A stretch of 64,000 nucleotides of DNA. Origin: Pantoea septica (GTDB taxonomy: Bacteria; Pseudomonadota; Gammaproteobacteria; Enterobacterales; Enterobacteriaceae). The stretch covers positions 1 through 64,000 of the forward strand of contig NZ_MLJJ01000022.1 in NCBI RefSeq assembly GCF_002095575.1, written 5' to 3'. Position numbers and translations under genes: made by a program. This document shows positions 1 through 64,000 of the stretch, in pieces (position 1 is the first letter of the stretch; the number at the start of each line of letters is the position of its first letter). A model generated the notes under the pieces. The model was not told the origin of the DNA. It did not search any database and worked only from the letters and a program-made list of their open reading frames with translations.

Positions 1-114
1 TGAGCGGGTTTCGTTCGCCCGGTAGCCAGGCAGTTTCATTCCGCCCGCTGCGGGCGACCGAGCAGGGCCGGTGGGCGCCGGCCCTGCACCCGCGCCCCGG
101 GCCAGCTCACCCGC

Positions 115-222
115 CCGCTGCGCGGGTCCCTTCGCTTCGTCAGGATTTCTGACGGACCGCGCAGGACAGGCCGTCCTGGCCTGGCCCGCGCTTTCGGCGA
201 CGTCCTGTCGCCTCATCCTGAA
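115..222 (+). repeat. Inverted-repeat block, left copy
   Basis: This block matches the reverse complement of 410-517 with many substitutions. Shared landmarks in order are CGCTGCGCG, CCTTCG, ACGGACCGCGC and CGACGTCCTGTCG. The last is itself nearly palindromic. The two copies probably belong to a dispersed repeat family. Their function is unknown. Confidence 0.6.
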
Positions 223-409
223 ATCCTTCCTCCGCTCAGCGGCTGCGATGGCCCCCACAACCCCCGCTGCAAATCCTGATTATTGAAGGCGCAGCCTCAT
301 CGCTGAAAGCGCAACCCATGTGCTCAGACGACGCTGTCGTTAATGAAAAGCGAGGAAATTACAGGCGGGGCAGTCAGAGGCATCCGACACGCTGAGGCGC
401 GCACGGCGG

Positions 410-517
410 CCAGGACGAGCCGACAGGACGTCGGCGAGAGCGCGGCATGAGACAGGATGTCGAATCCGCGCGGTCCGTGCGGCCGACGTAAGCAACGAAG
501 GCACCGCGCGCAGCGCG
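410..517 (-). repeat. Inverted-repeat block, right copy
   Basis: Partner of 115-222 in opposite orientation. On the minus strand it carries the same ordered landmarks (CGCTGCGCG, CCTTCG, ACGGACCGCGC, CGACGTCCTGTCG). The degree of divergence suggests an old duplication or two independent family members, not a recent insertion. Confidence 0.6.
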
Positions 518-543
518 GCGTGGAGGCTGCCGGAAGCCGGGAT

Positions 544-569
544 TGTTAAGGGGCTGGCGAGCCCCTTAA
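544..569. other. Perfect hairpin between the repeat blocks
   Basis: GTTAAGGGGCT and AGCCCCTTAAC form an 11-bp perfect stem around a GGCG loop. No T-run follows on either strand, so a classical intrinsic terminator is not supported. It marks the boundary between the inverted-repeat half and the tandem array. Confidence 0.6.
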
Positions 570-611
570 CACGCACGCCGGCAGCGGAGCGGCTGAAACT
601 CCCTGACGCCT

Positions 612-833
612 GGCGGGCGGAACCCGCTCAGAGCCCGTCTGCGCAGCAGGCAAAACCATTAGGCGAGACGGAACCCGCTCCGAGTCAGTCTGCGCATCAG
701 ATAAACCGCCAGCGGGCGGAACCCGCTCGGAGTCAGTCTGCGTATCAGATAAACCGCCAGCGGGCGGAACCCGCTCAGGGCCAGCCTGCGCAGCAGGCCA
801 ACCCGCCAGGCGGGACGGAACCCGCCGCCGCCC
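612..833. repeat. Degenerate tandem array, 48/51 bp units
   Basis: The core GGAACCCGCT recurs starting at 619, 670, 718 and 766, and a fifth degenerate unit starts at 817. The steps are 51, 48, 48 and 51 bases. Read on the minus strand each unit contains a small hairpin (AGCGGG, TTCCG, CCCGCT). All steps are multiples of three, so a minus-strand frame beginning right at the hutU stop reads 16-17-residue repeats with SERVPPAGG-like starts. There is no other sign that this is translated. Confidence 0.75.
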
Positions 834-853
834 GCGCCCGGCCTGGCGCCCCC

Positions 854-2539
<1,686 letters not shown>

Positions 2540-2549
2540 AGCAGATTCC

Positions 2550-4109
2550 TTATTCACCAGAAGGGACGGTCTGCTGGCTGGGCAGCAGCGCCGTGAGAAA
2601 ATCTGGCCAGTCGCTACGGCTGGCCCACAGACGCATGGCGTCGATATCGGGCGCCAGCAGGCGGTCTTCCTCAAGGAAGGCGACCTGCTGACGAATACGG
2701 CTCATCTCACGCTCGAGCAGCGCGGAGCTTTGCAGCGGACGATGGAACTCGATGCCCTGCGCCGCCGCCATCGCTTCGATGCCGACGACCGCGGCGGTGT
2801 TAAAGCACATGCTGCCGAGGCGCCGCGCCGCATAGGTCGCCATTGAGACGTGATCTTCCTGATTGGCGGAAGTCGGCAGACTGTCGACGCTGCCCGGATG
2901 CGCCAGCGATTTATTCTCCGAGGCCAGCGCGGCGGCGGTGACCTGCGCAATCATAAAGCCGGAGTTAACGCCGCCGTCGCGCACCAGAAAGGGCGGCAGG
3001 CCAGAAAGGCCGGTGTCGAGCAGCAGCGCCATGCGACGTTCGGAAATGGCGCCGATCTCCGCCACCGCCAGCGCGATAATGTCGGCGGCGAAGGCCACCG
3101 GTTCGGCGTGGAAATTGCCGCCGGAGATGACGTCGCCGCTGTCGCTGAACACCAGCGGGTTATCCGAAGCGGCGTTAGATTCAATCTGCAGCACGCGCGC
3201 GGCGTGGGCGAGATTGTCGAGGCAGGCGCCCATCACCTGCGGCACGCAGCGCACCGAGTAGGGGTCCTGCACCCGGCCGCAGTTAGCGTGCGAGCCGAGA
3301 ATTTCGCTGCCGTTGACCAGCGTCTCGACGGCGGCGGCCACCGCGATTTGCCCGCGCTGGCCGCGCGCCTGATGAATGCGCGCGTCGTAAGGTTTCAGCG
3401 AGCCTTTAATCGCCTCCAGCGATAGCGCGCCCGCGACTAGCCCGGCGGCCATCAGGTTTTCCGCCTCGAACAGGCCGCGCAGCGCCAGCGCGGTCGACAC
3501 CTGAGTGCCGTTAAGCAGCGCCAGCCCCTCTTTCGGGCCGAGCACGAAGGGTTCCAGCCCAACAGAGGCCAAAGCGTCGCGCGCGGGGATCGCCGTGCCC
3601 TCGACGCGCACCTGGCCTTCGCCCAGCAGCATCAGCGAGAGATGCGCGAGCGGCGCCAGATCGCCGGACGCGCCAACCGAGCCTTTTTCCGGAATGCAGG
3701 GCATCACGCCCGCGTTAAACAGCGTCAGCAGCGCGTCGATCAGCGCGATACGCACGCCGGAATGGCCGCGCGCCAGGCTGATGATCTTGGTCGCCATCAC
3801 CAGGCGCGTTACGTTGTCGGGCAGCAGATCGCCCAGACCGACGCTGTGCGACAGCACCAGATTACGCTGCAGATCCGCAAGGCGGGCGGCGGGAATTTGC
3901 GTCTGCGCCAGCTTGCCGAAGCCGGTATTGATGCCGTACACCACCTTGCCGGAGGCGACGATCTCATCCACGGTCTGCTGCGCGCGCAGGATAGCTTCCT
4001 TCGCCTGCTCATCGAGCGCGAGCGTCACGCCGCCCTGATATATCCTGCGCAGCGCGGCAAGATCTACTTTACCGGGAACCAGGCGCATCGCCTGAGCCGA
4101 ACCTGACAT
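2550..4109 (-). CDS. hutH: Histidine ammonia-lyase
   Basis: Deaminates L-histidine to trans-urocanate, the first committed step of the Hut pathway. The 519-residue protein carries the Ala-Ser-Gly triad (residues 147-149, in [11 protein letters not shown]) that cyclises to the MIO electrophile, and the conserved FGKLAQT and [10 protein letters not shown] regions. AGGAG precedes the ATG at 4109. It is the first gene of the hutHU operon, transcribed away from hutC. The 260-base divergent region contains several copies of the presumed HutC operator. Length and motifs are typical and nothing looks damaged. Confidence 0.98.
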
Positions 4110-4119
4110 AGTCTACTCC

Positions 4120-4129
4120 TGTCTATACA
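4120..4129. promoter_or_regulatory. Presumed HutC operator 1
   Basis: TGTCTATACA differs by one base from the palindrome TGTATATACA found in front of hutC and between hutF and hutI. It sits 11 bases upstream of the hutH start, where bound repressor would block transcription. Assignment to HutC is inferred from recurrence and position. Confidence 0.65.
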
Positions 4130-4210
4130 AGTGAGCGCGTTAAGCAAAAACCCGAACCGTTTTCACTCTGCGCAGCGAATAAAATCGAGTGAAACACAAG
4201 TGTCTATTCT

Positions 4211-4220
4211 TGTCTATACA
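4211..4220. promoter_or_regulatory. Presumed HutC operator 2
   Basis: A second TGTCTATACA, identical to the one at 4120, with a related TGTCTATTCT directly before it at 4201-4210. The pair would cover the hutHU promoter region. Confidence 0.6.
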
Positions 4221-4310
4221 ACTGGCAAGCTATAAGCATTTGCTATGCCAGCGCGATCACAAATTAGCGTGCTCAGCTGGCGCGCAATAGCAGGACGGAT
4301 GGGCCGAGGA

Positions 4311-4320
4311 TGTATATACA
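4311..4320. promoter_or_regulatory. Presumed HutC operator 3 (autoregulatory)
   Basis: The perfect palindrome TGTATATACA lies 52 bases upstream of the chosen hutC start. GntR/HutC-type repressors commonly control their own gene, and this same word recurs at the hutF/hutI promoter. Confidence 0.65.
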
Positions 4321-4372
4321 TTTACGCCGCGAGCCAGTAAACTTCAGGCATAATCGTGATAAGGAAATGAAT

Positions 4373-5128
4373 ATGGTCGAGCATTCGGCAATAGCACAGC
4401 TGGCGGCGGCGATGAGCGATGAGCCAGCCCCCATCTACCAGCGCGTCAAGCAGGCAATCGTCAGCCAGATCCGCGCGGGCAGCTGGAAGGCGAACCAGCG
4501 CGTGCCGTCCGAAAGCGAACTGGTCAACGAGCTGGGCGTCAGCCGCATGACCATCAACCGCGCGCTGCGTGAGCTGACCAGCGAAGGCTTTCTGGTGCGT
4601 ATGCAGGGCGTCGGCACCTTTGTCGCGGAGATGAAAGGCTACACGGCGATGCTCGAAGTGCATAACATCGCGGACGAGATCGCCCAGCGCGGCCACCAGC
4701 ACCGCTGTCAGATCCTCGCGATCGGCCAGGATAAAGCCGATCCCGAGCAGGCGGCGGTGCTCGGCTTAAGCACCGGGCAGACCCTCTTTCATTCGCTGAT
4801 CGTGCACTATGAGGACGATCTGCCGGTACAGCTGGAGGATCGCCTGGTCAATCCGCTGGTGGCGCCCGATTACCTGAGTCAGGATTACCATCGGCTTACG
4901 CCCTATACCTATCTGATGCAGGTGGCGCCGCTGACCGCAGGCGAGCATATCGTCGAGGCGGTGCTGCCGGACGCGCGCCAGCGTAAATATCTGTCGCTGG
5001 ATGAGCACGAGCCCTGCCTGTTGATTCGACGCCAGACCTGGAGCGACACCAAAATCGTCACCTACGCGCGCCTGCTCTATCCGGGATCGCGCTATAAGCT
5101 GCTCGGCCGCTTTAAGGGACACGGCTAA
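4373..5128 (+). CDS. hutC: Histidine-utilization repressor, GntR family
   Basis: Transcriptional repressor of the hut genes, relieved by urocanate in characterised relatives. The 251-residue protein has an N-terminal winged helix (IYQRVKQAI through SRMTINRALRELTSEGFL, about residues 19-75) and a C-terminal UTRA ligand-binding domain ending in a KLLGRF-type tail. The start at 4373 is preferred because AAGGA stands seven bases upstream; an in-frame ATG at 4367 is too close to it and a start at 4310 lies inside the operator. It is divergent from hutHU, and its 3' end overlaps the end of convergent hutD by 17 bases. Confidence 0.95.
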   Translation: MVEHSAIAQLAAAMSDEPAPIYQRVKQAIVSQIRAGSWKANQRVPSESELVNELGVSRMTINRALRELTSEGFLVRMQGVGTFVAEMKGYTAMLEVHNIADEIAQRGHQHRCQILAIGQDKADPEQAAVLGLSTGQTLFHSLIVHYEDDLPVQLEDRLVNPLVAPDYLSQDYHRLTPYTYLMQVAPLTAGEHIVEAVLPDARQRKYLSLDEHEPCLLIRRQTWSDTKIVTYARLLYPGSRYKLLGRFKGHG

Positions 5129-5651
5129 GCCGCGTCAGCAGCAGCTGCGCGCCTGGCGTGACCGGCGTCAGCCGCGTCTCCTCATCCAGCCACCAGACGC
5201 CTTGCGCTGCGCCTAACTGTTCGCCGCTCGCCAGCTGCCACTCGCCGGCGATCACCCAGGCGACGCCGTGCAGGCTGGTTTCCGCCTGTACGGTCACCGC
5301 GACTTCCGCCGCCCAGCTGTCGCGTCGCGTCATAATGTTGAAATCTTCACTTCCCCCCTGCAGCACGGCGCGAATCGCCCATTCGCCCGGAAAGCGCCAC
5401 GGCTGAAGCGGCTTCAGCCGGTGCGTGGCGGTGGGGGCGCGGAGTTGCACCTCATTGCCGCGCAGCAGCGTAATCACCCGATCGATGCCGGGAAAGCGCG
5501 AGAAATCGCCGTCGTGGGCGAGGGTGGCGATACTGGCGCGCCAGGCGAAATCCGCTTCGCCCGGCGGATAGCTGACGATTTCGCGCGTCTCGCCGCCGCC
5601 GTTACGCCAGCGGCTGACCGGAAGGTCGGCGTAGCAGAAATGCGTTCTCAT
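5112..5651 (-). CDS. hutD: HutD family protein
   Basis: HutD (DUF886) proteins are small cupin-like proteins of hut operons. A role in limiting or fine-tuning hut expression has been proposed in Pseudomonas, but no enzymatic reaction is established. The 179-residue product begins MRTHFCYADLPVSRWRNGGG, and the WRNGGGETREI motif is the family hallmark. Its ATG overlaps the hutF stop (ATGA), so translation is probably coupled. Its end overlaps convergent hutC by 17 bases. The frame is open upstream, but that part lies inside hutF. Confidence 0.93.
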   Translation of the reverse strand: MRTHFCYADLPVSRWRNGGGETREIVSYPPGEADFAWRASIATLAHDGDFSRFPGIDRVITLLRGNEVQLRAPTATHRLKPLQPWRFPGEWAIRAVLQGGSEDFNIMTRRDSWAAEVAVTVQAETSLHGVAWVIAGEWQLASGEQLGAAQGVWWLDEETRLTPVTPGAQLLLTRLSRVP

Positions 5652-7003
5652 CGCAGCGCCGCCATCGCCTGGCGAAACGCGGCCGCGCAGCTCTCTTCCG
5701 CGACGTGGCGTCCCCCTTCGATCGCCGCGCGGCCCGCGACCCACACCTCGCGGATCTGTTCGCGCCGTCCGGCAAACAGCCAGCGGTTGAGCAGCGCCTC
5801 GTCGCCCACGCTGTCGAGCCACTCATCCTCCGCCAGCACCAGCCAGTCGGCGCGTTTACCCGGCGACAGTTCGCCGAGCGCGACGCCGCACGCCTGCGCG
5901 CCGCCCAGCGCCGCGCCGCGCCACAGCAGATCGCCTACTGAGGGCTGCTCCGCCGTGGTGATGCGGTTGCGTCGGCGATCGCGCAGCCGCTGGCCATATT
6001 CGAGCCAGCGCAGCTCCTCCAGCGCGCTGAGGGAAACATGGCTGTCGGAGCCGATGCCCCAGCGTCCGCCCTGGGCGATAAACTCAGCCGCCGGGAAGAT
6101 GCCGTCGCCGAGATTGGCTTCGGTGGTCGGGCAGAGGCCGGCCACCGCGCGGCTGGCGGCGAGCTGCGCGATTTCGCGCGCGTCGAGATGCGTGGCGTGG
6201 ATCAGGCACCAGCGCGCATCGACCTCGAAGCGGTTAAACAGCCACTCCACCGGCCGCTCGCCGCTCCAGGCCAGGCAATCGTTGACCTCTTTCTCCTGCT
6301 CGGCGATGTGGATATGCACCGGCAGCGCGGTATCGCTGACGGCCAGCGCCTCGCGCATCTGCGTTTCGCTCACCGCGCGCAGCGAGTGAAAACAGAGGCC
6401 GCGATTAAGCAGCGGCTTATCGCGCACGCTCGCCGCCAGCCGTTCCTGCTGCCGCAGCCAGGCGTCGGTCTGCTGAATAAAGCGTTTTTGTCCCGGCAGC
6501 GGCGGCTGCGCGCCGAAGCCGCTGTGGCTGTAGAGCACCGGCAGCAGCGTCTGGCCGATGCCGGCGGTATCGGCGGCCTGCATCAGCTGCTGCAGCATCG
6601 CGTCCTGCGCGTAGGGCGCGCCGCTGGGATCGTGATGGAGATAGTGAAACTCCGCCACCTGGGTATAGCCGCCTTTCAGCATGTCGATATAGAGACAGGC
6701 GGCGATAGCGCCGACCTGCTCCGGCGTCAGGCGCTGCACCATGCGATACATCAGGTCGCGCCAGGTCCAGAAGCTGTCCTGGGGATCGCCAGCGACCTCC
6801 GCCAGCCCGGCCATGGCGCGTTGAAAGGCGTGCGAGTGCAGGTTGGCGACAGAGGGAATCGTTGCGCCGGGCAGGCGGATAGCGTCGTGCGCGTCGCTGT
6901 CGGGCGTAACGCACTCAATGACGCCGGCGTCGTTAACGGTAATGCGCACCTGTTGCCGCCAGCCGTCGGCCAGCAGCGCGCGTGGAGCAAAAAAGGTTGC
7001 CAT
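5648..7003 (-). CDS. hutF: Formimidoylglutamate deiminase
   Basis: Hydrolyses N-formimino-L-glutamate to N-formyl-L-glutamate and ammonia, in the five-step variant of histidine catabolism. The 451-residue amidohydrolase-superfamily protein has the metal-binding HxH pair (His56 and His58 in NLHSHAFQR), a HIHIAEQ strand and a GSDSHVSLS loop that probably supplies the catalytic aspartate. GAGGAT precedes the start at 7003. It is transcribed divergently from hutI with a presumed HutC operator between them, and is coupled to hutD. Its presence together with a deformylase-type HutG fixes the pathway type. Confidence 0.96.
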   Translation of the reverse strand: MATFFAPRALLADGWRQQVRITVNDAGVIECVTPDSDAHDAIRLPGATIPSVANLHSHAFQRAMAGLAEVAGDPQDSFWTWRDLMYRMVQRLTPEQVGAIAACLYIDMLKGGYTQVAEFHYLHHDPSGAPYAQDAMLQQLMQAADTAGIGQTLLPVLYSHSGFGAQPPLPGQKRFIQQTDAWLRQQERLAASVRDKPLLNRGLCFHSLRAVSETQMREALAVSDTALPVHIHIAEQEKEVNDCLAWSGERPVEWLFNRFEVDARWCLIHATHLDAREIAQLAASRAVAGLCPTTEANLGDGIFPAAEFIAQGGRWGIGSDSHVSLSALEELRWLEYGQRLRDRRRNRITTAEQPSVGDLLWRGAALGGAQACGVALGELSPGKRADWLVLAEDEWLDSVGDEALLNRWLFAGRREQIREVWVAGRAAIEGGRHVAEESCAAAFRQAMAALR

Positions 7004-7026
7004 AGTTGATCCTCACCGGCTGTAGT

Positions 7027-7036
7027 TGTATATACA
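7027..7036. promoter_or_regulatory. Presumed HutC operator 4 (hutF/hutI)
   Basis: TGTATATACA, identical to the palindrome before hutC, stands in the 84-base gap between the divergent hutF and hutI starts and is followed by an overlapping TATATACATA stretch. One bound repressor could silence both directions. Confidence 0.65.
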
Positions 7037-7087
7037 TATACATACTTTAAAAGGCGGAGTAAATCGTCCGCAACGGGAGAAAGCGCA

Positions 7088-8305
7088 ATGGCGGAAAGCA
7101 AAGCGATCGACAGCCTGTGGCTGGGGGCCGATCTGGTCACCATGCGCGACGGCAAATATCACATCATCAAGGATGGCGCGCTGGCGGTGGCAGGCGACAG
7201 GCTGGTGTGGGTGGGGCCGCGCGCTGAGATGCCCGATTTTACGCCGCGTCAGCAGCACCGCTTCGACGGCGGCATCCTGACGCCGGGCCTGATTGACTGC
7301 CATACCCACCTGGTGTTCGGCGGCGACCGCAGCGCGGAGTTCGAGCAGCGCCTCAACGGCGTCAGCTACGCCGAGATCGCCGCGCAGGGCGGCGGCATTC
7401 TCTCGACGGTGCGTGCCACGCGCGAAGCCAGCGAGGCGTCGCTGGTGGCGTCGGCGCGCTGGCGGCTCGACCGATTGCTGGCGGAAGGGGTCACCACGGT
7501 AGAGATTAAATCGGGCTACGGACTGGATGAGGCGAGCGAGCTGCGGATGTTGAGCGCCATCCGCCAGCTAGGCGAGAGCGCGCCCGTCGACGTGCTGGCG
7601 ACCTGCCTGGCGGCGCACGCCTTTCCACCAGAGTTCAAACAGGATCCCGACGGCTGGGTCGATCTGATTTGCCAGCGCATTCTGCCGCAGGTGAAAGCCA
7701 ACGGGCTGGCGGACGCGGTGGACGCCTTCTGCGAGCATCTGGCCTTTTCTCCGGCGCAGGTGGCGCGCGTATTCGATAAGGCCGTGGAGCTTGGCCTGCC
7801 GGTGAAACTGCATGCCGAGCAGCTCTCTTCGCTGGGCGGCGCGCGTCTGGCGGCGGGTTACGGCGCGCTCTCCGCCGACCATCTCGAATACGCCACCGAA
7901 GAGGACGCGCGGGCGATGGGCGAGCGGGGCACGGTGGCGGTGCTGCTGCCCGGCGCCTTCTATCTGCTGCGCGAAACCCAGCGGCCGCCGGTGGCGCTGT
8001 TTCGCCAGCACGGCGTACCCATGGCGCTGGCCAGCGACGCCAATCCCGGCACTTCGCCTGCGCTGTCGCTGCGCCTGATGCTCAATATGGGCTGCACGCT
8101 GTTCGGTATGACGCCGGAAGAGGCGCTGGCGGGCGTTACGCTCTGGGGCGCGAAAGCGCTGGGGCTGCAGCAAACGCACGGCTCGCTGGAGGCGGGCAAA
8201 GTGGCGAACTTCGTCCACTGGCCGCTGGCGCGTCCGGCGGAACTGGTTTACTGGCTGGGCGGCGAGCTGCCCTGTACCGTTATCTATCGCGGAGAAGCGC
8301 AATGA
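7088..8305 (+). CDS. hutI: Imidazolonepropionase
   Basis: Opens the ring of 4-imidazolone-5-propanoate to give N-formimino-L-glutamate, the third Hut step. The 405-residue amidohydrolase has metal ligands His72 and His74 in [12 protein letters not shown], the KLHAEQLS strand, and a DANPGTSP loop carrying the catalytic aspartate. GGGAGA lies upstream of the ATG. Its stop overlaps the hutG start by four bases (ATGA), showing a two-gene hutIG operon read away from hutF. Confidence 0.97.
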
Positions 8306-9093
8306 CATCTTTCCACTTTACGCCGGGCAGCCTGCCGCTGCTGGTCAGCATTCCTCACGCCGGCACGCAGCTTACGCCGGAGGTGGAAGCGGGGCTGAGC
8401 GAGGCGGCGCGCGGCCTGCCCGATACCGACTGGCATATTCCGCTGCTGTTCGATTTTGTGCGCGATTTGGGCGCCAGCGTGCTGATCGGCCGCTATTCGC
8501 GTTTCGTTATCGACCTGAATCGCCCGCCGGACAATCAGCCGCTCTACGCCACGGCCACCACCGGCCTCTTTCCGGAAACCCTGTTCGACGGCTCGCCGAC
8601 CTTCGCGCCGGGCAAAACCCCCTCTGCGGCGCAGCGCGAAGGCTATCTCCGCGATATCTGGCAGCCCTATCATCAGCAGATCCGGCAGGAGCTGGCGCGC
8701 CTGAAGGCGGAGCACGGCTACGCGCTGCTGTTTGACGCCCACTCCATCGCCAGCGCCATCCCGCGTCTGTTTGAGGGACGTCTGCCGGATCTCAATATCG
8801 GCACCAACGACGGCAAAAGCTGTCGTCCTGAAGTGACGCAGGGGCTGGAAGCGGTCTGCGCAGCGCAGAGCGACTACAGCTGGGTGGTGAATGGGCGCTT
8901 CAAGGGCGGCTATATTACGCGCGCCTATGGTCAGCCGGAAGAGCAGGTCGAGGCGGTGCAGCTGGAGCTGGCGCAGCGGAACTATATGGAGGAGACGCCG
9001 CCGTTCGCCTGGCGGCAGGAGCGGGCTTCAGCGCTGCAAAAGGTGCTGAAGCCGCTTATGCAAAGTTTTATCGCGCGCGGCAAAACCCGGTAG
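8302..9093 (+). CDS. hutG: N-formylglutamate deformylase
   Basis: Hydrolyses N-formyl-L-glutamate to glutamate and formate, the last step of the five-enzyme route. The 263-residue product belongs to the N-formylglutamate amidohydrolase family: [13 protein letters not shown] near the start, [12 protein letters not shown], the [14 protein letters not shown] segment and [10 protein letters not shown] are characteristic. It is not the arginase-like formimidoylglutamase that shares the hutG name in Klebsiella. It is coupled to hutI by an ATGA overlap and ends 13 bases from the convergent flavin-reductase gene. Confidence 0.95.
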
Positions 9094-9105
9094 GGCGCGT
9101 TGCGC

Positions 9106-9735
9106 TTAGCGGCGCGCGTCCGGTCGCATCAGGTCGAAGCGTTCGTTCTCGCTGATGCCGTAATAGGCGCTCGGCCCGCCGGCGCGCAGAATAGGCTGCG
9201 CGCGCGCCGTCTGGTAGATTCCCTCATCCAGCAGCGACTCGTCGATATGAATGGCGATCGCTTCGCCCAGCACCAGCCAGCTGTCAAGCGGGTTGCCCTG
9301 CGCATCCTGCAGCTGGATAAGCTGCGTCAGGCGACATTCGAAGTTCACCGGGCTTTCCGCCACCAGACTCGCCTTCACCTGCGAGGCGGCCAGCGGCGTG
9401 ACGCCCGCCAGCGCGAACTCGTCCTGCTCCGGCGGCACCGACGCCGAGCTCTCGTTCATCGCTTCCGCCAGCGAGCGCGTCGCCAGGTTCCAGACAAACT
9501 CTTTGCTTTCGCTGATATTGCGCACGCTGTCTTTCCAGCCGCTGCTGGCGAAGCCGATAATGGGCGGATGGTAGTTGAAGCAGTTAAAAAAGCTGTAGGG
9601 CGCCAGGTTGCGCTGGCCCGCCGCGGAAATTGAGCTGATCCAGCCAATCGGGCGCGGCCCGATAATGGCGTTCAGCGGGTCGTGCGGCAGGCCGTGGCCG
9701 GCGCGCGGCTGGTAGGAGTAGCGTTTATGCGTCAT
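9106..9735 (-). CDS. Flavin reductase-like (DIM6/NTAB) domain protein
   Basis: A 209-residue protein of the flavin reductase-like family, which binds FMN in a split-barrel fold. Recognisable parts are the N-terminal GPRPIGWISSISAAGQRNLA stretch, YSFFNCFNYHPP, and the internal SPVNFECRLTQ segment. The physiological substrate cannot be read from sequence. It stands alone between convergent hutG and divergent rlmF, so there is no operon clue. The ribosome binding site before the ATG at 9735 is weak (GGGAT). Confidence 0.88.
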   Translation of the reverse strand: MTHKRYSYQPRAGHGLPHDPLNAIIGPRPIGWISSISAAGQRNLAPYSFFNCFNYHPPIIGFASSGWKDSVRNISESKEFVWNLATRSLAEAMNESSASVPPEQDEFALAGVTPLAASQVKASLVAESPVNFECRLTQLIQLQDAQGNPLDSWLVLGEAIAIHIDESLLDEGIYQTARAQPILRAGGPSAYYGISENERFDLMRPDARR

Positions 9736-9876
9736 CTTTTATCCCGTAGCGAAGTGTTAACAATATCTTAGCGCTACAGCATCGGCTGCATCGGGAAGAA
9801 ATGTGTAAGCGGATTGTGCGGCTTTATTTTCCCGGCGCTGCGGCGTATTGTACGCGCCTGCAAAACGGGAGACGCC

Positions 9877-10797
9877 ATGAACAAGCCAGCCACTCATTTA
9901 TTCCACGCTCGCAACCGCCATCAGGGCGAATATGATTTTGCCGCCTTGACCGCCGCGCATCCGCCGCTGACGGCCAAAGTGCGGCCTAACGGCTACGGCG
10001 CGCAGTCGATCGATTTTGCCGACGCGGAGGCGGTAATGCTGCTCAACCAGGCGCTGCTGAAGCTTTTTTACGGTATAGAGTGGCAGCTGGCGCCCGGTGC
10101 GCTCTGTCCGCCGGTGCCGGGACGTGCCGATTACCTGCATTATCTGGCCGATCTGCTGGCGCTGGACAATCGCGGCGCGATCCCGCAGGCGGATATTCTG
10201 GATATCGGCTGCGGCGCGAACTGCATCTACCCGCTGATCGGCCAGGCAGAGTATGGCTGGCGCTTTACCGGCACCGATATCGACGAGGCGGCGCTGAAGG
10301 CGGCCAGTCGTATCGTGTCGGCCAATCCCGGACTACAGCGCGCGATTCGCCTGCGTCGGCAGAAAGATCCACAGGCGGTGCTGGCGGGCGTAGTGAATAA
10401 AAATGAATTTTTCCACGCCGCGATCTGCAACCCGCCGTTCCACGCTTCGGCGGCGGAAGCGGCGGGCGCCTCGCAGCGTAAAACGCGTAATCTCAAGCTG
10501 GAGAGCGCGACGCCGCTCAACTTCGGCGGTCAACATAACGAGCTGTGGTGCGAAGGCGGCGAAAAAGCCTTTGTTGGTAAGATGATCGCCGAGAGCGCGG
10601 CGCTGGCGCGCCAGTGCATCTGGTTCACCTCGCTGGTGTCGCGCCGCGAGAACCTGCCCGCGCTGGAAAAACAGCTGCAGGCGCTCGACGCGGCGGAGGT
10701 GCGCGTGGTGAATATGGCGCAGGGGCAGAAGCAGAGCCGTTTCCTCGCCTGGAGCTTTATGCCAGCCGCAACGCGCGCGCAGCGGCTGGCGAAATAG
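9877..10797 (+). CDS. rlmF: 23S rRNA (adenine(1618)-N(6))-methyltransferase
   Basis: Methylates N6 of A1618 of 23S rRNA using S-adenosylmethionine. The 306-residue length fits E. coli RlmF. Visible motifs are the SAM loop [11 protein letters not shown] (109-119) and the catalytic NPPF tetrapeptide (185-188) of N6-adenine methyltransferases. The start at 9877 has GGGAGA in place and yields [10 protein letters not shown]; the frame is open upstream but lacks a better site. It ends two bases before the convergent ybiO stop, as neighbours in E. coli. Confidence 0.96.
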
Positions 10798-10799
10798 CG

Positions 10800-13073
10800 T
10801 TACTCCGGTGCGGGCAGCGCGGGCAGGGCGGCCGCGCTCGCCACGCTGCTGCCGGTCTGCACCACCTCGACCGTCTGGCGCGGCGCTTTAATCCCGGCCG
10901 CATCAAAATGTTTCTTCACCATGCTGTCCAGCGCGAAGCGCACCGTCCACTGCTTTAGCGGCTGGGTGGTAAAGGAGACGCGCACGGTAAAGGCCTGATT
11001 GGTTAAGCCCACCAGGCCGGCGAAGTTCGGTTCGCCAATCACCATGCCGCGAATATCCGCATTCTCCAGCAGCTCATCCACCGCCTCCTGCAGCACGCGG
11101 TTCACCCGCTCGCTGTCCTCGCCACGCTCGACGTCATAGTTCGCCACAAAAGAGCCGATGCCGCGCACGAAGTTGGCGAAGGTGGTGATCGAGGACCAGG
11201 GAATGATGTGATAGGCGCCGGTATCCTGACGCACGCCGACCGAGCGAATCGACATGCGCTCTACCGTGCCGGTGATGGCGCCGATAGTCACCAGATCGCC
11301 AGTATTCATGCCGTTCTCGAACTGGATAAAGATGCCGGTGATAATATCCTTCACCAGGGTTTGCGAACCGAATGAGACCGCCAGGCCAAGGGCGCCCGCG
11401 CCCGCCAGCAGCGGCGCGATATTGACGCCGATTTCCGACAGCAGAATCATGATGGTAATGGTGCTGATCACCACCGCCAGCGCGTTGCGGAACAGCGTCA
11501 GCAGCGTGCGGGTGCGGGCGCTCGGCATCGGGCGACCGTGCGAGTCGGAGGCGAGACGGCTCTCAATCAGGCTCGCCAGCACTGTCCAGCCTACCGCCGA
11601 GAGCAGCAGGATCATTACGATGCGGATCAGCACATCCACCATCTTCTCGCCGGCGCCCACCGTGAGCCAGTGCCAGAGATCGAACAGGTTCCATGCGTTA
11701 AGCAGCAGCAGCAGCGTGGCGAACACCGTGACGACGCGCGCCAGCTTCAGCAGCGCCTTCACCCAGTCGTTAACGCGCTTTTGCAGCGCCGGATAGTTGC
11801 GGCGCAGGTCGGGCGACAGCGTAATGGTTTTGCCTATCCAGCGCGTCAGGATGCCGGAGACGAAGGCGGCGATACCGATAATCGCCAGCGTGCGCACCGT
11901 GGCCGCCATCATAAATCTCAGGCTGTCGCCGGGATTGAAAATAGAGAGCAGGAATAGCGCGATAAAGTAGGCGCTCGCCAGCCAGTGCCACACCAGCGCG
12001 AAGGCGCGGATAAAAAAGGCGAAAAAGGCCATACTGCGATCCGACAACGCCTGCAGCGCGAAATGAATCGCGCGGCGGTTGGTAAAGATAAGAAACAGCG
12101 CCCAGCCGGTCATGATCCCCATAATCAACACGTTGACCACGGCCGCGACCTGCACGTTAACCTGATTGGAGACAATCGGCACGATCACCAGCAGCCCGTA
12201 GCCGATCAGCCCGGAGAGCCAGCTCAAGCGCGTGCTCCAGTAGCGGGCGCGCCCGTCGCTGAGATGAAAGAAGCGCAGGTCAGCAAAGCCGGGACAAAAA
12301 ATCAGGCGCAGCACCGCTTTAAAAAACTCAATCAGCGCGAAGGCGTTGAGGAACAACCCTTGCTGCCAGGCGATAGTGCGGCTGTCGCCGTGATAGTTGT
12401 CGCTGAGGATTTGACCAACAAACAGCGTCAGCGCCAGCATCAGCAGGTCAATAACGAAGGCGCCGATAATCGCCGCCGGCAGCTGCAGCCAGTTATGCTG
12501 CTCGTGGTTCTTTGCGCGCCCCCAGCGGCCCATACGGCGATAGAGCGGCGACATCGCGCGGCGCAGCAGCCAGTAAAAGGCGAACAGCGCCGCCGCCAGC
12601 ACCACGAAGTGGCGCAGCGCGTTAAAGAAGGTGTCCGGATTGAACGCCTTGTGCGGCGCGTCGGCGATATTGTCATGCAGGCGGGCGAACTTTTGCGCCA
12701 CGTCGCCGCCGAACTCGCGGGTGACGTCCGTCACGCCCTGCAGCACGGTTTTATCCTCTTCTTCGGTCGGCGGCGTCAGCGCGGGAGCCTTGTCTTTCGC
12801 CGCTGTGCTGGAAGCGCCGCGCAGCTGGTTAATCAGCTCTGCGCGCGACCGATCGTCTTCGAGAATATTCGCCAGCGCGGCGTAAGCGGCTTTTTTCTCA
12901 TCCAGCGTCGGCTCATGTTGCGCGCCGCTGGCGCCGCCGGACGACTGCTGCGCCGCCACCGCCGCCTGCGGCAGCGTGACCGCCTGCGCGGTCGGCAGCA
13001 GCGTAAAACAGCAAAGCAGCAACAGCGCGATCCCGTGCCGCGCCAGGCGGCGATAATTGTGGGCTGACGACAT
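10800..13073 (-). CDS. ybiO: Miniconductance mechanosensitive channel YbiO (MscM)
   Basis: MscS-family channel of the inner membrane that opens under hypo-osmotic stress. The 757-residue protein has a cleavable-looking signal (cut after PTAQA), a periplasmic helical region with an Ala/Gln-rich start, many membrane segments between about 160 and 530, and the MscS core near 530-640: a Gly/Ala-rich pore helix (LLAGAGALGLAVSFGSQTLV) followed by the beta domain with FENGMNTGDLV. AAGGAG precedes the ATG. It is slightly longer than the E. coli protein. Confidence 0.95.
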   Translation of the reverse strand: MSSAHNYRRLARHGIALLLLCCFTLLPTAQAVTLPQAAVAAQQSSGGASGAQHEPTLDEKKAAYAALANILEDDRSRAELINQLRGASSTAAKDKAPALTPPTEEEDKTVLQGVTDVTREFGGDVAQKFARLHDNIADAPHKAFNPDTFFNALRHFVVLAAALFAFYWLLRRAMSPLYRRMGRWGRAKNHEQHNWLQLPAAIIGAFVIDLLMLALTLFVGQILSDNYHGDSRTIAWQQGLFLNAFALIEFFKAVLRLIFCPGFADLRFFHLSDGRARYWSTRLSWLSGLIGYGLLVIVPIVSNQVNVQVAAVVNVLIMGIMTGWALFLIFTNRRAIHFALQALSDRSMAFFAFFIRAFALVWHWLASAYFIALFLLSIFNPGDSLRFMMAATVRTLAIIGIAAFVSGILTRWIGKTITLSPDLRRNYPALQKRVNDWVKALLKLARVVTVFATLLLLLNAWNLFDLWHWLTVGAGEKMVDVLIRIVMILLLSAVGWTVLASLIESRLASDSHGRPMPSARTRTLLTLFRNALAVVISTITIMILLSEIGVNIAPLLAGAGALGLAVSFGSQTLVKDIITGIFIQFENGMNTGDLVTIGAITGTVERMSIRSVGVRQDTGAYHIIPWSSITTFANFVRGIGSFVANYDVERGEDSERVNRVLQEAVDELLENADIRGMVIGEPNFAGLVGLTNQAFTVRVSFTTQPLKQWTVRFALDSMVKKHFDAAGIKAPRQTVEVVQTGSSVASAAALPALPAPE

Positions 13074-13195
13074 GGCTTTCTCCTTAGCAACCTCTGGCTC
13101 ACAGGTGGAGAAGTATAGTCAGGCGCCGGCAGTGAAAGGTTTGAAAGGCATTAATCGTACGGTTCAGGAGAAGCGGGCTAACGCGCAGCGTGGTT

Positions 13196-13217
13196 CAAAA
13201 ACGCTCCCGGCGTTTTG
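13196..13217 (-). terminator. Likely intrinsic terminator downstream of glnQ
   Basis: On the minus strand AAAACGC and GCGTTTT form a 7-bp stem around CGGGA, with the run of five T at its 3' side. It follows directly on the half copy of the structured repeat and lies 93 bases after the glnQ stop. Confidence 0.6.
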
Positions 13218-13224
13218 CCTCTGT

Positions 13225-13262
13225 CGCGGGACGCTTTGCTCTTCGGACCATGCCGCCCGCCT
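13225..13262 (-). repeat. Structured repeat, half copy (A)
   Basis: On the minus strand this reads the 5' arm (GCGGGCGGCATGGTCC) and then the conserved GAAGAGCAAAGCGTCCCGCG core start of the repeat found complete at 29513, 43883 and 63395. The second half is missing and replaced by the terminator hairpin at 13196-13217. It begins about 48 bases after the glnQ stop, in the same orientation as glnQ. Confidence 0.75.
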
Positions 13263-13283
13263 GTTGCAGGGGAAGAAAGCGAC

Positions 13284-13303
13284 GGGCCGACAGATGTCGG
13301 CCC
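13284..13303 (-). other. Hairpin right after glnQ
   Basis: GGGCCGAC and GTCGGCCC pair around a four-base loop six bases past the glnQ stop. The following minus-strand sequence (GTCGCTTTCTTCC) is only moderately T-rich, so it could be a weak terminator or a 3'-end stabilising structure. Confidence 0.5.
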
Positions 13304-13309
13304 GGAAAC

Positions 13310-14032
13310 TCAGGATACGTGCTGCAGGAACTCGCGCAGGCGATCGCTCGGCGGCTGGGTAATCAGCGCATCGGGATCGCCATCTTCCGCGATGGTGCCT
13401 TTATCGATAAAGATCAAGCGCGACGCGACTTTCTGCGCAAAGCCGACTTCATGGGTGACGATCACCATGGTCATGCCTTCTTCCGCCAGATCCTGCATCA
13501 CCTTCAGCACCTCGTGGCGCAGTTCGGGATCCAGCGCGGAGGTCGGCTCGTCGAACAGCATCAGCTTCGGCTTTACCGCCAGCGCGCGGGCAATAGCGAC
13601 ACGCTGCTGTTGCCCGCCGGAGAGCTCGGAAGGAAAGTGGTGCGCGCGCTCGGCCAGGCCGACCTTCGCCAGCAGCTGGCGCGCCAGCGTATGCGCATCC
13701 TCTTTCTTTGCGCCGCGGACGCGAATCGGGCCAAACGCGACGTTGTCCAGCGCGCTCATCTGCGGGAACAGATGAAACTGCTGGAACACCATGCCCGCTT
13801 CCTGGCGGATCAGACGCTCGTCCACTTTAGGATCGTTGACCTTCAGGCCGTCGACGATCAGATCGCCGCTGCTGATCTCTTCCAGCTTGTTGATACAGCG
13901 CAGCAGCGTCGATTTGCCAGAGCCGGACGGCCCGATAATCACCACCACCTCGCCCTGATTAATCTTCAGGTTGATATCGTGCAGTACCTGGGTGGTGCCA
14001 AAGCTCTTTGAAACGTTCTTAAATTCAATCAC
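13310..14032 (-). CDS. glnQ: Glutamine ABC transporter ATP-binding protein
   Basis: ATPase of the glutamine importer GlnHPQ at the cytoplasmic face. The 240-residue length is as in E. coli. Walker A is GPSGSGKST (34-42), the signature is LSGGQQQR, Walker B is LMLFDEP, and VIVTHEVGF carries the switch histidine. The start is GTG at 14032, overlapping the glnP stop as GTGA; this choice gives the family N terminus (M)[11 protein letters not shown]. No ATG nearby would do so. Confidence 0.96.
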
Positions 14033-14688
14033 AGGATTTTCATCCTTTTCTCGATGCGGCGCAGCACGAAGCTCAACACCAGCGTAATCACAAGGTAGAT
14101 AATCGCCACGGCGCTCCAGATCTCCAGCGCGCGGAAGTTGCCGGCGATGATCTCCTGACCCTGACGCGTCAGTTCCGCCACGCCGATAACGATAAACAGC
14201 GAGGTATCTTTGATGCTGACAATCCACTGGTTGCCGAGCGGCGGCAGCATACGGCGCAGCGCCAGCGGCATAATAACGTAGCGCAGGGTTTCGCGACGCG
14301 ACAGTCCCAGCGCCAGACCCGCTTCGCGGAAGCCTTTATTGATCGACAGCACCGCGCCGCGCGTGATCTCGGCGATATAGGCCCCGGAGTTGATCATAAT
14401 GGTCACCACCGCAGCGGTGAAGGGATCGATGCGCAGATCGGGGAAGGCCATCGGCAGCGCGAAGTAGATAAACATGACCTGCACCACGATAGGGGTGCCG
14501 CGGATGATCTCAATAAAAACCAGCGCGAGGTTGTTGGCGATCCAGCCGCCGTAGGCGCGGGCGAAGCCGGCGACCAGGCCAATGATCAGTCCGCCGACCA
14601 GGCCGAGCACCGAGATCAGCAGGGTCATTTTCGCGCCTTCGATCAGCGCCGGCATCGCGGGCCAGATGACGCTCCAGTCAAACTCCAT
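14029..14688 (-). CDS. glnP: Glutamine ABC transporter permease
   Basis: Inner-membrane permease of the glutamine importer, probably a homodimer. The 219 residues contain about five membrane segments and the permease EAA-type loop ([27 protein letters not shown], shortened here to its key [14 protein letters not shown] part). The start at 14688 ([10 protein letters not shown]) has GGAG upstream and matches the E. coli protein length. The stop overlaps the glnQ GTG. A terminator-like hairpin separates it from glnH, which probably lowers its transcript level compared with the binding protein. Confidence 0.96.
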
Positions 14689-14715
14689 GGTGTGACTCCA
14701 GTTATGTTGCGATGG

Positions 14716-14740
14716 AAAAAAGCAGGGCACGCGGCCCTGC
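14716..14740 (-). terminator. Intercistronic terminator-like hairpin glnH|glnP
   Basis: GCAGGGC and GCCCTGC pair around a five-base loop, followed on the minus strand by six T. It lies in the 73-base gap after glnH and would let only part of the transcripts continue into glnPQ. Confidence 0.7.
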
Positions 14741-14761
14741 TCAAAATAGTAATAAAAATAA

Positions 14762-15508
14762 TTATTTAGGTTCGCTGCCGAACCATTTTTTGTAGATCTG
14801 GTTATAGGTGCCGTTCTCTTTCAGCGTCTTCAGCGCGCCGTTTACCTTCTCACGCAGTTCGTCGCTGCCTTTCGGGAAGGCCACGCCGTACTGCTGCGCT
14901 TCGATAGAATCGCCTACCGCTTTAAAGCGGCCTTTGCCTGCGGTATTGATAAAGTAAAGGATGTTCGGCGTGTCGTGCAGTACCGCGTCGGCGCGGTTGG
15001 TGCCCAGTTCCATATAGGCATTGTCGATATTCGGGAACTGACGCAGATCTTTGGTTTTGATATGCGCTTTCGCGTAATCCACCGAACCGGTGCCGCTCTT
15101 CACCGCCACCACTTTGCCGTTGAGGTCGTCGATGCCTTTGATCTCTTTTTCATTATTGCGAACCATCACCAGCAGACCGCTTTTGTAGTAGCCGTCAGAA
15201 AACTCGATCGCTTTTTTACGCTCGTCGGTAATGGTGATGCCCGCCAGCGCCAGGTCGATATTGCGCGTCTGCAGGGCAGGGATGATGCCGCTAAAGTCCA
15301 TCGGCTTCAGGGTATAGTCCAGCTTCAGCTCTTTAGCGATGGCGTCCCACAGGTCGACGTCGAAGCCGACATACTTATCGCCCTGTTTGAATTCGAAAGG
15401 AACGAACGCGGTATCGGTCGCTACGATCAGTTTTTTTTCTGCTGCGGTGGAAGAGAGTGAGAAGGCCAGCGCCAGCGCGGCCACAGAGACTTTGAACAGT
15501 GACTTCAT
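14762..15508 (-). CDS. glnH: Glutamine-binding periplasmic protein
   Basis: Periplasmic solute-binding subunit that delivers glutamine to GlnPQ. The 248-residue precursor has a signal peptide ([20 protein letters not shown], cut near TAA|EKK) and the family-3 binding-protein fold, with [15 protein letters not shown] and [13 protein letters not shown] as landmarks. Two adjacent ATG codons exist at 15511 and 15508; the second has the better distance from AAGGA and matches E. coli. The upstream region carries a sigma-54 promoter and NtrC-type sites, so nitrogen control is expected. Confidence 0.97.
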
Positions 15509-15560
15509 CATTTTTCCTTATTACTACCCGGCCTGAAGGCGGTGTTTACGGCTTACCATA

Positions 15561-15577
15561 TGAAAAAATTATGCCAA
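15561..15577 (-). promoter_or_regulatory. Sigma-54 promoter of glnHPQ (glnHp2-like)
   Basis: On the minus strand TTGGCATAATTTTTTCA has the -24 GG and -12 region of a sigma-54 promoter, 52 bases before the glnH start. The layout resembles glnHp2 of E. coli. The -12 element is TTTCA where the consensus has TTGCW, so the match is good but not perfect. Confidence 0.75.
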
Positions 15578-15647
15578 CTTTTCATTTTAACCACAATCAA
15601 TGGGTTAAACCTGAAAGCTGACACGATTTTGCACGGGTAAAAACTTT

Positions 15648-15702
15648 TGCACCAAAAGTTATCACCAAAATGGTGCATAGGATTATTCTGGTGCAATGCA
15701 CC
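15648..15702 (-). promoter_or_regulatory. NtrC-type binding sites upstream of glnH
   Basis: A near-palindrome TGCACCATTTTGGTGAT (minus strand, 15661-15677) and the palindrome GGTGCATTGCACC (15690-15702) match the NtrC pattern TGCACC-N-GGTGCA. A further half site, TGCACCAAAAG, is at 15648-15658. They sit 70-125 bases upstream of the sigma-54 promoter, as expected for an enhancer. Confidence 0.75.
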
Positions 15703-15789
15703 TTTGCATGCGGTATTCGGCGTGGAAAGGGGAGGCGTTCAGAAATGTTATGGAGGTCAAAAAATAGTAATTTTGCTGTTAAGCGCGCA

Positions 15790-15813
15790 TAAAAAAGGCG
15801 GGTTTCCCCGCCT
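15790..15813 (-). terminator. Terminator of dps
   Basis: On the minus strand GGCGGG and CCCGCC pair around GAAA, followed by TTTTTTAT, 18 bases after the dps stop. Confidence 0.85.
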
Positions 15814-15830
15814 GATGAGTGCGTTTGCAC

Positions 15831-16334
15831 TTATTCGATGTTGGACTCGATAAACCACAGGAATTTATCCAGGTCGCGCGATGCGGCGGTGAAAATATCT
15901 GCGGTGTCTTCATCTTTCACTTCGGAGATCGCTTTGCGGGTATCGTTCGCCACGATGGCGTAGCGATCGGCCAGCGCTTTCAGATGGTCCTGCACGCTGT
16001 GAATATTCAGCGGATAGCTCTGCAGAGGCGTTCTGTCGTTAACGACCTGAGTGGTGCCCAGCGCCACGCCGCCTAACTGTACAACGCGTTCAGCAATGGT
16101 GTCCTGGTGATCGGTAATGGTGGTACGGAAACCGTCCAGCATTTCATGCACGCCGATAAAGTTGGAGCCGCGCATGTTCCAGTGCGCCTGCTTGGTGATC
16201 AGCGACAGATCGATAAATTCCACTACCAGACGGTTGAGCACCTCAATGGTGGCTTTTTTCTCGTCGTCAGCCACATCGTTACGGGTGTAAAGCAGATCGG
16301 AAGCGTTCGTTTTAACCAGTTTTGCGGTACTCAT
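15831..16334 (-). CDS. dps: DNA protection during starvation protein Dps
   Basis: Ferritin-like dodecamer that stores iron using peroxide as oxidant and coats DNA in stationary phase. The 167-residue protein has the intersubunit ferroxidase ligands in QAHWNMRG and in the [19 protein letters not shown] stretch (the His, Asp and Glu of the family), and a lysine-containing flexible N terminus ([10 protein letters not shown]). AGAGAGGA precedes the ATG. A stationary-phase-type -10 element CTATACT lies upstream. It forms a monocistronic unit closed by a strong terminator. Confidence 0.98.
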
Positions 16335-16380
16335 CGTATGAATCCTCTCTTTGATGGGTTGTCCTAATCAAGCACGGGAA

Positions 16381-16393
16381 TAAGTATAGCAGC
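16381..16393 (-). promoter_or_regulatory. -10 region of the dps promoter
   Basis: On the minus strand GCTGCTATACTTA contains the extended -10 TGCTATACT, typical of sigma-S-recognised promoters such as E. coli dps. It is about 50 bases upstream of the ATG. No strong -35 is seen, which is normal for this class. Confidence 0.6.
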
Positions 16394-16631
16394 GCTTTAC
16401 GTCTTTGCAGGATTGAGCTTATCAATGGTTGAAATAGACAGCATTTACGGATAAAGAGTAAGCGGCAATAATGCCGAACGGGTAAGCCTGTTGCAAGGAT
16501 CTTAAGGTAATTAATTGAAATATAATAATATTATAAGCTGATCTAGTTTAAGATCGTACAGTATGTTTCAGAATGATAATAATAATGTTTACCATTGGTT
16601 AAAATAAAGCCGCCTGCTGCAGCCTGAATAT

Positions 16632-16660
16632 TATTCGCCTGCGTTATACGCAGGCGGAAT
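16632..16660 (-). terminator. Hairpin after rhtA
   Basis: ATTCGCCTGCG and CGCAGGCGGAAT pair with one bulged base around TTATA, three bases past the rhtA stop. The following minus-strand sequence (AATATTCAGG) lacks a clean T-run, so efficient termination is uncertain. Confidence 0.5.
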
Positions 16661-16663
16661 AAG

Positions 16664-17575
16664 TTATTGCGGCGGCGGCGGGGTTATTTCGACTTCTTTA
16701 AGCGCCTTATTTCGGGGCTTGAGCGTCAGCGTTGCGCCAGCCGACGCCAAAATGATCGCCAGCAAACCCAGGCTCTGCGTCAGCGACAGCGTTTCACCCA
16801 GGAACAAAATGCCCGACAGCGCCGCTACCGCCGGTTCCAGGCTCATCAGCGTGCCGAAAATACGCGCCGGCAGGCGCGTCAGCGCCACCATTTCCAGCGC
16901 GTAGGGGATGGCGCTGGAGAGCAGGGCGACCAGCAGCGCGACAGGAATCACGCTCCAGTGCCAGATGCCGGGTTCGGCGAACGTCAGCCCCAGCGGCACA
17001 AAGATCGCTGAAGCGATTAATGAGCCCATCGCCACGGTTGCCGGGCCGTGCTGCGCGCCAGCACGCGGCCCCGCCAGAATATAGATCGCCCAGCATGCGC
17101 CCGCGCCCACCGCCAGCGCCGCACCCAGCGGATCGATGGTTTTCATGCTGTCGCCAAACGGCAGCAGAAACCAGAGTCCGCTCACCGCCAGCACCACCCA
17201 GATGAAATCGAGCAGGCGGCGCGTGCCCAGCAGCGCCAGCGTCAGCGGCCCGGTAAACTCCAGCGCCACCGCGACGCCAAGCGGCACGGTGCGCAGCGAC
17301 AGGTAAAACAGAAAGTTCATACAGCCCAGCGCCAGCCCGTACAGCAGCAGCGGCAAACGCTGTTCGCGGGTAAAGCGCAGCCGCCAGGGTTTGAAGATCA
17401 TGCACAGCATCAGCGTGCCGAGCCCGAGGCGCAGCGCGGTAATGCCGGTGGCGCCTACCGTAGGGAAGAGCGATTTAGCCAGAGAGGCGCCACCCTGCAG
17501 CGATAGCATTGCTATCAGCAGCACGGCGACCGAGACGGCCGGAGCAGGGGTTTTACCTGAGAGAGAAAGTGACAT
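16664..17575 (-). CDS. rhtA: Threonine/homoserine exporter RhtA
   Basis: Inner-membrane exporter of the EamA/DMT superfamily, expected to export threonine, homoserine and other amino acids. The 303-residue protein has about ten hydrophobic segments and conserved pieces including SLQGGASLAKSLFP, TALRLGLGTL, GVAVALEFTGPL and AIPYALEMVALTRLP. It lies between dps and ompX as in E. coli. The start at 17575 has AGG only a few bases upstream, so the exact start is less certain than the gene. Confidence 0.95.
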   Translation of the reverse strand: MSLSLSGKTPAPAVSVAVLLIAMLSLQGGASLAKSLFPTVGATGITALRLGLGTLMLCMIFKPWRLRFTREQRLPLLLYGLALGCMNFLFYLSLRTVPLGVAVALEFTGPLTLALLGTRRLLDFIWVVLAVSGLWFLLPFGDSMKTIDPLGAALAVGAGACWAIYILAGPRAGAQHGPATVAMGSLIASAIFVPLGLTFAEPGIWHWSVIPVALLVALLSSAIPYALEMVALTRLPARIFGTLMSLEPAVAALSGILFLGETLSLTQSLGLLAIILASAGATLTLKPRNKALKEVEITPPPPQ

Positions 17576-17950
17576 CCTGTAAACGCGTCCTGATGGTCAG
17601 CAGAAGGGCGATAAGAGGCTCAGTCTAATCGAACCCGCCGTAAAAGCAGAGAAGACAATCAGGAAAATTCGCAGGCGACTGAGCGAAAATCAGGCAGTTT
17701 CAGGGCCAGTAGCGTAAAGAAATGTCAGGTTTTTTTAGGATTTAACTTAAAGGACAATTTTTATCGTAAGAAATTCATTGCAGTTTAATGACGGAAATTA
17801 TAAGTAAAATGAATAGCATAGGATGATTCATTAACTTTCTGTTACACCAAACATTCTGTTAGACAATAATTTGCGGGCAGAGTTTCTTGCTAAGTTTTGT
17901 TATATTTTCAGCGTTGTCAGGAGAGAAGTATTATCACATTTGAGGTGGTT
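17576..17950. other. Divergent rhtA/ompX regulatory region
   Basis: No gene is seen in these 375 bases. The half next to ompX is AT-rich and must hold its promoter. A TTATAT element at 17899-17904 is a possible -10 about 45 bases before the ompX start, but no convincing -35 was found. No repeat or strong hairpin was noted. Confidence 0.5.
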
Positions 17951-18463
17951 ATGAAAAAAATTGCATGTCTTTCAGCACTGGCTTGTGTTCTGGCAGTTTC
18001 TGCGGGTTCCGCAATGGCGCAGAGCACAGTCACCGGCGGTTACGCTCAGTCCGACTATCAGGGCGTGGCTAACAAAGCGAACGGTTTCAACCTGAAATAC
18101 CGTTATGAAGACGGCTCTAACCCGCTGGGTTGGATCGGTTCTTTCACCTACACCGAAAAAGATCGCACTGATTCTGGCGTGTACAACAAAGGCCAGTACT
18201 ACGGTTTCACCGCAGGTCCTGCTTACCGTCTGAACGACTGGGCGAGCATCTACGGCGTTGTAGGTATCGGCTACGGTAAATTCCAGCAGAACGAAACCAC
18301 TTTCCGTTCTAACTCTGATTCCAGCGACGTAGGCTTCTCCTACGGTGCCGGTCTGCAGTTCAACCCGTACCAGCAGTTCGCTATCGACGTGGGTTACGAG
18401 CAGAGCCGTATCCGTAACGTCGACGTTGGCACCTGGATTGCTGGCGTAGGTTACAGCTTCTAA
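17951..18463 (+). CDS. ompX: Outer membrane protein OmpX
   Basis: Small eight-stranded outer-membrane beta barrel of the Ail/Lom/OmpX family. The 170-residue precursor has a signal peptide cut after SAMA, giving mature QSTVTGGYAQSD. Alternating aromatic strands follow, and it ends in GVGYSF with the C-terminal phenylalanine needed for barrel assembly. GAGG precedes the ATG at 17951. Codon use is biased (AAC, CGT, GGT), as in highly expressed genes and unlike its GC-rich neighbours. It is monocistronic with its own terminator. Confidence 0.98.
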   Translation: MKKIACLSALACVLAVSAGSAMAQSTVTGGYAQSDYQGVANKANGFNLKYRYEDGSNPLGWIGSFTYTEKDRTDSGVYNKGQYYGFTAGPAYRLNDWASIYGVVGIGYGKFQQNETTFRSNSDSSDVGFSYGAGLQFNPYQQFAIDVGYEQSRIRNVDVGTWIAGVGYSF

Positions 18464-18484
18464 GTTTTGCTTAGACCAGTTGCA

Positions 18485-18515
18485 GAAAAAACGGCCCTTT
18501 GCGGCCGTTTTTTTT
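18485..18515 (+). terminator. Terminator of ompX
   Basis: AAACGGCC and GGCCGTTT pair around CTTTGC and are followed by eight T on the plus strand, about 22 bases past the ompX stop. The A-run on the other side would also serve minus-strand transcripts of the mntS-like gene. Confidence 0.9.
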
Positions 18516-18654
18516 ATCTCTTTTTTAGCATGTCTCATTGTCAGACAGGGGCGATCGCTTCGCTAAGGAAGGGATATAACGTTTAAAGGGTAATAAGGGC
18601 GAACAGCAGAGCAGCCCAGGCAAAAAGCAGAGGCTGCATAAGAAAGGTTGCGCG

Positions 18655-18849
18655 TTAGCCGCGCCAGATAAGATTCGGGCAACTGCGACTGCTGCGTTTT
18701 TCGCCCAGCAGTTTTTCAACCAGCATCAGGCGGAGCGAAAACGGGGAGCGGCTCAGCAGGCAAAGCCAGGATTTCAGCGTTGCGGATGAAGCCGGTTTTT
18801 CAGTCTGGAAGCATTTGCCGCAGTCAAGACAGCATTTCAGGGTGCTCAT
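18655..18849 (-). CDS. mntS: MntS-like small protein with cysteine-rich N-terminal extension
   Basis: A 64-codon gene on the strand opposite mntR, in the place of E. coli mntS (rybA locus). Residues 25-46 (KSWLCLLSRSPFSLRLML core) align with the 42-residue E. coli MntS, sharing S-x-SPF-x-x-RLML. E. coli MntS is made under manganese starvation and raises intracellular manganese, probably through the exporter MntP. Here the protein starts about 21 residues earlier, at MSTLKCCLDCGKC, where Cys6, 7, 10 and 13 form a possible metal-binding cluster. The strong GGGAGG seven bases before the ATG supports this start. Homology is short, so the assignment is probable, not certain. Confidence 0.72.
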   Translation of the reverse strand: MSTLKCCLDCGKCFQTEKPASSATLKSWLCLLSRSPFSLRLMLVEKLLGEKRSSRSCPNLIWRG

Positions 18850-18862
18850 ATCGACCTCCCAA

Positions 18863-18940
18863 TCAGTAACGTCGTAATAGCAGGCAAAGGCCGGCGATAA
18901 ACAGGAGAAAAAGCAGTAATAACAGATAAGGATCCTGCAC
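18863..18940 (-). CDS. Predicted 25-residue membrane peptide upstream of mntS-like gene
   Basis: A GTG at 18940 with AGGAGA at ideal distance opens a 25-codon frame ending in TGA at 18863, only 13 bases before the mntS-like ATG. The peptide starts (M)QDPY, continues with about 17 residues nearly all Leu, Phe, Ile, Ala or Gly, and ends LLLRRY: a single membrane span with positive residues on the C-terminal side. It lies between the MntR boxes and the MntS homologue, so co-expression in low manganese is expected. I do not recognise the family; short size keeps confidence moderate. Confidence 0.6.
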   Translation of the reverse strand: MQDPYLLLLLFLLFIAGLCLLLRRY

Positions 18941-18982
18941 GATCGTCTCCTGATTGTCTGCGCGTTTGCCTACAATATCGAC

Positions 18983-19003
18983 AAATATAGCACTGGCTAT
19001 ACC
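18983..19003. promoter_or_regulatory. MntR box 1
   Basis: AAATATAGCACTGGCTATACC contains ATAGC-N4-GCTAT, the core dyad of the enterobacterial MntR box (AAACATAGCAAAGGCTATGTTT type). It lies between the divergent small genes and mntR, so it probably serves both directions. Confidence 0.75.
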
Positions 19004-19024
19004 CTGTAGCCAATGCTATTTACG
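19004..19024. promoter_or_regulatory. MntR box 2
   Basis: CTGTAGCCAATGCTATTTACG contains TAGCCAATGCTA, a second, slightly less perfect dyad directly abutting box 1 (same centre spacing of 21 bases, two helical turns). Confidence 0.6.
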
Positions 19025-19115
19025 AAAAATTTGAGCTTCTTTGTGCCTGGTTTACAATGAGCGCAGCAAATCCGTCTCGCTGCGCGGGTGCGGAGAATAA
19101 TAAAGAGGAAGCTGA

Positions 19116-19577
19116 ATGAGTCGTCGTGCCAAAAGTGGGGCCTCCGCGTCGCCCGGACCCCTGAAAGATGTTGAAGAGCATGTCGAAGGATTTCGACAGG
19201 TTCGCGAAGCGCATCGTCGCGAACTGATCGATGACTACGTTGAGTTGATCTCAGATTTAATCGGTGAATTTGGCGAAGCGCGTCAGGTCGATATGGCGGC
19301 GCGCCTGGGCGTTTCGCAGCCCACCGTCGCCAAAATGTTGAAACGCCTCAGCAGCGCTGGGCTGGTGGAACAGGTTCCCTATCGCGGCGTCTTTCTGACC
19401 GGGGAGGGCGAGAAGCTGGCGGCGGAGAGCCGCGCTCGCCATCATATCGTCGAAACCTTTCTGCTTGCGCTGGGCATCAGCCCGGAAACCGCGCGTCGCG
19501 ATTCCGAAGGCATCGAGCATCACGTCAGCGATGAAACGCTCGCCGTCTTCCAGAAGTTTTACGAAAGCCGACACTAA
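19116..19577 (+). CDS. mntR: Manganese-dependent transcriptional regulator MntR
   Basis: DtxR/MntR-family repressor that senses Mn(II) and represses uptake genes. The 153-residue protein has a basic N-terminal tail, a winged helix ([20 protein letters not shown], about 55-75) and metal-binding helices with [25 protein letters not shown] and neighbouring acidic residues. AGAGGAA precedes the ATG. Two MntR-type boxes lie about 90-130 bases upstream, suggesting autoregulation. It is followed 17 bases later by ybiR, so the two are probably cotranscribed as in E. coli. Confidence 0.96.
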
Positions 19578-19594
19578 TCACCGGACTCGCTACC

Positions 19595-20704
19595 ATGCTC
19601 ACCGTGCTGCGCCCTTTTTTGCATGATCGTATTCTGCATTTGTTGTTAGCGCTCGGCGCAGTGTTGCTGCTGCTGGCCAATTTCCGCTGGGCGGATCTGC
19701 CCGGCGCCGTCGACTGGCACACCATCGTCACGCTGACGGGGCTGCTGCTGCTAACCAAAGGTCTGGAGATCAGCGGCTACTTCGACGTGCTGGGCGCGCG
19801 CCTGATTGGTCGCTTCCGCCATGAACGCGCGCTGGCGCTGTTTATGGTGCTGGCCGCCGCGCTGCTTTCTACCTTCCTGACCAACGACGTGGCGCTGTTT
19901 ATTCTGGTGCCGCTGACCCTGACGCTGCGTAAATATTCGCGCCTGCCTCTGTCCCGGCTGATCATCTTTGAAGCGCTGGCGGTCAATGCCGGATCGCTGC
20001 TGACGCCGGTGGGCAATCCGCAAAATATTCTGCTGTGGAGTCACGGCAAACTCAGCGTAGCCGGGTTTATCGGGCAAATGACGCCTCTGGCGCTCTGGCT
20101 GCTGGTGACGCTGCTGGCGCTAACGTGGTTCAGTTTCAAGCCGCGCGATATTCAAAAGCAGGGCAGCGACGAGACGCGCGCCTGGCAAAAGCCGCTGTTC
20201 GCCGTCAGCGTACTGCTCTATCTGCTGTTCGTCGCCGCGCTGGAATGGCAGATGACCGGCTGGGCGCTGCTGCTGATTATGGGCTGCTATCTGGTGATGG
20301 CGCGGAAGGTGCTGCTCGCCATCGACTGGAGCCTGCTGGCGGTATTTATCGCCATGTTTATCGACGTCTACCTGCTCACCCATCTGCCCGTGGTACAGCG
20401 TCACTTCGACGCCGTGTCGCACTTCAGCGACGGCGCAATTTACCTGCTGGCTATCGGACTGTCGCAGGTTATCAGCAACGTGCCCGCCACCATTCTGCTG
20501 CTGCAGAAGATCCCGCCTTCCGACGTACTCGCCTGGGCGGTGAATATCGGCGGCTTTGGCCTGCTGCCCGGATCCCTCGCCAATCTGATCGCGCTGCGCA
20601 TGGCGAAAGACCGCGCCGTGTGGTGGCAGTTCCATCTCTTCTCTATACCGATGCTCGCCTGGTCGATGCTGAGCGGCTGGCTGCTGCTGCGCCTGCTGCA
20701 CTGA
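19595..20704 (+). CDS. ybiR: YbiR family inner-membrane transporter
   Basis: Predicted anion/cation symporter of the ArsB/CitM-like ion transporter superfamily. The 369-residue protein has about ten membrane segments. The conserved FLTNDVALFILVPLT and NAGSLLTPVGNPQNILLWS stretches are the two substrate-site loops typical of this group, and VISNVPATILLL is a third. It is probably cotranscribed with mntR, which hints at a link to metal physiology, but the substrate is unknown. The Shine-Dalgarno sequence (CCGGA) is weak. Confidence 0.93.
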   Translation: MLTVLRPFLHDRILHLLLALGAVLLLLANFRWADLPGAVDWHTIVTLTGLLLLTKGLEISGYFDVLGARLIGRFRHERALALFMVLAAALLSTFLTNDVALFILVPLTLTLRKYSRLPLSRLIIFEALAVNAGSLLTPVGNPQNILLWSHGKLSVAGFIGQMTPLALWLLVTLLALTWFSFKPRDIQKQGSDETRAWQKPLFAVSVLLYLLFVAALEWQMTGWALLLIMGCYLVMARKVLLAIDWSLLAVFIAMFIDVYLLTHLPVVQRHFDAVSHFSDGAIYLLAIGLSQVISNVPATILLLQKIPPSDVLAWAVNIGGFGLLPGSLANLIALRMAKDRAVWWQFHLFSIPMLAWSMLSGWLLLRLLH

Positions 20705-20850
20705 CTTCCGCTGCGCTTAAAAAAATGTTGCAGGTTGTGCCTCTTTTGTCGGGAAAGGTCAAGAAACGCTGGAAAATGTCAGTTTACCATCTACTGTTTA
20801 TCTGACCTTTTATGCCCTGGAATTAGGGCGTTAGCTATGCGGAACTGACT

Positions 20851-21990
20851 ATGAGCGAGAATGAAAAAGGCGAATCTCATCAGGATGATGCGAAGAAAAA
20901 GCAGGATCCATCCAGTGAGCAGTCTGACCAGAATAACGATGAGCCAGAACGTAAAAGACCCGGCAAAAAACCGCTGATCATTCTCGCCGTGGTGGTGGTG
21001 ATCATGCTGATCGTCGGCTTCTGGTTCTGGTTCAGCACGCGCAATGAAGAGACCACCGACGATGCCTTTACCGAAGGGGATGCGGTCACCATCGCGCCCA
21101 AAGCCTCTGGCTACGTGGTGAAGCTGCTGGTTAAGGACAACCAGCGAGTAAGGAAAGGCGATCTGCTGGTGGAGATCGATCCGCGCGATACCCTGGCTCA
21201 GCGCGATCAGGCCAAAGCGCAGCTGGGTCTGGCGCAGGCGCAGCTGCATCAGGCGCAGGCGCAGCTGGCGCTGTCGAAAGTACAGTATCCGGCACAGCGC
21301 GACCAGGCGCTGGCCGATCAGGCGAAAGCCCAGGCTAATCTGCTGAACGCCGAGGCGGACTATCGCCGTCAGCGCGGCGTCGATCCGCGCGCCACCAGCC
21401 AGCGCAATATTGATACCGCCGCCGCACAGCTGCGTTCGGCGCAGGCGCAGCTGCAGAGCGCGAAAGCGCAGGTGGAAGTCGCCTCGCAGGTCGCGCTGCA
21501 AATTCGCCAGCAGGAAACCAACGTAGAAGCGCGACAGCAGCAGGTCGCGCAGGCGCAGGCGCAGTTGAATACCGCTGAGCTGAATCTGTCTTATACCCAG
21601 GTGCGCGCGCCGTATGACGGCTTCGTCACCAAACGCAACGTGCAGCTCGGCACCCTGGTGCAGGCGGGCAGTTCGCTGTTTTCGCTGGTGTCGCCCGATA
21701 TCTGGATCACCGCGAACTTTAAAGAGTCGCAGCTGGCGCGTATGAATCCAGGCGATAAAGTGGCGATTAGCGTCGATGCCTGGCCCGATATGGAGCTGGA
21801 AGGGCATGTCGACAGCATTCAGATGGGCTCGGGTTCGCGCTTTTCTACCTTCCCGGCGGAGAACGCTACCGGCAACTACGTGAAGATTGTCCAGCGCGTT
21901 CCGGTGAAAATCGTTATCGACAAAGGGCTGGATCCGAACCATCCGCTGCCGCTCGGCCTGTCGGTAGAACCTAAGGTCACCGTGGAATGA
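20851..21990 (+). CDS. emrA: HlyD/EmrA-type membrane fusion protein
   Basis: Periplasmic adaptor of a tripartite efflux pump. The 379-residue protein has a charged cytoplasmic N terminus (1-40), one membrane span (about 41-62), a split lipoyl/barrel-sandwich domain (VTIAPKASGYV... and LSYTQVRAPYDGFVTKRNV) and, between them, a long Gln/Ala-rich coiled coil (about 115-240). Its stop overlaps the start of the MFS gene (ATGA), and an outer-membrane factor follows. The emrA name is by family; no regulator gene is adjacent, and the pumped compound is unknown. Confidence 0.88.
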   Translation: MSENEKGESHQDDAKKKQDPSSEQSDQNNDEPERKRPGKKPLIILAVVVVIMLIVGFWFWFSTRNEETTDDAFTEGDAVTIAPKASGYVVKLLVKDNQRVRKGDLLVEIDPRDTLAQRDQAKAQLGLAQAQLHQAQAQLALSKVQYPAQRDQALADQAKAQANLLNAEADYRRQRGVDPRATSQRNIDTAAAQLRSAQAQLQSAKAQVEVASQVALQIRQQETNVEARQQQVAQAQAQLNTAELNLSYTQVRAPYDGFVTKRNVQLGTLVQAGSSLFSLVSPDIWITANFKESQLARMNPGDKVAISVDAWPDMELEGHVDSIQMGSGSRFSTFPAENATGNYVKIVQRVPVKIVIDKGLDPNHPLPLGLSVEPKVTVE

Positions 21991-23555
21991 GTCAGGCGCA
22001 GAGCTGGCAACCTTCCAGCAATCCCTGGCTGGTGGCGGTGACCGTCACGCTGGCGGTGTTTATGGAGATCCTGGACACCACCATCGTTAACGTGGCGCTG
22101 CCTCATATTGCCGGTTCGCTCTCCTCCAGCTACGACGAATCCACCTGGGTGCTAACCTCTTATCTGGTAGCGAACGGCATCGTACTGCCGATCTCCGCCT
22201 TTTTCAGCCGCCTTTTCGGCCGTAAGCAGTTCTTCCTGATCTGCATCGTGATGTTCACCGTCTGCTCGTTCCTGTGCGGTATCGCCACCGAGCTATGGCA
22301 AATCATCCTGTTCCGCGTGCTGCAGGGCTTTTTCGGCGGCGGCCTGCAGCCGGTGCAGCAGTCGGTACTGCTCGACTACTTTAAGCCGGAAGATCGCGGC
22401 AAAGCGTTCGGCCTCTCCTCTATCGCTATTATCGTCGCGCCCGTTATCGGGCCGACGCTGGGCGGCTGGATCACCGATAACTACAGCTGGCGCTGGGTCT
22501 TCTTTATCAACATCCCGGTCGGCATCCTGACGGTGCTGGCGATCTACCAGCTGCTGGAAGATCCGCCCTGGGAGCGGAAGTGGGCGAAAGGGCGGCTGAA
22601 GATCGACTATATCGGCATTGGGCTGATTACGCTGGGGCTGGGCTGCCTGCAGGTCTTTCTCGATCGCGGCGAAGATGAAGACTGGTTCGCCTCGCACTTT
22701 ATTGTGCTGTTCGCCACTCTGGCGCTGGTCGGCATCGTCGGCGCGGTCTACTGGCTGATGTATGCCCGTAAGCCGGTAGTGGATATTCTGGTGATGAAAG
22801 ACCGCAATTTCTGGGTCTCCGGGCTGCTGATGGCGGGCATGGCGATGATCCTCTACGGCAGCTCCGTGGTGCTGCCGCAGCTGGCGCAGCAGGATCTCGG
22901 CTACACCGCCACCTGGTCGGGACTGGTGCTGTCGCCGGGCGCGGTCCTGATCGTGCTCACCATTCCGCTGGTGCTCGCCCTGATGCCCCGCGTGCAGACG
23001 CGTTACATTATCGCCTTCGGCTTTACCTGCCTGGCGCTGGCGTTTATGTACTCCTCGACCCTGACGCCGGATGTCGACTTTAAAACGCTGGTGCTGATGC
23101 GCAGCGCGCAGTCTATCGGGCTGGGCTTTCTGTTCGTGCCGCTGACCACGATTGCATTTATTACTATTCCGCAGCGCCTCAACGCCGACGCTTCGGCGCT
23201 GTTTACCATGTTCCGCAACGTGGCGGGCTCCATCGGCATCTCGCTCTCGACCGCGGCGATCACCGAGCGCGAGCAGGTGCGATCGGCGCATATGGTGCAC
23301 AACATGACGCCGCTGAATGAGCAGTTCAACATCACCGTGCAGCACTGGGCGCAGGCGATCCGCGACTTTACCTCGGCGGTGGGCGATCCCGCCACGCTGG
23401 CGGCTGGTCAGCTCTATCAGGAGATGGTGGCGCAGTCGCGCATTCTGGCGTACATCGACGTCTTTACGGGCCTGAGTATCGTCGCCCTGATCTTGATTCC
23501 ATTTTGTTGGCTGCTGTCGCCGATTAAGAGCGAAGGCAGTGCAGGAGCACACTGA
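21987..23555 (+). CDS. emrB: DHA2-family (EmrB-type) MFS drug transporter
   Basis: Proton-driven exporter with about 14 membrane segments in 522 residues, the usual topology of the DHA2 family. Visible family motifs are LDTTIVNVALPHIAGSL in the first segment, the WVLTSYLVA and RLFGRKQ loop and the GPTLGGWI motif C of antiporters. It sits between the adaptor (4-base overlap) and the outer-membrane factor (1-base gap), giving a complete tripartite pump. EmrB-like function is assigned by family; the substrates are unknown. Confidence 0.92.
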   Translation: MSQAQSWQPSSNPWLVAVTVTLAVFMEILDTTIVNVALPHIAGSLSSSYDESTWVLTSYLVANGIVLPISAFFSRLFGRKQFFLICIVMFTVCSFLCGIATELWQIILFRVLQGFFGGGLQPVQQSVLLDYFKPEDRGKAFGLSSIAIIVAPVIGPTLGGWITDNYSWRWVFFINIPVGILTVLAIYQLLEDPPWERKWAKGRLKIDYIGIGLITLGLGCLQVFLDRGEDEDWFASHFIVLFATLALVGIVGAVYWLMYARKPVVDILVMKDRNFWVSGLLMAGMAMILYGSSVVLPQLAQQDLGYTATWSGLVLSPGAVLIVLTIPLVLALMPRVQTRYIIAFGFTCLALAFMYSSTLTPDVDFKTLVLMRSAQSIGLGFLFVPLTTIAFITIPQRLNADASALFTMFRNVAGSIGISLSTAAITEREQVRSAHMVHNMTPLNEQFNITVQHWAQAIRDFTSAVGDPATLAAGQLYQEMVAQSRILAYIDVFTGLSIVALILIPFCWLLSPIKSEGSAGAH

Positions 23556-23556
23556 C

Positions 23557-25092
23557 ATGAAGGTTATCTCTACACGCTCGCTGGCGAGACCGCTTAGCCT
23601 GCTGACGCTGGCGTTCTGGCTGGCGGGCTGCGCCGTCGGCCCCGATTACGAGGCGCCGAAGCCGCAGCTGCCCGGCGGTTATCACCTGATGGACGCGCAG
23701 CAGGCGTCGAAAACCGCGCCTGGCGCCGTCAACACGCGCTGGTGGCAAACCTTTAACGATCCGCAGCTCAACAGCCTTATTGACCGCGCCGTCGAGGGCA
23801 ACCTGACGCTGCAGCAGGCGGTGCTGCGCATCGCTGGCGCGCGGCAGGAGCTGGCGCAGGCGCGCGGCGGCCTCTTTCCCAGCCTGAACGGCAGCGCGAA
23901 AGTCACGCGCCAGCAGCTGGGGCTGGAGGGTCTGCTGAAAGCGAACGGCGCCACCGACCAGCTGGACAGCGAGACCGCCAGCCAGCTCAGCAGCCTGGAT
24001 CAGCCGGTAACGCTCTATCAGGGCAGCTTTGACGCCAGCTGGGAGCTGGATCTCTGGGGCAAAGTGCGCCGTCAGGTCGAACTGGCCGATGCGCAAACCC
24101 AGGCGGCTATTGAACAGCGCAACGACGCGCTGGTCTCGCTGGAGGCGGAGGTGGCGCGCGCTTACCTGCAGCTGCGCGGCGCGCAGGCGACGGTCGCCAC
24201 GCTGGAGCAGCAGATTGCGGTGGCGCAGCAGAGCTGGGAGCTGACCCAGAGCCAGCAGCGCAACGGGCTGGCGCCGCTTACCGATGTGGAAAATGCGCGC
24301 GCGCAGCTCAGTTCGCTGCAGGCGCAGCTGCCGCAGTACCAGTCGCAGGCGCGCCAGGCGATGAACGGGCTGGCGGTGCTGCTGGGCAAAACGCCCGGCG
24401 CGCTGGATAACGAGCTTTTTACCCCCAAAGCGATGCCCGCCTTGCCGCAGGTCGTGCCGGTCGGCATTCCCGCGACGCTGGCGCGCCGTCGTCCCGATAT
24501 TCGTCAGGCGGAGGCGACGCTGCACGCGCAGACGGCGAACATCGGCGTGTCGGTGGCGCAGCTCTTTCCCAGCCTGTCGCTTACCGGCCAGCTCGGGGTG
24601 CGCAATACCGATATCAGCTATCTCGACAACTGGAGCAGCCACTTCTATTCCGTCGGCCCCTCGCTATCGATTCCCATTTTCCAGGGCGGCCGTCTGGTCT
24701 CCAGCGTGAAGCTGGCGCGCGCCCAGCAGGCGAGCGCGGCGCTCGACTATCGTCAGACCGTGCTCACCGCGCTGCAGGACGTGGAAAACGCGCTGGTGAG
24801 CTATCGCGCCGATCAGGCGCGGGTCACGGCGCTGGATGAAACCACCGGGTCGCTACAACGCGCCTTCGATCTGGCCAGCGACAGCTATCGTCAGGGCATC
24901 TCGACCTTTATCGACGTGCTGGACGCGCAGCGTCAGCTGGCGCAGGCGCAGGAGCAGGCCACGCAGGCGCGCATGCAGAGCGCGCTCGATTTGGTGGCGC
25001 TCTATAAAGCGCTGGGCGGCGGCTGGGAAACCTATCAGAAGGTTACGCTGCCGCAGTTCGACGTTTTCGGCCCGGCCGCCAGCGCCAGCTAA
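23557..25092 (+). CDS. Outer membrane efflux lipoprotein, NodT family
   Basis: Outer-membrane channel of the EmrAB-type pump encoded just upstream. The 511-residue precursor has a lipoprotein signal ending in the lipobox LAGC (Cys25), the family start VGPDYEAP, WWQTFNDPQL, and two repeated OEP halves rich in Ala/Gln helices with VARAYLQLRG and ALQDVENALVSYR. The start at 23557 has AGGAG nine bases upstream; a GTG further upstream would overlap emrB and destroy the signal peptide. A lipidated NodT-like partner is common in Erwiniaceae-type EmrAB loci (inference). Confidence 0.92.
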   Translation: MKVISTRSLARPLSLLTLAFWLAGCAVGPDYEAPKPQLPGGYHLMDAQQASKTAPGAVNTRWWQTFNDPQLNSLIDRAVEGNLTLQQAVLRIAGARQELAQARGGLFPSLNGSAKVTRQQLGLEGLLKANGATDQLDSETASQLSSLDQPVTLYQGSFDASWELDLWGKVRRQVELADAQTQAAIEQRNDALVSLEAEVARAYLQLRGAQATVATLEQQIAVAQQSWELTQSQQRNGLAPLTDVENARAQLSSLQAQLPQYQSQARQAMNGLAVLLGKTPGALDNELFTPKAMPALPQVVPVGIPATLARRRPDIRQAEATLHAQTANIGVSVAQLFPSLSLTGQLGVRNTDISYLDNWSSHFYSVGPSLSIPIFQGGRLVSSVKLARAQQASAALDYRQTVLTALQDVENALVSYRADQARVTALDETTGSLQRAFDLASDSYRQGISTFIDVLDAQRQLAQAQEQATQARMQSALDLVALYKALGGGWETYQKVTLPQFDVFGPAASAS

Positions 25093-25371
25093 TCGCTTTC
25101 TCTCTGCTTACGGCTGCGGCATCTGTCGCAGCCGCTCTCTGCAACCGCGCCCTTATTAATGAAATAAAAATTTCTTTCTGCCCTCTGGCTGGCTTTTACT
25201 GAGGGTATGATTCATGCCGGCAGGTAAAGGGTGATGGCGCATAAATGTGATCAATCAAGCAAAAACAGGCGGAGCCTATGATTCACCGCGCAAAATTAAT
25301 ATTTCATATTTTATGTTTGCGATAGAAATAATCTATTTTCACTGGACATCTGCACACCATGGGGAGAAGAC
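25093..25371. other. Intergenic region before the sugar transporter
   Basis: No gene is seen. The latter half is AT-rich and presumably holds the transporter promoter. AAATGTGATCAATCAAG at 25244-25260 contains one half (TGTGA) of a CRP site, but the other half is poor. Confidence 0.4.
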
Positions 25372-26856
25372 ATGTCCAGAGAATCCTACCTTACGCTAAA
25401 TAAAGCCTCAGGGCCGAACAGCAACGCCCGCACCGAACCTTTTGTTAAAGTCATTGCCGTGGTCGCTACGCTTGGCGGGCTGCTGTTCGGCTACGACACC
25501 GGCGTCATCTCGGGTGCGCTGCTGTTTATGGACCCGGAACTCCATCTGACGCCGTTTACCACCGGTCTGGTGACCAGCAGCCTGCTGTTTGGCGCGGCCT
25601 TTGGCGCGCTGCTCTCTGGCCATTTCGCGGCAGCGGCCGGACGGAAAAAAATTATTCTGGTGTTGGCCGTGATCTTCGCTATGGGCGCTTTGGGCACCTC
25701 AATGGCGCCGGATGTGGCCTGGATGATTTTCTTCCGTCTGGTGCTGGGCGTCGCCGTCGGCGGCGCGGCGGCCACCGTGCCGGTCTATATCGCGGAAATC
25801 GCGCCAGCGAACCGACGCGGCCAGCTGGTGACGCTGCAGGAGCTGATGATCGTCTCCGGCCAGATGCTGGCCTATATCTCCAATGCCGGTTTCAACGCCG
25901 CCTGGGGCGGTGAAACGACCTGGCGCTGGATGCTGGCGGTAGCGACGCTGCCAGCGGTACTGCTTTTCTTCGGCATGATGTTTATGCCAGACACGCCGCG
26001 CTGGTACGCGATGAAAGGGCGCCTGGCCGATGCGCGCCGGGTGCTGGAGCGGACCCGCGCTCGCCAGGACGTCGAATGGGAGCTGACGGAAATAGAAGAG
26101 ACGCTAACGGAAGAGCAGCAGCAGCGCCCGCGGTTAAGCGAGCTGCGCAAACCCTGGTTGTTTAAGCTCTTTTTGATCGGTATGGGTATTGCGGTCATTC
26201 AGCAGCTGACGGGCGTCAACACCATCATGTATTACGCGCCGACCATGCTGAAAGCGGTCGGCATGGATGACAGCGCGGCGCTGTTCGCCACAATCGCCAA
26301 CGGCGTTATCTCAGTGTTAATGACCTTTGTCGGCATCTGGCTGCTGGGAAAAATGGGGCGGCGAACGCTGACCATGATTGGTCAGTTCGGCTGCACCGCC
26401 TGCCTGGTTTTTATCGGCGCGGTGACGCTGTTTATGCCGGAAACCGTTAATGGGCAGCCGGATATGTGGCGCAGCTATATGGTGCTGTTCGGCATGCTGC
26501 TGTTTTTAAGTTTTCAGCAGGGCGCGTTGTCGCCGGTGACCTGGCTGCTGCTGTCGGAAATATTCCCAACGCGTCTGCGCGGTATTTTTATGGGCGGCGC
26601 GGTATTCGCTATGTGGATCGCCAATTTCCTTATTTCGCTAATGTTTCCGGTGCTGCTGGCAAGCGTCGGTCTGGCAGGCGCTTTCTTTATCTTTGCGCTG
26701 GTGGGGATTGCAGGCGCGATATTTGTCATTAAATGCGTACCGGAAACGCGTAATCGCAGCCTGGAGCAGATTGAACACTATCTGCATGAAACCCTCTCAA
26801 GCGACGATGAGTTTGTGCGCGAACCCCTGAGACAGCCGGCAAATAAAACATCATAA
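25372..26856 (+). CDS. MFS sugar porter (sugar:proton symporter)
   Basis: A 494-residue major-facilitator protein with 12 predicted membrane segments and the sugar-porter signatures: GYDTGVISGAL in segment 1, AAGRKKIILV in loop 2-3, RLVLGVAVGGAA, PDTPRWYAMKGR before the central loop, QQLTGVNTIMYYAPT in segment 7 and VPETRNRSLEQIE after segment 12. It resembles myo-inositol/xylose/galactose-type symporters; the actual sugar cannot be named. GGGGAGA precedes the ATG. It is single-gene with a terminator and has no adjacent catabolic genes. Confidence 0.9.
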   Translation: MSRESYLTLNKASGPNSNARTEPFVKVIAVVATLGGLLFGYDTGVISGALLFMDPELHLTPFTTGLVTSSLLFGAAFGALLSGHFAAAAGRKKIILVLAVIFAMGALGTSMAPDVAWMIFFRLVLGVAVGGAAATVPVYIAEIAPANRRGQLVTLQELMIVSGQMLAYISNAGFNAAWGGETTWRWMLAVATLPAVLLFFGMMFMPDTPRWYAMKGRLADARRVLERTRARQDVEWELTEIEETLTEEQQQRPRLSELRKPWLFKLFLIGMGIAVIQQLTGVNTIMYYAPTMLKAVGMDDSAALFATIANGVISVLMTFVGIWLLGKMGRRTLTMIGQFGCTACLVFIGAVTLFMPETVNGQPDMWRSYMVLFGMLLFLSFQQGALSPVTWLLLSEIFPTRLRGIFMGGAVFAMWIANFLISLMFPVLLASVGLAGAFFIFALVGIAGAIFVIKCVPETRNRSLEQIEHYLHETLSSDDEFVREPLRQPANKTS

Positions 26857-26879
26857 TTAAAGGTTATCAATTTGAATCT

Positions 26880-26909
26880 GAGCCGGCGTCTGCGCCGGCT
26901 TTTTTTTAT
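26880..26909 (+). terminator. Terminator of the sugar porter gene
   Basis: AGCCGGCG and CGCCGGCT pair around TCTG, followed by eight T, 24 bases after the stop codon. Confidence 0.9.
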
Positions 26910-27281
26910 CCATTTGTGCCGAGGATTAACCTTTTCATGCTCGCTTACGCTTAACGCTCAGGCTGGCGTCATATGATCCAGGCAGACACTATTTGTAAAA
27001 TATCATGTAAAAAGCACTTTATATCGCCTCTTATCCTCAGGTTACAGGCGATTAAGCCCTTCAACCTTCAATGAAAACGATTTCAGCCGCGCGCTTTTAT
27101 CCGGTGGTGCATTGTTAATTCACCGTTAATAACACACTGAGAATTCCATTAAGTTTCTGCTATGGAATTTTACCTGCGCGCTTCGGAATTTTCTGGAGTA
27201 GAAAATTAATTTATTTTTTTATCTGAATTGGGTAATCTTGTCGCTACAGTTTTATTAAACCCCTTAGTCAAGGATAGTATA
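26910..27281. other. AT-rich regulatory region of the H-NS-like gene
   Basis: No gene is seen in 372 bases. The region is clearly AT-richer than its surroundings. An inverted repeat AATTCCAT (27142-27149) / ATGGAATT (27162-27169), centred about 125 bases before the start codon, is a possible operator. H-NS-type proteins often silence their own AT-rich promoters, which fits but is not shown. Confidence 0.45.
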
Positions 27282-27683
27282 ATGAGTGACGCATTTAAAG
27301 TTCTGAACAACATTCGCACATTACGTGCTCAGGCACGCGAACTGCCATTGAGCGATCTGGAAGAAATTCTGGAGAAATTAACCGTCGTCGTCACAGAACG
27401 TCGTGAAGAAGTGGAAGCTGAAGAAGCGCAGAACCGCGAAAAAGAAGAAAAGCTTTCTAAATACCGCGAAATGCTGCTGGCTGACGGTATCGACCCGAAC
27501 GAATTACTGGGCGCGCTGGAAACCGGTAAAAAACGCGCCAAGCGCGCGCCGCGTCCCGCTAAGTATTCTTATACCGACGAGAATGGCGAAGTAAAATCCT
27601 GGACCGGCCAGGGCCGTACTCCGGCGGCAATTAAAAAGGCGCTTGATTCCGGCAAAAGCCTTGACGATTTCCTGATCGGCTAA
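27282..27683 (+). CDS. H-NS family nucleoid-associated protein
   Basis: A 133-residue H-NS/StpA-type DNA-binding silencer. Residues 1-65 form the oligomerisation helices ([20 protein letters not shown], then a Glu-rich coiled coil). After a basic linker ([13 protein letters not shown]) comes the C-terminal domain with WTGQGRTP, whose QGR (110-112) inserts in the AT minor groove, ending SLDDFLIG. It is closer to H-NS than to StpA by eye, yet this is not the classical hns locus, so it is probably a paralogue. The start at 27282 gives the family N terminus; AAGGA lies upstream. Confidence 0.93.
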
Positions 27684-27708
27684 ATTTACCCAATCCTTGC
27701 AAGTGGGA

Positions 27709-27742
27709 GCCGGTGGCCTGAACAGCCACCGGCTTTTTATTT
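27709..27742 (+). terminator. Terminator of the H-NS-like gene
   Basis: AGCCGGTGGC and GCCACCGGCT pair around CTGAACA, followed by TTTTATTTTT, about 25 bases past the stop. Confidence 0.9.
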
Positions 27743-27858
27743 TTCCCCCACTGCCAGCGGCTTGCCTCAGGCCGCACGCCTGGCGCTGGCATGCGTACGG
27801 CGATGTCTGGCATAATGGCCGCCGTTTTTTCCCTCACTCAGCCATAAAGGTCAATGCC

Positions 27859-29451
27859 GTGTTAGTAAGCAGCAATATCACCATGCAGTTTGGCAGCAAG
27901 CCACTGTTCGAAAATATCTCCGTAAAATTTGGCGGCGGTAATCGTTACGGTTTAATCGGTGCAAACGGCAGCGGTAAATCTACCTTTATGAAAATCCTCG
28001 GCGGCGATCTGGCGCCCACCGGCGGTAATGTCTCTTACGATCCCAACGAACGCATCGGCAAGTTAAGGCAGGATCAGTTCGCGTTTGAACAATATAGCGT
28101 GCTGGACACCGTCATCATGGGTCACCATGAATTGTGGGAAGTAAAGCAGGAGCGCGACCGCATATATGCTTTGCCGGAAATGAGCGAAGAGGAAGGCTAT
28201 AAAGTCGCGGACCTTGAAGCGCTTTACGGCGAAATGGATGGCTATAGCGCCGAATCGCGCGCTGGCGAGTTATTACTCGGCGTAGGCATTCCGGTTGAAC
28301 AGCATTATGGCCCGATGAGCGAAATTGCGCCGGGCTGGAAATTACGTGTGCTGCTGGCGCAGGCGTTATTTTCAAATCCCGATATTTTGTTACTGGACGA
28401 ACCGACCAACAACCTGGATATTGATACTATTCGCTGGCTGGAGCAGGTGCTGAACGAGCGTGAAAGCACCATGATCATCATTTCGCACGACCGTCACTTC
28501 CTGAATATGGTTTGTACGCATATGGCGGATCTTGATTACGGCGAATTACGCGTATATCCAGGCAACTATGACGAGTATATGACGGCGGCTACCCAGTCCC
28601 GCGAGCGTTTATTAGCAGACAACGCCAAGAAAAAAGCGCAGATCGCCGAGCTGCAGTCTTTCGTCAGCCGCTTTAGCGCCAACGCCTCTAAATCGCGTCA
28701 GGCGACGTCGCGCGCGAAACAAATTGATAAAATCAAACTGGATGAAGTTAAAGCGTCCAGCCGTCAAAACCCCTTTATTCGTTTTGAACAAGACAAGAAG
28801 CTGTTCCGTAATGCGCTGGAAGTCGAAGCGCTTACCAAAGGTTTTGATAACGGTCCGCTGTTTAAAAATCTCAATCTGCTGCTTGAAGTGGGCGAGAAGC
28901 TGGCGGTTATCGGCGCCAACGGTATTGGTAAATCCACGCTGCTGAAAACGCTGGTGGGCGAACTTAAGCCAGACAGCGGCAGCGTTAAATGGTCGGAAAA
29001 CGCGCGCATCGGCTATTACGCGCAGGATCACGCCACCGACTTCGCCGACGACCTGAGCGTCTTCGACTGGATGAGCCAGTGGAAGCAGGAAGGGGATGAC
29101 GAGCAGGCGGTGCGCAGCATTCTGGGTCGCCTGCTGTTTAGCCACGACGACATCAAAAAACCGGCGAAGGTCCTGTCGGGCGGGGAAAAGGGGCGCATGC
29201 TGTTCGGCAAGCTGATGATGCAGAAACCCAATATCCTGATTATGGACGAACCGACCAACCACCTGGATATGGAGTCGATCGAGTCGCTGAATATGGCGCT
29301 GGAAATGTATGAAGGCACGCTGATTTTCGTTTCGCACGACCGTGAATTCGTCAGCTCGCTGGCGACGCGCGTGCTGGAGATCAAAGAGGACCGCGTGGTG
29401 GACTTTACCGGCACCTACGAAGACTATCTGCGCAGTCAGGGTATTTACTGA
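27859..29451 (+). CDS. ybiT: ABC-F family ATPase YbiT
   Basis: Soluble ABC-F ATPase that acts on ribosomes at the E site; YbiT helps translation of difficult sequences in E. coli. The 530-residue product has exactly the E. coli length. It holds two nucleotide-binding domains with Walker [10 protein letters not shown] and GANGIGKST, Walker [12 protein letters not shown] and [11 protein letters not shown], and the arm/linker [15 protein letters not shown] between them. The start is GTG at 27859, after AAGGT at suitable distance. The nearest ATG, at 27854, is out of frame and hits a stop at once. Confidence 0.95.
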
Positions 29452-29512
29452 TTGCTGTCAGCGAGATGAGCAGGGCCTGTCAGTTATTGCAGACGAATAA
29501 CAATGCCATAAA

Positions 29513-29617
29513 GCAGGTGGCGTGGACCGAAGAGCAAAGCGTCCCGCGCCAGGGAAGGCGCGGGTCGAGCGAGCAGGGATGCGTAAAGCGACTTTGCGAT
29601 CGGTCCACGCCACTTGC
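29513..29617 (+). repeat. Structured repeat, full copy (B)
   Basis: A 105-bp element 61 bases past the ybiT stop. Outer arms GCAGGTGGCGTGGACCGA (29513-29530) and TCGGTCCACGCCACTTGC (29600-29617) pair with one G-T wobble. Inside, CAAAG pairs with CTTTG, and CCCGCGCC (29543-29550) pairs with GGCGCGGG (29557-29564) around AGGGAA. The conserved core begins GAAGAGCAAAGCGTCCCGCG. The same family occurs at 13225, 43883 and 63395. Confidence 0.88.
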
Positions 29618-29655
29618 GTTAGCGCAAAACAGGCAGACAGCTTTATTGAGGGCAT

Positions 29656-29687
29656 AAAGGGGATAGCGCAAGCTATCCCCTTTATTA
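29656..29687 (+). terminator. Hairpin between convergent ybiT and moeB
   Basis: AAAGGGGATAGC and GCTATCCCCTTT form a 12-bp stem around GCAA, followed by ATTATTT on the plus strand. It reaches to the moeB stop codon, so it could serve as a terminator for ybiT and, less well, for moeB on the other strand. Confidence 0.7.
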
Positions 29688-30437
29688 TTTACCACACACT
29701 TCGCAGTGCGCATCCTGCGCCACCTTCACGCTGCGAAACTCCGCGCTCATCGCATCATACATCAGCAGCCGCGACGCGGCGGGCGCGCCAAAGCCCGTCA
29801 ACACTTTAATCGCCTCCATCGCCTGCATGGCGCCAATCACCCCGACCAGCGGCGCCATCACGCCCGCTTCGACGCAGCTTAGCGTCTGCTCGCCGAACAG
29901 GCGGCTAATACAGCGATAGCAGGGTGTGCCCGGCTGCCAGGTAAAGACGCTAATCTGGCCTTCCATGCGAATCGCCGCGCCGGAAACCAGCGGCACGCCA
30001 CGCGACCGACAAAGCCGGTTCAGCTGTTCGCGGATCTGCACGTTGTCGGTACAGTCGAGCACCACCTGATGCCCGGCGATCAGCGCCTCGAGTGCCGCTT
30101 CTTCCAGCGCGCCGTTAACGGTATCAATCTGAACATGTGGGTTGATGGCGGCCAGACTCTCCGCCGCCGAGTCCACCTTGGCGCGGCCGATATCCGCGTC
30201 ATGATGCAGGAGCTGACGCTGCAGGTTCGACAGCGCGACGGTATCGAAGTCGAGCAGGGTCAGCGCGCCGACGCCCGCGCCAGCCAGCCAAGGCGCCGCC
30301 GCGCAGCCTAGTCCGCCAAGGCCGACGATCAGCGCGCGGCTCGCCTTGAGCTTCTCCTGACCGTCGAAGTCGAAGCCGCGCAGCACGATCTGGCGGTTAT
30401 AGCGCAGCATCTCTTCATCGCTGAGTTCAGGCAGCAT
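29685..30437 (-). CDS. moeB: Molybdopterin-synthase adenylyltransferase
   Basis: Activates the C terminus of MoaD by adenylation in molybdenum-cofactor synthesis. The 250-residue E1-like protein has the nucleotide loop GLGGLGCAA (39-47), the R-finger region QRQLLHHDADIG, DCTDNVQIREQLN, and two zinc Cys pairs: CYRC and CEVC (Cys245 and Cys248). The start at 30437 shares one base with the moeA stop (TAATG), so the two are translated as a coupled moeA-moeB operon. The frame upstream is open but inside moeA. Confidence 0.96.
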   Translation of the reverse strand: MLPELSDEEMLRYNRQIVLRGFDFDGQEKLKASRALIVGLGGLGCAAAPWLAGAGVGALTLLDFDTVALSNLQRQLLHHDADIGRAKVDSAAESLAAINPHVQIDTVNGALEEAALEALIAGHQVVLDCTDNVQIREQLNRLCRSRGVPLVSGAAIRMEGQISVFTWQPGTPCYRCISRLFGEQTLSCVEAGVMAPLVGVIGAMQAMEAIKVLTGFGAPAASRLLMYDAMSAEFRSVKVAQDAHCEVCGK

Positions 30438-31675
30438 TATCCCTCCAGCAGCGCATTGAAAGGCTCGACCTCGACCCATTCGCCCGGCTCGACCGCGCCG
30501 CGATCGCGCTCCAGCACGATAAAGCAGTTGGCGGCGGCGAAAGAGCTAAAAATGTGCGAGCCCTGATGGCCGGTGCTGAGCACTTCCAGCTCGCCGTCCT
30601 CGCTACGGCGCATGATGCCGCGCTGGAAATCGAGGCGGCCAGGAGATTTTTTCAGGCGTGAGGCGGCGCGCGCGCGCAGGCGCGGCGGCAGCGGCGATTC
30701 GCTCTGGCCGGTCAGGGCGGCGAGCAGCGGCTGCACCAGCTGGTAGAAGGTGACGGCGGCCGAAACCGGATTGCCCGGCAGCCCGCAGAACCAGCTGCTG
30801 GCGAGGCGGCCGAAGGCGAAAGGCTTGCCCGGCTTGATGGCCAGCTTCCAGAAGGTGATGACGCCCAGCTCGTCCAGCATGGTTTTGGTAAAATCCGCTT
30901 CGCCGACTGACACGCCGCCGGTGCTGATCACGACGTCGGCCTGCCGATCCGCCTCTTCGAAGGCGCGGTGCAGCGCCTGCGGATCATCTTTGATAATACC
31001 CAGATCGATCACTTCGCAGCCGAGCTTGCGCAGCATCAGCGAGACGGCAAAACGGTTAGTATCGTAGATCTGGCCCGGCGCCAGCGGCTGGCCGACCGGC
31101 TGCAGCTCGTCGCCGGTGGAGAAAACCGCGACGCGCAGCTTGCGCAGCACGCTGACCTCCGCAAGGCCGAGCGAGGCGAGCAGCGGCAGCTCCGCCGCGC
31201 CGAGGCGCACGCCCGCCGCCAGCACCGGCTGGTCCCGACGGATATCTTCGCCGATCAGGCGGATATTTTGGCCCGCACGCACCGGCGCGTTAATCACAAT
31301 CCCGCCCTCGACCTCGCGCGTCTCTTCCTGCATCACCACCGCTTCGCACCCCGGCGGCACCGGCGCGCCGGTCATAATGCGCACCGCGCTGCCCGCCGGC
31401 CAGTCGCCGTCAAAAGGCGCGCCGGCAAAGGCTTTGCCTGCGATCTTCAGCGGCCGATCGGACTGAATATCGGCCAGCCGCACGGCGTAGCCGTCCATCG
31501 CCGAGTTATCAAACGGCGGCACGTCGATCGGCGAGGTGACCGGCAAGGCGGTAATGCGGCCAGCCGCCTCCGCCAGCGGCACGCTGACGCGATCGCGCAG
31601 AGGCTGAAGCTGCGCCAGCATTTTCGCCTGCGCCTCTTCCAGAGAAATTAATCCTGCGGTAAAGCTTTCCATCAT
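30437..31675 (-). CDS. moeA: Molybdopterin molybdotransferase
   Basis: Inserts molybdate into adenylylated molybdopterin to complete the molybdenum cofactor. The 412-residue protein shows [52 protein letters not shown] and [11 protein letters not shown], all standard MoeA segments, and the C-terminal domain IV. Two ATGs stand side by side at 31675 and 31672; the ribosome binding site is weak and does not decide between them. It is divergent from iaaA over a 222-base gap. Confidence 0.96.
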
Positions 31676-31897
31676 ATTAGCAACCTGAGTAAAGACAGTT
31701 GCTGACTATTATGGTGCTAATTGCCAGCGGAGTCACATTTCCGCCGCGGCATAAGCCACAATAAAAGGTTATGGCTGACGCGCCAGTTTCCCCTTTACAA
31801 GCTCTGACAGGCTTTCTATAGTCAAAAATCATTTAAATTGGCTGAAAACCATTTTAAATCAGTGTTTTCACTCCGGTAAAAGGACAGGGCAAGCGTT

Positions 31898-32857
31898 ATG
31901 GTCAAAGCAGTCATCGCCATTCACGGTGGGGCAGGCGCCATTACGCGCTCGGCAATGAGCGCAGAAAAAGAGCAGGCGTACCGTCAGGCGCTGAGCGATA
32001 TCCTCAGCGCGGGACAGCAGATGCTGGCGCAGGGCGCCAGCGCGCTGGACGCCGTGACCGAAGCGGTGCGGCTGCTGGAGGAGTGCCCGCTGTTCAACGC
32101 CGGCAAGGGCGCGGTTTTCACCCATCAGGGCACGCACGAGCTGGACGCCTGCGTAATGGACGGCCGCACGCTGGCGGTAGGCGCGGTGGCGGGCGTGTCG
32201 CGCCTGCGCAATCCGGTGCTGGCGGCGCGCAAGGTGCTGGAAGCGAGCCCGCACGTGCTCTTTATCGGCGCGGGCGCGGAGCAGTTCGCGCGGGATAATG
32301 GGCTGGAAGAGGTCGATCCCGCTTTCTTTTCAACGCCGGAACGCTGGGAGCAGCTGCAGCGCGCGCTGGCCAGCGACGAGATGGTGCTGGATCATGACGG
32401 CGCGGCGAAATCTGACGACCCGCTCGATCCCGACCGTAAATTCGGCACCGTCGGCGCGGTGGCGATCGATGCGGAGGGCAACCTCGCTGCCGCCACCTCG
32501 ACCGGCGGCATGACCAACAAACAGGCGGGACGCGTCGGCGACTCGCCGCTGCCGGGGGCAGGCTGCTACGCCAGCAACGATACGGTGGCGGTCTCCTGCA
32601 CCGGCACGGGCGAAGTCTTTATTCGCACTTTGGCGGCCTACGATATCGCCGCGCAGATGCGCTACGGCGGCCATTCGCTGCAGCAGGCGTGCGTTAACGT
32701 TATCCACGACGCCATTCCCGAGCTGGGCGGCAGCGGTGGTCTGATCGCCATCGATCGCTTCGGCAACGTGGCGCTGCCGTTCAACAGCGAAGGCATGTAC
32801 CGCGGCGTGGCGCGCGTAGGCGAAGAGATTGAGGTCGGCATCTACCGCGAAGGCTAA
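31898..32857 (+). CDS. iaaA: Isoaspartyl peptidase/L-asparaginase
   Basis: N-terminal-nucleophile hydrolase that cleaves isoaspartyl dipeptides and asparagine. The 319-residue precursor processes itself before Thr184 in DRKFGTVGAVA, yielding alpha and beta subunits; the GGMTNKQAGRVGDSPLPGAG stretch forms the substrate site. It begins MVKAVIAIHGGAGAI. It lies nine bases before gsiA, as in E. coli, so the iaaA-gsiABCD transcript links isoaspartyl-peptide hydrolysis to peptide import. Confidence 0.97.
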   Translation: MVKAVIAIHGGAGAITRSAMSAEKEQAYRQALSDILSAGQQMLAQGASALDAVTEAVRLLEECPLFNAGKGAVFTHQGTHELDACVMDGRTLAVGAVAGVSRLRNPVLAARKVLEASPHVLFIGAGAEQFARDNGLEEVDPAFFSTPERWEQLQRALASDEMVLDHDGAAKSDDPLDPDRKFGTVGAVAIDAEGNLAAATSTGGMTNKQAGRVGDSPLPGAGCYASNDTVAVSCTGTGEVFIRTLAAYDIAAQMRYGGHSLQQACVNVIHDAIPELGGSGGLIAIDRFGNVALPFNSEGMYRGVARVGEEIEVGIYREG

Positions 32858-32866
32858 GGAGCAGGC

Positions 32867-34714
32867 ATGACGCAGCAAATGGCGCCGGAGCAGGTTCTGG
32901 CGGTACGCAATCTCAACGTGCGCTTCAGCCATGAAGGGCGCGTGACGCACGCGGTGCGCGACCTCTCGCTTGAGGTGCAGCGCGGCGAAACCCTGGCGAT
33001 CGTCGGCGAGTCCGGCTCCGGTAAATCGGTCACCTCGCTCGCGCTGATGCGGCTGATTGAGCAGGCGGGCGGCGAGGTTAGCGGCGATATACTGCTGCGC
33101 CGCCGCAGCGGCGAGCTGCTGGACGTGATGCGCGCAGCGCCGGGCGTGATGCGTCGCGTACGCGGCGCCGATATGGCGATGATCTTTCAGGAGCCGATGA
33201 CCTCCCTCAACCCGGTTTTCACCGTCGGCGAGCAGATTGCCGAGTCGATCCGCCTGCATCAGGGCAAAGGCCATCAGCAGGCGCTGGCGGAAGCGCGCCG
33301 CATGCTCGATCTGGTGCGCATTCCCGAAGCGCAGGGGGTGCTGTCGCGCTATCCGCATCAGCTCTCCGGCGGCATGCGCCAGCGGGTGGTGATCGCCATG
33401 GCGCTGTCGTGCCGTCCCGCGCTGCTAATCGCCGATGAGCCGACCACGGCGCTCGACGTCACTATTCAGGCGCAAATCCTGCAGCTGATCCGCGTGCTGC
33501 AAAAAGAGATGCAGATGGGGGTGATTTTTATCACCCACGATATGGGCGTGGTGGCCGAAATGGCGGACCGCGTACAGGTGATGTATCGCGGCGACGTAGT
33601 GGAGAGCGCGCCGGTGCAGCAGCTGTTCGACGCCCCGCAGCAGCCCTACACCCAGGCGCTGCTGGCGGCGGTGCCGAAGCTCGGCGCGATGAGCGGGCAG
33701 CCGCTGCCCGCGCGTTTTCCGCTGCTGCACGCCGGCGGGCAGGCGGAGCCGGAGACGCCGCAGGACACCGCGCGTCGCGATCTCGATCCGATTTTGCAGG
33801 TGCGCGATCTGGTGACGCGCTTCGATATTCGCGGCGGCCTGCTTAACCGCGTGAAGCGTCGCGTGCACGCGGTAGAGAAGGTGAGTTTCGATCTCTACGC
33901 CGGCGAGACGCTGGCGCTGGTAGGCGAATCGGGCTGCGGCAAATCCACCACCGGGCGTTCGCTGCTGCGGCTGGTGGCGAGCCAGGGCGGCACCATTACC
34001 TTCAACGGCCAGCGCATCGACAGGCTTGCCGGCCCGGCGCTGGCGCATCTGCGGCGCGATATTCAGTTTATCTTTCAGGATCCCTACGCCTCGCTCGATC
34101 CGCGCCTGACGGTGGGCTTCTCTATTATGGAGCCGCTGCTGGTGCATAAGGCGATGCCGCGCCGCGAGGCGGAACAGCGCGTCGCCTGGCTGCTGGAAAA
34201 GGTGGGGCTGCTGCCGGAGCACGCGCAGCGCTATCCCCACGAGTTCTCCGGCGGCCAGCGGCAACGCATCTGCATCGCGCGCGCGCTGGCGCTCAATCCC
34301 AAAGTGGTTATCGCCGATGAGTCGGTGTCGGCGCTTGACGTGTCGATTCAGGCGCAGATCGTCAATTTGATGCTCGATCTGCAGCGCGAATTCGGTATCG
34401 CCTTCCTGTTTATTTCGCACGATATGGCCGTTGTCGAGCGCATCAGCCATCGCGTGGCGGTTATGTATCTGGGACAGATCGTTGAAATGGGGCCGCGCCA
34501 GGCGGTATTCGAGCAGCCGAGGCACCCCTACACCCGCAAGCTGATGGCCGCCGTGCCGGTGGCGGATCCGGCGCATCGTCGGCGCGAACGCGCATTGATG
34601 GTGGATGAAATACCCAGCGCCGTGCGCGCGCTGGGCGACGAGCCTGAAGTCGCGCCGCTGATGGAGGTGGCGCCGGGCCATTTCGTCGCGCGCCACGCTA
34701 TCAGCAGCACCTGA
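32867..34714 (+). CDS. gsiA: Glutathione/peptide ABC transporter ATP-binding protein
   Basis: Double ATPase of the GsiABCD importer. The 615 residues hold two complete nucleotide-binding domains: Walker A GESGSGKS and GESGCGKST, signatures LSGGMRQR and FSGGQRQR, Walker [13 protein letters not shown] and [12 protein letters not shown], each followed by an oligopeptide-type C-terminal extension ([24 protein letters not shown]). The second domain has Ser after the Walker B glutamate, as in E. coli. AAGGAG precedes the ATG, nine bases past iaaA. Confidence 0.96.
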
Positions 34715-34752
34715 CATCACAATCACACTAAGCAGGGATACAGGAGAACACG

Positions 34753-36288
34753 ATGCACAACGCAATGCGTAAAGGGTTACTGGCTGCGGGCGTGATGAGC
34801 GCCATGGCGGCGCTGCCCGCCTGGGCGGCAAAAGACGCGGTTATCGCCGTCGGGTCCAACTTCACCACGCTCGATCCTTACGACGCCAACGACACGCTGT
34901 CGCAGGCGGTGGCGAAATCGTTCTATCAGGGTCTGTTCGGCTTCGATAAAGAGATGAAGCTGACCAACGTGCTGGCGGAAAGCTATCAGGCAAGCCCGGA
35001 CGGCCTTACCTACACCATTAAGCTGCGTTCAGGGATTAAATTCCAGGACGGCACTGACTTTAACGCCGAAGCGGTTAAGGTCAACCTGGAGCGCGCCAGC
35101 AATCCCGATAATCACCTGAAGCGCTATAACCTGTTTAAATATATCGCCACCACCGAGGCCGTCGATCCCACTACGGTGAAGATCACCCTGAAGCAGCCTT
35201 TTTCGGCCTTTATCAACAACCTGGCGCACCCGGCCGCCGCGATGATTTCGCCCACCGCCCTGAAAAAATATGGCAAAGAGATCGGCTTTCACCCGGTCGG
35301 CACCGGTCCGTATGAGCTGGTGACCTGGAACCAGACCGACTTTGTGAAGGTGAAAAAGTGGGACGGCTACTGGAAGAAGGGCTATCCGAAGCTCGACAGC
35401 ATCACCTGGCGTCCGGTGGTGGACAACAACACCCGCGCGGCGATGCTGCAGACCGGCGAAGCGAACTTCGCGTTCCCGATCCCCTTCGAGCAGGCCAAAC
35501 TGCTGGAGAAGAACGCGAAGCTGAAGGTGGTGACCTCGCCGTCGATCATGCAGCGCTATATCAGCCTGAACGTTACTCAGAAGCCGTTCGACAACCCGAA
35601 AGTGCGCGAGGCGCTGGAGTACGCCATCAACCGCGAGGCGCTGACCAAAGTCGCCTTCGCCGGCTATGCGACGCCGGCGACCGGCATCGTGCCGCCGTCG
35701 ATCGATTTTGCGCAGCGCTACCCGGCGATTCAATATAACCCGGCTAAAGCGCGCGAGCTGCTGAAGGAAGCGGGCTACCCCAACGGCTTTGAAACCACGC
35801 TCTGGTCGTCGCATAACCACAGCACTGCGCAAAAAGTGCTGCAGTTTACCCAGCAGCAGCTGGCGCAGGTGGGCGTGAAGGTTAAAGTGACGGCGATGGA
35901 CGCCGGCCAGCGCGCCGCCGAAGTGGAGAGCAAAGCGCAGAAAGAGAGCGGCGTACGCATGTTCTACACCGGCTGGTCCGCCTCTACGGGCGAAGCGGAC
36001 TGGGCGCTGACGCCGCTGTTCGCCACCACTTCCTGGCCGCCGGCGATCTTCAATACCGCCTTCTACAGCAATCCGCAGGTGGATAAAGATCTGGCCGATG
36101 CGCTGAAGACCACCGATCGCGAGCGCAAAGCCAGCCTCTATAAAGACGCGCAGGATAAAATCTGGAACGACCATCCGTGGATCCCGCTGGTGGTGGAGCA
36201 GTTGGTTTCCGCCAACACCGCGTCGCTGACCGGGTTCTACGTGATGCCCGATACCTCATTCAGCTTTGACGAGGCCGACCTGAAGTAA
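34753..36288 (+). CDS. gsiB: Glutathione/peptide-binding periplasmic protein
   Basis: Family-5 extracellular solute-binding protein of the Gsi importer. The 511-residue precursor has a signal peptide cut after LPAWA, then [37 protein letters not shown], and [18 protein letters not shown] near the end. AGGAGA precedes the ATG. Glutathione as substrate is taken from E. coli; the family also binds other peptides. A strong hairpin directly follows the gene. Confidence 0.96.
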
Positions 36289-36294
36289 CCCGAT

Positions 36295-36318
36295 CGGCCA
36301 GCCCGCGCGGGCTGGCCG
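36295..36318 (+). other. Intercistronic hairpin gsiB|gsiC
   Basis: CGGCCAGCCC and GGGCTGGCCG form a 10-bp stem around GCGC, seven bases past the gsiB stop and 20 before gsiC. No T-run follows, so it more likely protects the gsiB message from 3' decay than ends transcription. Confidence 0.7.
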
Positions 36319-36337
36319 CCGCTGCGCAGGATTTCGC

Positions 36338-37258
36338 ATGCTTAACTATTTTATTAAACGTCTGCTCGGGCTGATCCCGACGCTGCTGATTGTCGCGGTG
36401 CTGGTGTTCCTGTTTGTACACCTGCTGCCGGGGGATCCGGCGCGCCTCATCGCCGGTCAGGACGCCGACGCCACGGTGGTGGCGCTGGTGCGCCAGGAGC
36501 TGGGTCTGGATCAGCCGCTGCCGCAGCAGTTCTGGCACTTTATTCTGAATGCGCTGCAGGGCGATTTCGGCCATTCGCTGGTGTCGAAGCGGCCGGTCGC
36601 CGAGGAGATAGCCACCCGCTTTATGCCGACGCTGTGGCTGACGCTGGCCAGCATGATCTGGGCGGTGATTTTCGGCATGACGATCGGCATCGTCTCCGCC
36701 GTGTGGCGCAACCGCTGGCCCGATCGCCTCGGCATGACGCTGGCGGTCTCGGGCATCTCCTTTCCCGCCTTTGCGCTCGGCATGCTGCTGATGCAGGTTT
36801 TTTCGGTGGAGCTGGGCTGGCTGCCGACCGTCGGCGCCGACAGCTGGCGGCACTATATTCTGCCGTCGATTACGCTGGGCGCCGCCGTGGCGGCGGTGAT
36901 GGCGCGCTTTACCCGCGCCTCGTTCGTCGAGGTGATGCAGGAAGACTATATGCGCACCGCGCGCGCCAAAGGGGTGCGCGAATCGCTGGTGGTGGTCAAA
37001 CACGGCCTGCGGAATGCCATGATCCCGGTGGTCACCATGATGGGCCTGCAGTTCGGCTTTCTGCTCGGCGGCTCGATCGTAGTGGAAGTGGTCTTCAACT
37101 GGCCTGGCCTTGGCCGCCTGCTGGTGGATTCGGTGGAGATGCGCGACTACCCGGTGATCCAGGCCGAAGTGCTGCTCTTCTCGCTGGAGTTCATCCTGAT
37201 TAACCTGATTGTCGATCTGCTCTATGCGGCAATCAATCCCGCTATTCGCTACAGGTAA
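36338..37258 (+). CDS. gsiC: Glutathione/peptide ABC transporter permease
   Basis: First inner-membrane permease of the Gsi importer, of the DppB/OppB type. The 306 residues start with the family [19 protein letters not shown] membrane anchor, and have [14 protein letters not shown], about six membrane segments and the coupling loop [20 protein letters not shown] with the [11 protein letters not shown] continuation. AGGA precedes the ATG. It is followed nine bases later by gsiD. Confidence 0.96.
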
Positions 37259-37267
37259 GGAGTCGCA

Positions 37268-38173
37268 ATGAAAAACTGGCGACGCGAAGCGGTGCTGAAA
37301 AGCCTGCCGCTGACGACGGAAAATCGGGTTCGAACGCCCTGGAGCGAGTTCTGGCGACGCTTTCGCCGCCAGCCGGTGGCGATGACCGCCGGGCTGTTCG
37401 TGCTGCTGCTGATCGTGCTGGCGTTTATCGCGCCGCTGATCGCGCCGTTCGACGCTGAGAACTATTTCGATTATGACCGGCTCAATCAGGGACCTTCGCT
37501 GATGCACTGGTTCGGCGTCGATGCGCTGGGTCGCGATATCTTTAGCCGCGTGCTGGTTGGCACCCGCATTTCGCTGATCGCCGGCTTCTTTTCAGTGGCC
37601 ATCGGCGCGGCCATCGGCACCTTCTTCGGCCTGCTGGCGGGCTACTACGAGGGGGTCTGGGATCGCGTCACCATGCGCATTTGCGACGTGCTGTTCGCGT
37701 TTCCCGGCATTCTGCTGGCGATTGCGGTGGTGGCGATTATGGGCAGCGGCATGAGCAACGTGATTATCGCGGTGGCAATTTTCAGCATTCCGGCGTTCGC
37801 CCGCCTGGTGCGCGGCAATACGCTGGTGCTGAAGCATCAGACTTATATCGAGTCGGCGCGCAGCATCGGCGCGTCTGACGCCACCATTCTGCTCAGGCAT
37901 ATTCTGCCCGGCACGGTGTCGTCTGTCGTGGTCTACTTCACCATGCGCATCGGCACCTCGATTATTACCGCTGCCAGCCTGTCGTTTCTCGGACTCGGCG
38001 CGCAGCCGCCGACGCCGGAGTGGGGCGCGATGCTCAACGAGGCGCGCGCCGATATGGTGCTGGCGCCGCACGTGGCGATTTTTCCCAGTCTCGCGATTTT
38101 TCTCACGGTTTTAGCATTTAATTTGCTTGGCGACGGGCTACGCGACGCACTCGATCCTAAACTCAAGACATGA
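37268..38173 (+). CDS. gsiD: Glutathione/peptide ABC transporter permease
   Basis: Second permease of the importer, DppC/OppC type. The 301-residue protein has an N-terminal cytoplasmic tail, a first membrane segment ([20 protein letters not shown]), [21 protein letters not shown], and the coupling loop [26 protein letters not shown] precedes the ATG. Its stop overlaps the start of the next gene by four bases (ATGA), which is unusual for this operon since gsiD is last in E. coli. Confidence 0.96.
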
Positions 38174-38619
38174 AAAAATTCGATTACGAGCAGGACTTTA
38201 AAACCATCGATTTCCGCAAGCAGCCGGAGCGCTATCAGGTCGGGCGCGGCGAGCAGGGCGTGCTGATGGTGGAGCCTTATAAAAGCGAGATCTTGCCGCA
38301 CTGGCGCTTTCGCACCGTGCCGATTGCCGAAGCGTCGGCGGCGAAGATCATGGAGCTGTTTGAAGCCTACCGCGCGCAGGATGATTTTGTCGGTATGGAT
38401 ATGGCGCGCAAGTTCATCCAGATGGGGTATACCCGCGCGCGCCGCTACAGCAATCACAAGGGCGGACGCAAGTACGACGCCGACGGCAACGAGCTGCCGC
38501 GCGGCGTCGACGAAGAAAAGGCCGCTGCGGCGGCCGTTTTCAAAGCCTACTGGGATCGCCTGCGCGAAGATGAAGACTACCTGACGCGCAAGCAGGCGCA
38601 TCAGAAGCTGTACGGCTAA
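38170..38619 (+). CDS. DUF4385-like protein of unknown function
   Basis: A 149-residue, soluble, highly charged protein without signal or membrane segment. It looks like a DUF4385 member: it opens [20 protein letters not shown], has [19 protein letters not shown], and a basic middle part [17 protein letters not shown]. The family has no known function. Its ATG overlaps the gsiD stop, so translation is coupled to the importer operon; whether it serves peptide uptake is open. No terminator stands directly behind it. Confidence 0.75.
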
Positions 38620-39060
38620 ATCAATCTTGCCCGCTATCAGCTGAATTCGCTATCCATCTCACCCGACGCGGGCCTCATTCGGCACCTGACCATGGCGTGC
38701 GCGTTTTCGTCGCGTTCCGCCTGAAATTTCCGTGCTGTTTGTAGGGGGATTATGGCGTCTTTTCAGTAAGATAAGCGGCGATTCTGCCGGGTAAAAAGGC
38801 GGCGATCTGCCCATATGTTACGTAAATAACTGCAAACGTCGCGGTCGGATGGTTAGAGGCTAACTGCCGGGAATTTCAGCGAAAATTCTCATCCGCCACA
38901 GGCGCAGCATTTGTCAATAATCAGAACAGGGTTGAGTTTAGCGCGGCCTGGTGCTTAAATACTGAATTCAAATTTACTGTGAATTCAATAATAAGCAGAT
39001 AACAAGGCAGCTGCGGACACCTGTCGCCGCAGTCGACTAAGTGGATAATGTGAGAGCGCA
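38620..39060. other. Intergenic region before the carbonic anhydrase gene
   Basis: No gene is seen in 441 bases. The last 120 bases are AT-rich and include a direct repeat TGAATTCAA at 38963-38971 and 38980-38988 (17-base step), a candidate activator or repressor site about 80 bases before the start codon. GAGAG before the ATG is a weak ribosome binding site. Confidence 0.5.
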
Positions 39061-39699
39061 ATGATGAAAGAGATCGTTAACGGATTTCTGAGTTTTCAAC
39101 AGAATGTGTTTCCTGAAAGGAAGGATCTTTTCAAAAGCCTGGCGTCGAACCAAAATCCGAAAGCGCTGTTTATCTCCTGTTCCGACAGCCGTTTAGTACC
39201 GGAGCTGGTAACCCAGCAGGAGCCGGGCCAGCTCTTCGTGATCCGCAACGCGGGGAATATCGTGCCGCCGTTCGGGCCAGAGCCAGGCGGCGTATCGGCC
39301 ACCATCGAATATGCGGTTATGGTGCTGGGCGTAAGCGAAATTATCATCTGCGGTCACTCCAACTGCGGCGCGATGAACGCTATCGCCTCGTGTCAGTGCA
39401 TGGACAATATGCCGGCGGTCGATCACTGGCTGCACTATGCGGATGCGGCGAAAACGGTGGTGGAAGAGCGCGAATACGAGACGCCGGAAGCGAAGCTGAA
39501 CGAGATGGTCAAAGAGAACGTCATCGCCCAGCTGAACAATATCAAGACGCATCCGTCCGTGGCACTGGCGCTGCGTAAAGGCAAAGTGCGCCTGCATGGC
39601 TGGGTCTACGATATCGAATCAGGCAAAATCATCGCCCTGACCGAAGGCGGCAAGAGCTTTATCTCGCTCTCCGATAACCCGGAAACCTGCTTCGAGTAA
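39061..39699 (+). CDS. Beta-class carbonic anhydrase, CynT-like
   Basis: Interconverts carbon dioxide and bicarbonate. The 212-residue protein has the beta-class zinc ligands Cys40, His99 and Cys102 ([12 protein letters not shown] and [12 protein letters not shown]) with the Asp42-Arg44 dyad. [13 protein letters not shown] and [12 protein letters not shown] match E. coli CynT better than Can. In E. coli cynT is paired with cyanase cynS; here no cynS or cynR is adjacent, so a general bicarbonate-supply role is as likely. A second ATG at 39064 fits the CynT start equally well. Confidence 0.92.
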
Positions 39700-39705
39700 G
39701 CCTCC

Positions 39706-39737
39706 CGCCCGCCGCACGCGCAGCGGGCGTTTTTTTC
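39706..39737 (+). terminator. Terminator of the carbonic anhydrase gene
   Basis: CGCCCGC and GCGGGCG pair around CGCACGCGCA, followed by seven T. Confidence 0.88.
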
Positions 39738-39807
39738 TGTTTCTCCCGGCGCGTTCTCAATGGATTATCTAAGCTATTAACGTCCTGTTTCCACTTGAGA
39801 ACTGACT

Positions 39808-40464
39808 ATGCGCAAAATTTCCTTGTTGACCCTGATGGCGAGCGCCATGCTGCTGGCGGGATGCACCTCGCACGTTGCCGATAAACAGCAATATTCCGGT
39901 TTTATCACTGACTACAGCCAGCTTAAACCCGCCACCTCCGCCAGCGATCGCCCCACGCTGCGCTGGATCTCGCCCGATTATCGTGACGGCGACTATACCT
40001 CGGTAGTTTATACGCCGGTAGTTTACTATCCGGCGGCTAAGCCGACGGCGCGCGTCAGCCAGCAGACGCTGGATCAGATCCGCAGCTACGCCGATTCTCG
40101 TCTGAAAGCGGCGATTGGCGAACGCAAAAAGCTCGTGACTCAGCCTGGCCCGCATACGCTGATCGTTCGCAGCGCCATTACCGGCGTGACGGCGGAAAAC
40201 GAGGGCGTTCAGTTCTATGAGGTGGTGCCGGTGGCGGCGGTGATCGCCAGCACCATGGCGGCCACCGGCCACCGCACCCAGAATAGCGCGCTGTTTCTGG
40301 AGATAGAGGCGCGCGACGCCCAGACCGGCAAGCCCCTGATTAAGGTGGTGCGCAAGGCGTTCGGCAAGCCGATTAACAACAGCAGCGCGCCCATCACCTA
40401 CGCCGACGTGAAAAGCGCCATTGACGATACGGTCAGCGACACCGTGCACTTCAGCGCGCCCTGA
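39808..40464 (+). CDS. DUF3313-like lipoprotein
   Basis: A 218-residue predicted lipoprotein: signal MRKISLLTLMASAMLLAGC with the lipobox LAGC (Cys19), followed by Thr-Ser, which favours outer-membrane sorting. After it, YSGFITDYSQLKP and the DPT-like LRWISPDYRDGDYTSVVY are characteristic of DUF3313. Function is unknown. It is monocistronic between the carbonic anhydrase terminator and yliI, with no ribosome binding site stronger than TTGAGAAC. Confidence 0.82.
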   Translation: MRKISLLTLMASAMLLAGCTSHVADKQQYSGFITDYSQLKPATSASDRPTLRWISPDYRDGDYTSVVYTPVVYYPAAKPTARVSQQTLDQIRSYADSRLKAAIGERKKLVTQPGPHTLIVRSAITGVTAENEGVQFYEVVPVAAVIASTMAATGHRTQNSALFLEIEARDAQTGKPLIKVVRKAFGKPINNSSAPITYADVKSAIDDTVSDTVHFSAP

Positions 40465-40572
40465 GTCGCGCGCCGAGGGCAGGGAAGCCTTCTTTAATCT
40501 TTTGTAAAGCCTGAACATTATCTTGTCGCGCTGGCTACGCTTAAGCTCATCCCCTGACGACTGGAGCACACT

Positions 40573-41706
40573 ATGGCCCGACTGACTGCCGCGCTGCTAC
40601 TCGGCGGCGCGCTGTTTACTCTCCCCGCGCTGGCGGAGGAGCTGCAGGTTCAGGTTTTGCAGGACAAGCTTAATCATCCCTGGTCAGTGGCGTTTCTGCC
40701 GGACAATCAGACGCTACTGATAACCGAACGGAGCGGAGAGCTGCGCAGCTGGCGGCCCGACAGCGGCCTGTCGCAGCCGATCGAAGGGGTGCCGAAAGCG
40801 GCGGTGCGCCGCCAGGCGGGACTGCTCGACGTGGTGCTGGCGCCGGACTTCGCGCAGAGCCGCCGCGTGTGGCTCAGCTATACCGAAGCCAGCAGCAGCG
40901 GCGAACTGGGCGCTGTGGTCGGTTACGGCCAGCTCAGCGCAGACAACCGGCGACTGACCGGCTTCAGGCCGGTGATCCGGCAGACGCCTGCGCTTTCGGC
41001 GGGCAATAACCTCGGCACGCGTATGGCCTTCGACCGCGACGGCTATCTCTATATCGTTTTCGGCGATAACTTTCACAGCGGCAGCGCGCAGGATCTCGAC
41101 AAGCTGACCGGCAAAATCCTGCGGCTGAATCAGGACGGCAGCGTGCCGCAAGATAATCCTTTCGTCGGCCGCAGCGGCGCGCGCCCGGAGATTTGGGCCT
41201 ACGGCCTGCGCAATCCGCAGGGGCTGGCGCTGAATCCCTGGACGCAGCAGATATGGGAAAGCGAGCACGGCCCGCGCGGCGGTGACGAGGTGAATATTCC
41301 GCAGAAAGGCAAAAACTACGGCTGGCCGCTGGCGACCTGGGGCATCGACTACAACGGCAGCAAGGTACCGGAGTCGAAAGGATCGCACGTGGAGGGCACT
41401 GAGCAACCGGTGTTTTACTGGAAACAGTCGCCTGCGGTGAGCGGCATGGCCTTTTATAACAGCGCGCGCTTTCCGCAGTGGAAAAACTCGCTGTTTATTG
41501 GCGCGCTTAAGGATATGAGCCTGATACGGCTTAGCCTCAACGGCGAAAAAGTCGTTGAGACGCAGCGTCTGCTTACGGATCGCGGCGAGCGTATCCGCGA
41601 CGTGCGTCAGGGGCCGGACGGCTATCTCTACGTGCTCACCGACAGCGACAACGGCAAGCTGCTGAAGGTGGGACTCGTCGAGGCGGGCGGCGCGTCCCGC
41701 GGTTAA
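40573..41706 (+). CDS. yliI: PQQ-dependent aldose sugar dehydrogenase
   Basis: Periplasmic soluble quinoprotein that oxidises aldoses using PQQ (Asd in E. coli). The 377-residue precursor has a signal peptide cut after LPALA, then the GH-L fold motifs LNHPWSVAFLPD, GTRMAFDRDGYLYIVFGDN, IWAYGLRNPQGLA, WESEHGPRGGDEVN and GPDGYLYVLTD. GGAG precedes the ATG. No PQQ-synthesis genes are in the window. Its stop codon directly abuts the stop of the convergent HAD gene. Confidence 0.95.
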   Translation: MARLTAALLLGGALFTLPALAEELQVQVLQDKLNHPWSVAFLPDNQTLLITERSGELRSWRPDSGLSQPIEGVPKAAVRRQAGLLDVVLAPDFAQSRRVWLSYTEASSSGELGAVVGYGQLSADNRRLTGFRPVIRQTPALSAGNNLGTRMAFDRDGYLYIVFGDNFHSGSAQDLDKLTGKILRLNQDGSVPQDNPFVGRSGARPEIWAYGLRNPQGLALNPWTQQIWESEHGPRGGDEVNIPQKGKNYGWPLATWGIDYNGSKVPESKGSHVEGTEQPVFYWKQSPAVSGMAFYNSARFPQWKNSLFIGALKDMSLIRLSLNGEKVVETQRLLTDRGERIRDVRQGPDGYLYVLTDSDNGKLLKVGLVEAGGASRG

Positions 41707-42363
41707 TCAGCGCGCCCAGCGGCAGACTTGCCAGCCGCGGTTCAGCGCCTCCTGATGCAGCAGCGCATCCGGATTAATGACGAGCGCATGATCGGCCTGC
41801 GCCAGCAGCGGCAGGTCGTTCATCGAGTCGCTATAGGCCCAGGTATGCGCGAAATCCTGCTCTTGCTGCAGGGCGCGCCAGTCGCTCAGTCGGGCGACCT
41901 TGCCCTCTTTATAGGTCATGGTGCCGTAGGTCTGGCCGCTGTAGCGGTCATCCACCACCTCAACGCCGATCGCCAGCGCGCCGTGCGCGCCCAGCCGTTC
42001 AGCGATTGGCGTCACCAGATGTTCGCCGCTGGCGGAGCAGATCACCACTTTGTCGCCGCGCTGCTGGTGCCAGTCGATGCGGGCGCGCGCTTCAGGATAG
42101 ACGCGAGGCAGAATGTCGCGCTGGATCCAGCGGCGCACCCAGCCCGCCACGGTCGGCGCCGCCAGACCGGCCAGCGGCGAAAGCGTCAGCGCCATATAAT
42201 CTTCCATCGCCAGCGTGCCGGCGTAGTACTCCGCCATCAGCGCCTGCTCTTGCGCCAGCAGCGCTTCACGGGCAAAGCCCTGCGACACCAGCCAGCGCAG
42301 CCACAGCCCAGTGCTGTCTGCGCAGATGACGGTTTCGTCGAGATCGAATACGGCTAAGTCCAT
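41707..42363 (-). CDS. HAD-IB family phosphatase
   Basis: A 218-residue SerB-like haloacid-dehalogenase phosphatase. Motif I is FDLDETVICADS (the DLDET form with Asp7 and Asp9), motif II lies in VVICSASGEHLV, motif III includes the lysine in TYKEGKVARL, and motif IV is YSDSMNDLPLL. The substrate is unknown; related proteins act on small phosphomonoesters. The gene faces yliI with no bases between the stop codons, so the two messages must overlap at their 3' ends. Confidence 0.9.
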   Translation of the reverse strand: MDLAVFDLDETVICADSTGLWLRWLVSQGFAREALLAQEQALMAEYYAGTLAMEDYMALTLSPLAGLAAPTVAGWVRRWIQRDILPRVYPEARARIDWHQQRGDKVVICSASGEHLVTPIAERLGAHGALAIGVEVVDDRYSGQTYGTMTYKEGKVARLSDWRALQQEQDFAHTWAYSDSMNDLPLLAQADHALVINPDALLHQEALNRGWQVCRWAR

Positions 42364-42629
42364 GGTGGTCTCCTCTGTAGACTCACAACAGCCTGGCAGA
42401 ATTTTGTGACGGTCTTAACCCTTCTGCGAAAAATCGGAATTTCACCGGCTTTCCTGTGCGCCGCACGCGCGCGAAACTGGTAGACGCGCCCGGCGCACGC
42501 CAGGGTTACTCTACTAAACTCTATAAAACTTTACGGTTGGGCGGTTTTTTTCATGCGCTGCAGAGGGTAGCGTTTCACTCTGTAGGTTTTTGCCTTAAAA
42601 CCGCGATTTAACATGGAATTTCCTCGCAC

Positions 42630-43832
42630 ATGACAACTATTCGCTCTTCACGCCGCTTACGGCATGCCGCCGCCGCCTCGTTACTGCTGTTTATCGCCCC
42701 CGTTGCTTTCGCTGTGGATGCGCCTGCACCCCCTCAGGTCGAGGCCAAAGCGTGGATATTAATGGATTACGCCAGCGGCAAGGTGCTGGCGGAGGGCAAT
42801 GCGGACGACCGACTCGATCCCGCCAGTCTGACTAAGATGATGACCAGCTATGTCGTCGGTCAGGCGCTGAAGTCGGGCAAAATCAAGCGCGACGATATGG
42901 TGACCATCGGCCAGGATGCCTGGGCGACCGGCAATCCCAAACTGAAAGGCTCTTCGCTGATGTTCCTCAAGCCCGGCGACCGCATTCCGGTGTCGGAGCT
43001 GAATAAAGGCATTGTTATTCAGTCAGGCAATGACGCCTGCATCGCGCTGGGGGACTATGTCGCCGGCAGCCAGGACGCCTTTATCGGCCTGATGAACAAC
43101 TACGTTAAGGCGTTCGGGCTGAAAAACACCCACTTTATGACGGTGCACGGGCTGGATGCAGAAGGGCAGTACAGCACGGCGCGCGATATGGCGCTGATTG
43201 GCCAGGCGCTGATCCGCGACGTGCCGGAAGAGTATGCGCTGAATAAAGAGAAAGAGTTTACCTTCAACCATATTCGCCAGATGAACCGCAACCGGCTGCT
43301 CTGGAGCACCAACCTGCAGGTCGACGGCATCAAGACCGGCCACACCTCTGGCGCCGGTAATAACCTGGTGGCCTCCGCGACCGAGAACGGTATGCGGCTG
43401 ATCTCCGTGGTGCTCGGCACCGCCACCGACGCCGCGCGCTTCCGCGAGAGCGAGAAGCTGCTGACCTGGGGTTTCCGCTTTTTTGAAACCGTGACGCCAA
43501 TTAAGGCGGATAAGCCATTTGCCCAGCAGCGCGTCTGGTTCGGCGATCGCAAAGAGGTCAACCTCGGCGTCGAGAAGGATGCCGCGCTGACGCTGCCGAA
43601 AGGGCAGATGAAGAACCTGAAGGCGAGCTATACCCTCACTACGCCGCAGCTTGAAGCGCCGTTAAAGAAAAATCAGGTGGTGGGCACCATCGATTTCCAG
43701 CTTGACGGCAAAACCATCGAACAGCGGCCGCTGGTAGTGATGGAGGAGGTATCGGAGGGCAATTTCTTCAGCCGCATCGTCGATTTCGTGCTGATGCAGT
43801 TCCACTCCCTGTTCGGCAAGTGGTTTAGTTAA
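42630..43832 (+). CDS. dacC: D-alanyl-D-alanine carboxypeptidase (PBP6)
   Basis: Low-molecular-weight penicillin-binding protein that trims the terminal D-Ala from peptidoglycan pentapeptides. The 400-residue precursor has a signal peptide cut after VAFA, the active-site SLTK (Ser66, Lys69), SGN (132-134) and KTG (235-237) motifs, a beta-rich second domain, and a C-terminal amphipathic anchor ([20 protein letters not shown]). The dacC name rests on gene order (next to yliI and ybjG) and length; DacA is the close relative. Confidence 0.93.
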
Positions 43833-43882
43833 GTAATGCCGGCCGTTAGTCTTTTCAGGCAAACGGCTGCGGAGTGCAGGGA

Positions 43883-43987
43883 GCGGGTAGCAGGGCTCGA
43901 AGAGCAAAGCGTCCCGCGGCAGGGATGCCGCGGGCCGAGCGCGCAGGGATGCCTTGAGCGACTTTGCGATCGGGCCCTGCTACTCGC
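43883..43987 (+). repeat. Structured repeat, full copy (C)
   Basis: A 105-bp element 50 bases after the dacC stop, same orientation as dacC. Outer arms GCGGGTAGCAGGGCTCGA (43883-43900) and TCGGGCCCTGCTACTCGC (43970-43987) pair with two wobbles. The inner stem is CCCGCGGC (43913-43920) with GCCGCGGG (43927-43934) around AGGGAT. The core matches copy B except at paired positions. Confidence 0.88.
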
Positions 43988-44070
43988 GACAGCACTATGC
44001 CATCCGCTTTCAGACTAAGGGATTGCCTGTCAGCGCCATCAGCTTTGAGGCCAGCGCGCTGCCAGTTTGC

Positions 44071-44676
44071 TTAATCCTGGATCCAGCCCTTGCGTATCGG
44101 CAGGGCGAACAGCGCGCGGTAGGCGGCGTTAAAAGTCGCCAGCATGCGCGCGCCATATCCCTGCCAGGCGAGATGCGACGCCAGACAGCCGAGCAGCCCC
44201 ACCAGAAATCCGCCCAGCATATCCATCGGCCAGTGCACGCCGAGATAGACGCGCGACCAGGCGATGGCGGTGCCAAGCGCCATCAGGATTACGCCTGACC
44301 AGAGGCGATGCCAGAAGATAAACGCCAGCGCGAAGGTGAAAATAGTGGTGCCGTGATCGCTCGGATAAGAGTCGTCAGGCGCATGGTGCAGAAACTGATA
44401 CCCGAGCCCGATAGCGAACGGCCGCGGATGAGGGAAAAGCTGGCCGACGCACCAGGAGATAGCAAGGGCGTAAATCAAGGCCATGCCGGTTTTCAGCACC
44501 AGCACGCGCTGCAGTTTTACCTGGTCGCGCGGCCCCCACAGCCAGAGCGCGACAATCAGCAGCGGCACGATGGCGATCAGATCTTTGGCGATAAAGGTGG
44601 CCAGCGCCAGCAGCCAGCCGGGCGAATCGGGCGTCGCGTTAATGGATAAAAACAGAGAGTGGTTAAACGCTTCCAT
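44071..44676 (-). CDS. ybjG: Undecaprenyl-diphosphatase, PAP2 family
   Basis: Inner-membrane phosphatase that regenerates undecaprenyl phosphate for cell-wall synthesis. The 201-residue protein has about five membrane segments and the three PAP2 motifs: FPHPRPFAIG region, PSDHGTTIFT and SRVYLGVHWPMDMLGG. The start at 44676 (MEAFNHSLFLSINATPD) has AGGA about ten bases upstream and matches the E. coli protein. A further upstream ATG would add an unrelated basic tail. Confidence 0.95.
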   Translation of the reverse strand: MEAFNHSLFLSINATPDSPGWLLALATFIAKDLIAIVPLLIVALWLWGPRDQVKLQRVLVLKTGMALIYALAISWCVGQLFPHPRPFAIGLGYQFLHHAPDDSYPSDHGTTIFTFALAFIFWHRLWSGVILMALGTAIAWSRVYLGVHWPMDMLGGFLVGLLGCLASHLAWQGYGARMLATFNAAYRALFALPIRKGWIQD

Positions 44677-45002
44677 AGGGTAAGAAATCCTCGTGGTATG
44701 TCTGCGCCCGTTCGCCGCTGCGCACAAAATGTCAATGAAAAGACCTATTCTGGCGACGCCGCGCGTCGGGATATATAGCGCCGGCTCTTAAATGACGCGC
44801 AGGTTTCAGAACGGTTTAAGTTCAGTGACAACGTGCGCATCCCTTATGCGTCTGCCTGCTGCGGCCGGGTAAACCGCAGGCATAAAAAAACCCGTCAGCA
44901 AAAAGCTGGCGGGCTCCACAATTTGGGGATTTCAAAGAAAAGCAGTGGCACTTATTCAGACTCACCCTTAACAAAAAAGTTCTGGACTGAGTCAAAAAAA
45001 TT
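44677..45002. other. ybjG promoter region and ybjL 3' region
   Basis: No gene is seen. An imperfect hairpin TGCCTGCTGCGG / CCGCAGGCA lies at 44851-44881, and the ybjL terminator is at 44884-44913. The segment 44920-45002 is AT-rich and without notable structure. Confidence 0.5.
44884..44913 (-). terminator. Terminator of ybjL
   Basis: On the minus strand GCCCGCCAGC and GCTGACGGG pair around TTTTT, followed by seven T. It lies about 90 bases after the ybjL stop. Confidence 0.85.
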
Positions 45003-46691
45003 TTATAAGGGCAAATTCGGCCAGATAATCACAATCAGCGTGCCCGCCAGCGTCAGCAGCACGTTGGCGATGGCGTAGGTGCCCGCATAGCCCAGCGCCG
45101 GAATATTGCTGCGCGCCGTGTCGCAGATAATCTCCATTGCCGGCGCGCAGGTGCGCGCGCCCATAATCGCGCCGAACAGCAGCGCGCGGTTCATGCGCAG
45201 CACGTAGGCGCCGAACAGATAGCAGATCACTACCGGCAGCAGGCTCACCAGCAGACCGCACAGCAGCATTAGCGCGCCTTCACTGCCGAGGCCCTGGTTG
45301 ATGCCGCTGCCGGCGCTCAGCCCGACGCCCGCCATAAACACCATCAGCCCGAATTCTTTCACCATGGTTAGCGCACCCTGCGGGATATAGCCGAAGGTGG
45401 GATGGTTGGCGCGCAAAAAGCCGAGCATAATGCCGGCGAACAGCAGCCCGGCGGCGTTGCCGATGCCGAAGCTGAAGTTGCTGAACTGAAAGGTAATCAG
45501 CCCGATCATTAGCCCGACGATAAAGAAGGCGCAGAACGCCAGCAGATCGGTCACCTGGCTGTGAATCGCGATAAAGCCGATGCGATCCGCCACATTTTTC
45601 ACGCGCTTCGCCTCGCCGCTGACCTGCAGGATATCGCCTTTGTGCAGCATAATGCTGTCGTCGATTGGCATCTCGATCTGACTGCGGATTACCCGGTTCA
45701 AAAAGCAGCCGTGATCGGTGAGATTGAGTTTGCTGAGGCGCTTATTCACGGCATTGTGGTTTTTCACCACAATCTCTTCCGTCACGATGCGCATATCGAG
45801 CAGATCGCGGTCAAATACCTCTTTGCCGTTGCGAAAGCTGGCGTCGAGCCGCGCATGGGCGTCTGGATAACCCACCAGCGAAATCTCGTCGCCGAGCTGC
45901 AGCACCGCGTCACCGTCCGGGCTGGCGAGAATGCCGTTGCGGCGAATACGTTCGATATAGCAGCCGGTCTGGCGATAGATACCCAGCTCGCGCAGGTTCT
46001 TGCCGCCGCTCCACGCCACCAGCTCCGGCCCGACGCGGTAGGCGCGGATGACCGGCAGAAAGACTTTGCGCTGGCTGTCGGCGTCCAGGCCGCGCTCGCG
46101 CGCGATTTGCTGGGCGCAGGTGGGCAGATCCTGATGTTGCAGCCGCGGCAGATAGCGCGCGCCGAAAATCAGGCTCACCAGACCTATCAGATAGGTCAGG
46201 GCGTAGCCGAGCGAAAGGTGATCCTGCATCAGCGCCAGTTGCCCACCGTCGCTGATGCTCTGTCGCAGGGTGTCGCCCGCGCCCACCAGCACCGGCGTCG
46301 AGGTCATTGAACCCGCCAGCATCCCCGCCGTCATGCCGATATCCCAGCCGAAAAGTTTGCCGAAGCCTAGCGCCAGCAGCAGGGCGCTGAGCACCATGAC
46401 GATCGCCAGCAGAAAATAGTTTTTACCGTCGCGGAAGAAAATAGAAAAAAAGTTGGGGCCCGCTTCTACGCCGACGCAAAAAATAAATAACATAAAGCCG
46501 AGGCTCAATGCGGCGGTATTTATCGCGAAGTGTTGTTGGCCGAGTAATAAAGAAACGACTAATACGCCGATGGAATTTCCCAACTGCACTGATCCCAGGC
46601 GCAATTTGCCCAGGCAAAGACCGAGTGCTAAAACGACAAATAATAACAGAACGTCATTTCCGCTTAACAAATCTGCGACGTTTATGTTCAC
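45003..46691 (-). CDS. ybjL: YbjL family transporter (AAE type)
   Basis: Inner-membrane protein of the aspartate:alanine exchanger family. The 562 residues comprise five or six membrane segments, a central cytoplasmic region with two RCK_C/TrkA-C domains ([19 protein letters not shown] and [14 protein letters not shown] mark them), and a second membrane half with [17 protein letters not shown] and [15 protein letters not shown]. The start is GTG at 46691, giving (M)[12 protein letters not shown] as in E. coli; the ribosome binding site (AAGAAG) is weak. The substrate is unproven. Confidence 0.94.
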
Positions 46692-46941
46692 TGTTTAACT
46701 TCTTGTTTACTTGTAACCTATTGATGGAAGGCCTGTTTTTCGCTATCTTGTGCAGGCCGCGCAGTGAGCCTGCTGCCAGATTTTAACAGGTCACTCTTAG
46801 ACGGCAGGTATTCTAATCATAAAAATCACCCTCAGCCATTAGCTTAAAATTTCATACCGCTAACGGCCTGTTTCATTTTATTTCCACCAGAGATCGCGGC
46901 AGGTTGTTGTCATTGTGATGATTTTCAATAAGTGGGGTGAT

Positions 46942-47298
46942 ATGCCACAGCGTTCCTTACGCTGGACCAGTGCGACGCTTGGCGTTGCGCTCTACAGTCT
47001 GGTGTTTATTTATGCGCATCGTTACTGGCTGGTGATCAATGCGCCGCTGGGCGGGCAGCCTGAGCTGCTGCTTTTTTTGCTGCCGGGCGCGGTAATGGCG
47101 CTGCTGCACGCGGAGAGTCCGCTGAAAAGCACGCTGCTGATGGCGCTCTGGGGCACATTGCTCGGCGTTCTGCTGCTCAACAACTCGCTGCTGGCCCACA
47201 CCAGCTGGCTGACCCTGTCGGTCTGGAGCCTGAGCGCGCTCTTCTGGGCGGGCAGCGGCGCGCTGCTGGTGCGTCTGGCGCGCATCGTCTGGCGCTGA
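46942..47298 (+). CDS. ybjM: YbjM family inner-membrane protein
   Basis: A 118-residue protein with four hydrophobic segments, located between ybjL and grxA like E. coli ybjM, and sharing with it the PELLLFLLPGAVMAL piece. The function is unknown. The start at 46942 (MPQRSLRW) has GGGG at good distance; an in-frame ATG at 46918 and a GTG at 46915 are possible but lack a site. Sequence similarity to the E. coli protein is low, so the name rests mainly on order and topology. Confidence 0.75.
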   Translation: MPQRSLRWTSATLGVALYSLVFIYAHRYWLVINAPLGGQPELLLFLLPGAVMALLHAESPLKSTLLMALWGTLLGVLLLNNSLLAHTSWLTLSVWSLSALFWAGSGALLVRLARIVWR

Positions 47299-47308
47299 CG
47301 CCAGAACG

Positions 47309-47333
47309 AAAAAACGGGCCGTGTCGGCCCGTT
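47309..47333 (-). terminator. Terminator of grxA
   Basis: On the minus strand AACGGGCCG and CGGCCCGTT pair around ACAC, followed by TTTTTTC, 18 bases after the grxA stop. Confidence 0.88.
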
Positions 47334-47350
47334 ATGCTGGCGAAAAAATC

Positions 47351-47608
47351 TTATGCGCTCAGGTTTTCTTTGGTCCAGGCAGCGAAGTCGGTGTAGCCGC
47401 CGATATGCTGCTCGTCGATGAAAATCTGCGGTACGGTGGTGACGGGTTTGCCCGCGCTTTTCTCCAGATCCGCTTTGGTAATGCCTTCCGCCTGGATATC
47501 CACATACTGGTAGCTAAAGTCGTCGCGCTCGGCGCTGAGCTTGTCGGCCAGCTCTTTCGCACGTACGCAATAGGGGCAGCCAGGACGACCAAAAATGACA
47601 GTAACCAT
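47351..47608 (-). CDS. grxA: Glutaredoxin 1
   Basis: Small glutathione-dependent dithiol oxidoreductase, an electron donor for ribonucleotide reductase and a reducer of OxyR. The 85 residues have the active site Cys11-Pro-Tyr-Cys14, the cis-proline region TTVPQIFID and the GGYTD glutathione-binding loop. AAGGAG precedes the ATG. It is divergent from ybjC-nfsA; the shared region carries a CRP-type palindrome. Confidence 0.97.
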   Translation of the reverse strand: MVTVIFGRPGCPYCVRAKELADKLSAERDDFSYQYVDIQAEGITKADLEKSAGKPVTTVPQIFIDEQHIGGYTDFAAWTKENLSA

Positions 47609-47635
47609 GAAAAGCTCCTTAATTCAGGCTATTTA

Positions 47636-47651
47636 TGTGACCCATGTCACA
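47636..47651. promoter_or_regulatory. CRP-type palindrome upstream of grxA
   Basis: TGTGACCCATGTCACA matches the CRP core TGTGA-N6-TCACA exactly. It is centred about 35 bases before the grxA start and 160 before ybjC. At this distance it would overlap the grxA promoter or leader and more likely repress than activate grxA. Confidence 0.6.
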
Positions 47652-47802
47652 CAAGCTCAAGGTGGATGGTCAACATGATGCCCGCTCAAACCGCTTAAAG
47701 GAAGCAGGAAATGCCTGTTAGTCTGATGCGCGTCGTCTATGCAAGTCTGTGAACCTTGACCATAATTGACGACCTGAACCCGGTGCGACCCAGGAGAATG
47801 CT

Positions 47803-48072
47803 ATGCCGAATCTGGCGCGTTTACCCAAAGCTCTGCTGATCATGGAGGCGCTAGGCGGCCTGCTGACGCTGTGCGCGCTGCTGCTGGCTAACCGCTGGCT
47901 GCCGCTGCCCGCGCACGCTGACGGCAAGACGCTGGCGACCGCGCTGCTGATTATCGGCATTCTGCTGATGCTGCCCGCCGCCTGGCTGATGATATGGCGC
48001 ACCGCGCAAGCGATGGCGCCGCAGCTGTTCGGTCGCGCCGTTAATAAAAATGACACTCGCCGGAGACCTTAA
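47803..48072 (+). CDS. ybjC: YbjC family membrane protein
   Basis: An 89-residue protein with two membrane segments (ALLIMEALGGLLTLCALLLA and ALLIIGILLMLPAAWLMIW) and a basic tail. Its function is unknown. AGGAG precedes the ATG. It shares one base with nfsA (TAATG), repeating the E. coli ybjC-nfsA-rimK-ybjN order, where the promoter responds to redox stress through SoxS. Confidence 0.92.
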   Translation: MPNLARLPKALLIMEALGGLLTLCALLLANRWLPLPAHADGKTLATALLIIGILLMLPAAWLMIWRTAQAMAPQLFGRAVNKNDTRRRP

Positions 48073-48794
48073 TGACACCGACTATCGATCTATTGTGCAG
48101 CCACCGTTCCATTCGTGCCTTTACCGACCAGGCGATCGGCGCGGAACAGCGTGAGGCGATTATCGCCGCGGCGCAATCGGCGTCCACCTCCAGCTTTCTT
48201 CAGTGCTCCTCCATTATTCGCATTACCGATCCCGCGCTGCGCCAGCAGCTGGTAACGCTGACCGGCGGTCAGCAGTGGGTAGCGGACGCGGCGGAGTTCT
48301 GGGTATTCTGCGCTGATTTCAACCGCCACCTGCAGATTTGCCCTGATGCCCAGTTGGGTCGCGCCGAGCAGCTGCTGCTGGGCTGCGTCGATACCGCGCT
48401 GATGGCGCAAAACGCCATGGTCGCCGCCGAATCTCTTGGGCTGGGCGGCGTCTTTATCGGCGGCATCCGCAACAATATCGCGCAGGTGACCGAGCTGCTC
48501 GGCCTGCCGAAATTCGTGCTGCCGCTGTTCGGCTTCTGCATCGGCTATCCTTCTGCCGTGCCTGACCTTAAGCCGCGCCTGCCGCAGGCGATGCTGGTGC
48601 ATGAAAATCATTATCAGCCGGTCGATCCGCAGGTGCTGGCCGACTACGACAGCCGCACGGCGATCTACTACGAGCAGCGCGACAGCAATCAGCGCAGCGA
48701 GACCTGGAGCGAACTCATTCAGCGTCTGATCGTCAAAGAGACGCGCCCCTTTATGCTCGATTACCTGCACCAGCAGGGCTGGGCGACGCGTTAA
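48072..48794 (+). CDS. nfsA: Oxygen-insensitive NADPH nitroreductase
   Basis: FMN flavoprotein that reduces nitroaromatics and quinones by two electrons. The 240-residue length is standard for NfsA. Family marks are the start LCSHRSIRAFTDQ, AQSASTSSFLQCSS, GLGGVFIGGIRNNI, PLFGFCIGYPS and LPQAMLVHENHYQ. It is coupled to ybjC by a one-base overlap and is followed 15-18 bases later by rimK. Confidence 0.97.
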   Translation: MTPTIDLLCSHRSIRAFTDQAIGAEQREAIIAAAQSASTSSFLQCSSIIRITDPALRQQLVTLTGGQQWVADAAEFWVFCADFNRHLQICPDAQLGRAEQLLLGCVDTALMAQNAMVAAESLGLGGVFIGGIRNNIAQVTELLGLPKFVLPLFGFCIGYPSAVPDLKPRLPQAMLVHENHYQPVDPQVLADYDSRTAIYYEQRDSNQRSETWSELIQRLIVKETRPFMLDYLHQQGWATR

Positions 48795-48812
48795 TTCTGA
48801 AGAGGTTCGATG

Positions 48813-49715
48813 ATGAAAATCGCTATCCTGTCGCGCGACGGACAACTTTACTCTTGCCGACGCTTGCGCGAAGTTGCCGAGCAGCGCGGGCATGAGATTC
48901 AAATCATCGATCCGCTCTCCTGCTACATGAATATCAACCCCGCCTCGCCGGCAGTGCACTACCGCGGCGAGCCGCTCGGCCATTTCGACGCGGTCATTCC
49001 GCGGATCGGCTCCGCCGCCACCTTCTACGGCACGGCGGTGCTGCGCCAGTTCGAGATGTGCGGCAGCTATCCGCTCAACGAGTCGCTGGCGATCGCCCGC
49101 GCGCGCGACAAGCTGCGCTCGCTGCAGCTGCTGGCGCGTCAGGGTATCGATATGCCGGTGACCGGCTTCGCCTCGTCGCCGGACGATACTCAAGATCTCA
49201 TCGCCATGGTCGGCGGCGCGCCGCTGGTGGTGAAGCTGGTAGAGGGCACGCAGGGCATCGGCGTGGTGCTAGCGGAGACGCGGCAGGCGGCGGAGAGCGT
49301 CATCGACGCCTTTCGCGGCCTGAACGCCCATATTCTGGTGCAGGAGTTTATCCAGGAGGCGCAGGGACGCGACGTGCGCTGCCTGGTGATTGGCGGCGAA
49401 GTGGTGGCGGCGATCGAGCGCGAGGCGAAAGAGGGCGATTTCCGCTCTAATCTGCATCGCGGCGGCAAAGCGCATCCGGTGGAGATTACGCCGCAGGAGC
49501 GCGCCATCGCGGTCAAAGCGGCCGCGACGCTGGGGCTGGACGTGGCGGGCGTCGATATTTTGCGCGCGCATCGCGGCCCCCTGGTGATGGAGGTAAACGC
49601 CTCACCCGGCCTGGAAGGGATCGAAACCAGCACCGGCATCGATATCGCCGGCCTGATGATCGACTGGACAGAGCGCAACGCTCTGCCCGGTTTCAGTCTT
49701 AAAACCGGCGGCTGA
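48813..49715 (+). CDS. rimK: Ribosomal protein S6--L-glutamate ligase
   Basis: ATP-grasp ligase that adds glutamate residues to the C terminus of ribosomal protein S6. The 300-residue protein has [25 protein letters not shown], the ATP-grasp region [36 protein letters not shown] and the metal-binding [14 protein letters not shown]. Two adjacent ATGs (48810 and 48813) exist; the second has the better spacing from GAGG and matches E. coli. Confidence 0.96.
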
Positions 49716-49802
49716 CCCGCGCTTTTCAGCGGTTTTCGTAGCGTCAGGCGCATTTTTTCCGTAAGGTTAGTCGCCTGTTTATTCACCCCTTGGGACACTA
49801 CG

Positions 49803-50282
49803 ATGGATTCTCTTGTCGTTCCGGATATCGACCTGTTGCGTCGCTGGCTGGATCAGCAAAATATCACCTGGTTCGAATGTGATGCCTGTCAGGCACTTCA
49901 TCTGCCGCACATGCAAAATTTCGATGGGGTGTTCGACGCCAAAATCGATCTGGTCGACAACGTTATTCTCTTTTCCGCGCTGGCGGAAGTGAAGCCGACG
50001 GCGCTGATCCCGCTGGTCGGCGATCTGTCGCAGATCAACGCCAGCTCGCTGACGGTAAAAGCCTTTGTCGACATTCAGGACGACAACCTGCCGAAGCTGA
50101 TTGTCTGCCAGTCCCTGGCGACCAGCGCCGGGTTGACCTTCGGCCAGTTCGCCAGCTTTATGAAGCAGAGCGAAGAGCAGGTCTCTATGGTAATCATGGA
50201 AGCGTTTGCCAATAATCTGCTGATGATGGGCGAAGAAGAAGAGCGTGCGCCGGTCAGCTTCAGCCACTCGCTGCTGCACTAA
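49803..50282 (+). CDS. ybjN: YbjN family protein
   Basis: A 159-residue soluble, acidic protein (YbjN/DUF1790-type) with a type-III-secretion-chaperone-like fold in E. coli, where it affects motility and stress phenotypes; its mechanism is unresolved. It begins MDSLVVPDIDLLRRWLDQQ and has FDGVFDAKIDLVDN and an acidic EEEER near the end. It is the last gene of the ybjC-nfsA-rimK-ybjN group, with a clear terminator behind it. Confidence 0.94.
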   Translation: MDSLVVPDIDLLRRWLDQQNITWFECDACQALHLPHMQNFDGVFDAKIDLVDNVILFSALAEVKPTALIPLVGDLSQINASSLTVKAFVDIQDDNLPKLIVCQSLATSAGLTFGQFASFMKQSEEQVSMVIMEAFANNLLMMGEEEERAPVSFSHSLLH

Positions 50283-50307
50283 GCCAGCCGTTTTTCCGCC
50301 CCGCTTT

Positions 50308-50339
50308 AACTGCCGCTTTATGCGGCAGTTTTCATTTTT
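50308..50339 (+). terminator. Terminator of ybjN
   Basis: AACTGCCGC and GCGGCAGTT pair around TTTAT, followed by TTCATTTTT, about 25 bases past the stop. Confidence 0.85.
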
Positions 50340-50663
50340 GCCCCACCATTTTTTATTCTGCATTTTGCCCTTTAATGCCAGATATTTCTCGTGGTTTGTG
50401 CCGTTCCTGCCAGACCACATAGCACAAACATGCATAACCTGTCGCTAAAAGGCGTTTTTTACGCTGGGGTATGGTAGCGGCAGGGGAGCGGGGCTATTCT
50501 TGCGGGGCTGCATGAGACGTGGATTCGCAGCGCAGGTATCAGTTTTTACTATTAAACTCTCAATGAATATTGATTCATTGTGTCTGTGAATTGACGCACA
50601 GCTCGCAGCGCTGGCATTCGCTTTCGCCAGGCCGTGACGATCCGCTCAGGAGGAAATAAAAAG
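50340..50663. other. potF upstream region
   Basis: No gene is seen in 324 bases. TATTAAACTCTCAATGAATATTGATTCATTG at about 50551-50580 includes the inverted repeat CAATGAAT / ATTCATTG (50562-50569 and 50573-50580), a possible operator about 90 bases before potF. Nothing else stands out. Confidence 0.45.
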
Positions 50664-51770
50664 ATGTTCAATCAAAAAAAATGGTTGTCAGCTGCGGTTA
50701 CCGGCGTACTGATGGTCGCCTCTGCAGGATCGATGGCGGAAGATAAAACGCTGCATGTTTATAACTGGTCAGATTATATCTCGGCGGATACGGTGCCGAA
50801 TTTTGAAAAAGCCTCCGGCATTAAGGTGGTCTACGACGTCTTCGACTCCAACGAAGTGCTGGAAGGCAAACTGATGGCGGGCAGCACCGGCTACGACGTG
50901 GTGGTGCCATCCTCCAGCTTCCTGGCGCGCCAGCTGCAGTCCGGCGTATTCCAGCCGCTGGATAAGAGCAAACTGCCGAACTACAAGAATCTCGATCCTG
51001 AGCTGATGAAAAAAGTGGCGCAGCACGATCCCGATAACAAATACGCCATTCCTTATCTCTGGGGCACCACCGGCATCGGTTATAACGTCGACAAGGTCAA
51101 GGCGGCGCTGGGCGCCGACGCGCCGGTCAACAGCTGGGATCTGGTGCTGAAGCCGGAAAACCTTGAGAAGCTGAAAAGCTGCGGCGTCTCTTTCCTTGAC
51201 GCGCCGGAGGAGATTTTCGCCACCGTGTTGAATTACCTAGGCAAAGATCCCAACAGTTCAGACGCGAAAGATTACTCCGGCGCGGCGACCGATCTGCTGC
51301 TGAAGCTGCGCCCCAGCATTCGCTACTTCCACTCGTCGCAGTACATTAACGATCTGGCGAACGGCAACACCTGCGTCGCTATCGGCTGGTCGGGCGATAT
51401 CCTGCAGGCGAAAAATCGCGCCGAGCAGGCGAAAAACGGCGTGCATCTCGCCTACAGCGTGCCGAAAGAGGGCGCGCTTGCCTTCTTCGATATGATGGCG
51501 ATCCCGAAAGACGCGAAAAACCTCGACGCGGCCTACCAATGGCTGAACTACATCATGGATCCGAAAGTGATTGCCGACGTTTCCAATAAGATGTCCTACG
51601 CTAACGGTAACAAGGCGTCGCTGCCGCTGATCAATGCCGATATCCGCAACAATCCGGGCATCTTCCCGACGCCAGAAGCGATGTCGAAGCTGTTCGTGCT
51701 GAAAGTGCAGGATCCGAAGCTGGATCGCGCGCGCACCCGTGCGTGGACGCGAGTGAAAAGCGGGAAATAA
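50664..51770 (+). CDS. potF: Putrescine-binding periplasmic protein
   Basis: Periplasmic receptor of the PotFGHI putrescine importer. The 368-residue precursor has a signal peptide cut near SMA|EDK, then LHVYNWSDYISADTV, YDVVVPSSSFLARQL, IPYLWGTTGIGYNVDK and GWSGDILQAKNRA, whose Trp, Ser and Asp residues line the polyamine site in the family. The start at 50664 follows AGGAGG; ten extra upstream codons are open but lack a signal-peptide start. A terminator-like hairpin separates it from potG. Confidence 0.97.
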   Translation: MFNQKKWLSAAVTGVLMVASAGSMAEDKTLHVYNWSDYISADTVPNFEKASGIKVVYDVFDSNEVLEGKLMAGSTGYDVVVPSSSFLARQLQSGVFQPLDKSKLPNYKNLDPELMKKVAQHDPDNKYAIPYLWGTTGIGYNVDKVKAALGADAPVNSWDLVLKPENLEKLKSCGVSFLDAPEEIFATVLNYLGKDPNSSDAKDYSGAATDLLLKLRPSIRYFHSSQYINDLANGNTCVAIGWSGDILQAKNRAEQAKNGVHLAYSVPKEGALAFFDMMAIPKDAKNLDAAYQWLNYIMDPKVIADVSNKMSYANGNKASLPLINADIRNNPGIFPTPEAMSKLFVLKVQDPKLDRARTRAWTRVKSGK

Positions 51771-51804
51771 GCGGCTTTTTGCGCATTCGCAATTTACAAC
51801 CTGG

Positions 51805-51842
51805 AACAGAGGCGCTGCGCTGGCCTCTGTTTTCTCTTTTTT
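51805..51842 (+). terminator. Intercistronic terminator-like hairpin potF|potG
   Basis: AACAGAGGC and GCCTCTGTT pair around a nine-base loop, followed by TTCTCTTTTTT. It stands in the 116-base gap between potF and potG and should limit read-through into potGHI. Confidence 0.8.
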
Positions 51843-51886
51843 AGCGGCTGGCTTAGCCGTTCCGCGTAGACCGGAGTGAACTGTTA

Positions 51887-53020
51887 GTGAACGACGCGAT
51901 CCCTCGTCCCCAACCTAAAACCGCAAAGGCGTTAACGCCCTTGCTGGAGATCCGCAACCTGACCAAATCGTTCGACGGACAGCACGCCGTGGACGATGTC
52001 AGCCTGACCATCTATAAAGGCGAAATTTTCGCGCTGCTCGGCGCCTCCGGCTGCGGAAAATCGACGCTGCTGCGCATGCTGGCGGGTTTCGAGCCGCCGA
52101 CCAGCGGCCAGATTGTGCTGGACGGTCAGGATCTTTCTCACGTGCCGCCCTACCAGCGTCCGGTAAACATGATGTTTCAGTCTTACGCGCTCTTTCCGCA
52201 CATGACGGTAGAGCAGAACATCGCCTTCGGCCTGAAGCAGGACAAACTGCCGAAAGGCGAAATTACGGCGCGGGTGCAGGAGATGCTGGCGCTGGTGCAT
52301 ATGCAGGAGTTCGCGAAGCGCAAGCCGCATCAGCTCTCCGGCGGCCAGCGGCAGCGCGTGGCGCTGGCGCGCAGCCTGGCGAAGCGTCCCAAGCTGCTGC
52401 TGCTCGACGAGCCGATGGGCGCGCTCGATAAAAAACTGCGCGACCGCATGCAGCTGGAAGTGGTGGATATTCTGGAGCGCGTCGGCGCGACCTGCGTCAT
52501 GGTGACCCACGACCAGGAAGAGGCGATGACCATGGCGGGCCGCATCGCCATTATGAACCGCGGCAAGTTTGTGCAGATCGGCGAACCGGAAGAGATTTAC
52601 GAGCATCCGACCACCGTCTACAGCGCCGAGTTTATCGGCTCGGTGAACGTCTTCAGCGGACTGCTGCGCGAACGTCAGGAGGATGGCCTGGTGATCGACA
52701 GCCCTGGGCTGGTGCATCCGCTGAAGGTCGACTCCGACGTCTCGGTGCCGGATAACGTGCCGGTGCACGTGGCGCTGCGCCCGGAGAAAGTGATGCTGTG
52801 CGACGAGGTGCCGGCGGACGGCTACAACTTCGCCGTCGGGGAAGTGGTGCATATCGCCTATCTCGGCGATCTTTCTATCTTTCACGTGCGTCTGAAAAGC
52901 GGGCAGATGATCAGCGCCCAGCTGCAGAACGCCCACCGTTTCCGTAAAGGATTGCCGACCTGGGGCGACGAAGTGCGCCTCTGCTGGGATGTCGACAGCT
53001 GCGTCGTGCTGACCGCCTGA
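51887..53020 (+). CDS. potG: Putrescine ABC transporter ATP-binding protein
   Basis: ATPase of PotFGHI. The 377 residues equal the E. coli length. Walker A is GASGCGKST, the signature LSGGQRQR, Walker B LLLLDEPMGALD, and VMVTHDQEEA holds the switch histidine; a C-terminal TOBE domain follows (VHVALRPEKVMLC). The start is GTG at 51887 after CCGGAG, producing the family N terminus (M)NDAIPRPQPKT. It is followed by potH after nine bases. Confidence 0.97.
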   Translation: MNDAIPRPQPKTAKALTPLLEIRNLTKSFDGQHAVDDVSLTIYKGEIFALLGASGCGKSTLLRMLAGFEPPTSGQIVLDGQDLSHVPPYQRPVNMMFQSYALFPHMTVEQNIAFGLKQDKLPKGEITARVQEMLALVHMQEFAKRKPHQLSGGQRQRVALARSLAKRPKLLLLDEPMGALDKKLRDRMQLEVVDILERVGATCVMVTHDQEEAMTMAGRIAIMNRGKFVQIGEPEEIYEHPTTVYSAEFIGSVNVFSGLLRERQEDGLVIDSPGLVHPLKVDSDVSVPDNVPVHVALRPEKVMLCDEVPADGYNFAVGEVVHIAYLGDLSIFHVRLKSGQMISAQLQNAHRFRKGLPTWGDEVRLCWDVDSCVVLTA

Positions 53021-53029
53021 GGAGATGCG

Positions 53030-53995
53030 ATGAGCCAACTTTTTCACTCCAGCAAACCGGCGCGCGCCTGGCTGGCCGGCACGCCGCTGCAGCGCTGGGC
53101 GACGCGCATGAAAATGCGCCACGGCCGCAAGCTGGCGATCGCGCTGCCTTACGTCTGGCTGGTGCTCTTTTTCCTGCTGCCGTTTTTAATCGTGCTGAAG
53201 ATCAGCTTCGCCGATATCGCGCGCGCGATCCCGCCCTATACCGAGCTGATTAGCTGGGCCGACGATCAGCTCAACGTGGTGCTGAATTTCGGCAACTACC
53301 TGACGCTCACCGACGATCCGCTCTACGTGGACGCCTATCTGCAGTCGCTGAAAGTGGCGGCGATCTCGACGCTGATCTGCCTGCTGGTCGGCTACCCGCT
53401 CGCCTGGGCGGTGGCGCACAGCAAGCCCTCGATGCGGACCATCCTGCTGCTGCTGGTGATCCTGCCGTCGTGGACCTCGTTTCTGGTGCGCGTCTACGCC
53501 TGGATGGGGCTGCTCAACAATAACGGCATCCTGAACCGGTTCCTGATGTGGCTGGGCGTTATCGATCATCCGCTGGTGATCCTCTATACCAATACGGCGG
53601 TCTATATCGGCATCGTTTACTGCTATCTGCCCTTTATGGTGCTGCCGATCTATACCGCGCTGACGCGCATTGACTACTCGCTGGTGGAAGCCTCGCTCGA
53701 TCTCGGCGCGAAGCCGCTGAAGACCTTTTTCAGCGTCATCGTGCCGCTGACTAAAGGCGGCATTATCGCCGGTTCGATGCTGGTGTTTATTCCGGCGGTG
53801 GGCGAGTACGTGATCCCGGAACTGCTGGGCGGCCCGGACAGCATTATGATCGGCCGCATCCTGTGGCAGGAGTTCTTTAACAACCGCGACTGGCCTGTCG
53901 CCTCGGCGCTGGCGGTGATTATCCTGCTGATTTTGATCCTGCCGATCGTCTGGTTCCACAAGCATCAAAACCGTGAAATGGGAGAAAAGGCATGA
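53030..53995 (+). CDS. potH: Putrescine ABC transporter permease
   Basis: Inner-membrane permease of the putrescine importer. The 321-residue protein has an N-terminal cytoplasmic tail, about six membrane segments and the coupling loop YSLVEASLDLGAKPLKTFFS before VIVPLTKGGIIAG. GAGGAG precedes the ATG. Its stop overlaps the potI start (ATGA). It pairs with PotI as a heterodimeric channel. Confidence 0.97.
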   Translation: MSQLFHSSKPARAWLAGTPLQRWATRMKMRHGRKLAIALPYVWLVLFFLLPFLIVLKISFADIARAIPPYTELISWADDQLNVVLNFGNYLTLTDDPLYVDAYLQSLKVAAISTLICLLVGYPLAWAVAHSKPSMRTILLLLVILPSWTSFLVRVYAWMGLLNNNGILNRFLMWLGVIDHPLVILYTNTAVYIGIVYCYLPFMVLPIYTALTRIDYSLVEASLDLGAKPLKTFFSVIVPLTKGGIIAGSMLVFIPAVGEYVIPELLGGPDSIMIGRILWQEFFNNRDWPVASALAVIILLILILPIVWFHKHQNREMGEKA

Positions 53996-54837
53996 ATCAG
54001 CTGCCTGCGATTCGCTCGCCGTGGCGCACCGCCATACTGATCTGCGGCTTCCTGTTTCTCTATGCGCCGATGCTGCTGCTGGTAGTCTACTCCTTCAACA
54101 GCTCGCAGCTGGTAACGGTGTGGGAGAGCTTCTCGTTTCACTGGTATCGCGTGCTGTTTCAGGACAGCGCCATGCTGGACGCGGTTGGGCTCAGCCTCAC
54201 CATCGCCGCGCTGAGCGCCACCATGGCGGTGGTGCTCGGCACCATGGCGGCGGTGGTGGTGGTGCGCTTTGGCCGCTTCCGCGGCCATACCGGCTTCGCC
54301 TTTATGCTGACCGCGCCGCTGGTGATGCCCGACGTGATCACCGGCCTGTCGCTGCTGCTGCTCTTTGTCGCTATGGGCAACGCCTTCGGCTGGCCGAGCG
54401 ACCGCGGCATGCTGACTATCTGGCTGGCGCACGTCACCTTCTGCACCGCCTATGTGGCGGTGGTGATCAACTCGCGCCTGCGCGAGCTGGATCGCTCGAT
54501 TGAAGAGGCGGCGATGGACCTGGGGGCGACGCCGCTTAAGGTGTTCTTCGTGATTACCGTACCGATGATCGCCCCGGCGATCGTCACCGGCTGGCTGCTC
54601 GCCTTTACGCTGTCGCTGGACGATCTGGTGATCGCCAGCTTCGTTACCGGGCCAGGCGCGACCACCTTGCCGATGGCGATCTTCGCTACGGTGCGGCGCG
54701 GCGTGAACCCGGAGATTAACGCGCTGGCGTCGCTGATCCTGTTTGTGGTCGGACTGGTGGGCTTTATCGCCTGGCGCTGGATGGCGCACGAAGAAAAACA
54801 GCGTATTCGTGATATTCAGAAGGCCAGACGTGGCTGA
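53992..54837 (+). CDS. potI: Putrescine ABC transporter permease
   Basis: Second permease of the importer. The 281 residues have six membrane segments and the coupling loop DRSIEEAAMDLGATPLKVFF preceding VITVPMIAPAIV. The four-base overlap with potH indicates coupled translation. A GC-rich hairpin (GCGGGCGGA / TCCGCCCGT, 54864-54885) lies downstream without a T-run and may mark the operon end. Confidence 0.97.
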   Translation: MNQLPAIRSPWRTAILICGFLFLYAPMLLLVVYSFNSSQLVTVWESFSFHWYRVLFQDSAMLDAVGLSLTIAALSATMAVVLGTMAAVVVVRFGRFRGHTGFAFMLTAPLVMPDVITGLSLLLLFVAMGNAFGWPSDRGMLTIWLAHVTFCTAYVAVVINSRLRELDRSIEEAAMDLGATPLKVFFVITVPMIAPAIVTGWLLAFTLSLDDLVIASFVTGPGATTLPMAIFATVRRGVNPEINALASLILFVVGLVGFIAWRWMAHEEKQRIRDIQKARRG

Positions 54838-54863
54838 AATCCCTGATTTTTGCCACTATAAAG

Positions 54864-54885
54864 GCGGGCGGATTTTTCCGCCCGT
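54864..54885 (+). other. Hairpin downstream of potI
   Basis: GCGGGCGGA and TCCGCCCGT pair around a short T loop, 27 bases after the potI stop. There is no T-run behind it on the plus strand, so a terminator role is uncertain. Confidence 0.45.
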
Positions 54886-54910
54886 CTGCGTGCAGTGATG
54901 GAGCCTGGCC

Positions 54911-55378
54911 ATGTCCGAAACCCTGAAAAAAGGCGATTTTATCTCTCTTGCGCCCGTGCCGGTGACGGTGGCGGGCATCGCCATTATCGCGACGCGCTGC
55001 CTGAGCGTGCTGATGCTGGCGAACGAGCTGGGTCTGGAGGAGATAGCGAACTTCGTGCACCGCAGCGCGCAGGCCTGGGACTCCACGCTTATCTTTATCG
55101 CCAGTCAGCTGATCTTTTTCTATGAGCTGCGCTGCGCCTTTCTGCTGCTGCGCGGCAGCAATCGCGGTCGCTGGGGCTTCGCCGCGACTCAGCTGGTGGT
55201 GCTGTTCTATATGCTGCTGGCCTCTACCGGCGCTATCTATCCGGAGATTTTCAGCATCAGCGGCGCGAACAACGCGCAGATCGTTCACCATACGCTGATG
55301 CAAAAGCTGCCCGATCTGCTGGTGCTCGGCCTGTTGTTCGTGCCGGCCGCCAGCCGCGCATTTTTCCGTAAGCGGTGA
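54911..55378 (+). CDS. ybjO: YbjO family inner-membrane protein
   Basis: A 155-residue protein with four hydrophobic segments (for instance VPVTVAGIAIIATRCLSVLM and STLIFIASQLIFFYELRCAF) and a basic C-terminal end. It stands between potI and rlmC as in E. coli. No function is known. A weak site (GGAGCC) precedes the ATG at 54911. The gene is likely read separately from potFGHI or by read-through. Confidence 0.93.
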   Translation: MSETLKKGDFISLAPVPVTVAGIAIIATRCLSVLMLANELGLEEIANFVHRSAQAWDSTLIFIASQLIFFYELRCAFLLLRGSNRGRWGFAATQLVVLFYMLLASTGAIYPEIFSISGANNAQIVHHTLMQKLPDLLVLGLLFVPAASRAFFRKR

Positions 55379-55426
55379 TACAATCGCGCTCCGCCCGACC
55401 TCCTTGAATGACACAGGCCTTACCCC

Positions 55427-56578
55427 ATGCAATGCGCGCTTTATGACGCCGATCGCTGCCGCTCATGCCAGTGGCTGGAAAAACCCTATTCGCAGCAGCT
55501 CAGCGACAAGCAGTCGCGGCTGAAGTCGCTGCTGGCGCAGCAGCCGGTAGCGCAGTGGCTGCCGCCGGTCACCTCGGCGCAGCAGGCTTTTCGCAATAAG
55601 GCGAAGATGGTGGTCAGCGGCAGCGTAGAGCGCCCGGTGCTGGGCATGGTGCAGCGCGACGGCAGCGCGGTAGATCTCTGCGCCTGTCCGCTCTATCCAG
55701 AGAGTTTCGCGCCGGTTTTCGCCGCGCTGAAGCCCTTTATCGCCCGCGCGGGCTTAACTCCTTATAACGTGGCGCGCAGGCGCGGCGAGCTGAAGTTCCT
55801 GCTGCTTACCGAAAGCACCCAGGGCGGCATGATGCTGCGCTTTGTGCTGCGCTCCCGAGAGAAGCTGGACCAGCTGCGCGCCGCGCTGCCCTGGCTGCAG
55901 CAGCAGCTGCCGCAGCTGAAAGTCATCTCCGCGAATATACAGCCGGTGCACATGGCGATTCTGGAAGGGGATGAGGAGATTGCGCTGACGGCGTCGCAGT
56001 CGCTGGCGGAAAATTTTAATCAGGTGCCGCTCTGGATCCGTCCGCAGAGTTTTTTCCAGACCAACCCGCAGGTCGCCGCCGCGCTTTACGCCGCTGCGCG
56101 CGACTGGGTCGGCGAGCTGCACATTGGCAGCATGTGGGATCTTTTCTGCGGCGTCGGCGGCTTCGGCCTGCACTGCGCCACGCCGCAGATGCAGCTGACC
56201 GGCATTGAGATCAGCGCCGAGGCGATCGCCTGCGCGCAGCGATCGGCCGAGATGCTTGGGCTGGAAAAGGTCAATTTTGCCGCGCTGGATTCAACCGCCT
56301 TCGCCACCGGGCGCGACGCGGTGCCCGATTTGGTGCTGGTCAACCCGCCGCGGCGCGGCATCGGCGCCGCGCTGTGTGACTACCTCAGCCGCATGGCGCC
56401 GGATAACATTCTCTACTCAAGCTGCAATCCAGAGAGCATGGCGCAGGATATCGCGCGGCTGGCGGATTATCGCGTGACGCGCGTGCAGTTGTTCGACATG
56501 TTTCCGCATACCGCGCACTTCGAAGTGCTCTGCCTGCTGACGCGCCGTAGCGCGCAAGAGGGTGGGCCAGCGTCCTGA
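55427..56578 (+). CDS. rlmC: 23S rRNA (uracil(747)-C(5))-methyltransferase
   Basis: Methylates U747 of 23S rRNA. The 383-residue protein has the iron-sulfur ligands Cys3, Cys11, Cys14 and one of Cys85/Cys87 (start [20 protein letters not shown]), the [16 protein letters not shown] segment, the SAM loop [23 protein letters not shown] and the catalytic cysteine in [10 protein letters not shown]. It is slightly longer than the E. coli enzyme because of its C-terminal tail. It converges on artJ with a 63-base gap. Confidence 0.96.
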
Positions 56579-56641
56579 GCCCCTGAGCCAGGAACGATGC
56601 AGAACCGCCCGGACGCCCGTCCGCCAGCCCATAATAGCGTA

Positions 56642-57373
56642 TTACTCAGGGAACCATTTCTGATTGAGCTGCTGAAGGGCGCCGTTGCTCTTCAGCGTCG
56701 CCAGCGCGGCGTTGAGCCTGTCGCGCAGCGCGTCGTTGCCTTTACGCACCGCAATGCCCAGGCCGGTGCCGAAGTAAGCCTTATCCGTCACGTGCTCGCC
56801 GACCGGCGCTAAATCGGCGTTGGTTTTCAGCCACTGGTTCACCACTGCCGTATCGCCAAATACGCCGTCAAGACGCCCATTTTTCATATCGAGAATGGCG
56901 TTTTGATAGCTGTCATAGGCGACGGTAACGATCTCGGGATGCTTCTCCTGCAGATATTTCTGGTGCGTGGTGCCGTTTTCTACCCCGATACGTTTGCCCT
57001 TGAGCGAGGCGAAATCGCTGAACTTGCCTTTGCGCGCGATGACGATGGCGGAGTTGGCGTAATAGGGCTGCGTGAAATCGACCTGCTTGCTGCGCTCGTC
57101 GGTGATATCCATACCGGAGATCACGGCGTCAAAGCGGCGAAACTTCAGCGAAGGGATCAGGCTGTCGAAAGCGTTATTGGTAAAGGTGCACTCCGCCTGC
57201 ATTTGCTGACAGAGCGCTTTAGCCAAATCGATATCGTATCCCACGATCTGATTATCGCGATCCAGCGATTCAAACGGAGGATAGGTGGCGGAAGAGGCGA
57301 AGCGGATTGTCTCCGCCGCTTGGGCGCTCAGGGTCAGCGTCGCCAGCGCGGCGGCAAGGATCCATTTTTTCAT
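56642..57373 (-). CDS. artJ: Arginine-binding periplasmic protein
   Basis: Periplasmic arginine receptor feeding the Art ABC transporter. The 243-residue precursor equals ArtJ length, with signal peptide MKKWILAAALATLTLSAQA, then ETIRFASSATYPPFESLD, YDIDLAKALCQQM, FDAVISGMDITDERSKQV and NGTTHQKYLQE. AGGAG stands before the ATG at 57373. An ARG-box-like site lies upstream, suggesting ArgR control. It lies after artM and is read separately from artPIQM. Confidence 0.95.
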   Translation of the reverse strand: MKKWILAAALATLTLSAQAAETIRFASSATYPPFESLDRDNQIVGYDIDLAKALCQQMQAECTFTNNAFDSLIPSLKFRRFDAVISGMDITDERSKQVDFTQPYYANSAIVIARKGKFSDFASLKGKRIGVENGTTHQKYLQEKHPEIVTVAYDSYQNAILDMKNGRLDGVFGDTAVVNQWLKTNADLAPVGEHVTDKAYFGTGLGIAVRKGNDALRDRLNAALATLKSNGALQQLNQKWFPE

Positions 57374-57427
57374 CGTATTACTCCTGAAAACCATGCCAGA
57401 GGCGGAACGGTTGACACGATGCCAGTA

Positions 57428-57444
57428 AATGAATCTTTATGCAA
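57428..57444. promoter_or_regulatory. ARG-box-like site upstream of artJ
   Basis: AATGAATCTTTATGCAA matches the ArgR half-operator pattern TGAAT-N4-ATTCA except for one base (ATGCA). It is 55-71 bases before the artJ start. No adjacent second box with the usual three-base gap was evident. Confidence 0.55.
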
Positions 57445-57463
57445 TATTTGTGAGTAAAAAATG

Positions 57464-57486
57464 AAAAAGGCGAGCATTGCTCGCCT
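57464..57486 (-). terminator. Terminator of artPIQM
   Basis: On the minus strand AGGCGAGCA and TGCTCGCCT form a nearly loop-less long stem followed by TTTTTCA, six bases past the artM stop. Confidence 0.85.
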
Positions 57487-57491
57487 GGATA

Positions 57492-58160
57492 TTAACTTCT
57501 GCGCTCAAAGGCGAGCGCGCGCCTTTCAATCAGCCGCATCATCAGCGTCAGCAGGCCGTTTACCACCAGATAGACCAGCCCTGCGGCAGCAAAAACCATC
57601 ACATCGTAGGTGCGGCCGTAAAGCAGCTGGCCGTGGCCCATCACTTCCATCAGCGTAATGGTATAGGCGAGTGAGGTGCCTTTGAATACCAGCACCACCT
57701 CGTTGGAATAGGAGGAGAGGGCGCGCTTAAACGCATAGGGCAGCAGAATGCGCAGCGTATCTTTGCGGTTCATCCCGAGTGCCGCGCAGGACTGCCACTG
57801 ACCTGACGGGATGGCGCGCATCGCGCCGTAAAACAGCTGCGTGGTATAGGCAGCGCTGTTAAGCGACAGCGCCAGCATGGCGCACAGCCAGGGTTGCGAC
57901 AGCAGATGCCACAGCCAGGGAACGCTCTGCAGGCTGGGAAACTGGCCGGGACCGTAGTAGATCAGAAAAATCTGCACCAGCAGCGGCGTGCCGGTAAACA
58001 GGGTGATGTAGATTTTCACCAGCGGATTAAGCAGCGGCGTTTTCAGCGACAGCACCACGGTGAAGAGCAGCGCCAGCGCCAGCGCCACCAGCAGCGACGC
58101 CAGGGTGAGCGTCAGGCTGGTGTGTAGCCCTTTCAGGATTTCAGGCAGGTAGCTCAGCAT
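57492..58160 (-). CDS. artM: Arginine ABC transporter permease
   Basis: Permease of the arginine importer, 222 residues with about five membrane segments. The coupling loop is SGQWQSCAALGMNRKDTLRI. It shares one base with the artQ stop (TGATG), so the two permeases are made together and presumably form a heterodimer. It is the last gene of the artPIQM operon, followed by a terminator. Confidence 0.96.
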   Translation of the reverse strand: MLSYLPEILKGLHTSLTLTLASLLVALALALLFTVVLSLKTPLLNPLVKIYITLFTGTPLLVQIFLIYYGPGQFPSLQSVPWLWHLLSQPWLCAMLALSLNSAAYTTQLFYGAMRAIPSGQWQSCAALGMNRKDTLRILLPYAFKRALSSYSNEVVLVFKGTSLAYTITLMEVMGHGQLLYGRTYDVMVFAAAGLVYLVVNGLLTLMMRLIERRALAFERRS

Positions 58161-58876
58161 CAGCTATTCCCTCGCTCGAAGCGGGTGGTGCGCAGCTCAA
58201 TACGGCGCAGCACCGCCTGGCTCAGCAGCGTAATCACCAGATAGATAGCCGCGGCGATCAGAAACCAGGTAAAAGGCTCCTGCGTGCGGGTCGCAATGCT
58301 CTTGGTCTGCAGCATCAGATCGTTAACGCTGATCAGCGACACCAGCGCGGTATCCTTTAGCAGCACCAGCCACTGGTTGCCGAGCCCGGGCAGCGCGTGG
58401 CGCCACATCTGCGGCATGATCAGACGCAGGAAGATGGCGGACGTCTTCATGCCCAGCGCCTGACCCGACTCCCACTGCCCCTGCGGCACCGCCTTTAGCG
58501 CGCCGCGCAGGGTTTGCGAGGCGTAGGCGGAGTAGAGAATCGCCAGCGCAATCACGCCGCACAGAAAAGGGCTGACGTCGAAGTTCTCAATCTCTACCTG
58601 CACCGGCAGCTGAAACAGGCCGAAATTGAGGGTAAAGCCGTCGGAGAGCACCAGCAGCAGCTGCGAGGCGCCAAAATAGATAAACAGCACCACCAGGATT
58701 TCCGGCAGGCCGCGGATCAGCGTCACCAGCGCCGTGCCGATCCACGCCAGCGGCTTGATGCGCAGCGATTCCCAGCCGGCGAAAATCATCGCCAGCGCAA
58801 GGCCGGCGATCAGGGCGCAAACAGCGAGGCCGACGGTCATGCCGGCGGCGCTGGCGAGAGGATAGAACTCACTCAT
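58160..58876 (-). CDS. artQ: Arginine ABC transporter permease
   Basis: Second permease of the arginine importer, 238 residues with five membrane segments and the coupling loop [20 protein letters not shown] followed by [13 protein letters not shown]. It begins [20 protein letters not shown]. It lies six bases after the artI stop; unlike gln, gsi and pot, no hairpin separates the binding-protein gene from the permease here. Confidence 0.96.
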
Positions 58877-58882
58877 GGTTGA

Positions 58883-59614
58883 TTACTGCTGGAACCATTT
58901 GCTGTAGATGGTTTTATAGGTGCCGTCAGCCTTTACCTTCTCCAGCGCGGCGTCGAACTTCGCCTGCAGATCGGTATTGCCCTGGCGCACGGCGATGCCG
59001 AGGCCGGTGCCGAAGTAGGCTTTGTCGGTGACTTTATCGCCGACCGCTGCCAGGCTGGCGTTCTGCTTCAGCCATTCGTTGACTACCGCCGTGTCGCCGA
59101 AGACCGCGTCGATACGGCCGTTTTTCAGATCCAGCACCGCGTTCTGATAGCTGTCGTAGGGCACGGTGGTGATATCGGCATGCCGATCGTTAAGGTATTT
59201 CTGGTGCGTCGTGCCGTTCTGCACGCCGACGCGCTTGCCTTTCAGCGCGGCGACGTCGGCCACTTTGCCTTTTTGCGCGATAAACAGCGCCGAGTTGTCG
59301 TAGTAAGGCTTGCTGAACAGCACCTGTTTTTCACGCTCGGGCGTAATGTCCATACCGGCCATCACCGCGTCGAAACGGCGGAACTTCAGGCTCGGGATCA
59401 GGCTGTCGAACGCCTGGTTGGTGAAGGTGCAGGTCGCGTTCATCTCTTTGCAGAGCGCGTTCGCCAGGTCGACGTCGAAGCCCTGAATCTTGTTGCTGGA
59501 GTCGACGAACTCAAACGGCGGATAGGAGGCCTCCGTGGCGAAGCGGATAGTCTGCGCCGCAGACGCGCTCAGGCTCAGACCAGCAAGCAGTGCAGCAAGT
59601 ACGATTTTTTTCAT
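58883..59614 (-). CDS. artI: Arginine/ornithine-type binding protein ArtI
   Basis: Periplasmic binding protein of the artPIQM operon. The 243-residue precursor has signal peptide MKKIVLAALLAGLSLSASA, then QTIRFATEASYPPFEFVD, FDVDLANALCKEM, FDAVMAGMDITPEREKQVLF and TYKTIYSKWFQQ. It is a paralogue of ArtJ 1.5 kb away. In E. coli ArtI's ligand is less certain than ArtJ's. The gene follows artP after 15 bases. Confidence 0.95.
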   Translation of the reverse strand: MKKIVLAALLAGLSLSASAAQTIRFATEASYPPFEFVDSSNKIQGFDVDLANALCKEMNATCTFTNQAFDSLIPSLKFRRFDAVMAGMDITPEREKQVLFSKPYYDNSALFIAQKGKVADVAALKGKRVGVQNGTTHQKYLNDRHADITTVPYDSYQNAVLDLKNGRIDAVFGDTAVVNEWLKQNASLAAVGDKVTDKAYFGTGLGIAVRQGNTDLQAKFDAALEKVKADGTYKTIYSKWFQQ

Positions 59615-59629
59615 TGAGAGCTTCCTGAC

Positions 59630-60358
59630 TTAATGCGAAAGATAATGTGCAAACGCCTCGGTTTGCGGCTGTGTAAATCGGCTGGCGTCGCCCTGTTCCA
59701 CGATATGGCCGTTCTCCATATACACCACGCGGCTGGCGGTTTTACGGGCGACTTCCACTTCGTGCGTCACGATGACCTGGGTAATGTGCGTCTGGGCGAG
59801 TTCGCGAATAATGCTGACGATCTGCGCGGTGATTTCCGGATCGAGCGCGGCGGTCGGCTCGTCGAACAGCAGCACCTGCGGCTCCATCATCAGGGCGCGC
59901 GCGATGGCGACGCGCTGCTGCTGGCCGCCGGAAAGGTGCAGCGGGAAACGATCGGCATAGGGCGTAAGGCGCAGGCGCTCCAGCAGCTTGTCGGCGCGCG
60001 CGCGCGCCTCCGCTTTGCTGAGACCCAGCACGCGGCACGGGGCTTCGATCAGGTTCTGCACCACGGTGAGATGCGGCCAGAGATTATATTGCTGGAAAAC
60101 CATGCCAACATTCTGACGCAGCTCGCGGATGGCGGCATCGGACGGCGTCTTGCTGAAGTCGAAATGGTTGCCGGCGATTTTCAGGCTGCCCGAGCGCGGC
60201 TGCTCCAGCAGATTAAGCACGCGCAGGAGTGAGCTTTTCCCCGCACCGCTTGGGCCGAGCAGCACCAGCGTTTCGCCTTGCGGGCAATCCAGATTGATGT
60301 CAAACAGCGCCTGGTGGGCGCCGTAAAAGCAGTTAATCCCGTTTAGTTGAATACTCAT
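59630..60358 (-). CDS. artP: Arginine ABC transporter ATP-binding protein
   Basis: ATPase of the arginine importer. The 242 residues match E. coli. Walker A is GPSGAGKSS, the signature LSGGQQQR, Walker [13 protein letters not shown] and [10 protein letters not shown] holds the switch histidine. The start at 60358 gives [17 protein letters not shown] as in E. coli, although no good ribosome binding site is visible; the frame stays open for 15 further codons. An ARG-box-like site is upstream. Confidence 0.95.
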
Positions 60359-60404
60359 GCGCAAATTTTGAATAGCCATTAGTGCCGCGAATCTTAACCG
60401 CACC

Positions 60405-60418
60405 AGAATAGTTATGCA
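60405..60418. promoter_or_regulatory. ARG-box-like site upstream of artP
   Basis: AGAATAGTTATGCA (minus strand TGCATAACTATTCT) matches TGAAT-N4-ATTCA at most positions. It lies about 50 bases before the artP start, a place where ArgR could block transcription. It is weaker than the artJ site. Confidence 0.45.
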
Positions 60419-60549
60419 AATGAAGTGGGTTAAAATTTATTAAACTGCAGCGAAACAGATAAAGCGTAGCACAATATCGCGCCACTTAGCGGCAGGCGGC
60501 GCACGCGCCAGAGAGACGCGCCGCGAGAGAGCGGCGCGCCGGGTAGCGT

Positions 60550-61095
60550 TTATTTTTTCGCCTGCTCCAGCGTCTGGCTCAGGGTGCCGCCGCCCGGATG
60601 CGCCCAGTCGGCGACGTAACGCACGTCATCCACCACCCAGCAGGTGCCTTCGCGGATCATCAGCACCTCATCCTGCCAGCTTTTGCCGTCGCGGCTCAGC
60701 TCGACGCGCAGCGGGATATTGCGCGCGTCGCGGTTCGGAATGGTAGAGCTGTCCGCCACGCTGGCGGCGGTAGGCCCCTGCGCCAGGCTGGAGAAGAGAT
60801 CGCTGCTGCGCCACTGCGCCGTGGCGTTGCCGCCCTGGGTGTTCGCCTGCTGCAGCGCCTGATAGAGGCGGTCGCTCAGGTAGGGGCGATATTTCGCCAG
60901 CTGATCGCCGCCCGGCAGGCCTGGCGTCGGCTGCTGAATGCGCAGATCGTAAAACTGCTGCGCGACGCTGTCTGGACCGCCGTCGACGCAGGGCGCGGTG
61001 CGAGGGCCGTTGTCCTTAATCACCGGCTCCACCGTGGTGCAGGCGGAGAGCAGCAGTGCGGCCGGAAGCAGCAGCGCAAAGGCTTTGTTTCTCAT
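60550..61095 (-). CDS. ybjP: YbjP family lipoprotein
   Basis: A 181-residue predicted lipoprotein: signal MRNKAFALLLPAALLLSAC with the lipobox LSAC (Cys19), followed by Thr-Thr. The DUF3828-type body has APCVDGGPDSVAQQFYDLR, TIPNRDARNIPLRVELS and WQDEVLMIREGTCWVVDDVRY, all shared with E. coli YbjP; an inserted Gln/Gly-rich region around 70-100 makes it longer. AAGGA precedes the ATG at 61095. Its function is unknown. Confidence 0.94.
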   Translation of the reverse strand: MRNKAFALLLPAALLLSACTTVEPVIKDNGPRTAPCVDGGPDSVAQQFYDLRIQQPTPGLPGGDQLAKYRPYLSDRLYQALQQANTQGGNATAQWRSSDLFSSLAQGPTAASVADSSTIPNRDARNIPLRVELSRDGKSWQDEVLMIREGTCWVVDDVRYVADWAHPGGGTLSQTLEQAKK

Positions 61096-61202
61096 CTCGA
61101 TTTCCTTATTGTTCTCTGGCAAAGCGCTATTTTTAGCATAGAGTATAGCCGTGCTTTTTAGTTGAAAGAGCCTTGTTCCCTATTTCATATCAGGAGAGAG
61201 CG

Positions 61203-61523
61203 ATGAAATTTTCCACTACGCCTACGCTGGAAGGACACAGCATCAGCGACTACTGCGGCGTCGTCACCGGCGAAGCGATCCTGGGCGCTAACATCTTCCG
61301 CGACTTTTTCGCCGGCATCCGCGACGTGGTCGGCGGCCGTTCCGGCGCCTATGAGAAAGAGCTGCGCAAGGCGCGCGAAATCGCCTTCGAGGAGCTGGAA
61401 GCGCAGGCGAAGGCGTTAGGCGCCAGTGCGGTGGTCGGCATCGATATCGATTACGAAACCGTCGGCAAAGACGGCAGCATGCTGATGGTCAGCGTAAGCG
61501 GCACGGCGGTGAAACTCCGTTGA
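61203..61523 (+). CDS. ybjQ: YbjQ family (heavy-metal-binding-like) protein
   Basis: A 106-residue protein of the UPF0145/YbjQ family, which forms pentameric rings of unknown function. It begins [20 protein letters not shown], has [37 protein letters not shown] and ends [12 protein letters not shown]...[14 protein letters not shown] precedes the ATG at 61203. Its stop overlaps the TTG start of amiD by four bases, so the two are translationally coupled. Confidence 0.95.
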
Positions 61524-62335
61524 GGCGGCTGCTGGCCGCGCTGGCGCTGCTGCTGGTGGGCTGCCAGAGCGGACTGGAATCGCGGCAGGGCTACTGGGTC
61601 GATACGCAGCATCCGGCTTACGGCGCCAGGCCGCGCATTAAAGCGATCGTGATTCATTATACCGCCGAGGATTTTCCCTCTTCGCTGGCGACCCTGACCG
61701 ATCGCGACGTCAGCGCCCACTACCTGATTCCCCGCCAGCCGCCGCAGCGCGCAGGAAAGCACATTATCTGGCAGCTGGTGCCGGAGCCGCAGCTCGCATG
61801 GCACGCCGGACCAAGCTTCTGGCGCGACGCGACGCGCCTCAACGACACCTCCATCGGCATCGAGCTGGTGAACCGCGGCTATACGCGCACCCTGACCGGG
61901 CGCGACTGGCAGCCCTTTACCGAGGCGCAGATCGCGGCGCTGACGCTGCTGTTGAAGGATATCGCCCGGCGCTACGCCATCGCGCCGCAGAATATCGTCG
62001 GCCATAGCGATGTCGCGCCGCAGCGCAAGCAGGATCCCGGACCGCTGTTTCCCTGGCATCAGCTGGCGCGGCAGGGGATCGGCGCCTGGCCGGAGGCGTC
62101 GCGCGTGCAGCACTATTTAGCGGGCAGGGCGGCGCAGACGCCGGTGGCGATGGAGACGCTGCTGGCGGCGCTGTCGCGCTACGGCTACGACGCGAGCGGC
62201 GCCGCTACGCCGCGTCAGCAGCAGCGGCTGATCGCGGCGTTCCAGATGCATTTTCGTCCGGCGGACTATCGCGGCTTGCCGGACGCGGAGACGCTGGCGA
62301 TTGCCGAGGCGCTGCTGGAGAGATATGGCGATTAG
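61520..62335 (+). CDS. amiD: N-acetylmuramoyl-L-alanine amidase AmiD
   Basis: Outer-membrane lipoprotein amidase that cleaves the amide bond between MurNAc and L-Ala, also in anhydro-muropeptides. The 271-residue precursor has a lipobox LVGC (Cys15), the Amidase_2 zinc site (His46 in [10 protein letters not shown] and the histidine of [19 protein letters not shown]), and a C-terminal peptidoglycan-binding-like helix bundle. The start is TTG at 61520, inside the ybjQ stop (TTGA); no ATG or GTG would give a signal peptide. Confidence 0.94.
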
Positions 62336-63333
62336 CGCTGCAGGAAGGCTTTCCAGTGCGCCAGCAGCTGCTCCAGCGCATGGCGGTCGACGTCCAGATG
62401 GGTAACGATGCGCGTCACCGGCCCGACGCTTAACAGCACGTCGCGCGCGGCGAACCAGTTTTTCAGCGGCTCGATCTGCTCGGCGGGCACGCGCACGAAC
62501 AGCATATTGGTCTGCTGATCCACCACCTCGACGCCCGCCTGTTGCAGCTGCTGACCGAGCCAGGCGGCGTTGTCGTGATCCTCTTTCAGCCGCGCCACAT
62601 TGTGCCGCAGCGCGTAGAGGCCGGCCGCCGCCAGGATGCCCGCCTGGCGCATGCCGCCGCCCGCCATTTTGCGCCAGCGGCGCGCGCGCTCGATGTAGGC
62701 CTCATCGCCGCACAGCAGCGATCCCACCGGCGTGCCCAATCCTTTCGACAGGCAGATAGTCAACGTGTCGCAGTAGCGCGCGATCGCCTCCAGCGTGACG
62801 TTTTGCGCCACCACCGCGTTAAAGATGCGCGCGCCGTCGATATGCAGCGCCAGCTTGCGCTCGCGGCTAAAGTCCCAGGCGCGGGCGAGATAGTCGAGCG
62901 GCAGCACCTTGCCGTGGTGGGTGTTCTCCAGGCTAAGCAGGCGGGTGCGCGCAAAGTGAATATCGTCCGGTTTGATGGCGGCGGCCACTAAGTCCAGCGG
63001 CAGCGTGCCGTCTTCGGCAGCGAGGATCGGCTGCGGCTGAATGCTGCCCAGCACCGCCGCGCCGCCCGCTTCATATTTATAGTTATGCGCCTGCTGGCCG
63101 ACGATATATTCGTCGCCGCGCTCGCAGTGGCTCAGCAGCGCCACCAGATTAGCCTGGGTGCCGGTCGGAAAGAATAGCGCGGCCGCTTTGCCGCTGAGCC
63201 GCGCGGCTTCCGCCTCCAGCGCATTGACGGTGGGATCGTCGCGATAGACGTCGTCGCCGGTTTCGGCGGCCATCATCGCCTGCAACATCGCGGCGCTCGG
63301 CCGGGTTACGGTATCACTGCGTAAATCGATCAC
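62332..63333 (-). CDS. ltaE: Low-specificity L-threonine aldolase
   Basis: PLP enzyme that splits L-threonine and L-allo-threonine into glycine and acetaldehyde. The 333 residues equal E. coli LtaE, with the PLP lysine at Lys197 in CLSKGLGTPVGS, the HIDGARIFNA aspartate region and DLRSDTVTRPS at the start. The start is GTG at 63333 with AGGAG in place. It overlaps the end of convergent amiD by four bases. The structured repeat and a terminator separate it from poxB upstream. Confidence 0.96.
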   Translation of the reverse strand: MIDLRSDTVTRPSAAMLQAMMAAETGDDVYRDDPTVNALEAEAARLSGKAAALFFPTGTQANLVALLSHCERGDEYIVGQQAHNYKYEAGGAAVLGSIQPQPILAAEDGTLPLDLVAAAIKPDDIHFARTRLLSLENTHHGKVLPLDYLARAWDFSRERKLALHIDGARIFNAVVAQNVTLEAIARYCDTLTICLSKGLGTPVGSLLCGDEAYIERARRWRKMAGGGMRQAGILAAAGLYALRHNVARLKEDHDNAAWLGQQLQQAGVEVVDQQTNMLFVRVPAEQIEPLKNWFAARDVLLSVGPVTRIVTHLDVDRHALEQLLAHWKAFLQR

Positions 63334-63348
63334 GTTGCTCTCCTGAGA

Positions 63349-63375
63349 AAAGAAAAGCGGGCGTAAACGCCCGTT
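63349..63375 (-). terminator. Terminator between poxB and ltaE
   Basis: On the minus strand AACGGGCG and CGCCCGC pair around TTTA, followed by TTTTCTTTTCT. It would end poxB transcripts just before the ltaE start, after the structured repeat. Confidence 0.8.
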
Positions 63376-63394
63376 AAGAATGCCAACAGGTGCC

Positions 63395-63505
63395 GAAGCG
63401 GGTGGCATGGGCCGATCGCAAAGTCGCTCAAGGCATCCATGCGCGCTCGGCCCGCGTCATCCCTGACGCGGGACGCTTTGCTCTTCTGCCCATGCCACCC
63501 GCTTC
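63395..63505 (-). repeat. Structured repeat, full copy (D)
   Basis: A 111-bp element 54 bases past the poxB stop, same orientation as poxB. Outer arms GAAGCGGGTGGCATGGGC (63395-63412) and GCCCATGCCACCCGCTTC (63488-63505) are perfectly complementary. The inner stem CCCGCGTC (63451-63458) pairs with GACGCGGG (63465-63472). The rest follows copies B and C. Confidence 0.9.
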
Positions 63506-63559
63506 TCAGGCTTTGAGCACGCTGAAAGAAACATCAGCGCCCAGCGTCGTCTCCCTCTT

Positions 63560-64000
63560 TTACCGCAGCCAGTTGGTTTTCGCCAGCTCCACCACTTCGT
63601 CGCCGCGACCGTTCAGAATTGCGCGCAGCATATAGAGGCTAAAACCTTTCGCCTGCTCCATCTTGATCTGCGGCGGCATCGCCAGCTCCTCTTTGGCGGT
63701 GATGACGTCCACCAGCACCGGACCGGGATGCGCGAACGCCTGCTCCAGCGCGCCGTTAAGCTCGGACGCCTTCTCCACGCGCAGCCCTTTAATGCCGCAC
63801 GCCTCGGCGATGGCGGCGAAGTCAGGATTATCCAGCTCGGTGCCGTCGGTGAGGTAGCCGCCCGCCTTCATCTCCATGGCGACAAAGCCCAGCACGCTGT
63901 TATTGAAGATCACCAGCTTTACCGGCAGCTTGAGCTGCGCCAGGGTAATAAAGTCGCCCATCAGCATGCTGAAGCCGCCGTCGCCGCACAGCGCCACCAC
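63560..64000 (-). CDS. poxB: Pyruvate dehydrogenase (quinone), C-terminal part
   Basis: Only the last 146 residues lie in the window; the gene continues beyond base 64000. PoxB oxidises pyruvate to acetate and carbon dioxide, passing electrons to ubiquinone at the membrane. Visible are the thiamine-diphosphate motif [33 protein letters not shown], and the C-terminal membrane-binding region ending [16 protein letters not shown] as in E. coli. The start and upstream region are not seen. Confidence 0.96.

Follow-up and report, generated by a model that had tools for sequence, protein, structure and literature searches.

A palindromic sequence recurs four times in a stretch of 64,000 nucleotides from Pantoea septica (contig NZ_MLJJ01000022.1, positions 1 to 64,000, hereafter the window), each time closely behind a gene and in the direction of that gene. 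The initial annotation offered two readings for this arrangement, a structure that acts in the RNA, for instance as a 3'-UTR element, or a mobile palindrome whose insertions are confined to positions behind genes, and the question is which of the two the repeat is. The copies (A to D), their apical loops, the neighbouring hairpins, and the flanking genes are located as follows.

29507..29625, plus strand: copy A, short form, full model match (134.3 bits against a covariance model whose source sequences include copy A; core exact)
29551..29556, plus strand: apical hexaloop 1 of copy A, AGGGAA (A-N-G-G-A-N), read from sequence and fold
29575..29580, plus strand: apical loop 2 of copy A, AGGGAT, read from sequence
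28030..29451, plus strand: ABC-F ATPase (YbiT type), upstream of A (NF011646, 931 bits; start unrefined, aligned from profile position 58)
29656..29683, either strand: bidirectional terminator-like hairpin AAAGGGGATAGC GCAA GCTATCCCCTTT, behind copy A, read from sequence
29685..30437, minus strand: MoeB, convergent neighbour of A (TIGR02355)
43877..43995, plus strand: copy B, short form, full model match (130.4 bits)
43921..43926, plus strand: apical hexaloop 1 of copy B, AGGGAT, read from sequence
43945..43950, plus strand: apical loop 2 of copy B, AGGGAT, read from sequence
42762..43832, plus strand: serine-type D-Ala-D-Ala carboxypeptidase (DacC type), upstream of B (NF007445, 669.8 bits, cut-off 765; start unrefined)
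44071..44676, minus strand: undecaprenyl-diphosphate phosphatase, convergent neighbour of B (NF008813)
63390..63508, minus strand: copy C, short form, full model match (135.2 bits)
63459..63464, minus strand: apical hexaloop 1 of copy C, AGGGAT, read from sequence
63435..63440, minus strand: apical loop 2 of copy C, ATGGAT, read from sequence
63560..64000, minus strand: PoxB, upstream of C, cut by the window end (NF006591, 268.1 bits, profile positions 429-574)
63358..63373, minus strand: intrinsic-terminator-like hairpin directly behind copy C
62332..63333, minus strand: low-specificity threonine aldolase, co-directional, behind C (NF007825)
about 13174..13262, minus strand: copy D, long-form 5' half (5' arm, core start, and first part of the module) without the 3' half, limits set by eye
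13310..14032, minus strand: GlnQ, upstream of D (NF007027)

The core GAAGAGCAAAGCGTCCCGCG was found four times in the window with 0 mismatches each, where 0.02 matches are expected by chance. Copies A, B, and C fold with energies of -74, -85.6, and -79.4 kcal/mol (z-scores of -8.9, -8.4, and -7.3, respectively), and no shuffle among 200 folded as well as any of them, which bears out the claim of four related copies; copy D had no folding excess over its shuffles (z 0.17). The limits first given for A to C were too narrow, as the elements extend past them to the positions listed above. Copy D, initially called a half copy, is indeed partial but represents the 5' half of a longer form, holding the start of a module that is absent from A to C.

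Profile matches for the four upstream genes agree with the names they had been given: an ABC-F ATPase (YbiT type), a D-Ala-D-Ala carboxypeptidase (DacC type), PoxB, and GlnQ. The DacC-type alignment begins at profile position 45, so the translated stretch probably starts late, and the PoxB score lies below its cut-off of 792 because only the end of the gene was translated. The close spacing behind stop codons also held, although the re-measured arms begin about 45-57 rather than 48-62 bases after the stop. Copies A and B sit between convergent genes and copies C and D between co-directional genes, and all four run with the upstream gene. The hairpin behind copy A was not picked up by a consensus terminator scan. 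Two known RNAs also lie on the minus strand of the window: a TwoAYGGAY RNA at 144-220 (RF01731, 51.4 bits, gathering 43), which has two GGA-loop hairpins, is separate from the repeats, and belongs to the Rfam clan of CsrB, and the RybB sRNA at 44882-44946 (61.7 bits against a gathering score of 40), which lies about 0.9 kb away from copy B.

Across the 4.3-Mb genome, the core pattern (at most 2 mismatches) occurred 70 times, 39 times forward and 31 times reverse, while the reversed-pattern control had 0 matches. These 70 copies comprised 40 of a short form and 22 of a long form, together counted as the 62 intact copies, and 8 without a recognisable 3' end. The covariance model, built from 38 of the 40 short copies, produced 80 matches (E ≤ 0.01), of which two or more duplicate a place already matched on the other strand. 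The short-form consensus consists of an arm GCGGGTGGCATGGnCC, followed by GAAGAGCAAAGCGT, the hairpin CCCGCGnC-AGGGAT-GnCGCGGG, a second hairpin with an AGGGAT loop, CTTTGCGATC, and the pairing arm, and a tandem G.A step was invariant in 38 of 38 aligned short copies. In the long form, the first loop is split by an insert of about 80 bases with several hairpins, one of them with an AGGGAT loop. The repeat is a palindrome that folds into one long hairpin. One intergenic region (L004 on G000:C1, about 130020-130389) holds one long copy and one short copy that face opposite ways; the arms of the short copy are unrelated, and its inner stem is altered yet still pairs.

Placement relative to genes was assessed with a simple codon-usage gene finder, and the class counts were unchanged under lenient calling. 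Most copies (53 of 70) lie between convergent genes, while 10 run with both neighbouring genes, 6 run against both, none lies between divergent genes, and 1 is near a contig start. Accordingly, 122 of the 138 gene ends flanking the 69 copies with both neighbours called are 3' ends. Between convergent genes, either orientation counts as being behind a gene in the same direction. Co-directional neighbours are the informative class, and there the 62 intact copies split into 6 sense and 6 antisense (10 to 6 when truncated copies are included). The rule that the element follows its gene's direction therefore describes the four window copies but not the family. Paired changes and a position always behind a gene are thus no proof of an RNA function in cis where most sites are convergent. 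A similar distribution appeared among 71 other Pantoea and Mixta elements, from loci chosen for holding the core, with 54 convergent, 4 with, 6 against, and 7 with one neighbour uncalled. The pattern was less regular for 68 copies from other genera under the same finder, four of which lie between divergent genes.

Among the matches listed, records with the core word came from Pantoea species, Mixta tenebrionis, the Plautia stali Type-B symbiont, and Enterobacteriaceae bacterium UBA2655. Six of the 80 listed loci (L078, L105, L106, L113, L117, and L122) were judged to be chance matches to an 18-base word, with no recognisable 3' half, and were left uncounted. The core pattern (at most 2 mismatches) was present in 38 of 61 genomes of the genus, with the highest number, 73 matches, in this genome; the reversed control gave up to 2 matches in some genomes, so single matches may be due to chance. 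The covariance model reached at least 12 of 149 family genomes at E ≤ 1e-4, and the Rfam model RF02770 at least 15 of 197 order genomes at E ≤ 0.001, this genome included in both, with 24 or 18 candidates scored per genome, so that counts are lower bounds and absences carry little weight. None of 14 control genomes was matched by RF02770. The long form occurs outside the genus as well (G105, L174). Tandem arrangements were seen at two loci, four short-form copies with a 124-base period in Mixta tenebrionis (L098, 5126-5600) and a degenerate array of arm-and-core pieces followed by one intact copy in Pantoea piersonii (L075, 7150-7530).

The element is related to the YPAL/RU-2 repeat of Yersinia. 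The 168-base RU-2 sequence of Y. pestis printed in Delihas 2007 (PMC2759123) aligned with A, B, and C at z-scores of 17, 17, and 26 on the sense strand and at most 2.2 on the antisense strand (100 shuffles each), with 71 identities in 93 alignment columns for copy C. RF02770 (Ysr224) matched the antisense strand of C with 48.1 bits (E 3e-8), B with 45.2, and A with 30.6. Its gathering score of 70 was not reached by the listed Pantoea copies but was passed by L175 (G114), a copy from another genus, with 87.4 bits and by 15 of 18 matches in G268. YPAL/RU-2 is described as a repeat of about 168 bp, found in Yersinia and Erwinia carotovora, that duplicates 3-26 bp of its target at or adjoining dyad symmetry and has filled and empty sites (PMC2229807), and its copy number per Yersinia genome is given as 2 to 144 (PMC2847712). 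Sequence, the RF02770 matches, and the insertion pattern described next together identify the element as YPAL/RU-2.

Flanking direct repeats above the 99th percentile of mismatched flanks were found at 11 of the 62 intact copies, 8 of them exceeding every null value. Read by eye, ten of these 11 flanking repeats form hairpins, about 20-43 bases long and mostly carrying a terminator-type T run, and the flanking terminators match as inverted repeats too. The duplicated target therefore has dyad symmetry and is terminator-like in 10 copies. Since terminator duplication is visible in only about 10 of the 62 intact copies, most insertions are either too old or of another kind.

Three orthologous sites were examined in detail, and both filled and empty states were found. 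Of 30 orthologous loci at the L030 site, 28 lack the element and have a single terminator each in the printed stretch, while this genome and its closest relative carry the element in opposite orientations, with a terminator on either side of it. The L008 site is filled in 4 of 29 other loci (1 in the same orientation and 3 inverted), and 2 more have a diverged element beside a terminator, while some of the remaining loci keep pieces of the element or have different neighbours. These two diverged elements in other Pantoea, one short and one long, stand beside the same terminator (L269 in G384 and L272 in G350), and the spot seems to have been hit repeatedly. At the L015 site, 3 of 29 other loci are filled, 1 in the same orientation and 2 inverted; one locus (L298 in G394) has a different palindromic repeat with CATCCCTG loops at this intergenic site. 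The general comparison of 53 own copies comprised 176 rows, 76 without a recognisable element, 53 inverted, and 47 in the same orientation, a tally that includes repeat fetches of the same place and this genome itself and in which, beyond the three sites, only a minority of the empty rows were read individually.

Orientation has turned over even between close relatives. In the relative G339, where 40 fetched stretches cover 45 of 46 matches, 32 of the 40 loci lie at sites filled here, 14 in the same orientation and 18 inverted (13 and 15 when only full-length elements are counted), with one further row unmatched. Arm identity was compared after the removal of truncated copies, repeated places, and multi-element loci had reduced 100 filled rows to 78 pairs. 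Mean identity was 0.86 for same-orientation pairs (two self-comparisons, L251 and L281, included), 0.67 for inverted pairs, and 0.63 for random own copies. As the inverted mean is close to the random one, most inverted pairs look like separate insertions into the same hot spot. Inversion in situ was rejected as the main cause of inverted sites, as only 5 of 39 inverted pairs have arms of at least 0.88 identity; these near-identical exceptions are five pairs at four sites (L008, L011, L015, and L037). The two forms also interchange at inherited sites: among the 29 same-orientation pairs whose arms match, 8 consist of one long and one short copy.

On this evidence, the copies are very probably a Pantoea/Mixta branch of the YPAL/RU-2 miniature mobile palindromes, which land at terminators behind genes in random orientation. 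The mobile palindrome proposed at the outset is upheld by the 70 copies, the predominance of 3' gene ends, the filled and empty sites, the duplicated terminators, and the YPAL/RU-2 homology. The landing site of the element would be an intrinsic terminator at the 3' end of a gene, in most cases where two genes converge. In some cases the whole terminator is duplicated, giving a terminator-element-terminator arrangement, and orientation is random with respect to the genes. Because it is entire palindromes that insert, and their two arms diverge afterwards under pressure to stay paired on one strand, the arms would differ among copies. The moving enzyme is presumably supplied in trans, and pairing may be needed as a single-strand hairpin for mobility, in RNA, or in both.

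The stems vary by paired changes, as had been claimed from the window copies alone. In the 38 aligned own short copies, 96.7% of cells pair and 137 cells are double changes, neither value being reached by any of 500 shuffles; 25 of 38 pairs change on both sides, which likewise none of the 500 shuffles reached. When the partner was shifted by 1-3 columns, pairing fell to 32-44%. Outer-arm mismatches were G-U 43 times against A-C 21 times in own copies (p 0.008) and 49 against 25 in other copies (p 0.007), or G-U/G-T 92 against A-C 46 pooled (p 1e-4); as copies are non-independent, these p-values serve as guides only. Among own copies, the sense strand folds better than the antisense strand in 37 of the 40 short ones and 19 of the 22 long ones, which is largely the same signal as the excess of G-U over A-C. 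Pairing is thus maintained, preferentially on one strand, in a way that does not tell RNA and single-stranded DNA apart. The covariation is real beyond shuffles, yet a DNA hairpin would produce it too. A role in RNA or as a single strand may still be suggested by the one-strand features, namely the G-U excess, the A-N-G-G-A-N loops, and the invariant tandem G.A step.

One account of these features, compatible with mobility, is that the RNA of the element is a candidate CsrA/RsmA-binding module, a reading that we hold tentatively and that falls short of probable. Two hairpins with A-N-G-G-A-N hexaloops are present in the short form; the long form interrupts the first of them and brings another, again giving two. 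As in CsrB, read-through transcripts would carry paired CsrA sites, which would stabilise the 3' end or titrate CsrA. In 86 short copies (40 own and 46 other, including a locus with four copies in tandem and a few copies with deletions), the fixed positions of the site-1 loop read A in 85, G in 83, G in 82, and A in 82, while position 2 was G64/A12/T10 and position 6 was T46/A18/G13/C9 (Fisher p 3e-22, copies non-independent). The extra loop of the long form showed the same profile in 45 copies, with 2 of 47 unparsed. Loop 2 was parsed in 127 of 133 copies by its resemblance to A-N-G-G-A-N (6 excluded, 9 of the 127 apparently mis-parsed) and is no independent test. RNAfold often closes an A-U pair inside the hexaloop, so minimum-free-energy loop counts understate the motif and stem-flanked hexaloops were used instead. 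A GNRA tetraloop reading, A-[GGGA]-U, was rejected, as the first loop G varies and the next G is fixed.

Of the own copies, 33 of the 40 short ones and 19 of the 22 long ones have two A-N-G-G-A-N loops (stem of at least 2), and the other 10 have one. In other Pantoea and Mixta, all 43 short copies and 23 of the 25 long ones have at least one such loop, as do 64 of the 68 copies from other genera, while the single copy of G035 and three more copies from other genera have none, which counts against the CsrA reading. No such loops were found on the antisense strand, where stems of at least 4 were required. Where copies are inherited in the same orientation, 22 loop changes were counted, 17 of them at the two N positions, with some copies entered twice. 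GGA thus stands at the hairpin apex within an A-N-G-G-A-N hexaloop, as in CsrA-binding RNAs. The CsrA SELEX consensus is given as RUACARGGAUGU, mostly with six-base loops closed by AC/GU (PMC7652899), beside which the copy L183 of another genus reads GTACAGGGATGT. At 8 pairs, mostly G-C, the first stem exceeds the length of most of the SELEX hairpins described there (at most 4 pairs; PMC7652899), which argues against this reading. This genome has one csrA and one CsrB above cut-offs. Against a role in cis, orientation is random and six intact copies placed antisense still keep their loops; several copies stand behind a terminator, so read-through would be required, and the Rfam model of the Yersinia homologue describes the opposite strand. 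No report tying CsrA to YPAL or similar repeats was found among the listed open-licence papers, and the passages cited here name no molecular partner of YPAL. Judged from sequence, the predicted loops would likely be bound by CsrA in vitro. It is a further step, and a rather doubtful one, to regard the YPAL superfamily as a dispersed mobile set of candidate CsrA-binding hairpins, with 62 intact copies carrying one or two A-N-G-G-A-N loops each, mostly between convergent genes.

Possible too, though again on the unlikely side, is that strand-specific pairing and loops serve mobility itself, with the sense strand recognised as a hairpin of single-stranded DNA (or RNA) and no role in mRNA. DNA hairpins tolerate G-T and sheared G.A, and the 92 to 46 excess of G-U/G-T over A-C, the better folding of the sense strand, and the invariant tandem G.A step suit this account, as does a random orientation relative to genes, expected if genes are irrelevant. 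The loop profile, however, fits CsrA better than any transposase signal known to us, and a transcription-linked C-to-T strand bias could also yield G-T over A-C. In the passages of the cited literature, no hairpin-recognising enzyme is tied to YPAL.

Template switching at the palindrome, by which one arm corrects the other, is an improbable source of the paired changes in place of selection on a folded strand. The elements are long DNA palindromes, and the terminators flanking them are inverted-repeat matches as well, as this mechanism would have it. Among 29 same-orientation orthologous pairs with matching arms from two species, however, only 15 of 94 changed pair positions were paired double changes and 67 were one-sided, so the arms drift mainly by single changes, and the asymmetry of G-U over A-C is not expected from template switching. 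A 3'-UTR element that acts in cis and always follows the direction of its upstream gene has very little left in its favour, as the strong covariation and the gene orientation of 4 of 4 window copies are set against 6 sense and 6 antisense intact co-directional copies here, 4 to 6 in other Pantoea and Mixta, and 18 of 32 shared sites inverted in G339.

The initial interpretation is thus partly supported: its mobile-palindrome reading stands, and its RNA reading with fixed orientation does not. The element is best read as mobile, with CsrA binding as a candidate role. If the CsrA reading were true, a mobile repeat would distribute sites for a global post-transcriptional regulator, pooled read-through transcripts could buffer free CsrA, and orientation turnover would mean that the convergent mRNA carrying the CsrA sites can switch in evolution. 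If it were false, the strand-specific pairing would point to a single-strand intermediate in the movement of the element. YPAL was described nearly twenty years ago, and the loop profile now yields a precise CsrA hypothesis, for which the filled, empty, and inverted sites are natural allele sets.

As far as sequence comparison goes, the repeat is the Pantoea branch of the YPAL/RU-2 mobile palindromes and thus of a known kind, while the Pantoea/Mixta branch itself, its interchanging long and short forms, the orientation turnover, and A-N-G-G-A-N loops that drift mainly at N are apparently new. CsrB and the TwoAYGGAY RNAs (Rfam clan CL00106) likewise present GGA in apical hairpin loops, and to our knowledge neither is known as a mobile repeat. 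De Gregorio reportedly found in 2006 that YPAL inserts close behind stop codons and overlaps terminators, with higher transcript levels. In Yersinia, YPAL has been suggested to affect the level or stability of the upstream transcript (PMC2229807). The E. coli RrA/RrB/RrF sRNAs are described as short RNAs between two terminators, reached by read-through and interacting with CsrA in vitro (PMC8144298); they are likened here by description, and unlike the repeat they are parts of rRNA operons. ERIC/RU-1 is another enterobacterial intergenic mobile palindrome, named beside YPAL (PMC2229807), and differs by description in its 127 bp, TA ends, and terminal inverted repeats (PMC2229807, PMC2759123). 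RF02770, Ysr224 or Yersinia sRNA 224, is the same element on the opposite strand, and the strand modelled in Rfam lacks the GGA loops. The Pantoea/Mixta branch resembles YPAL/RU-2 in its core sequence and palindromic hairpin, in duplicating a target with dyad symmetry when it inserts, and in having both filled and empty sites. It differs in its arms, the CCCGCG stem, the multi-hairpin module of about 80 bases in the long form, the duplication of whole terminators of up to about 43 bases (3-26 bp in YPAL), and the turnover of orientation at shared sites.
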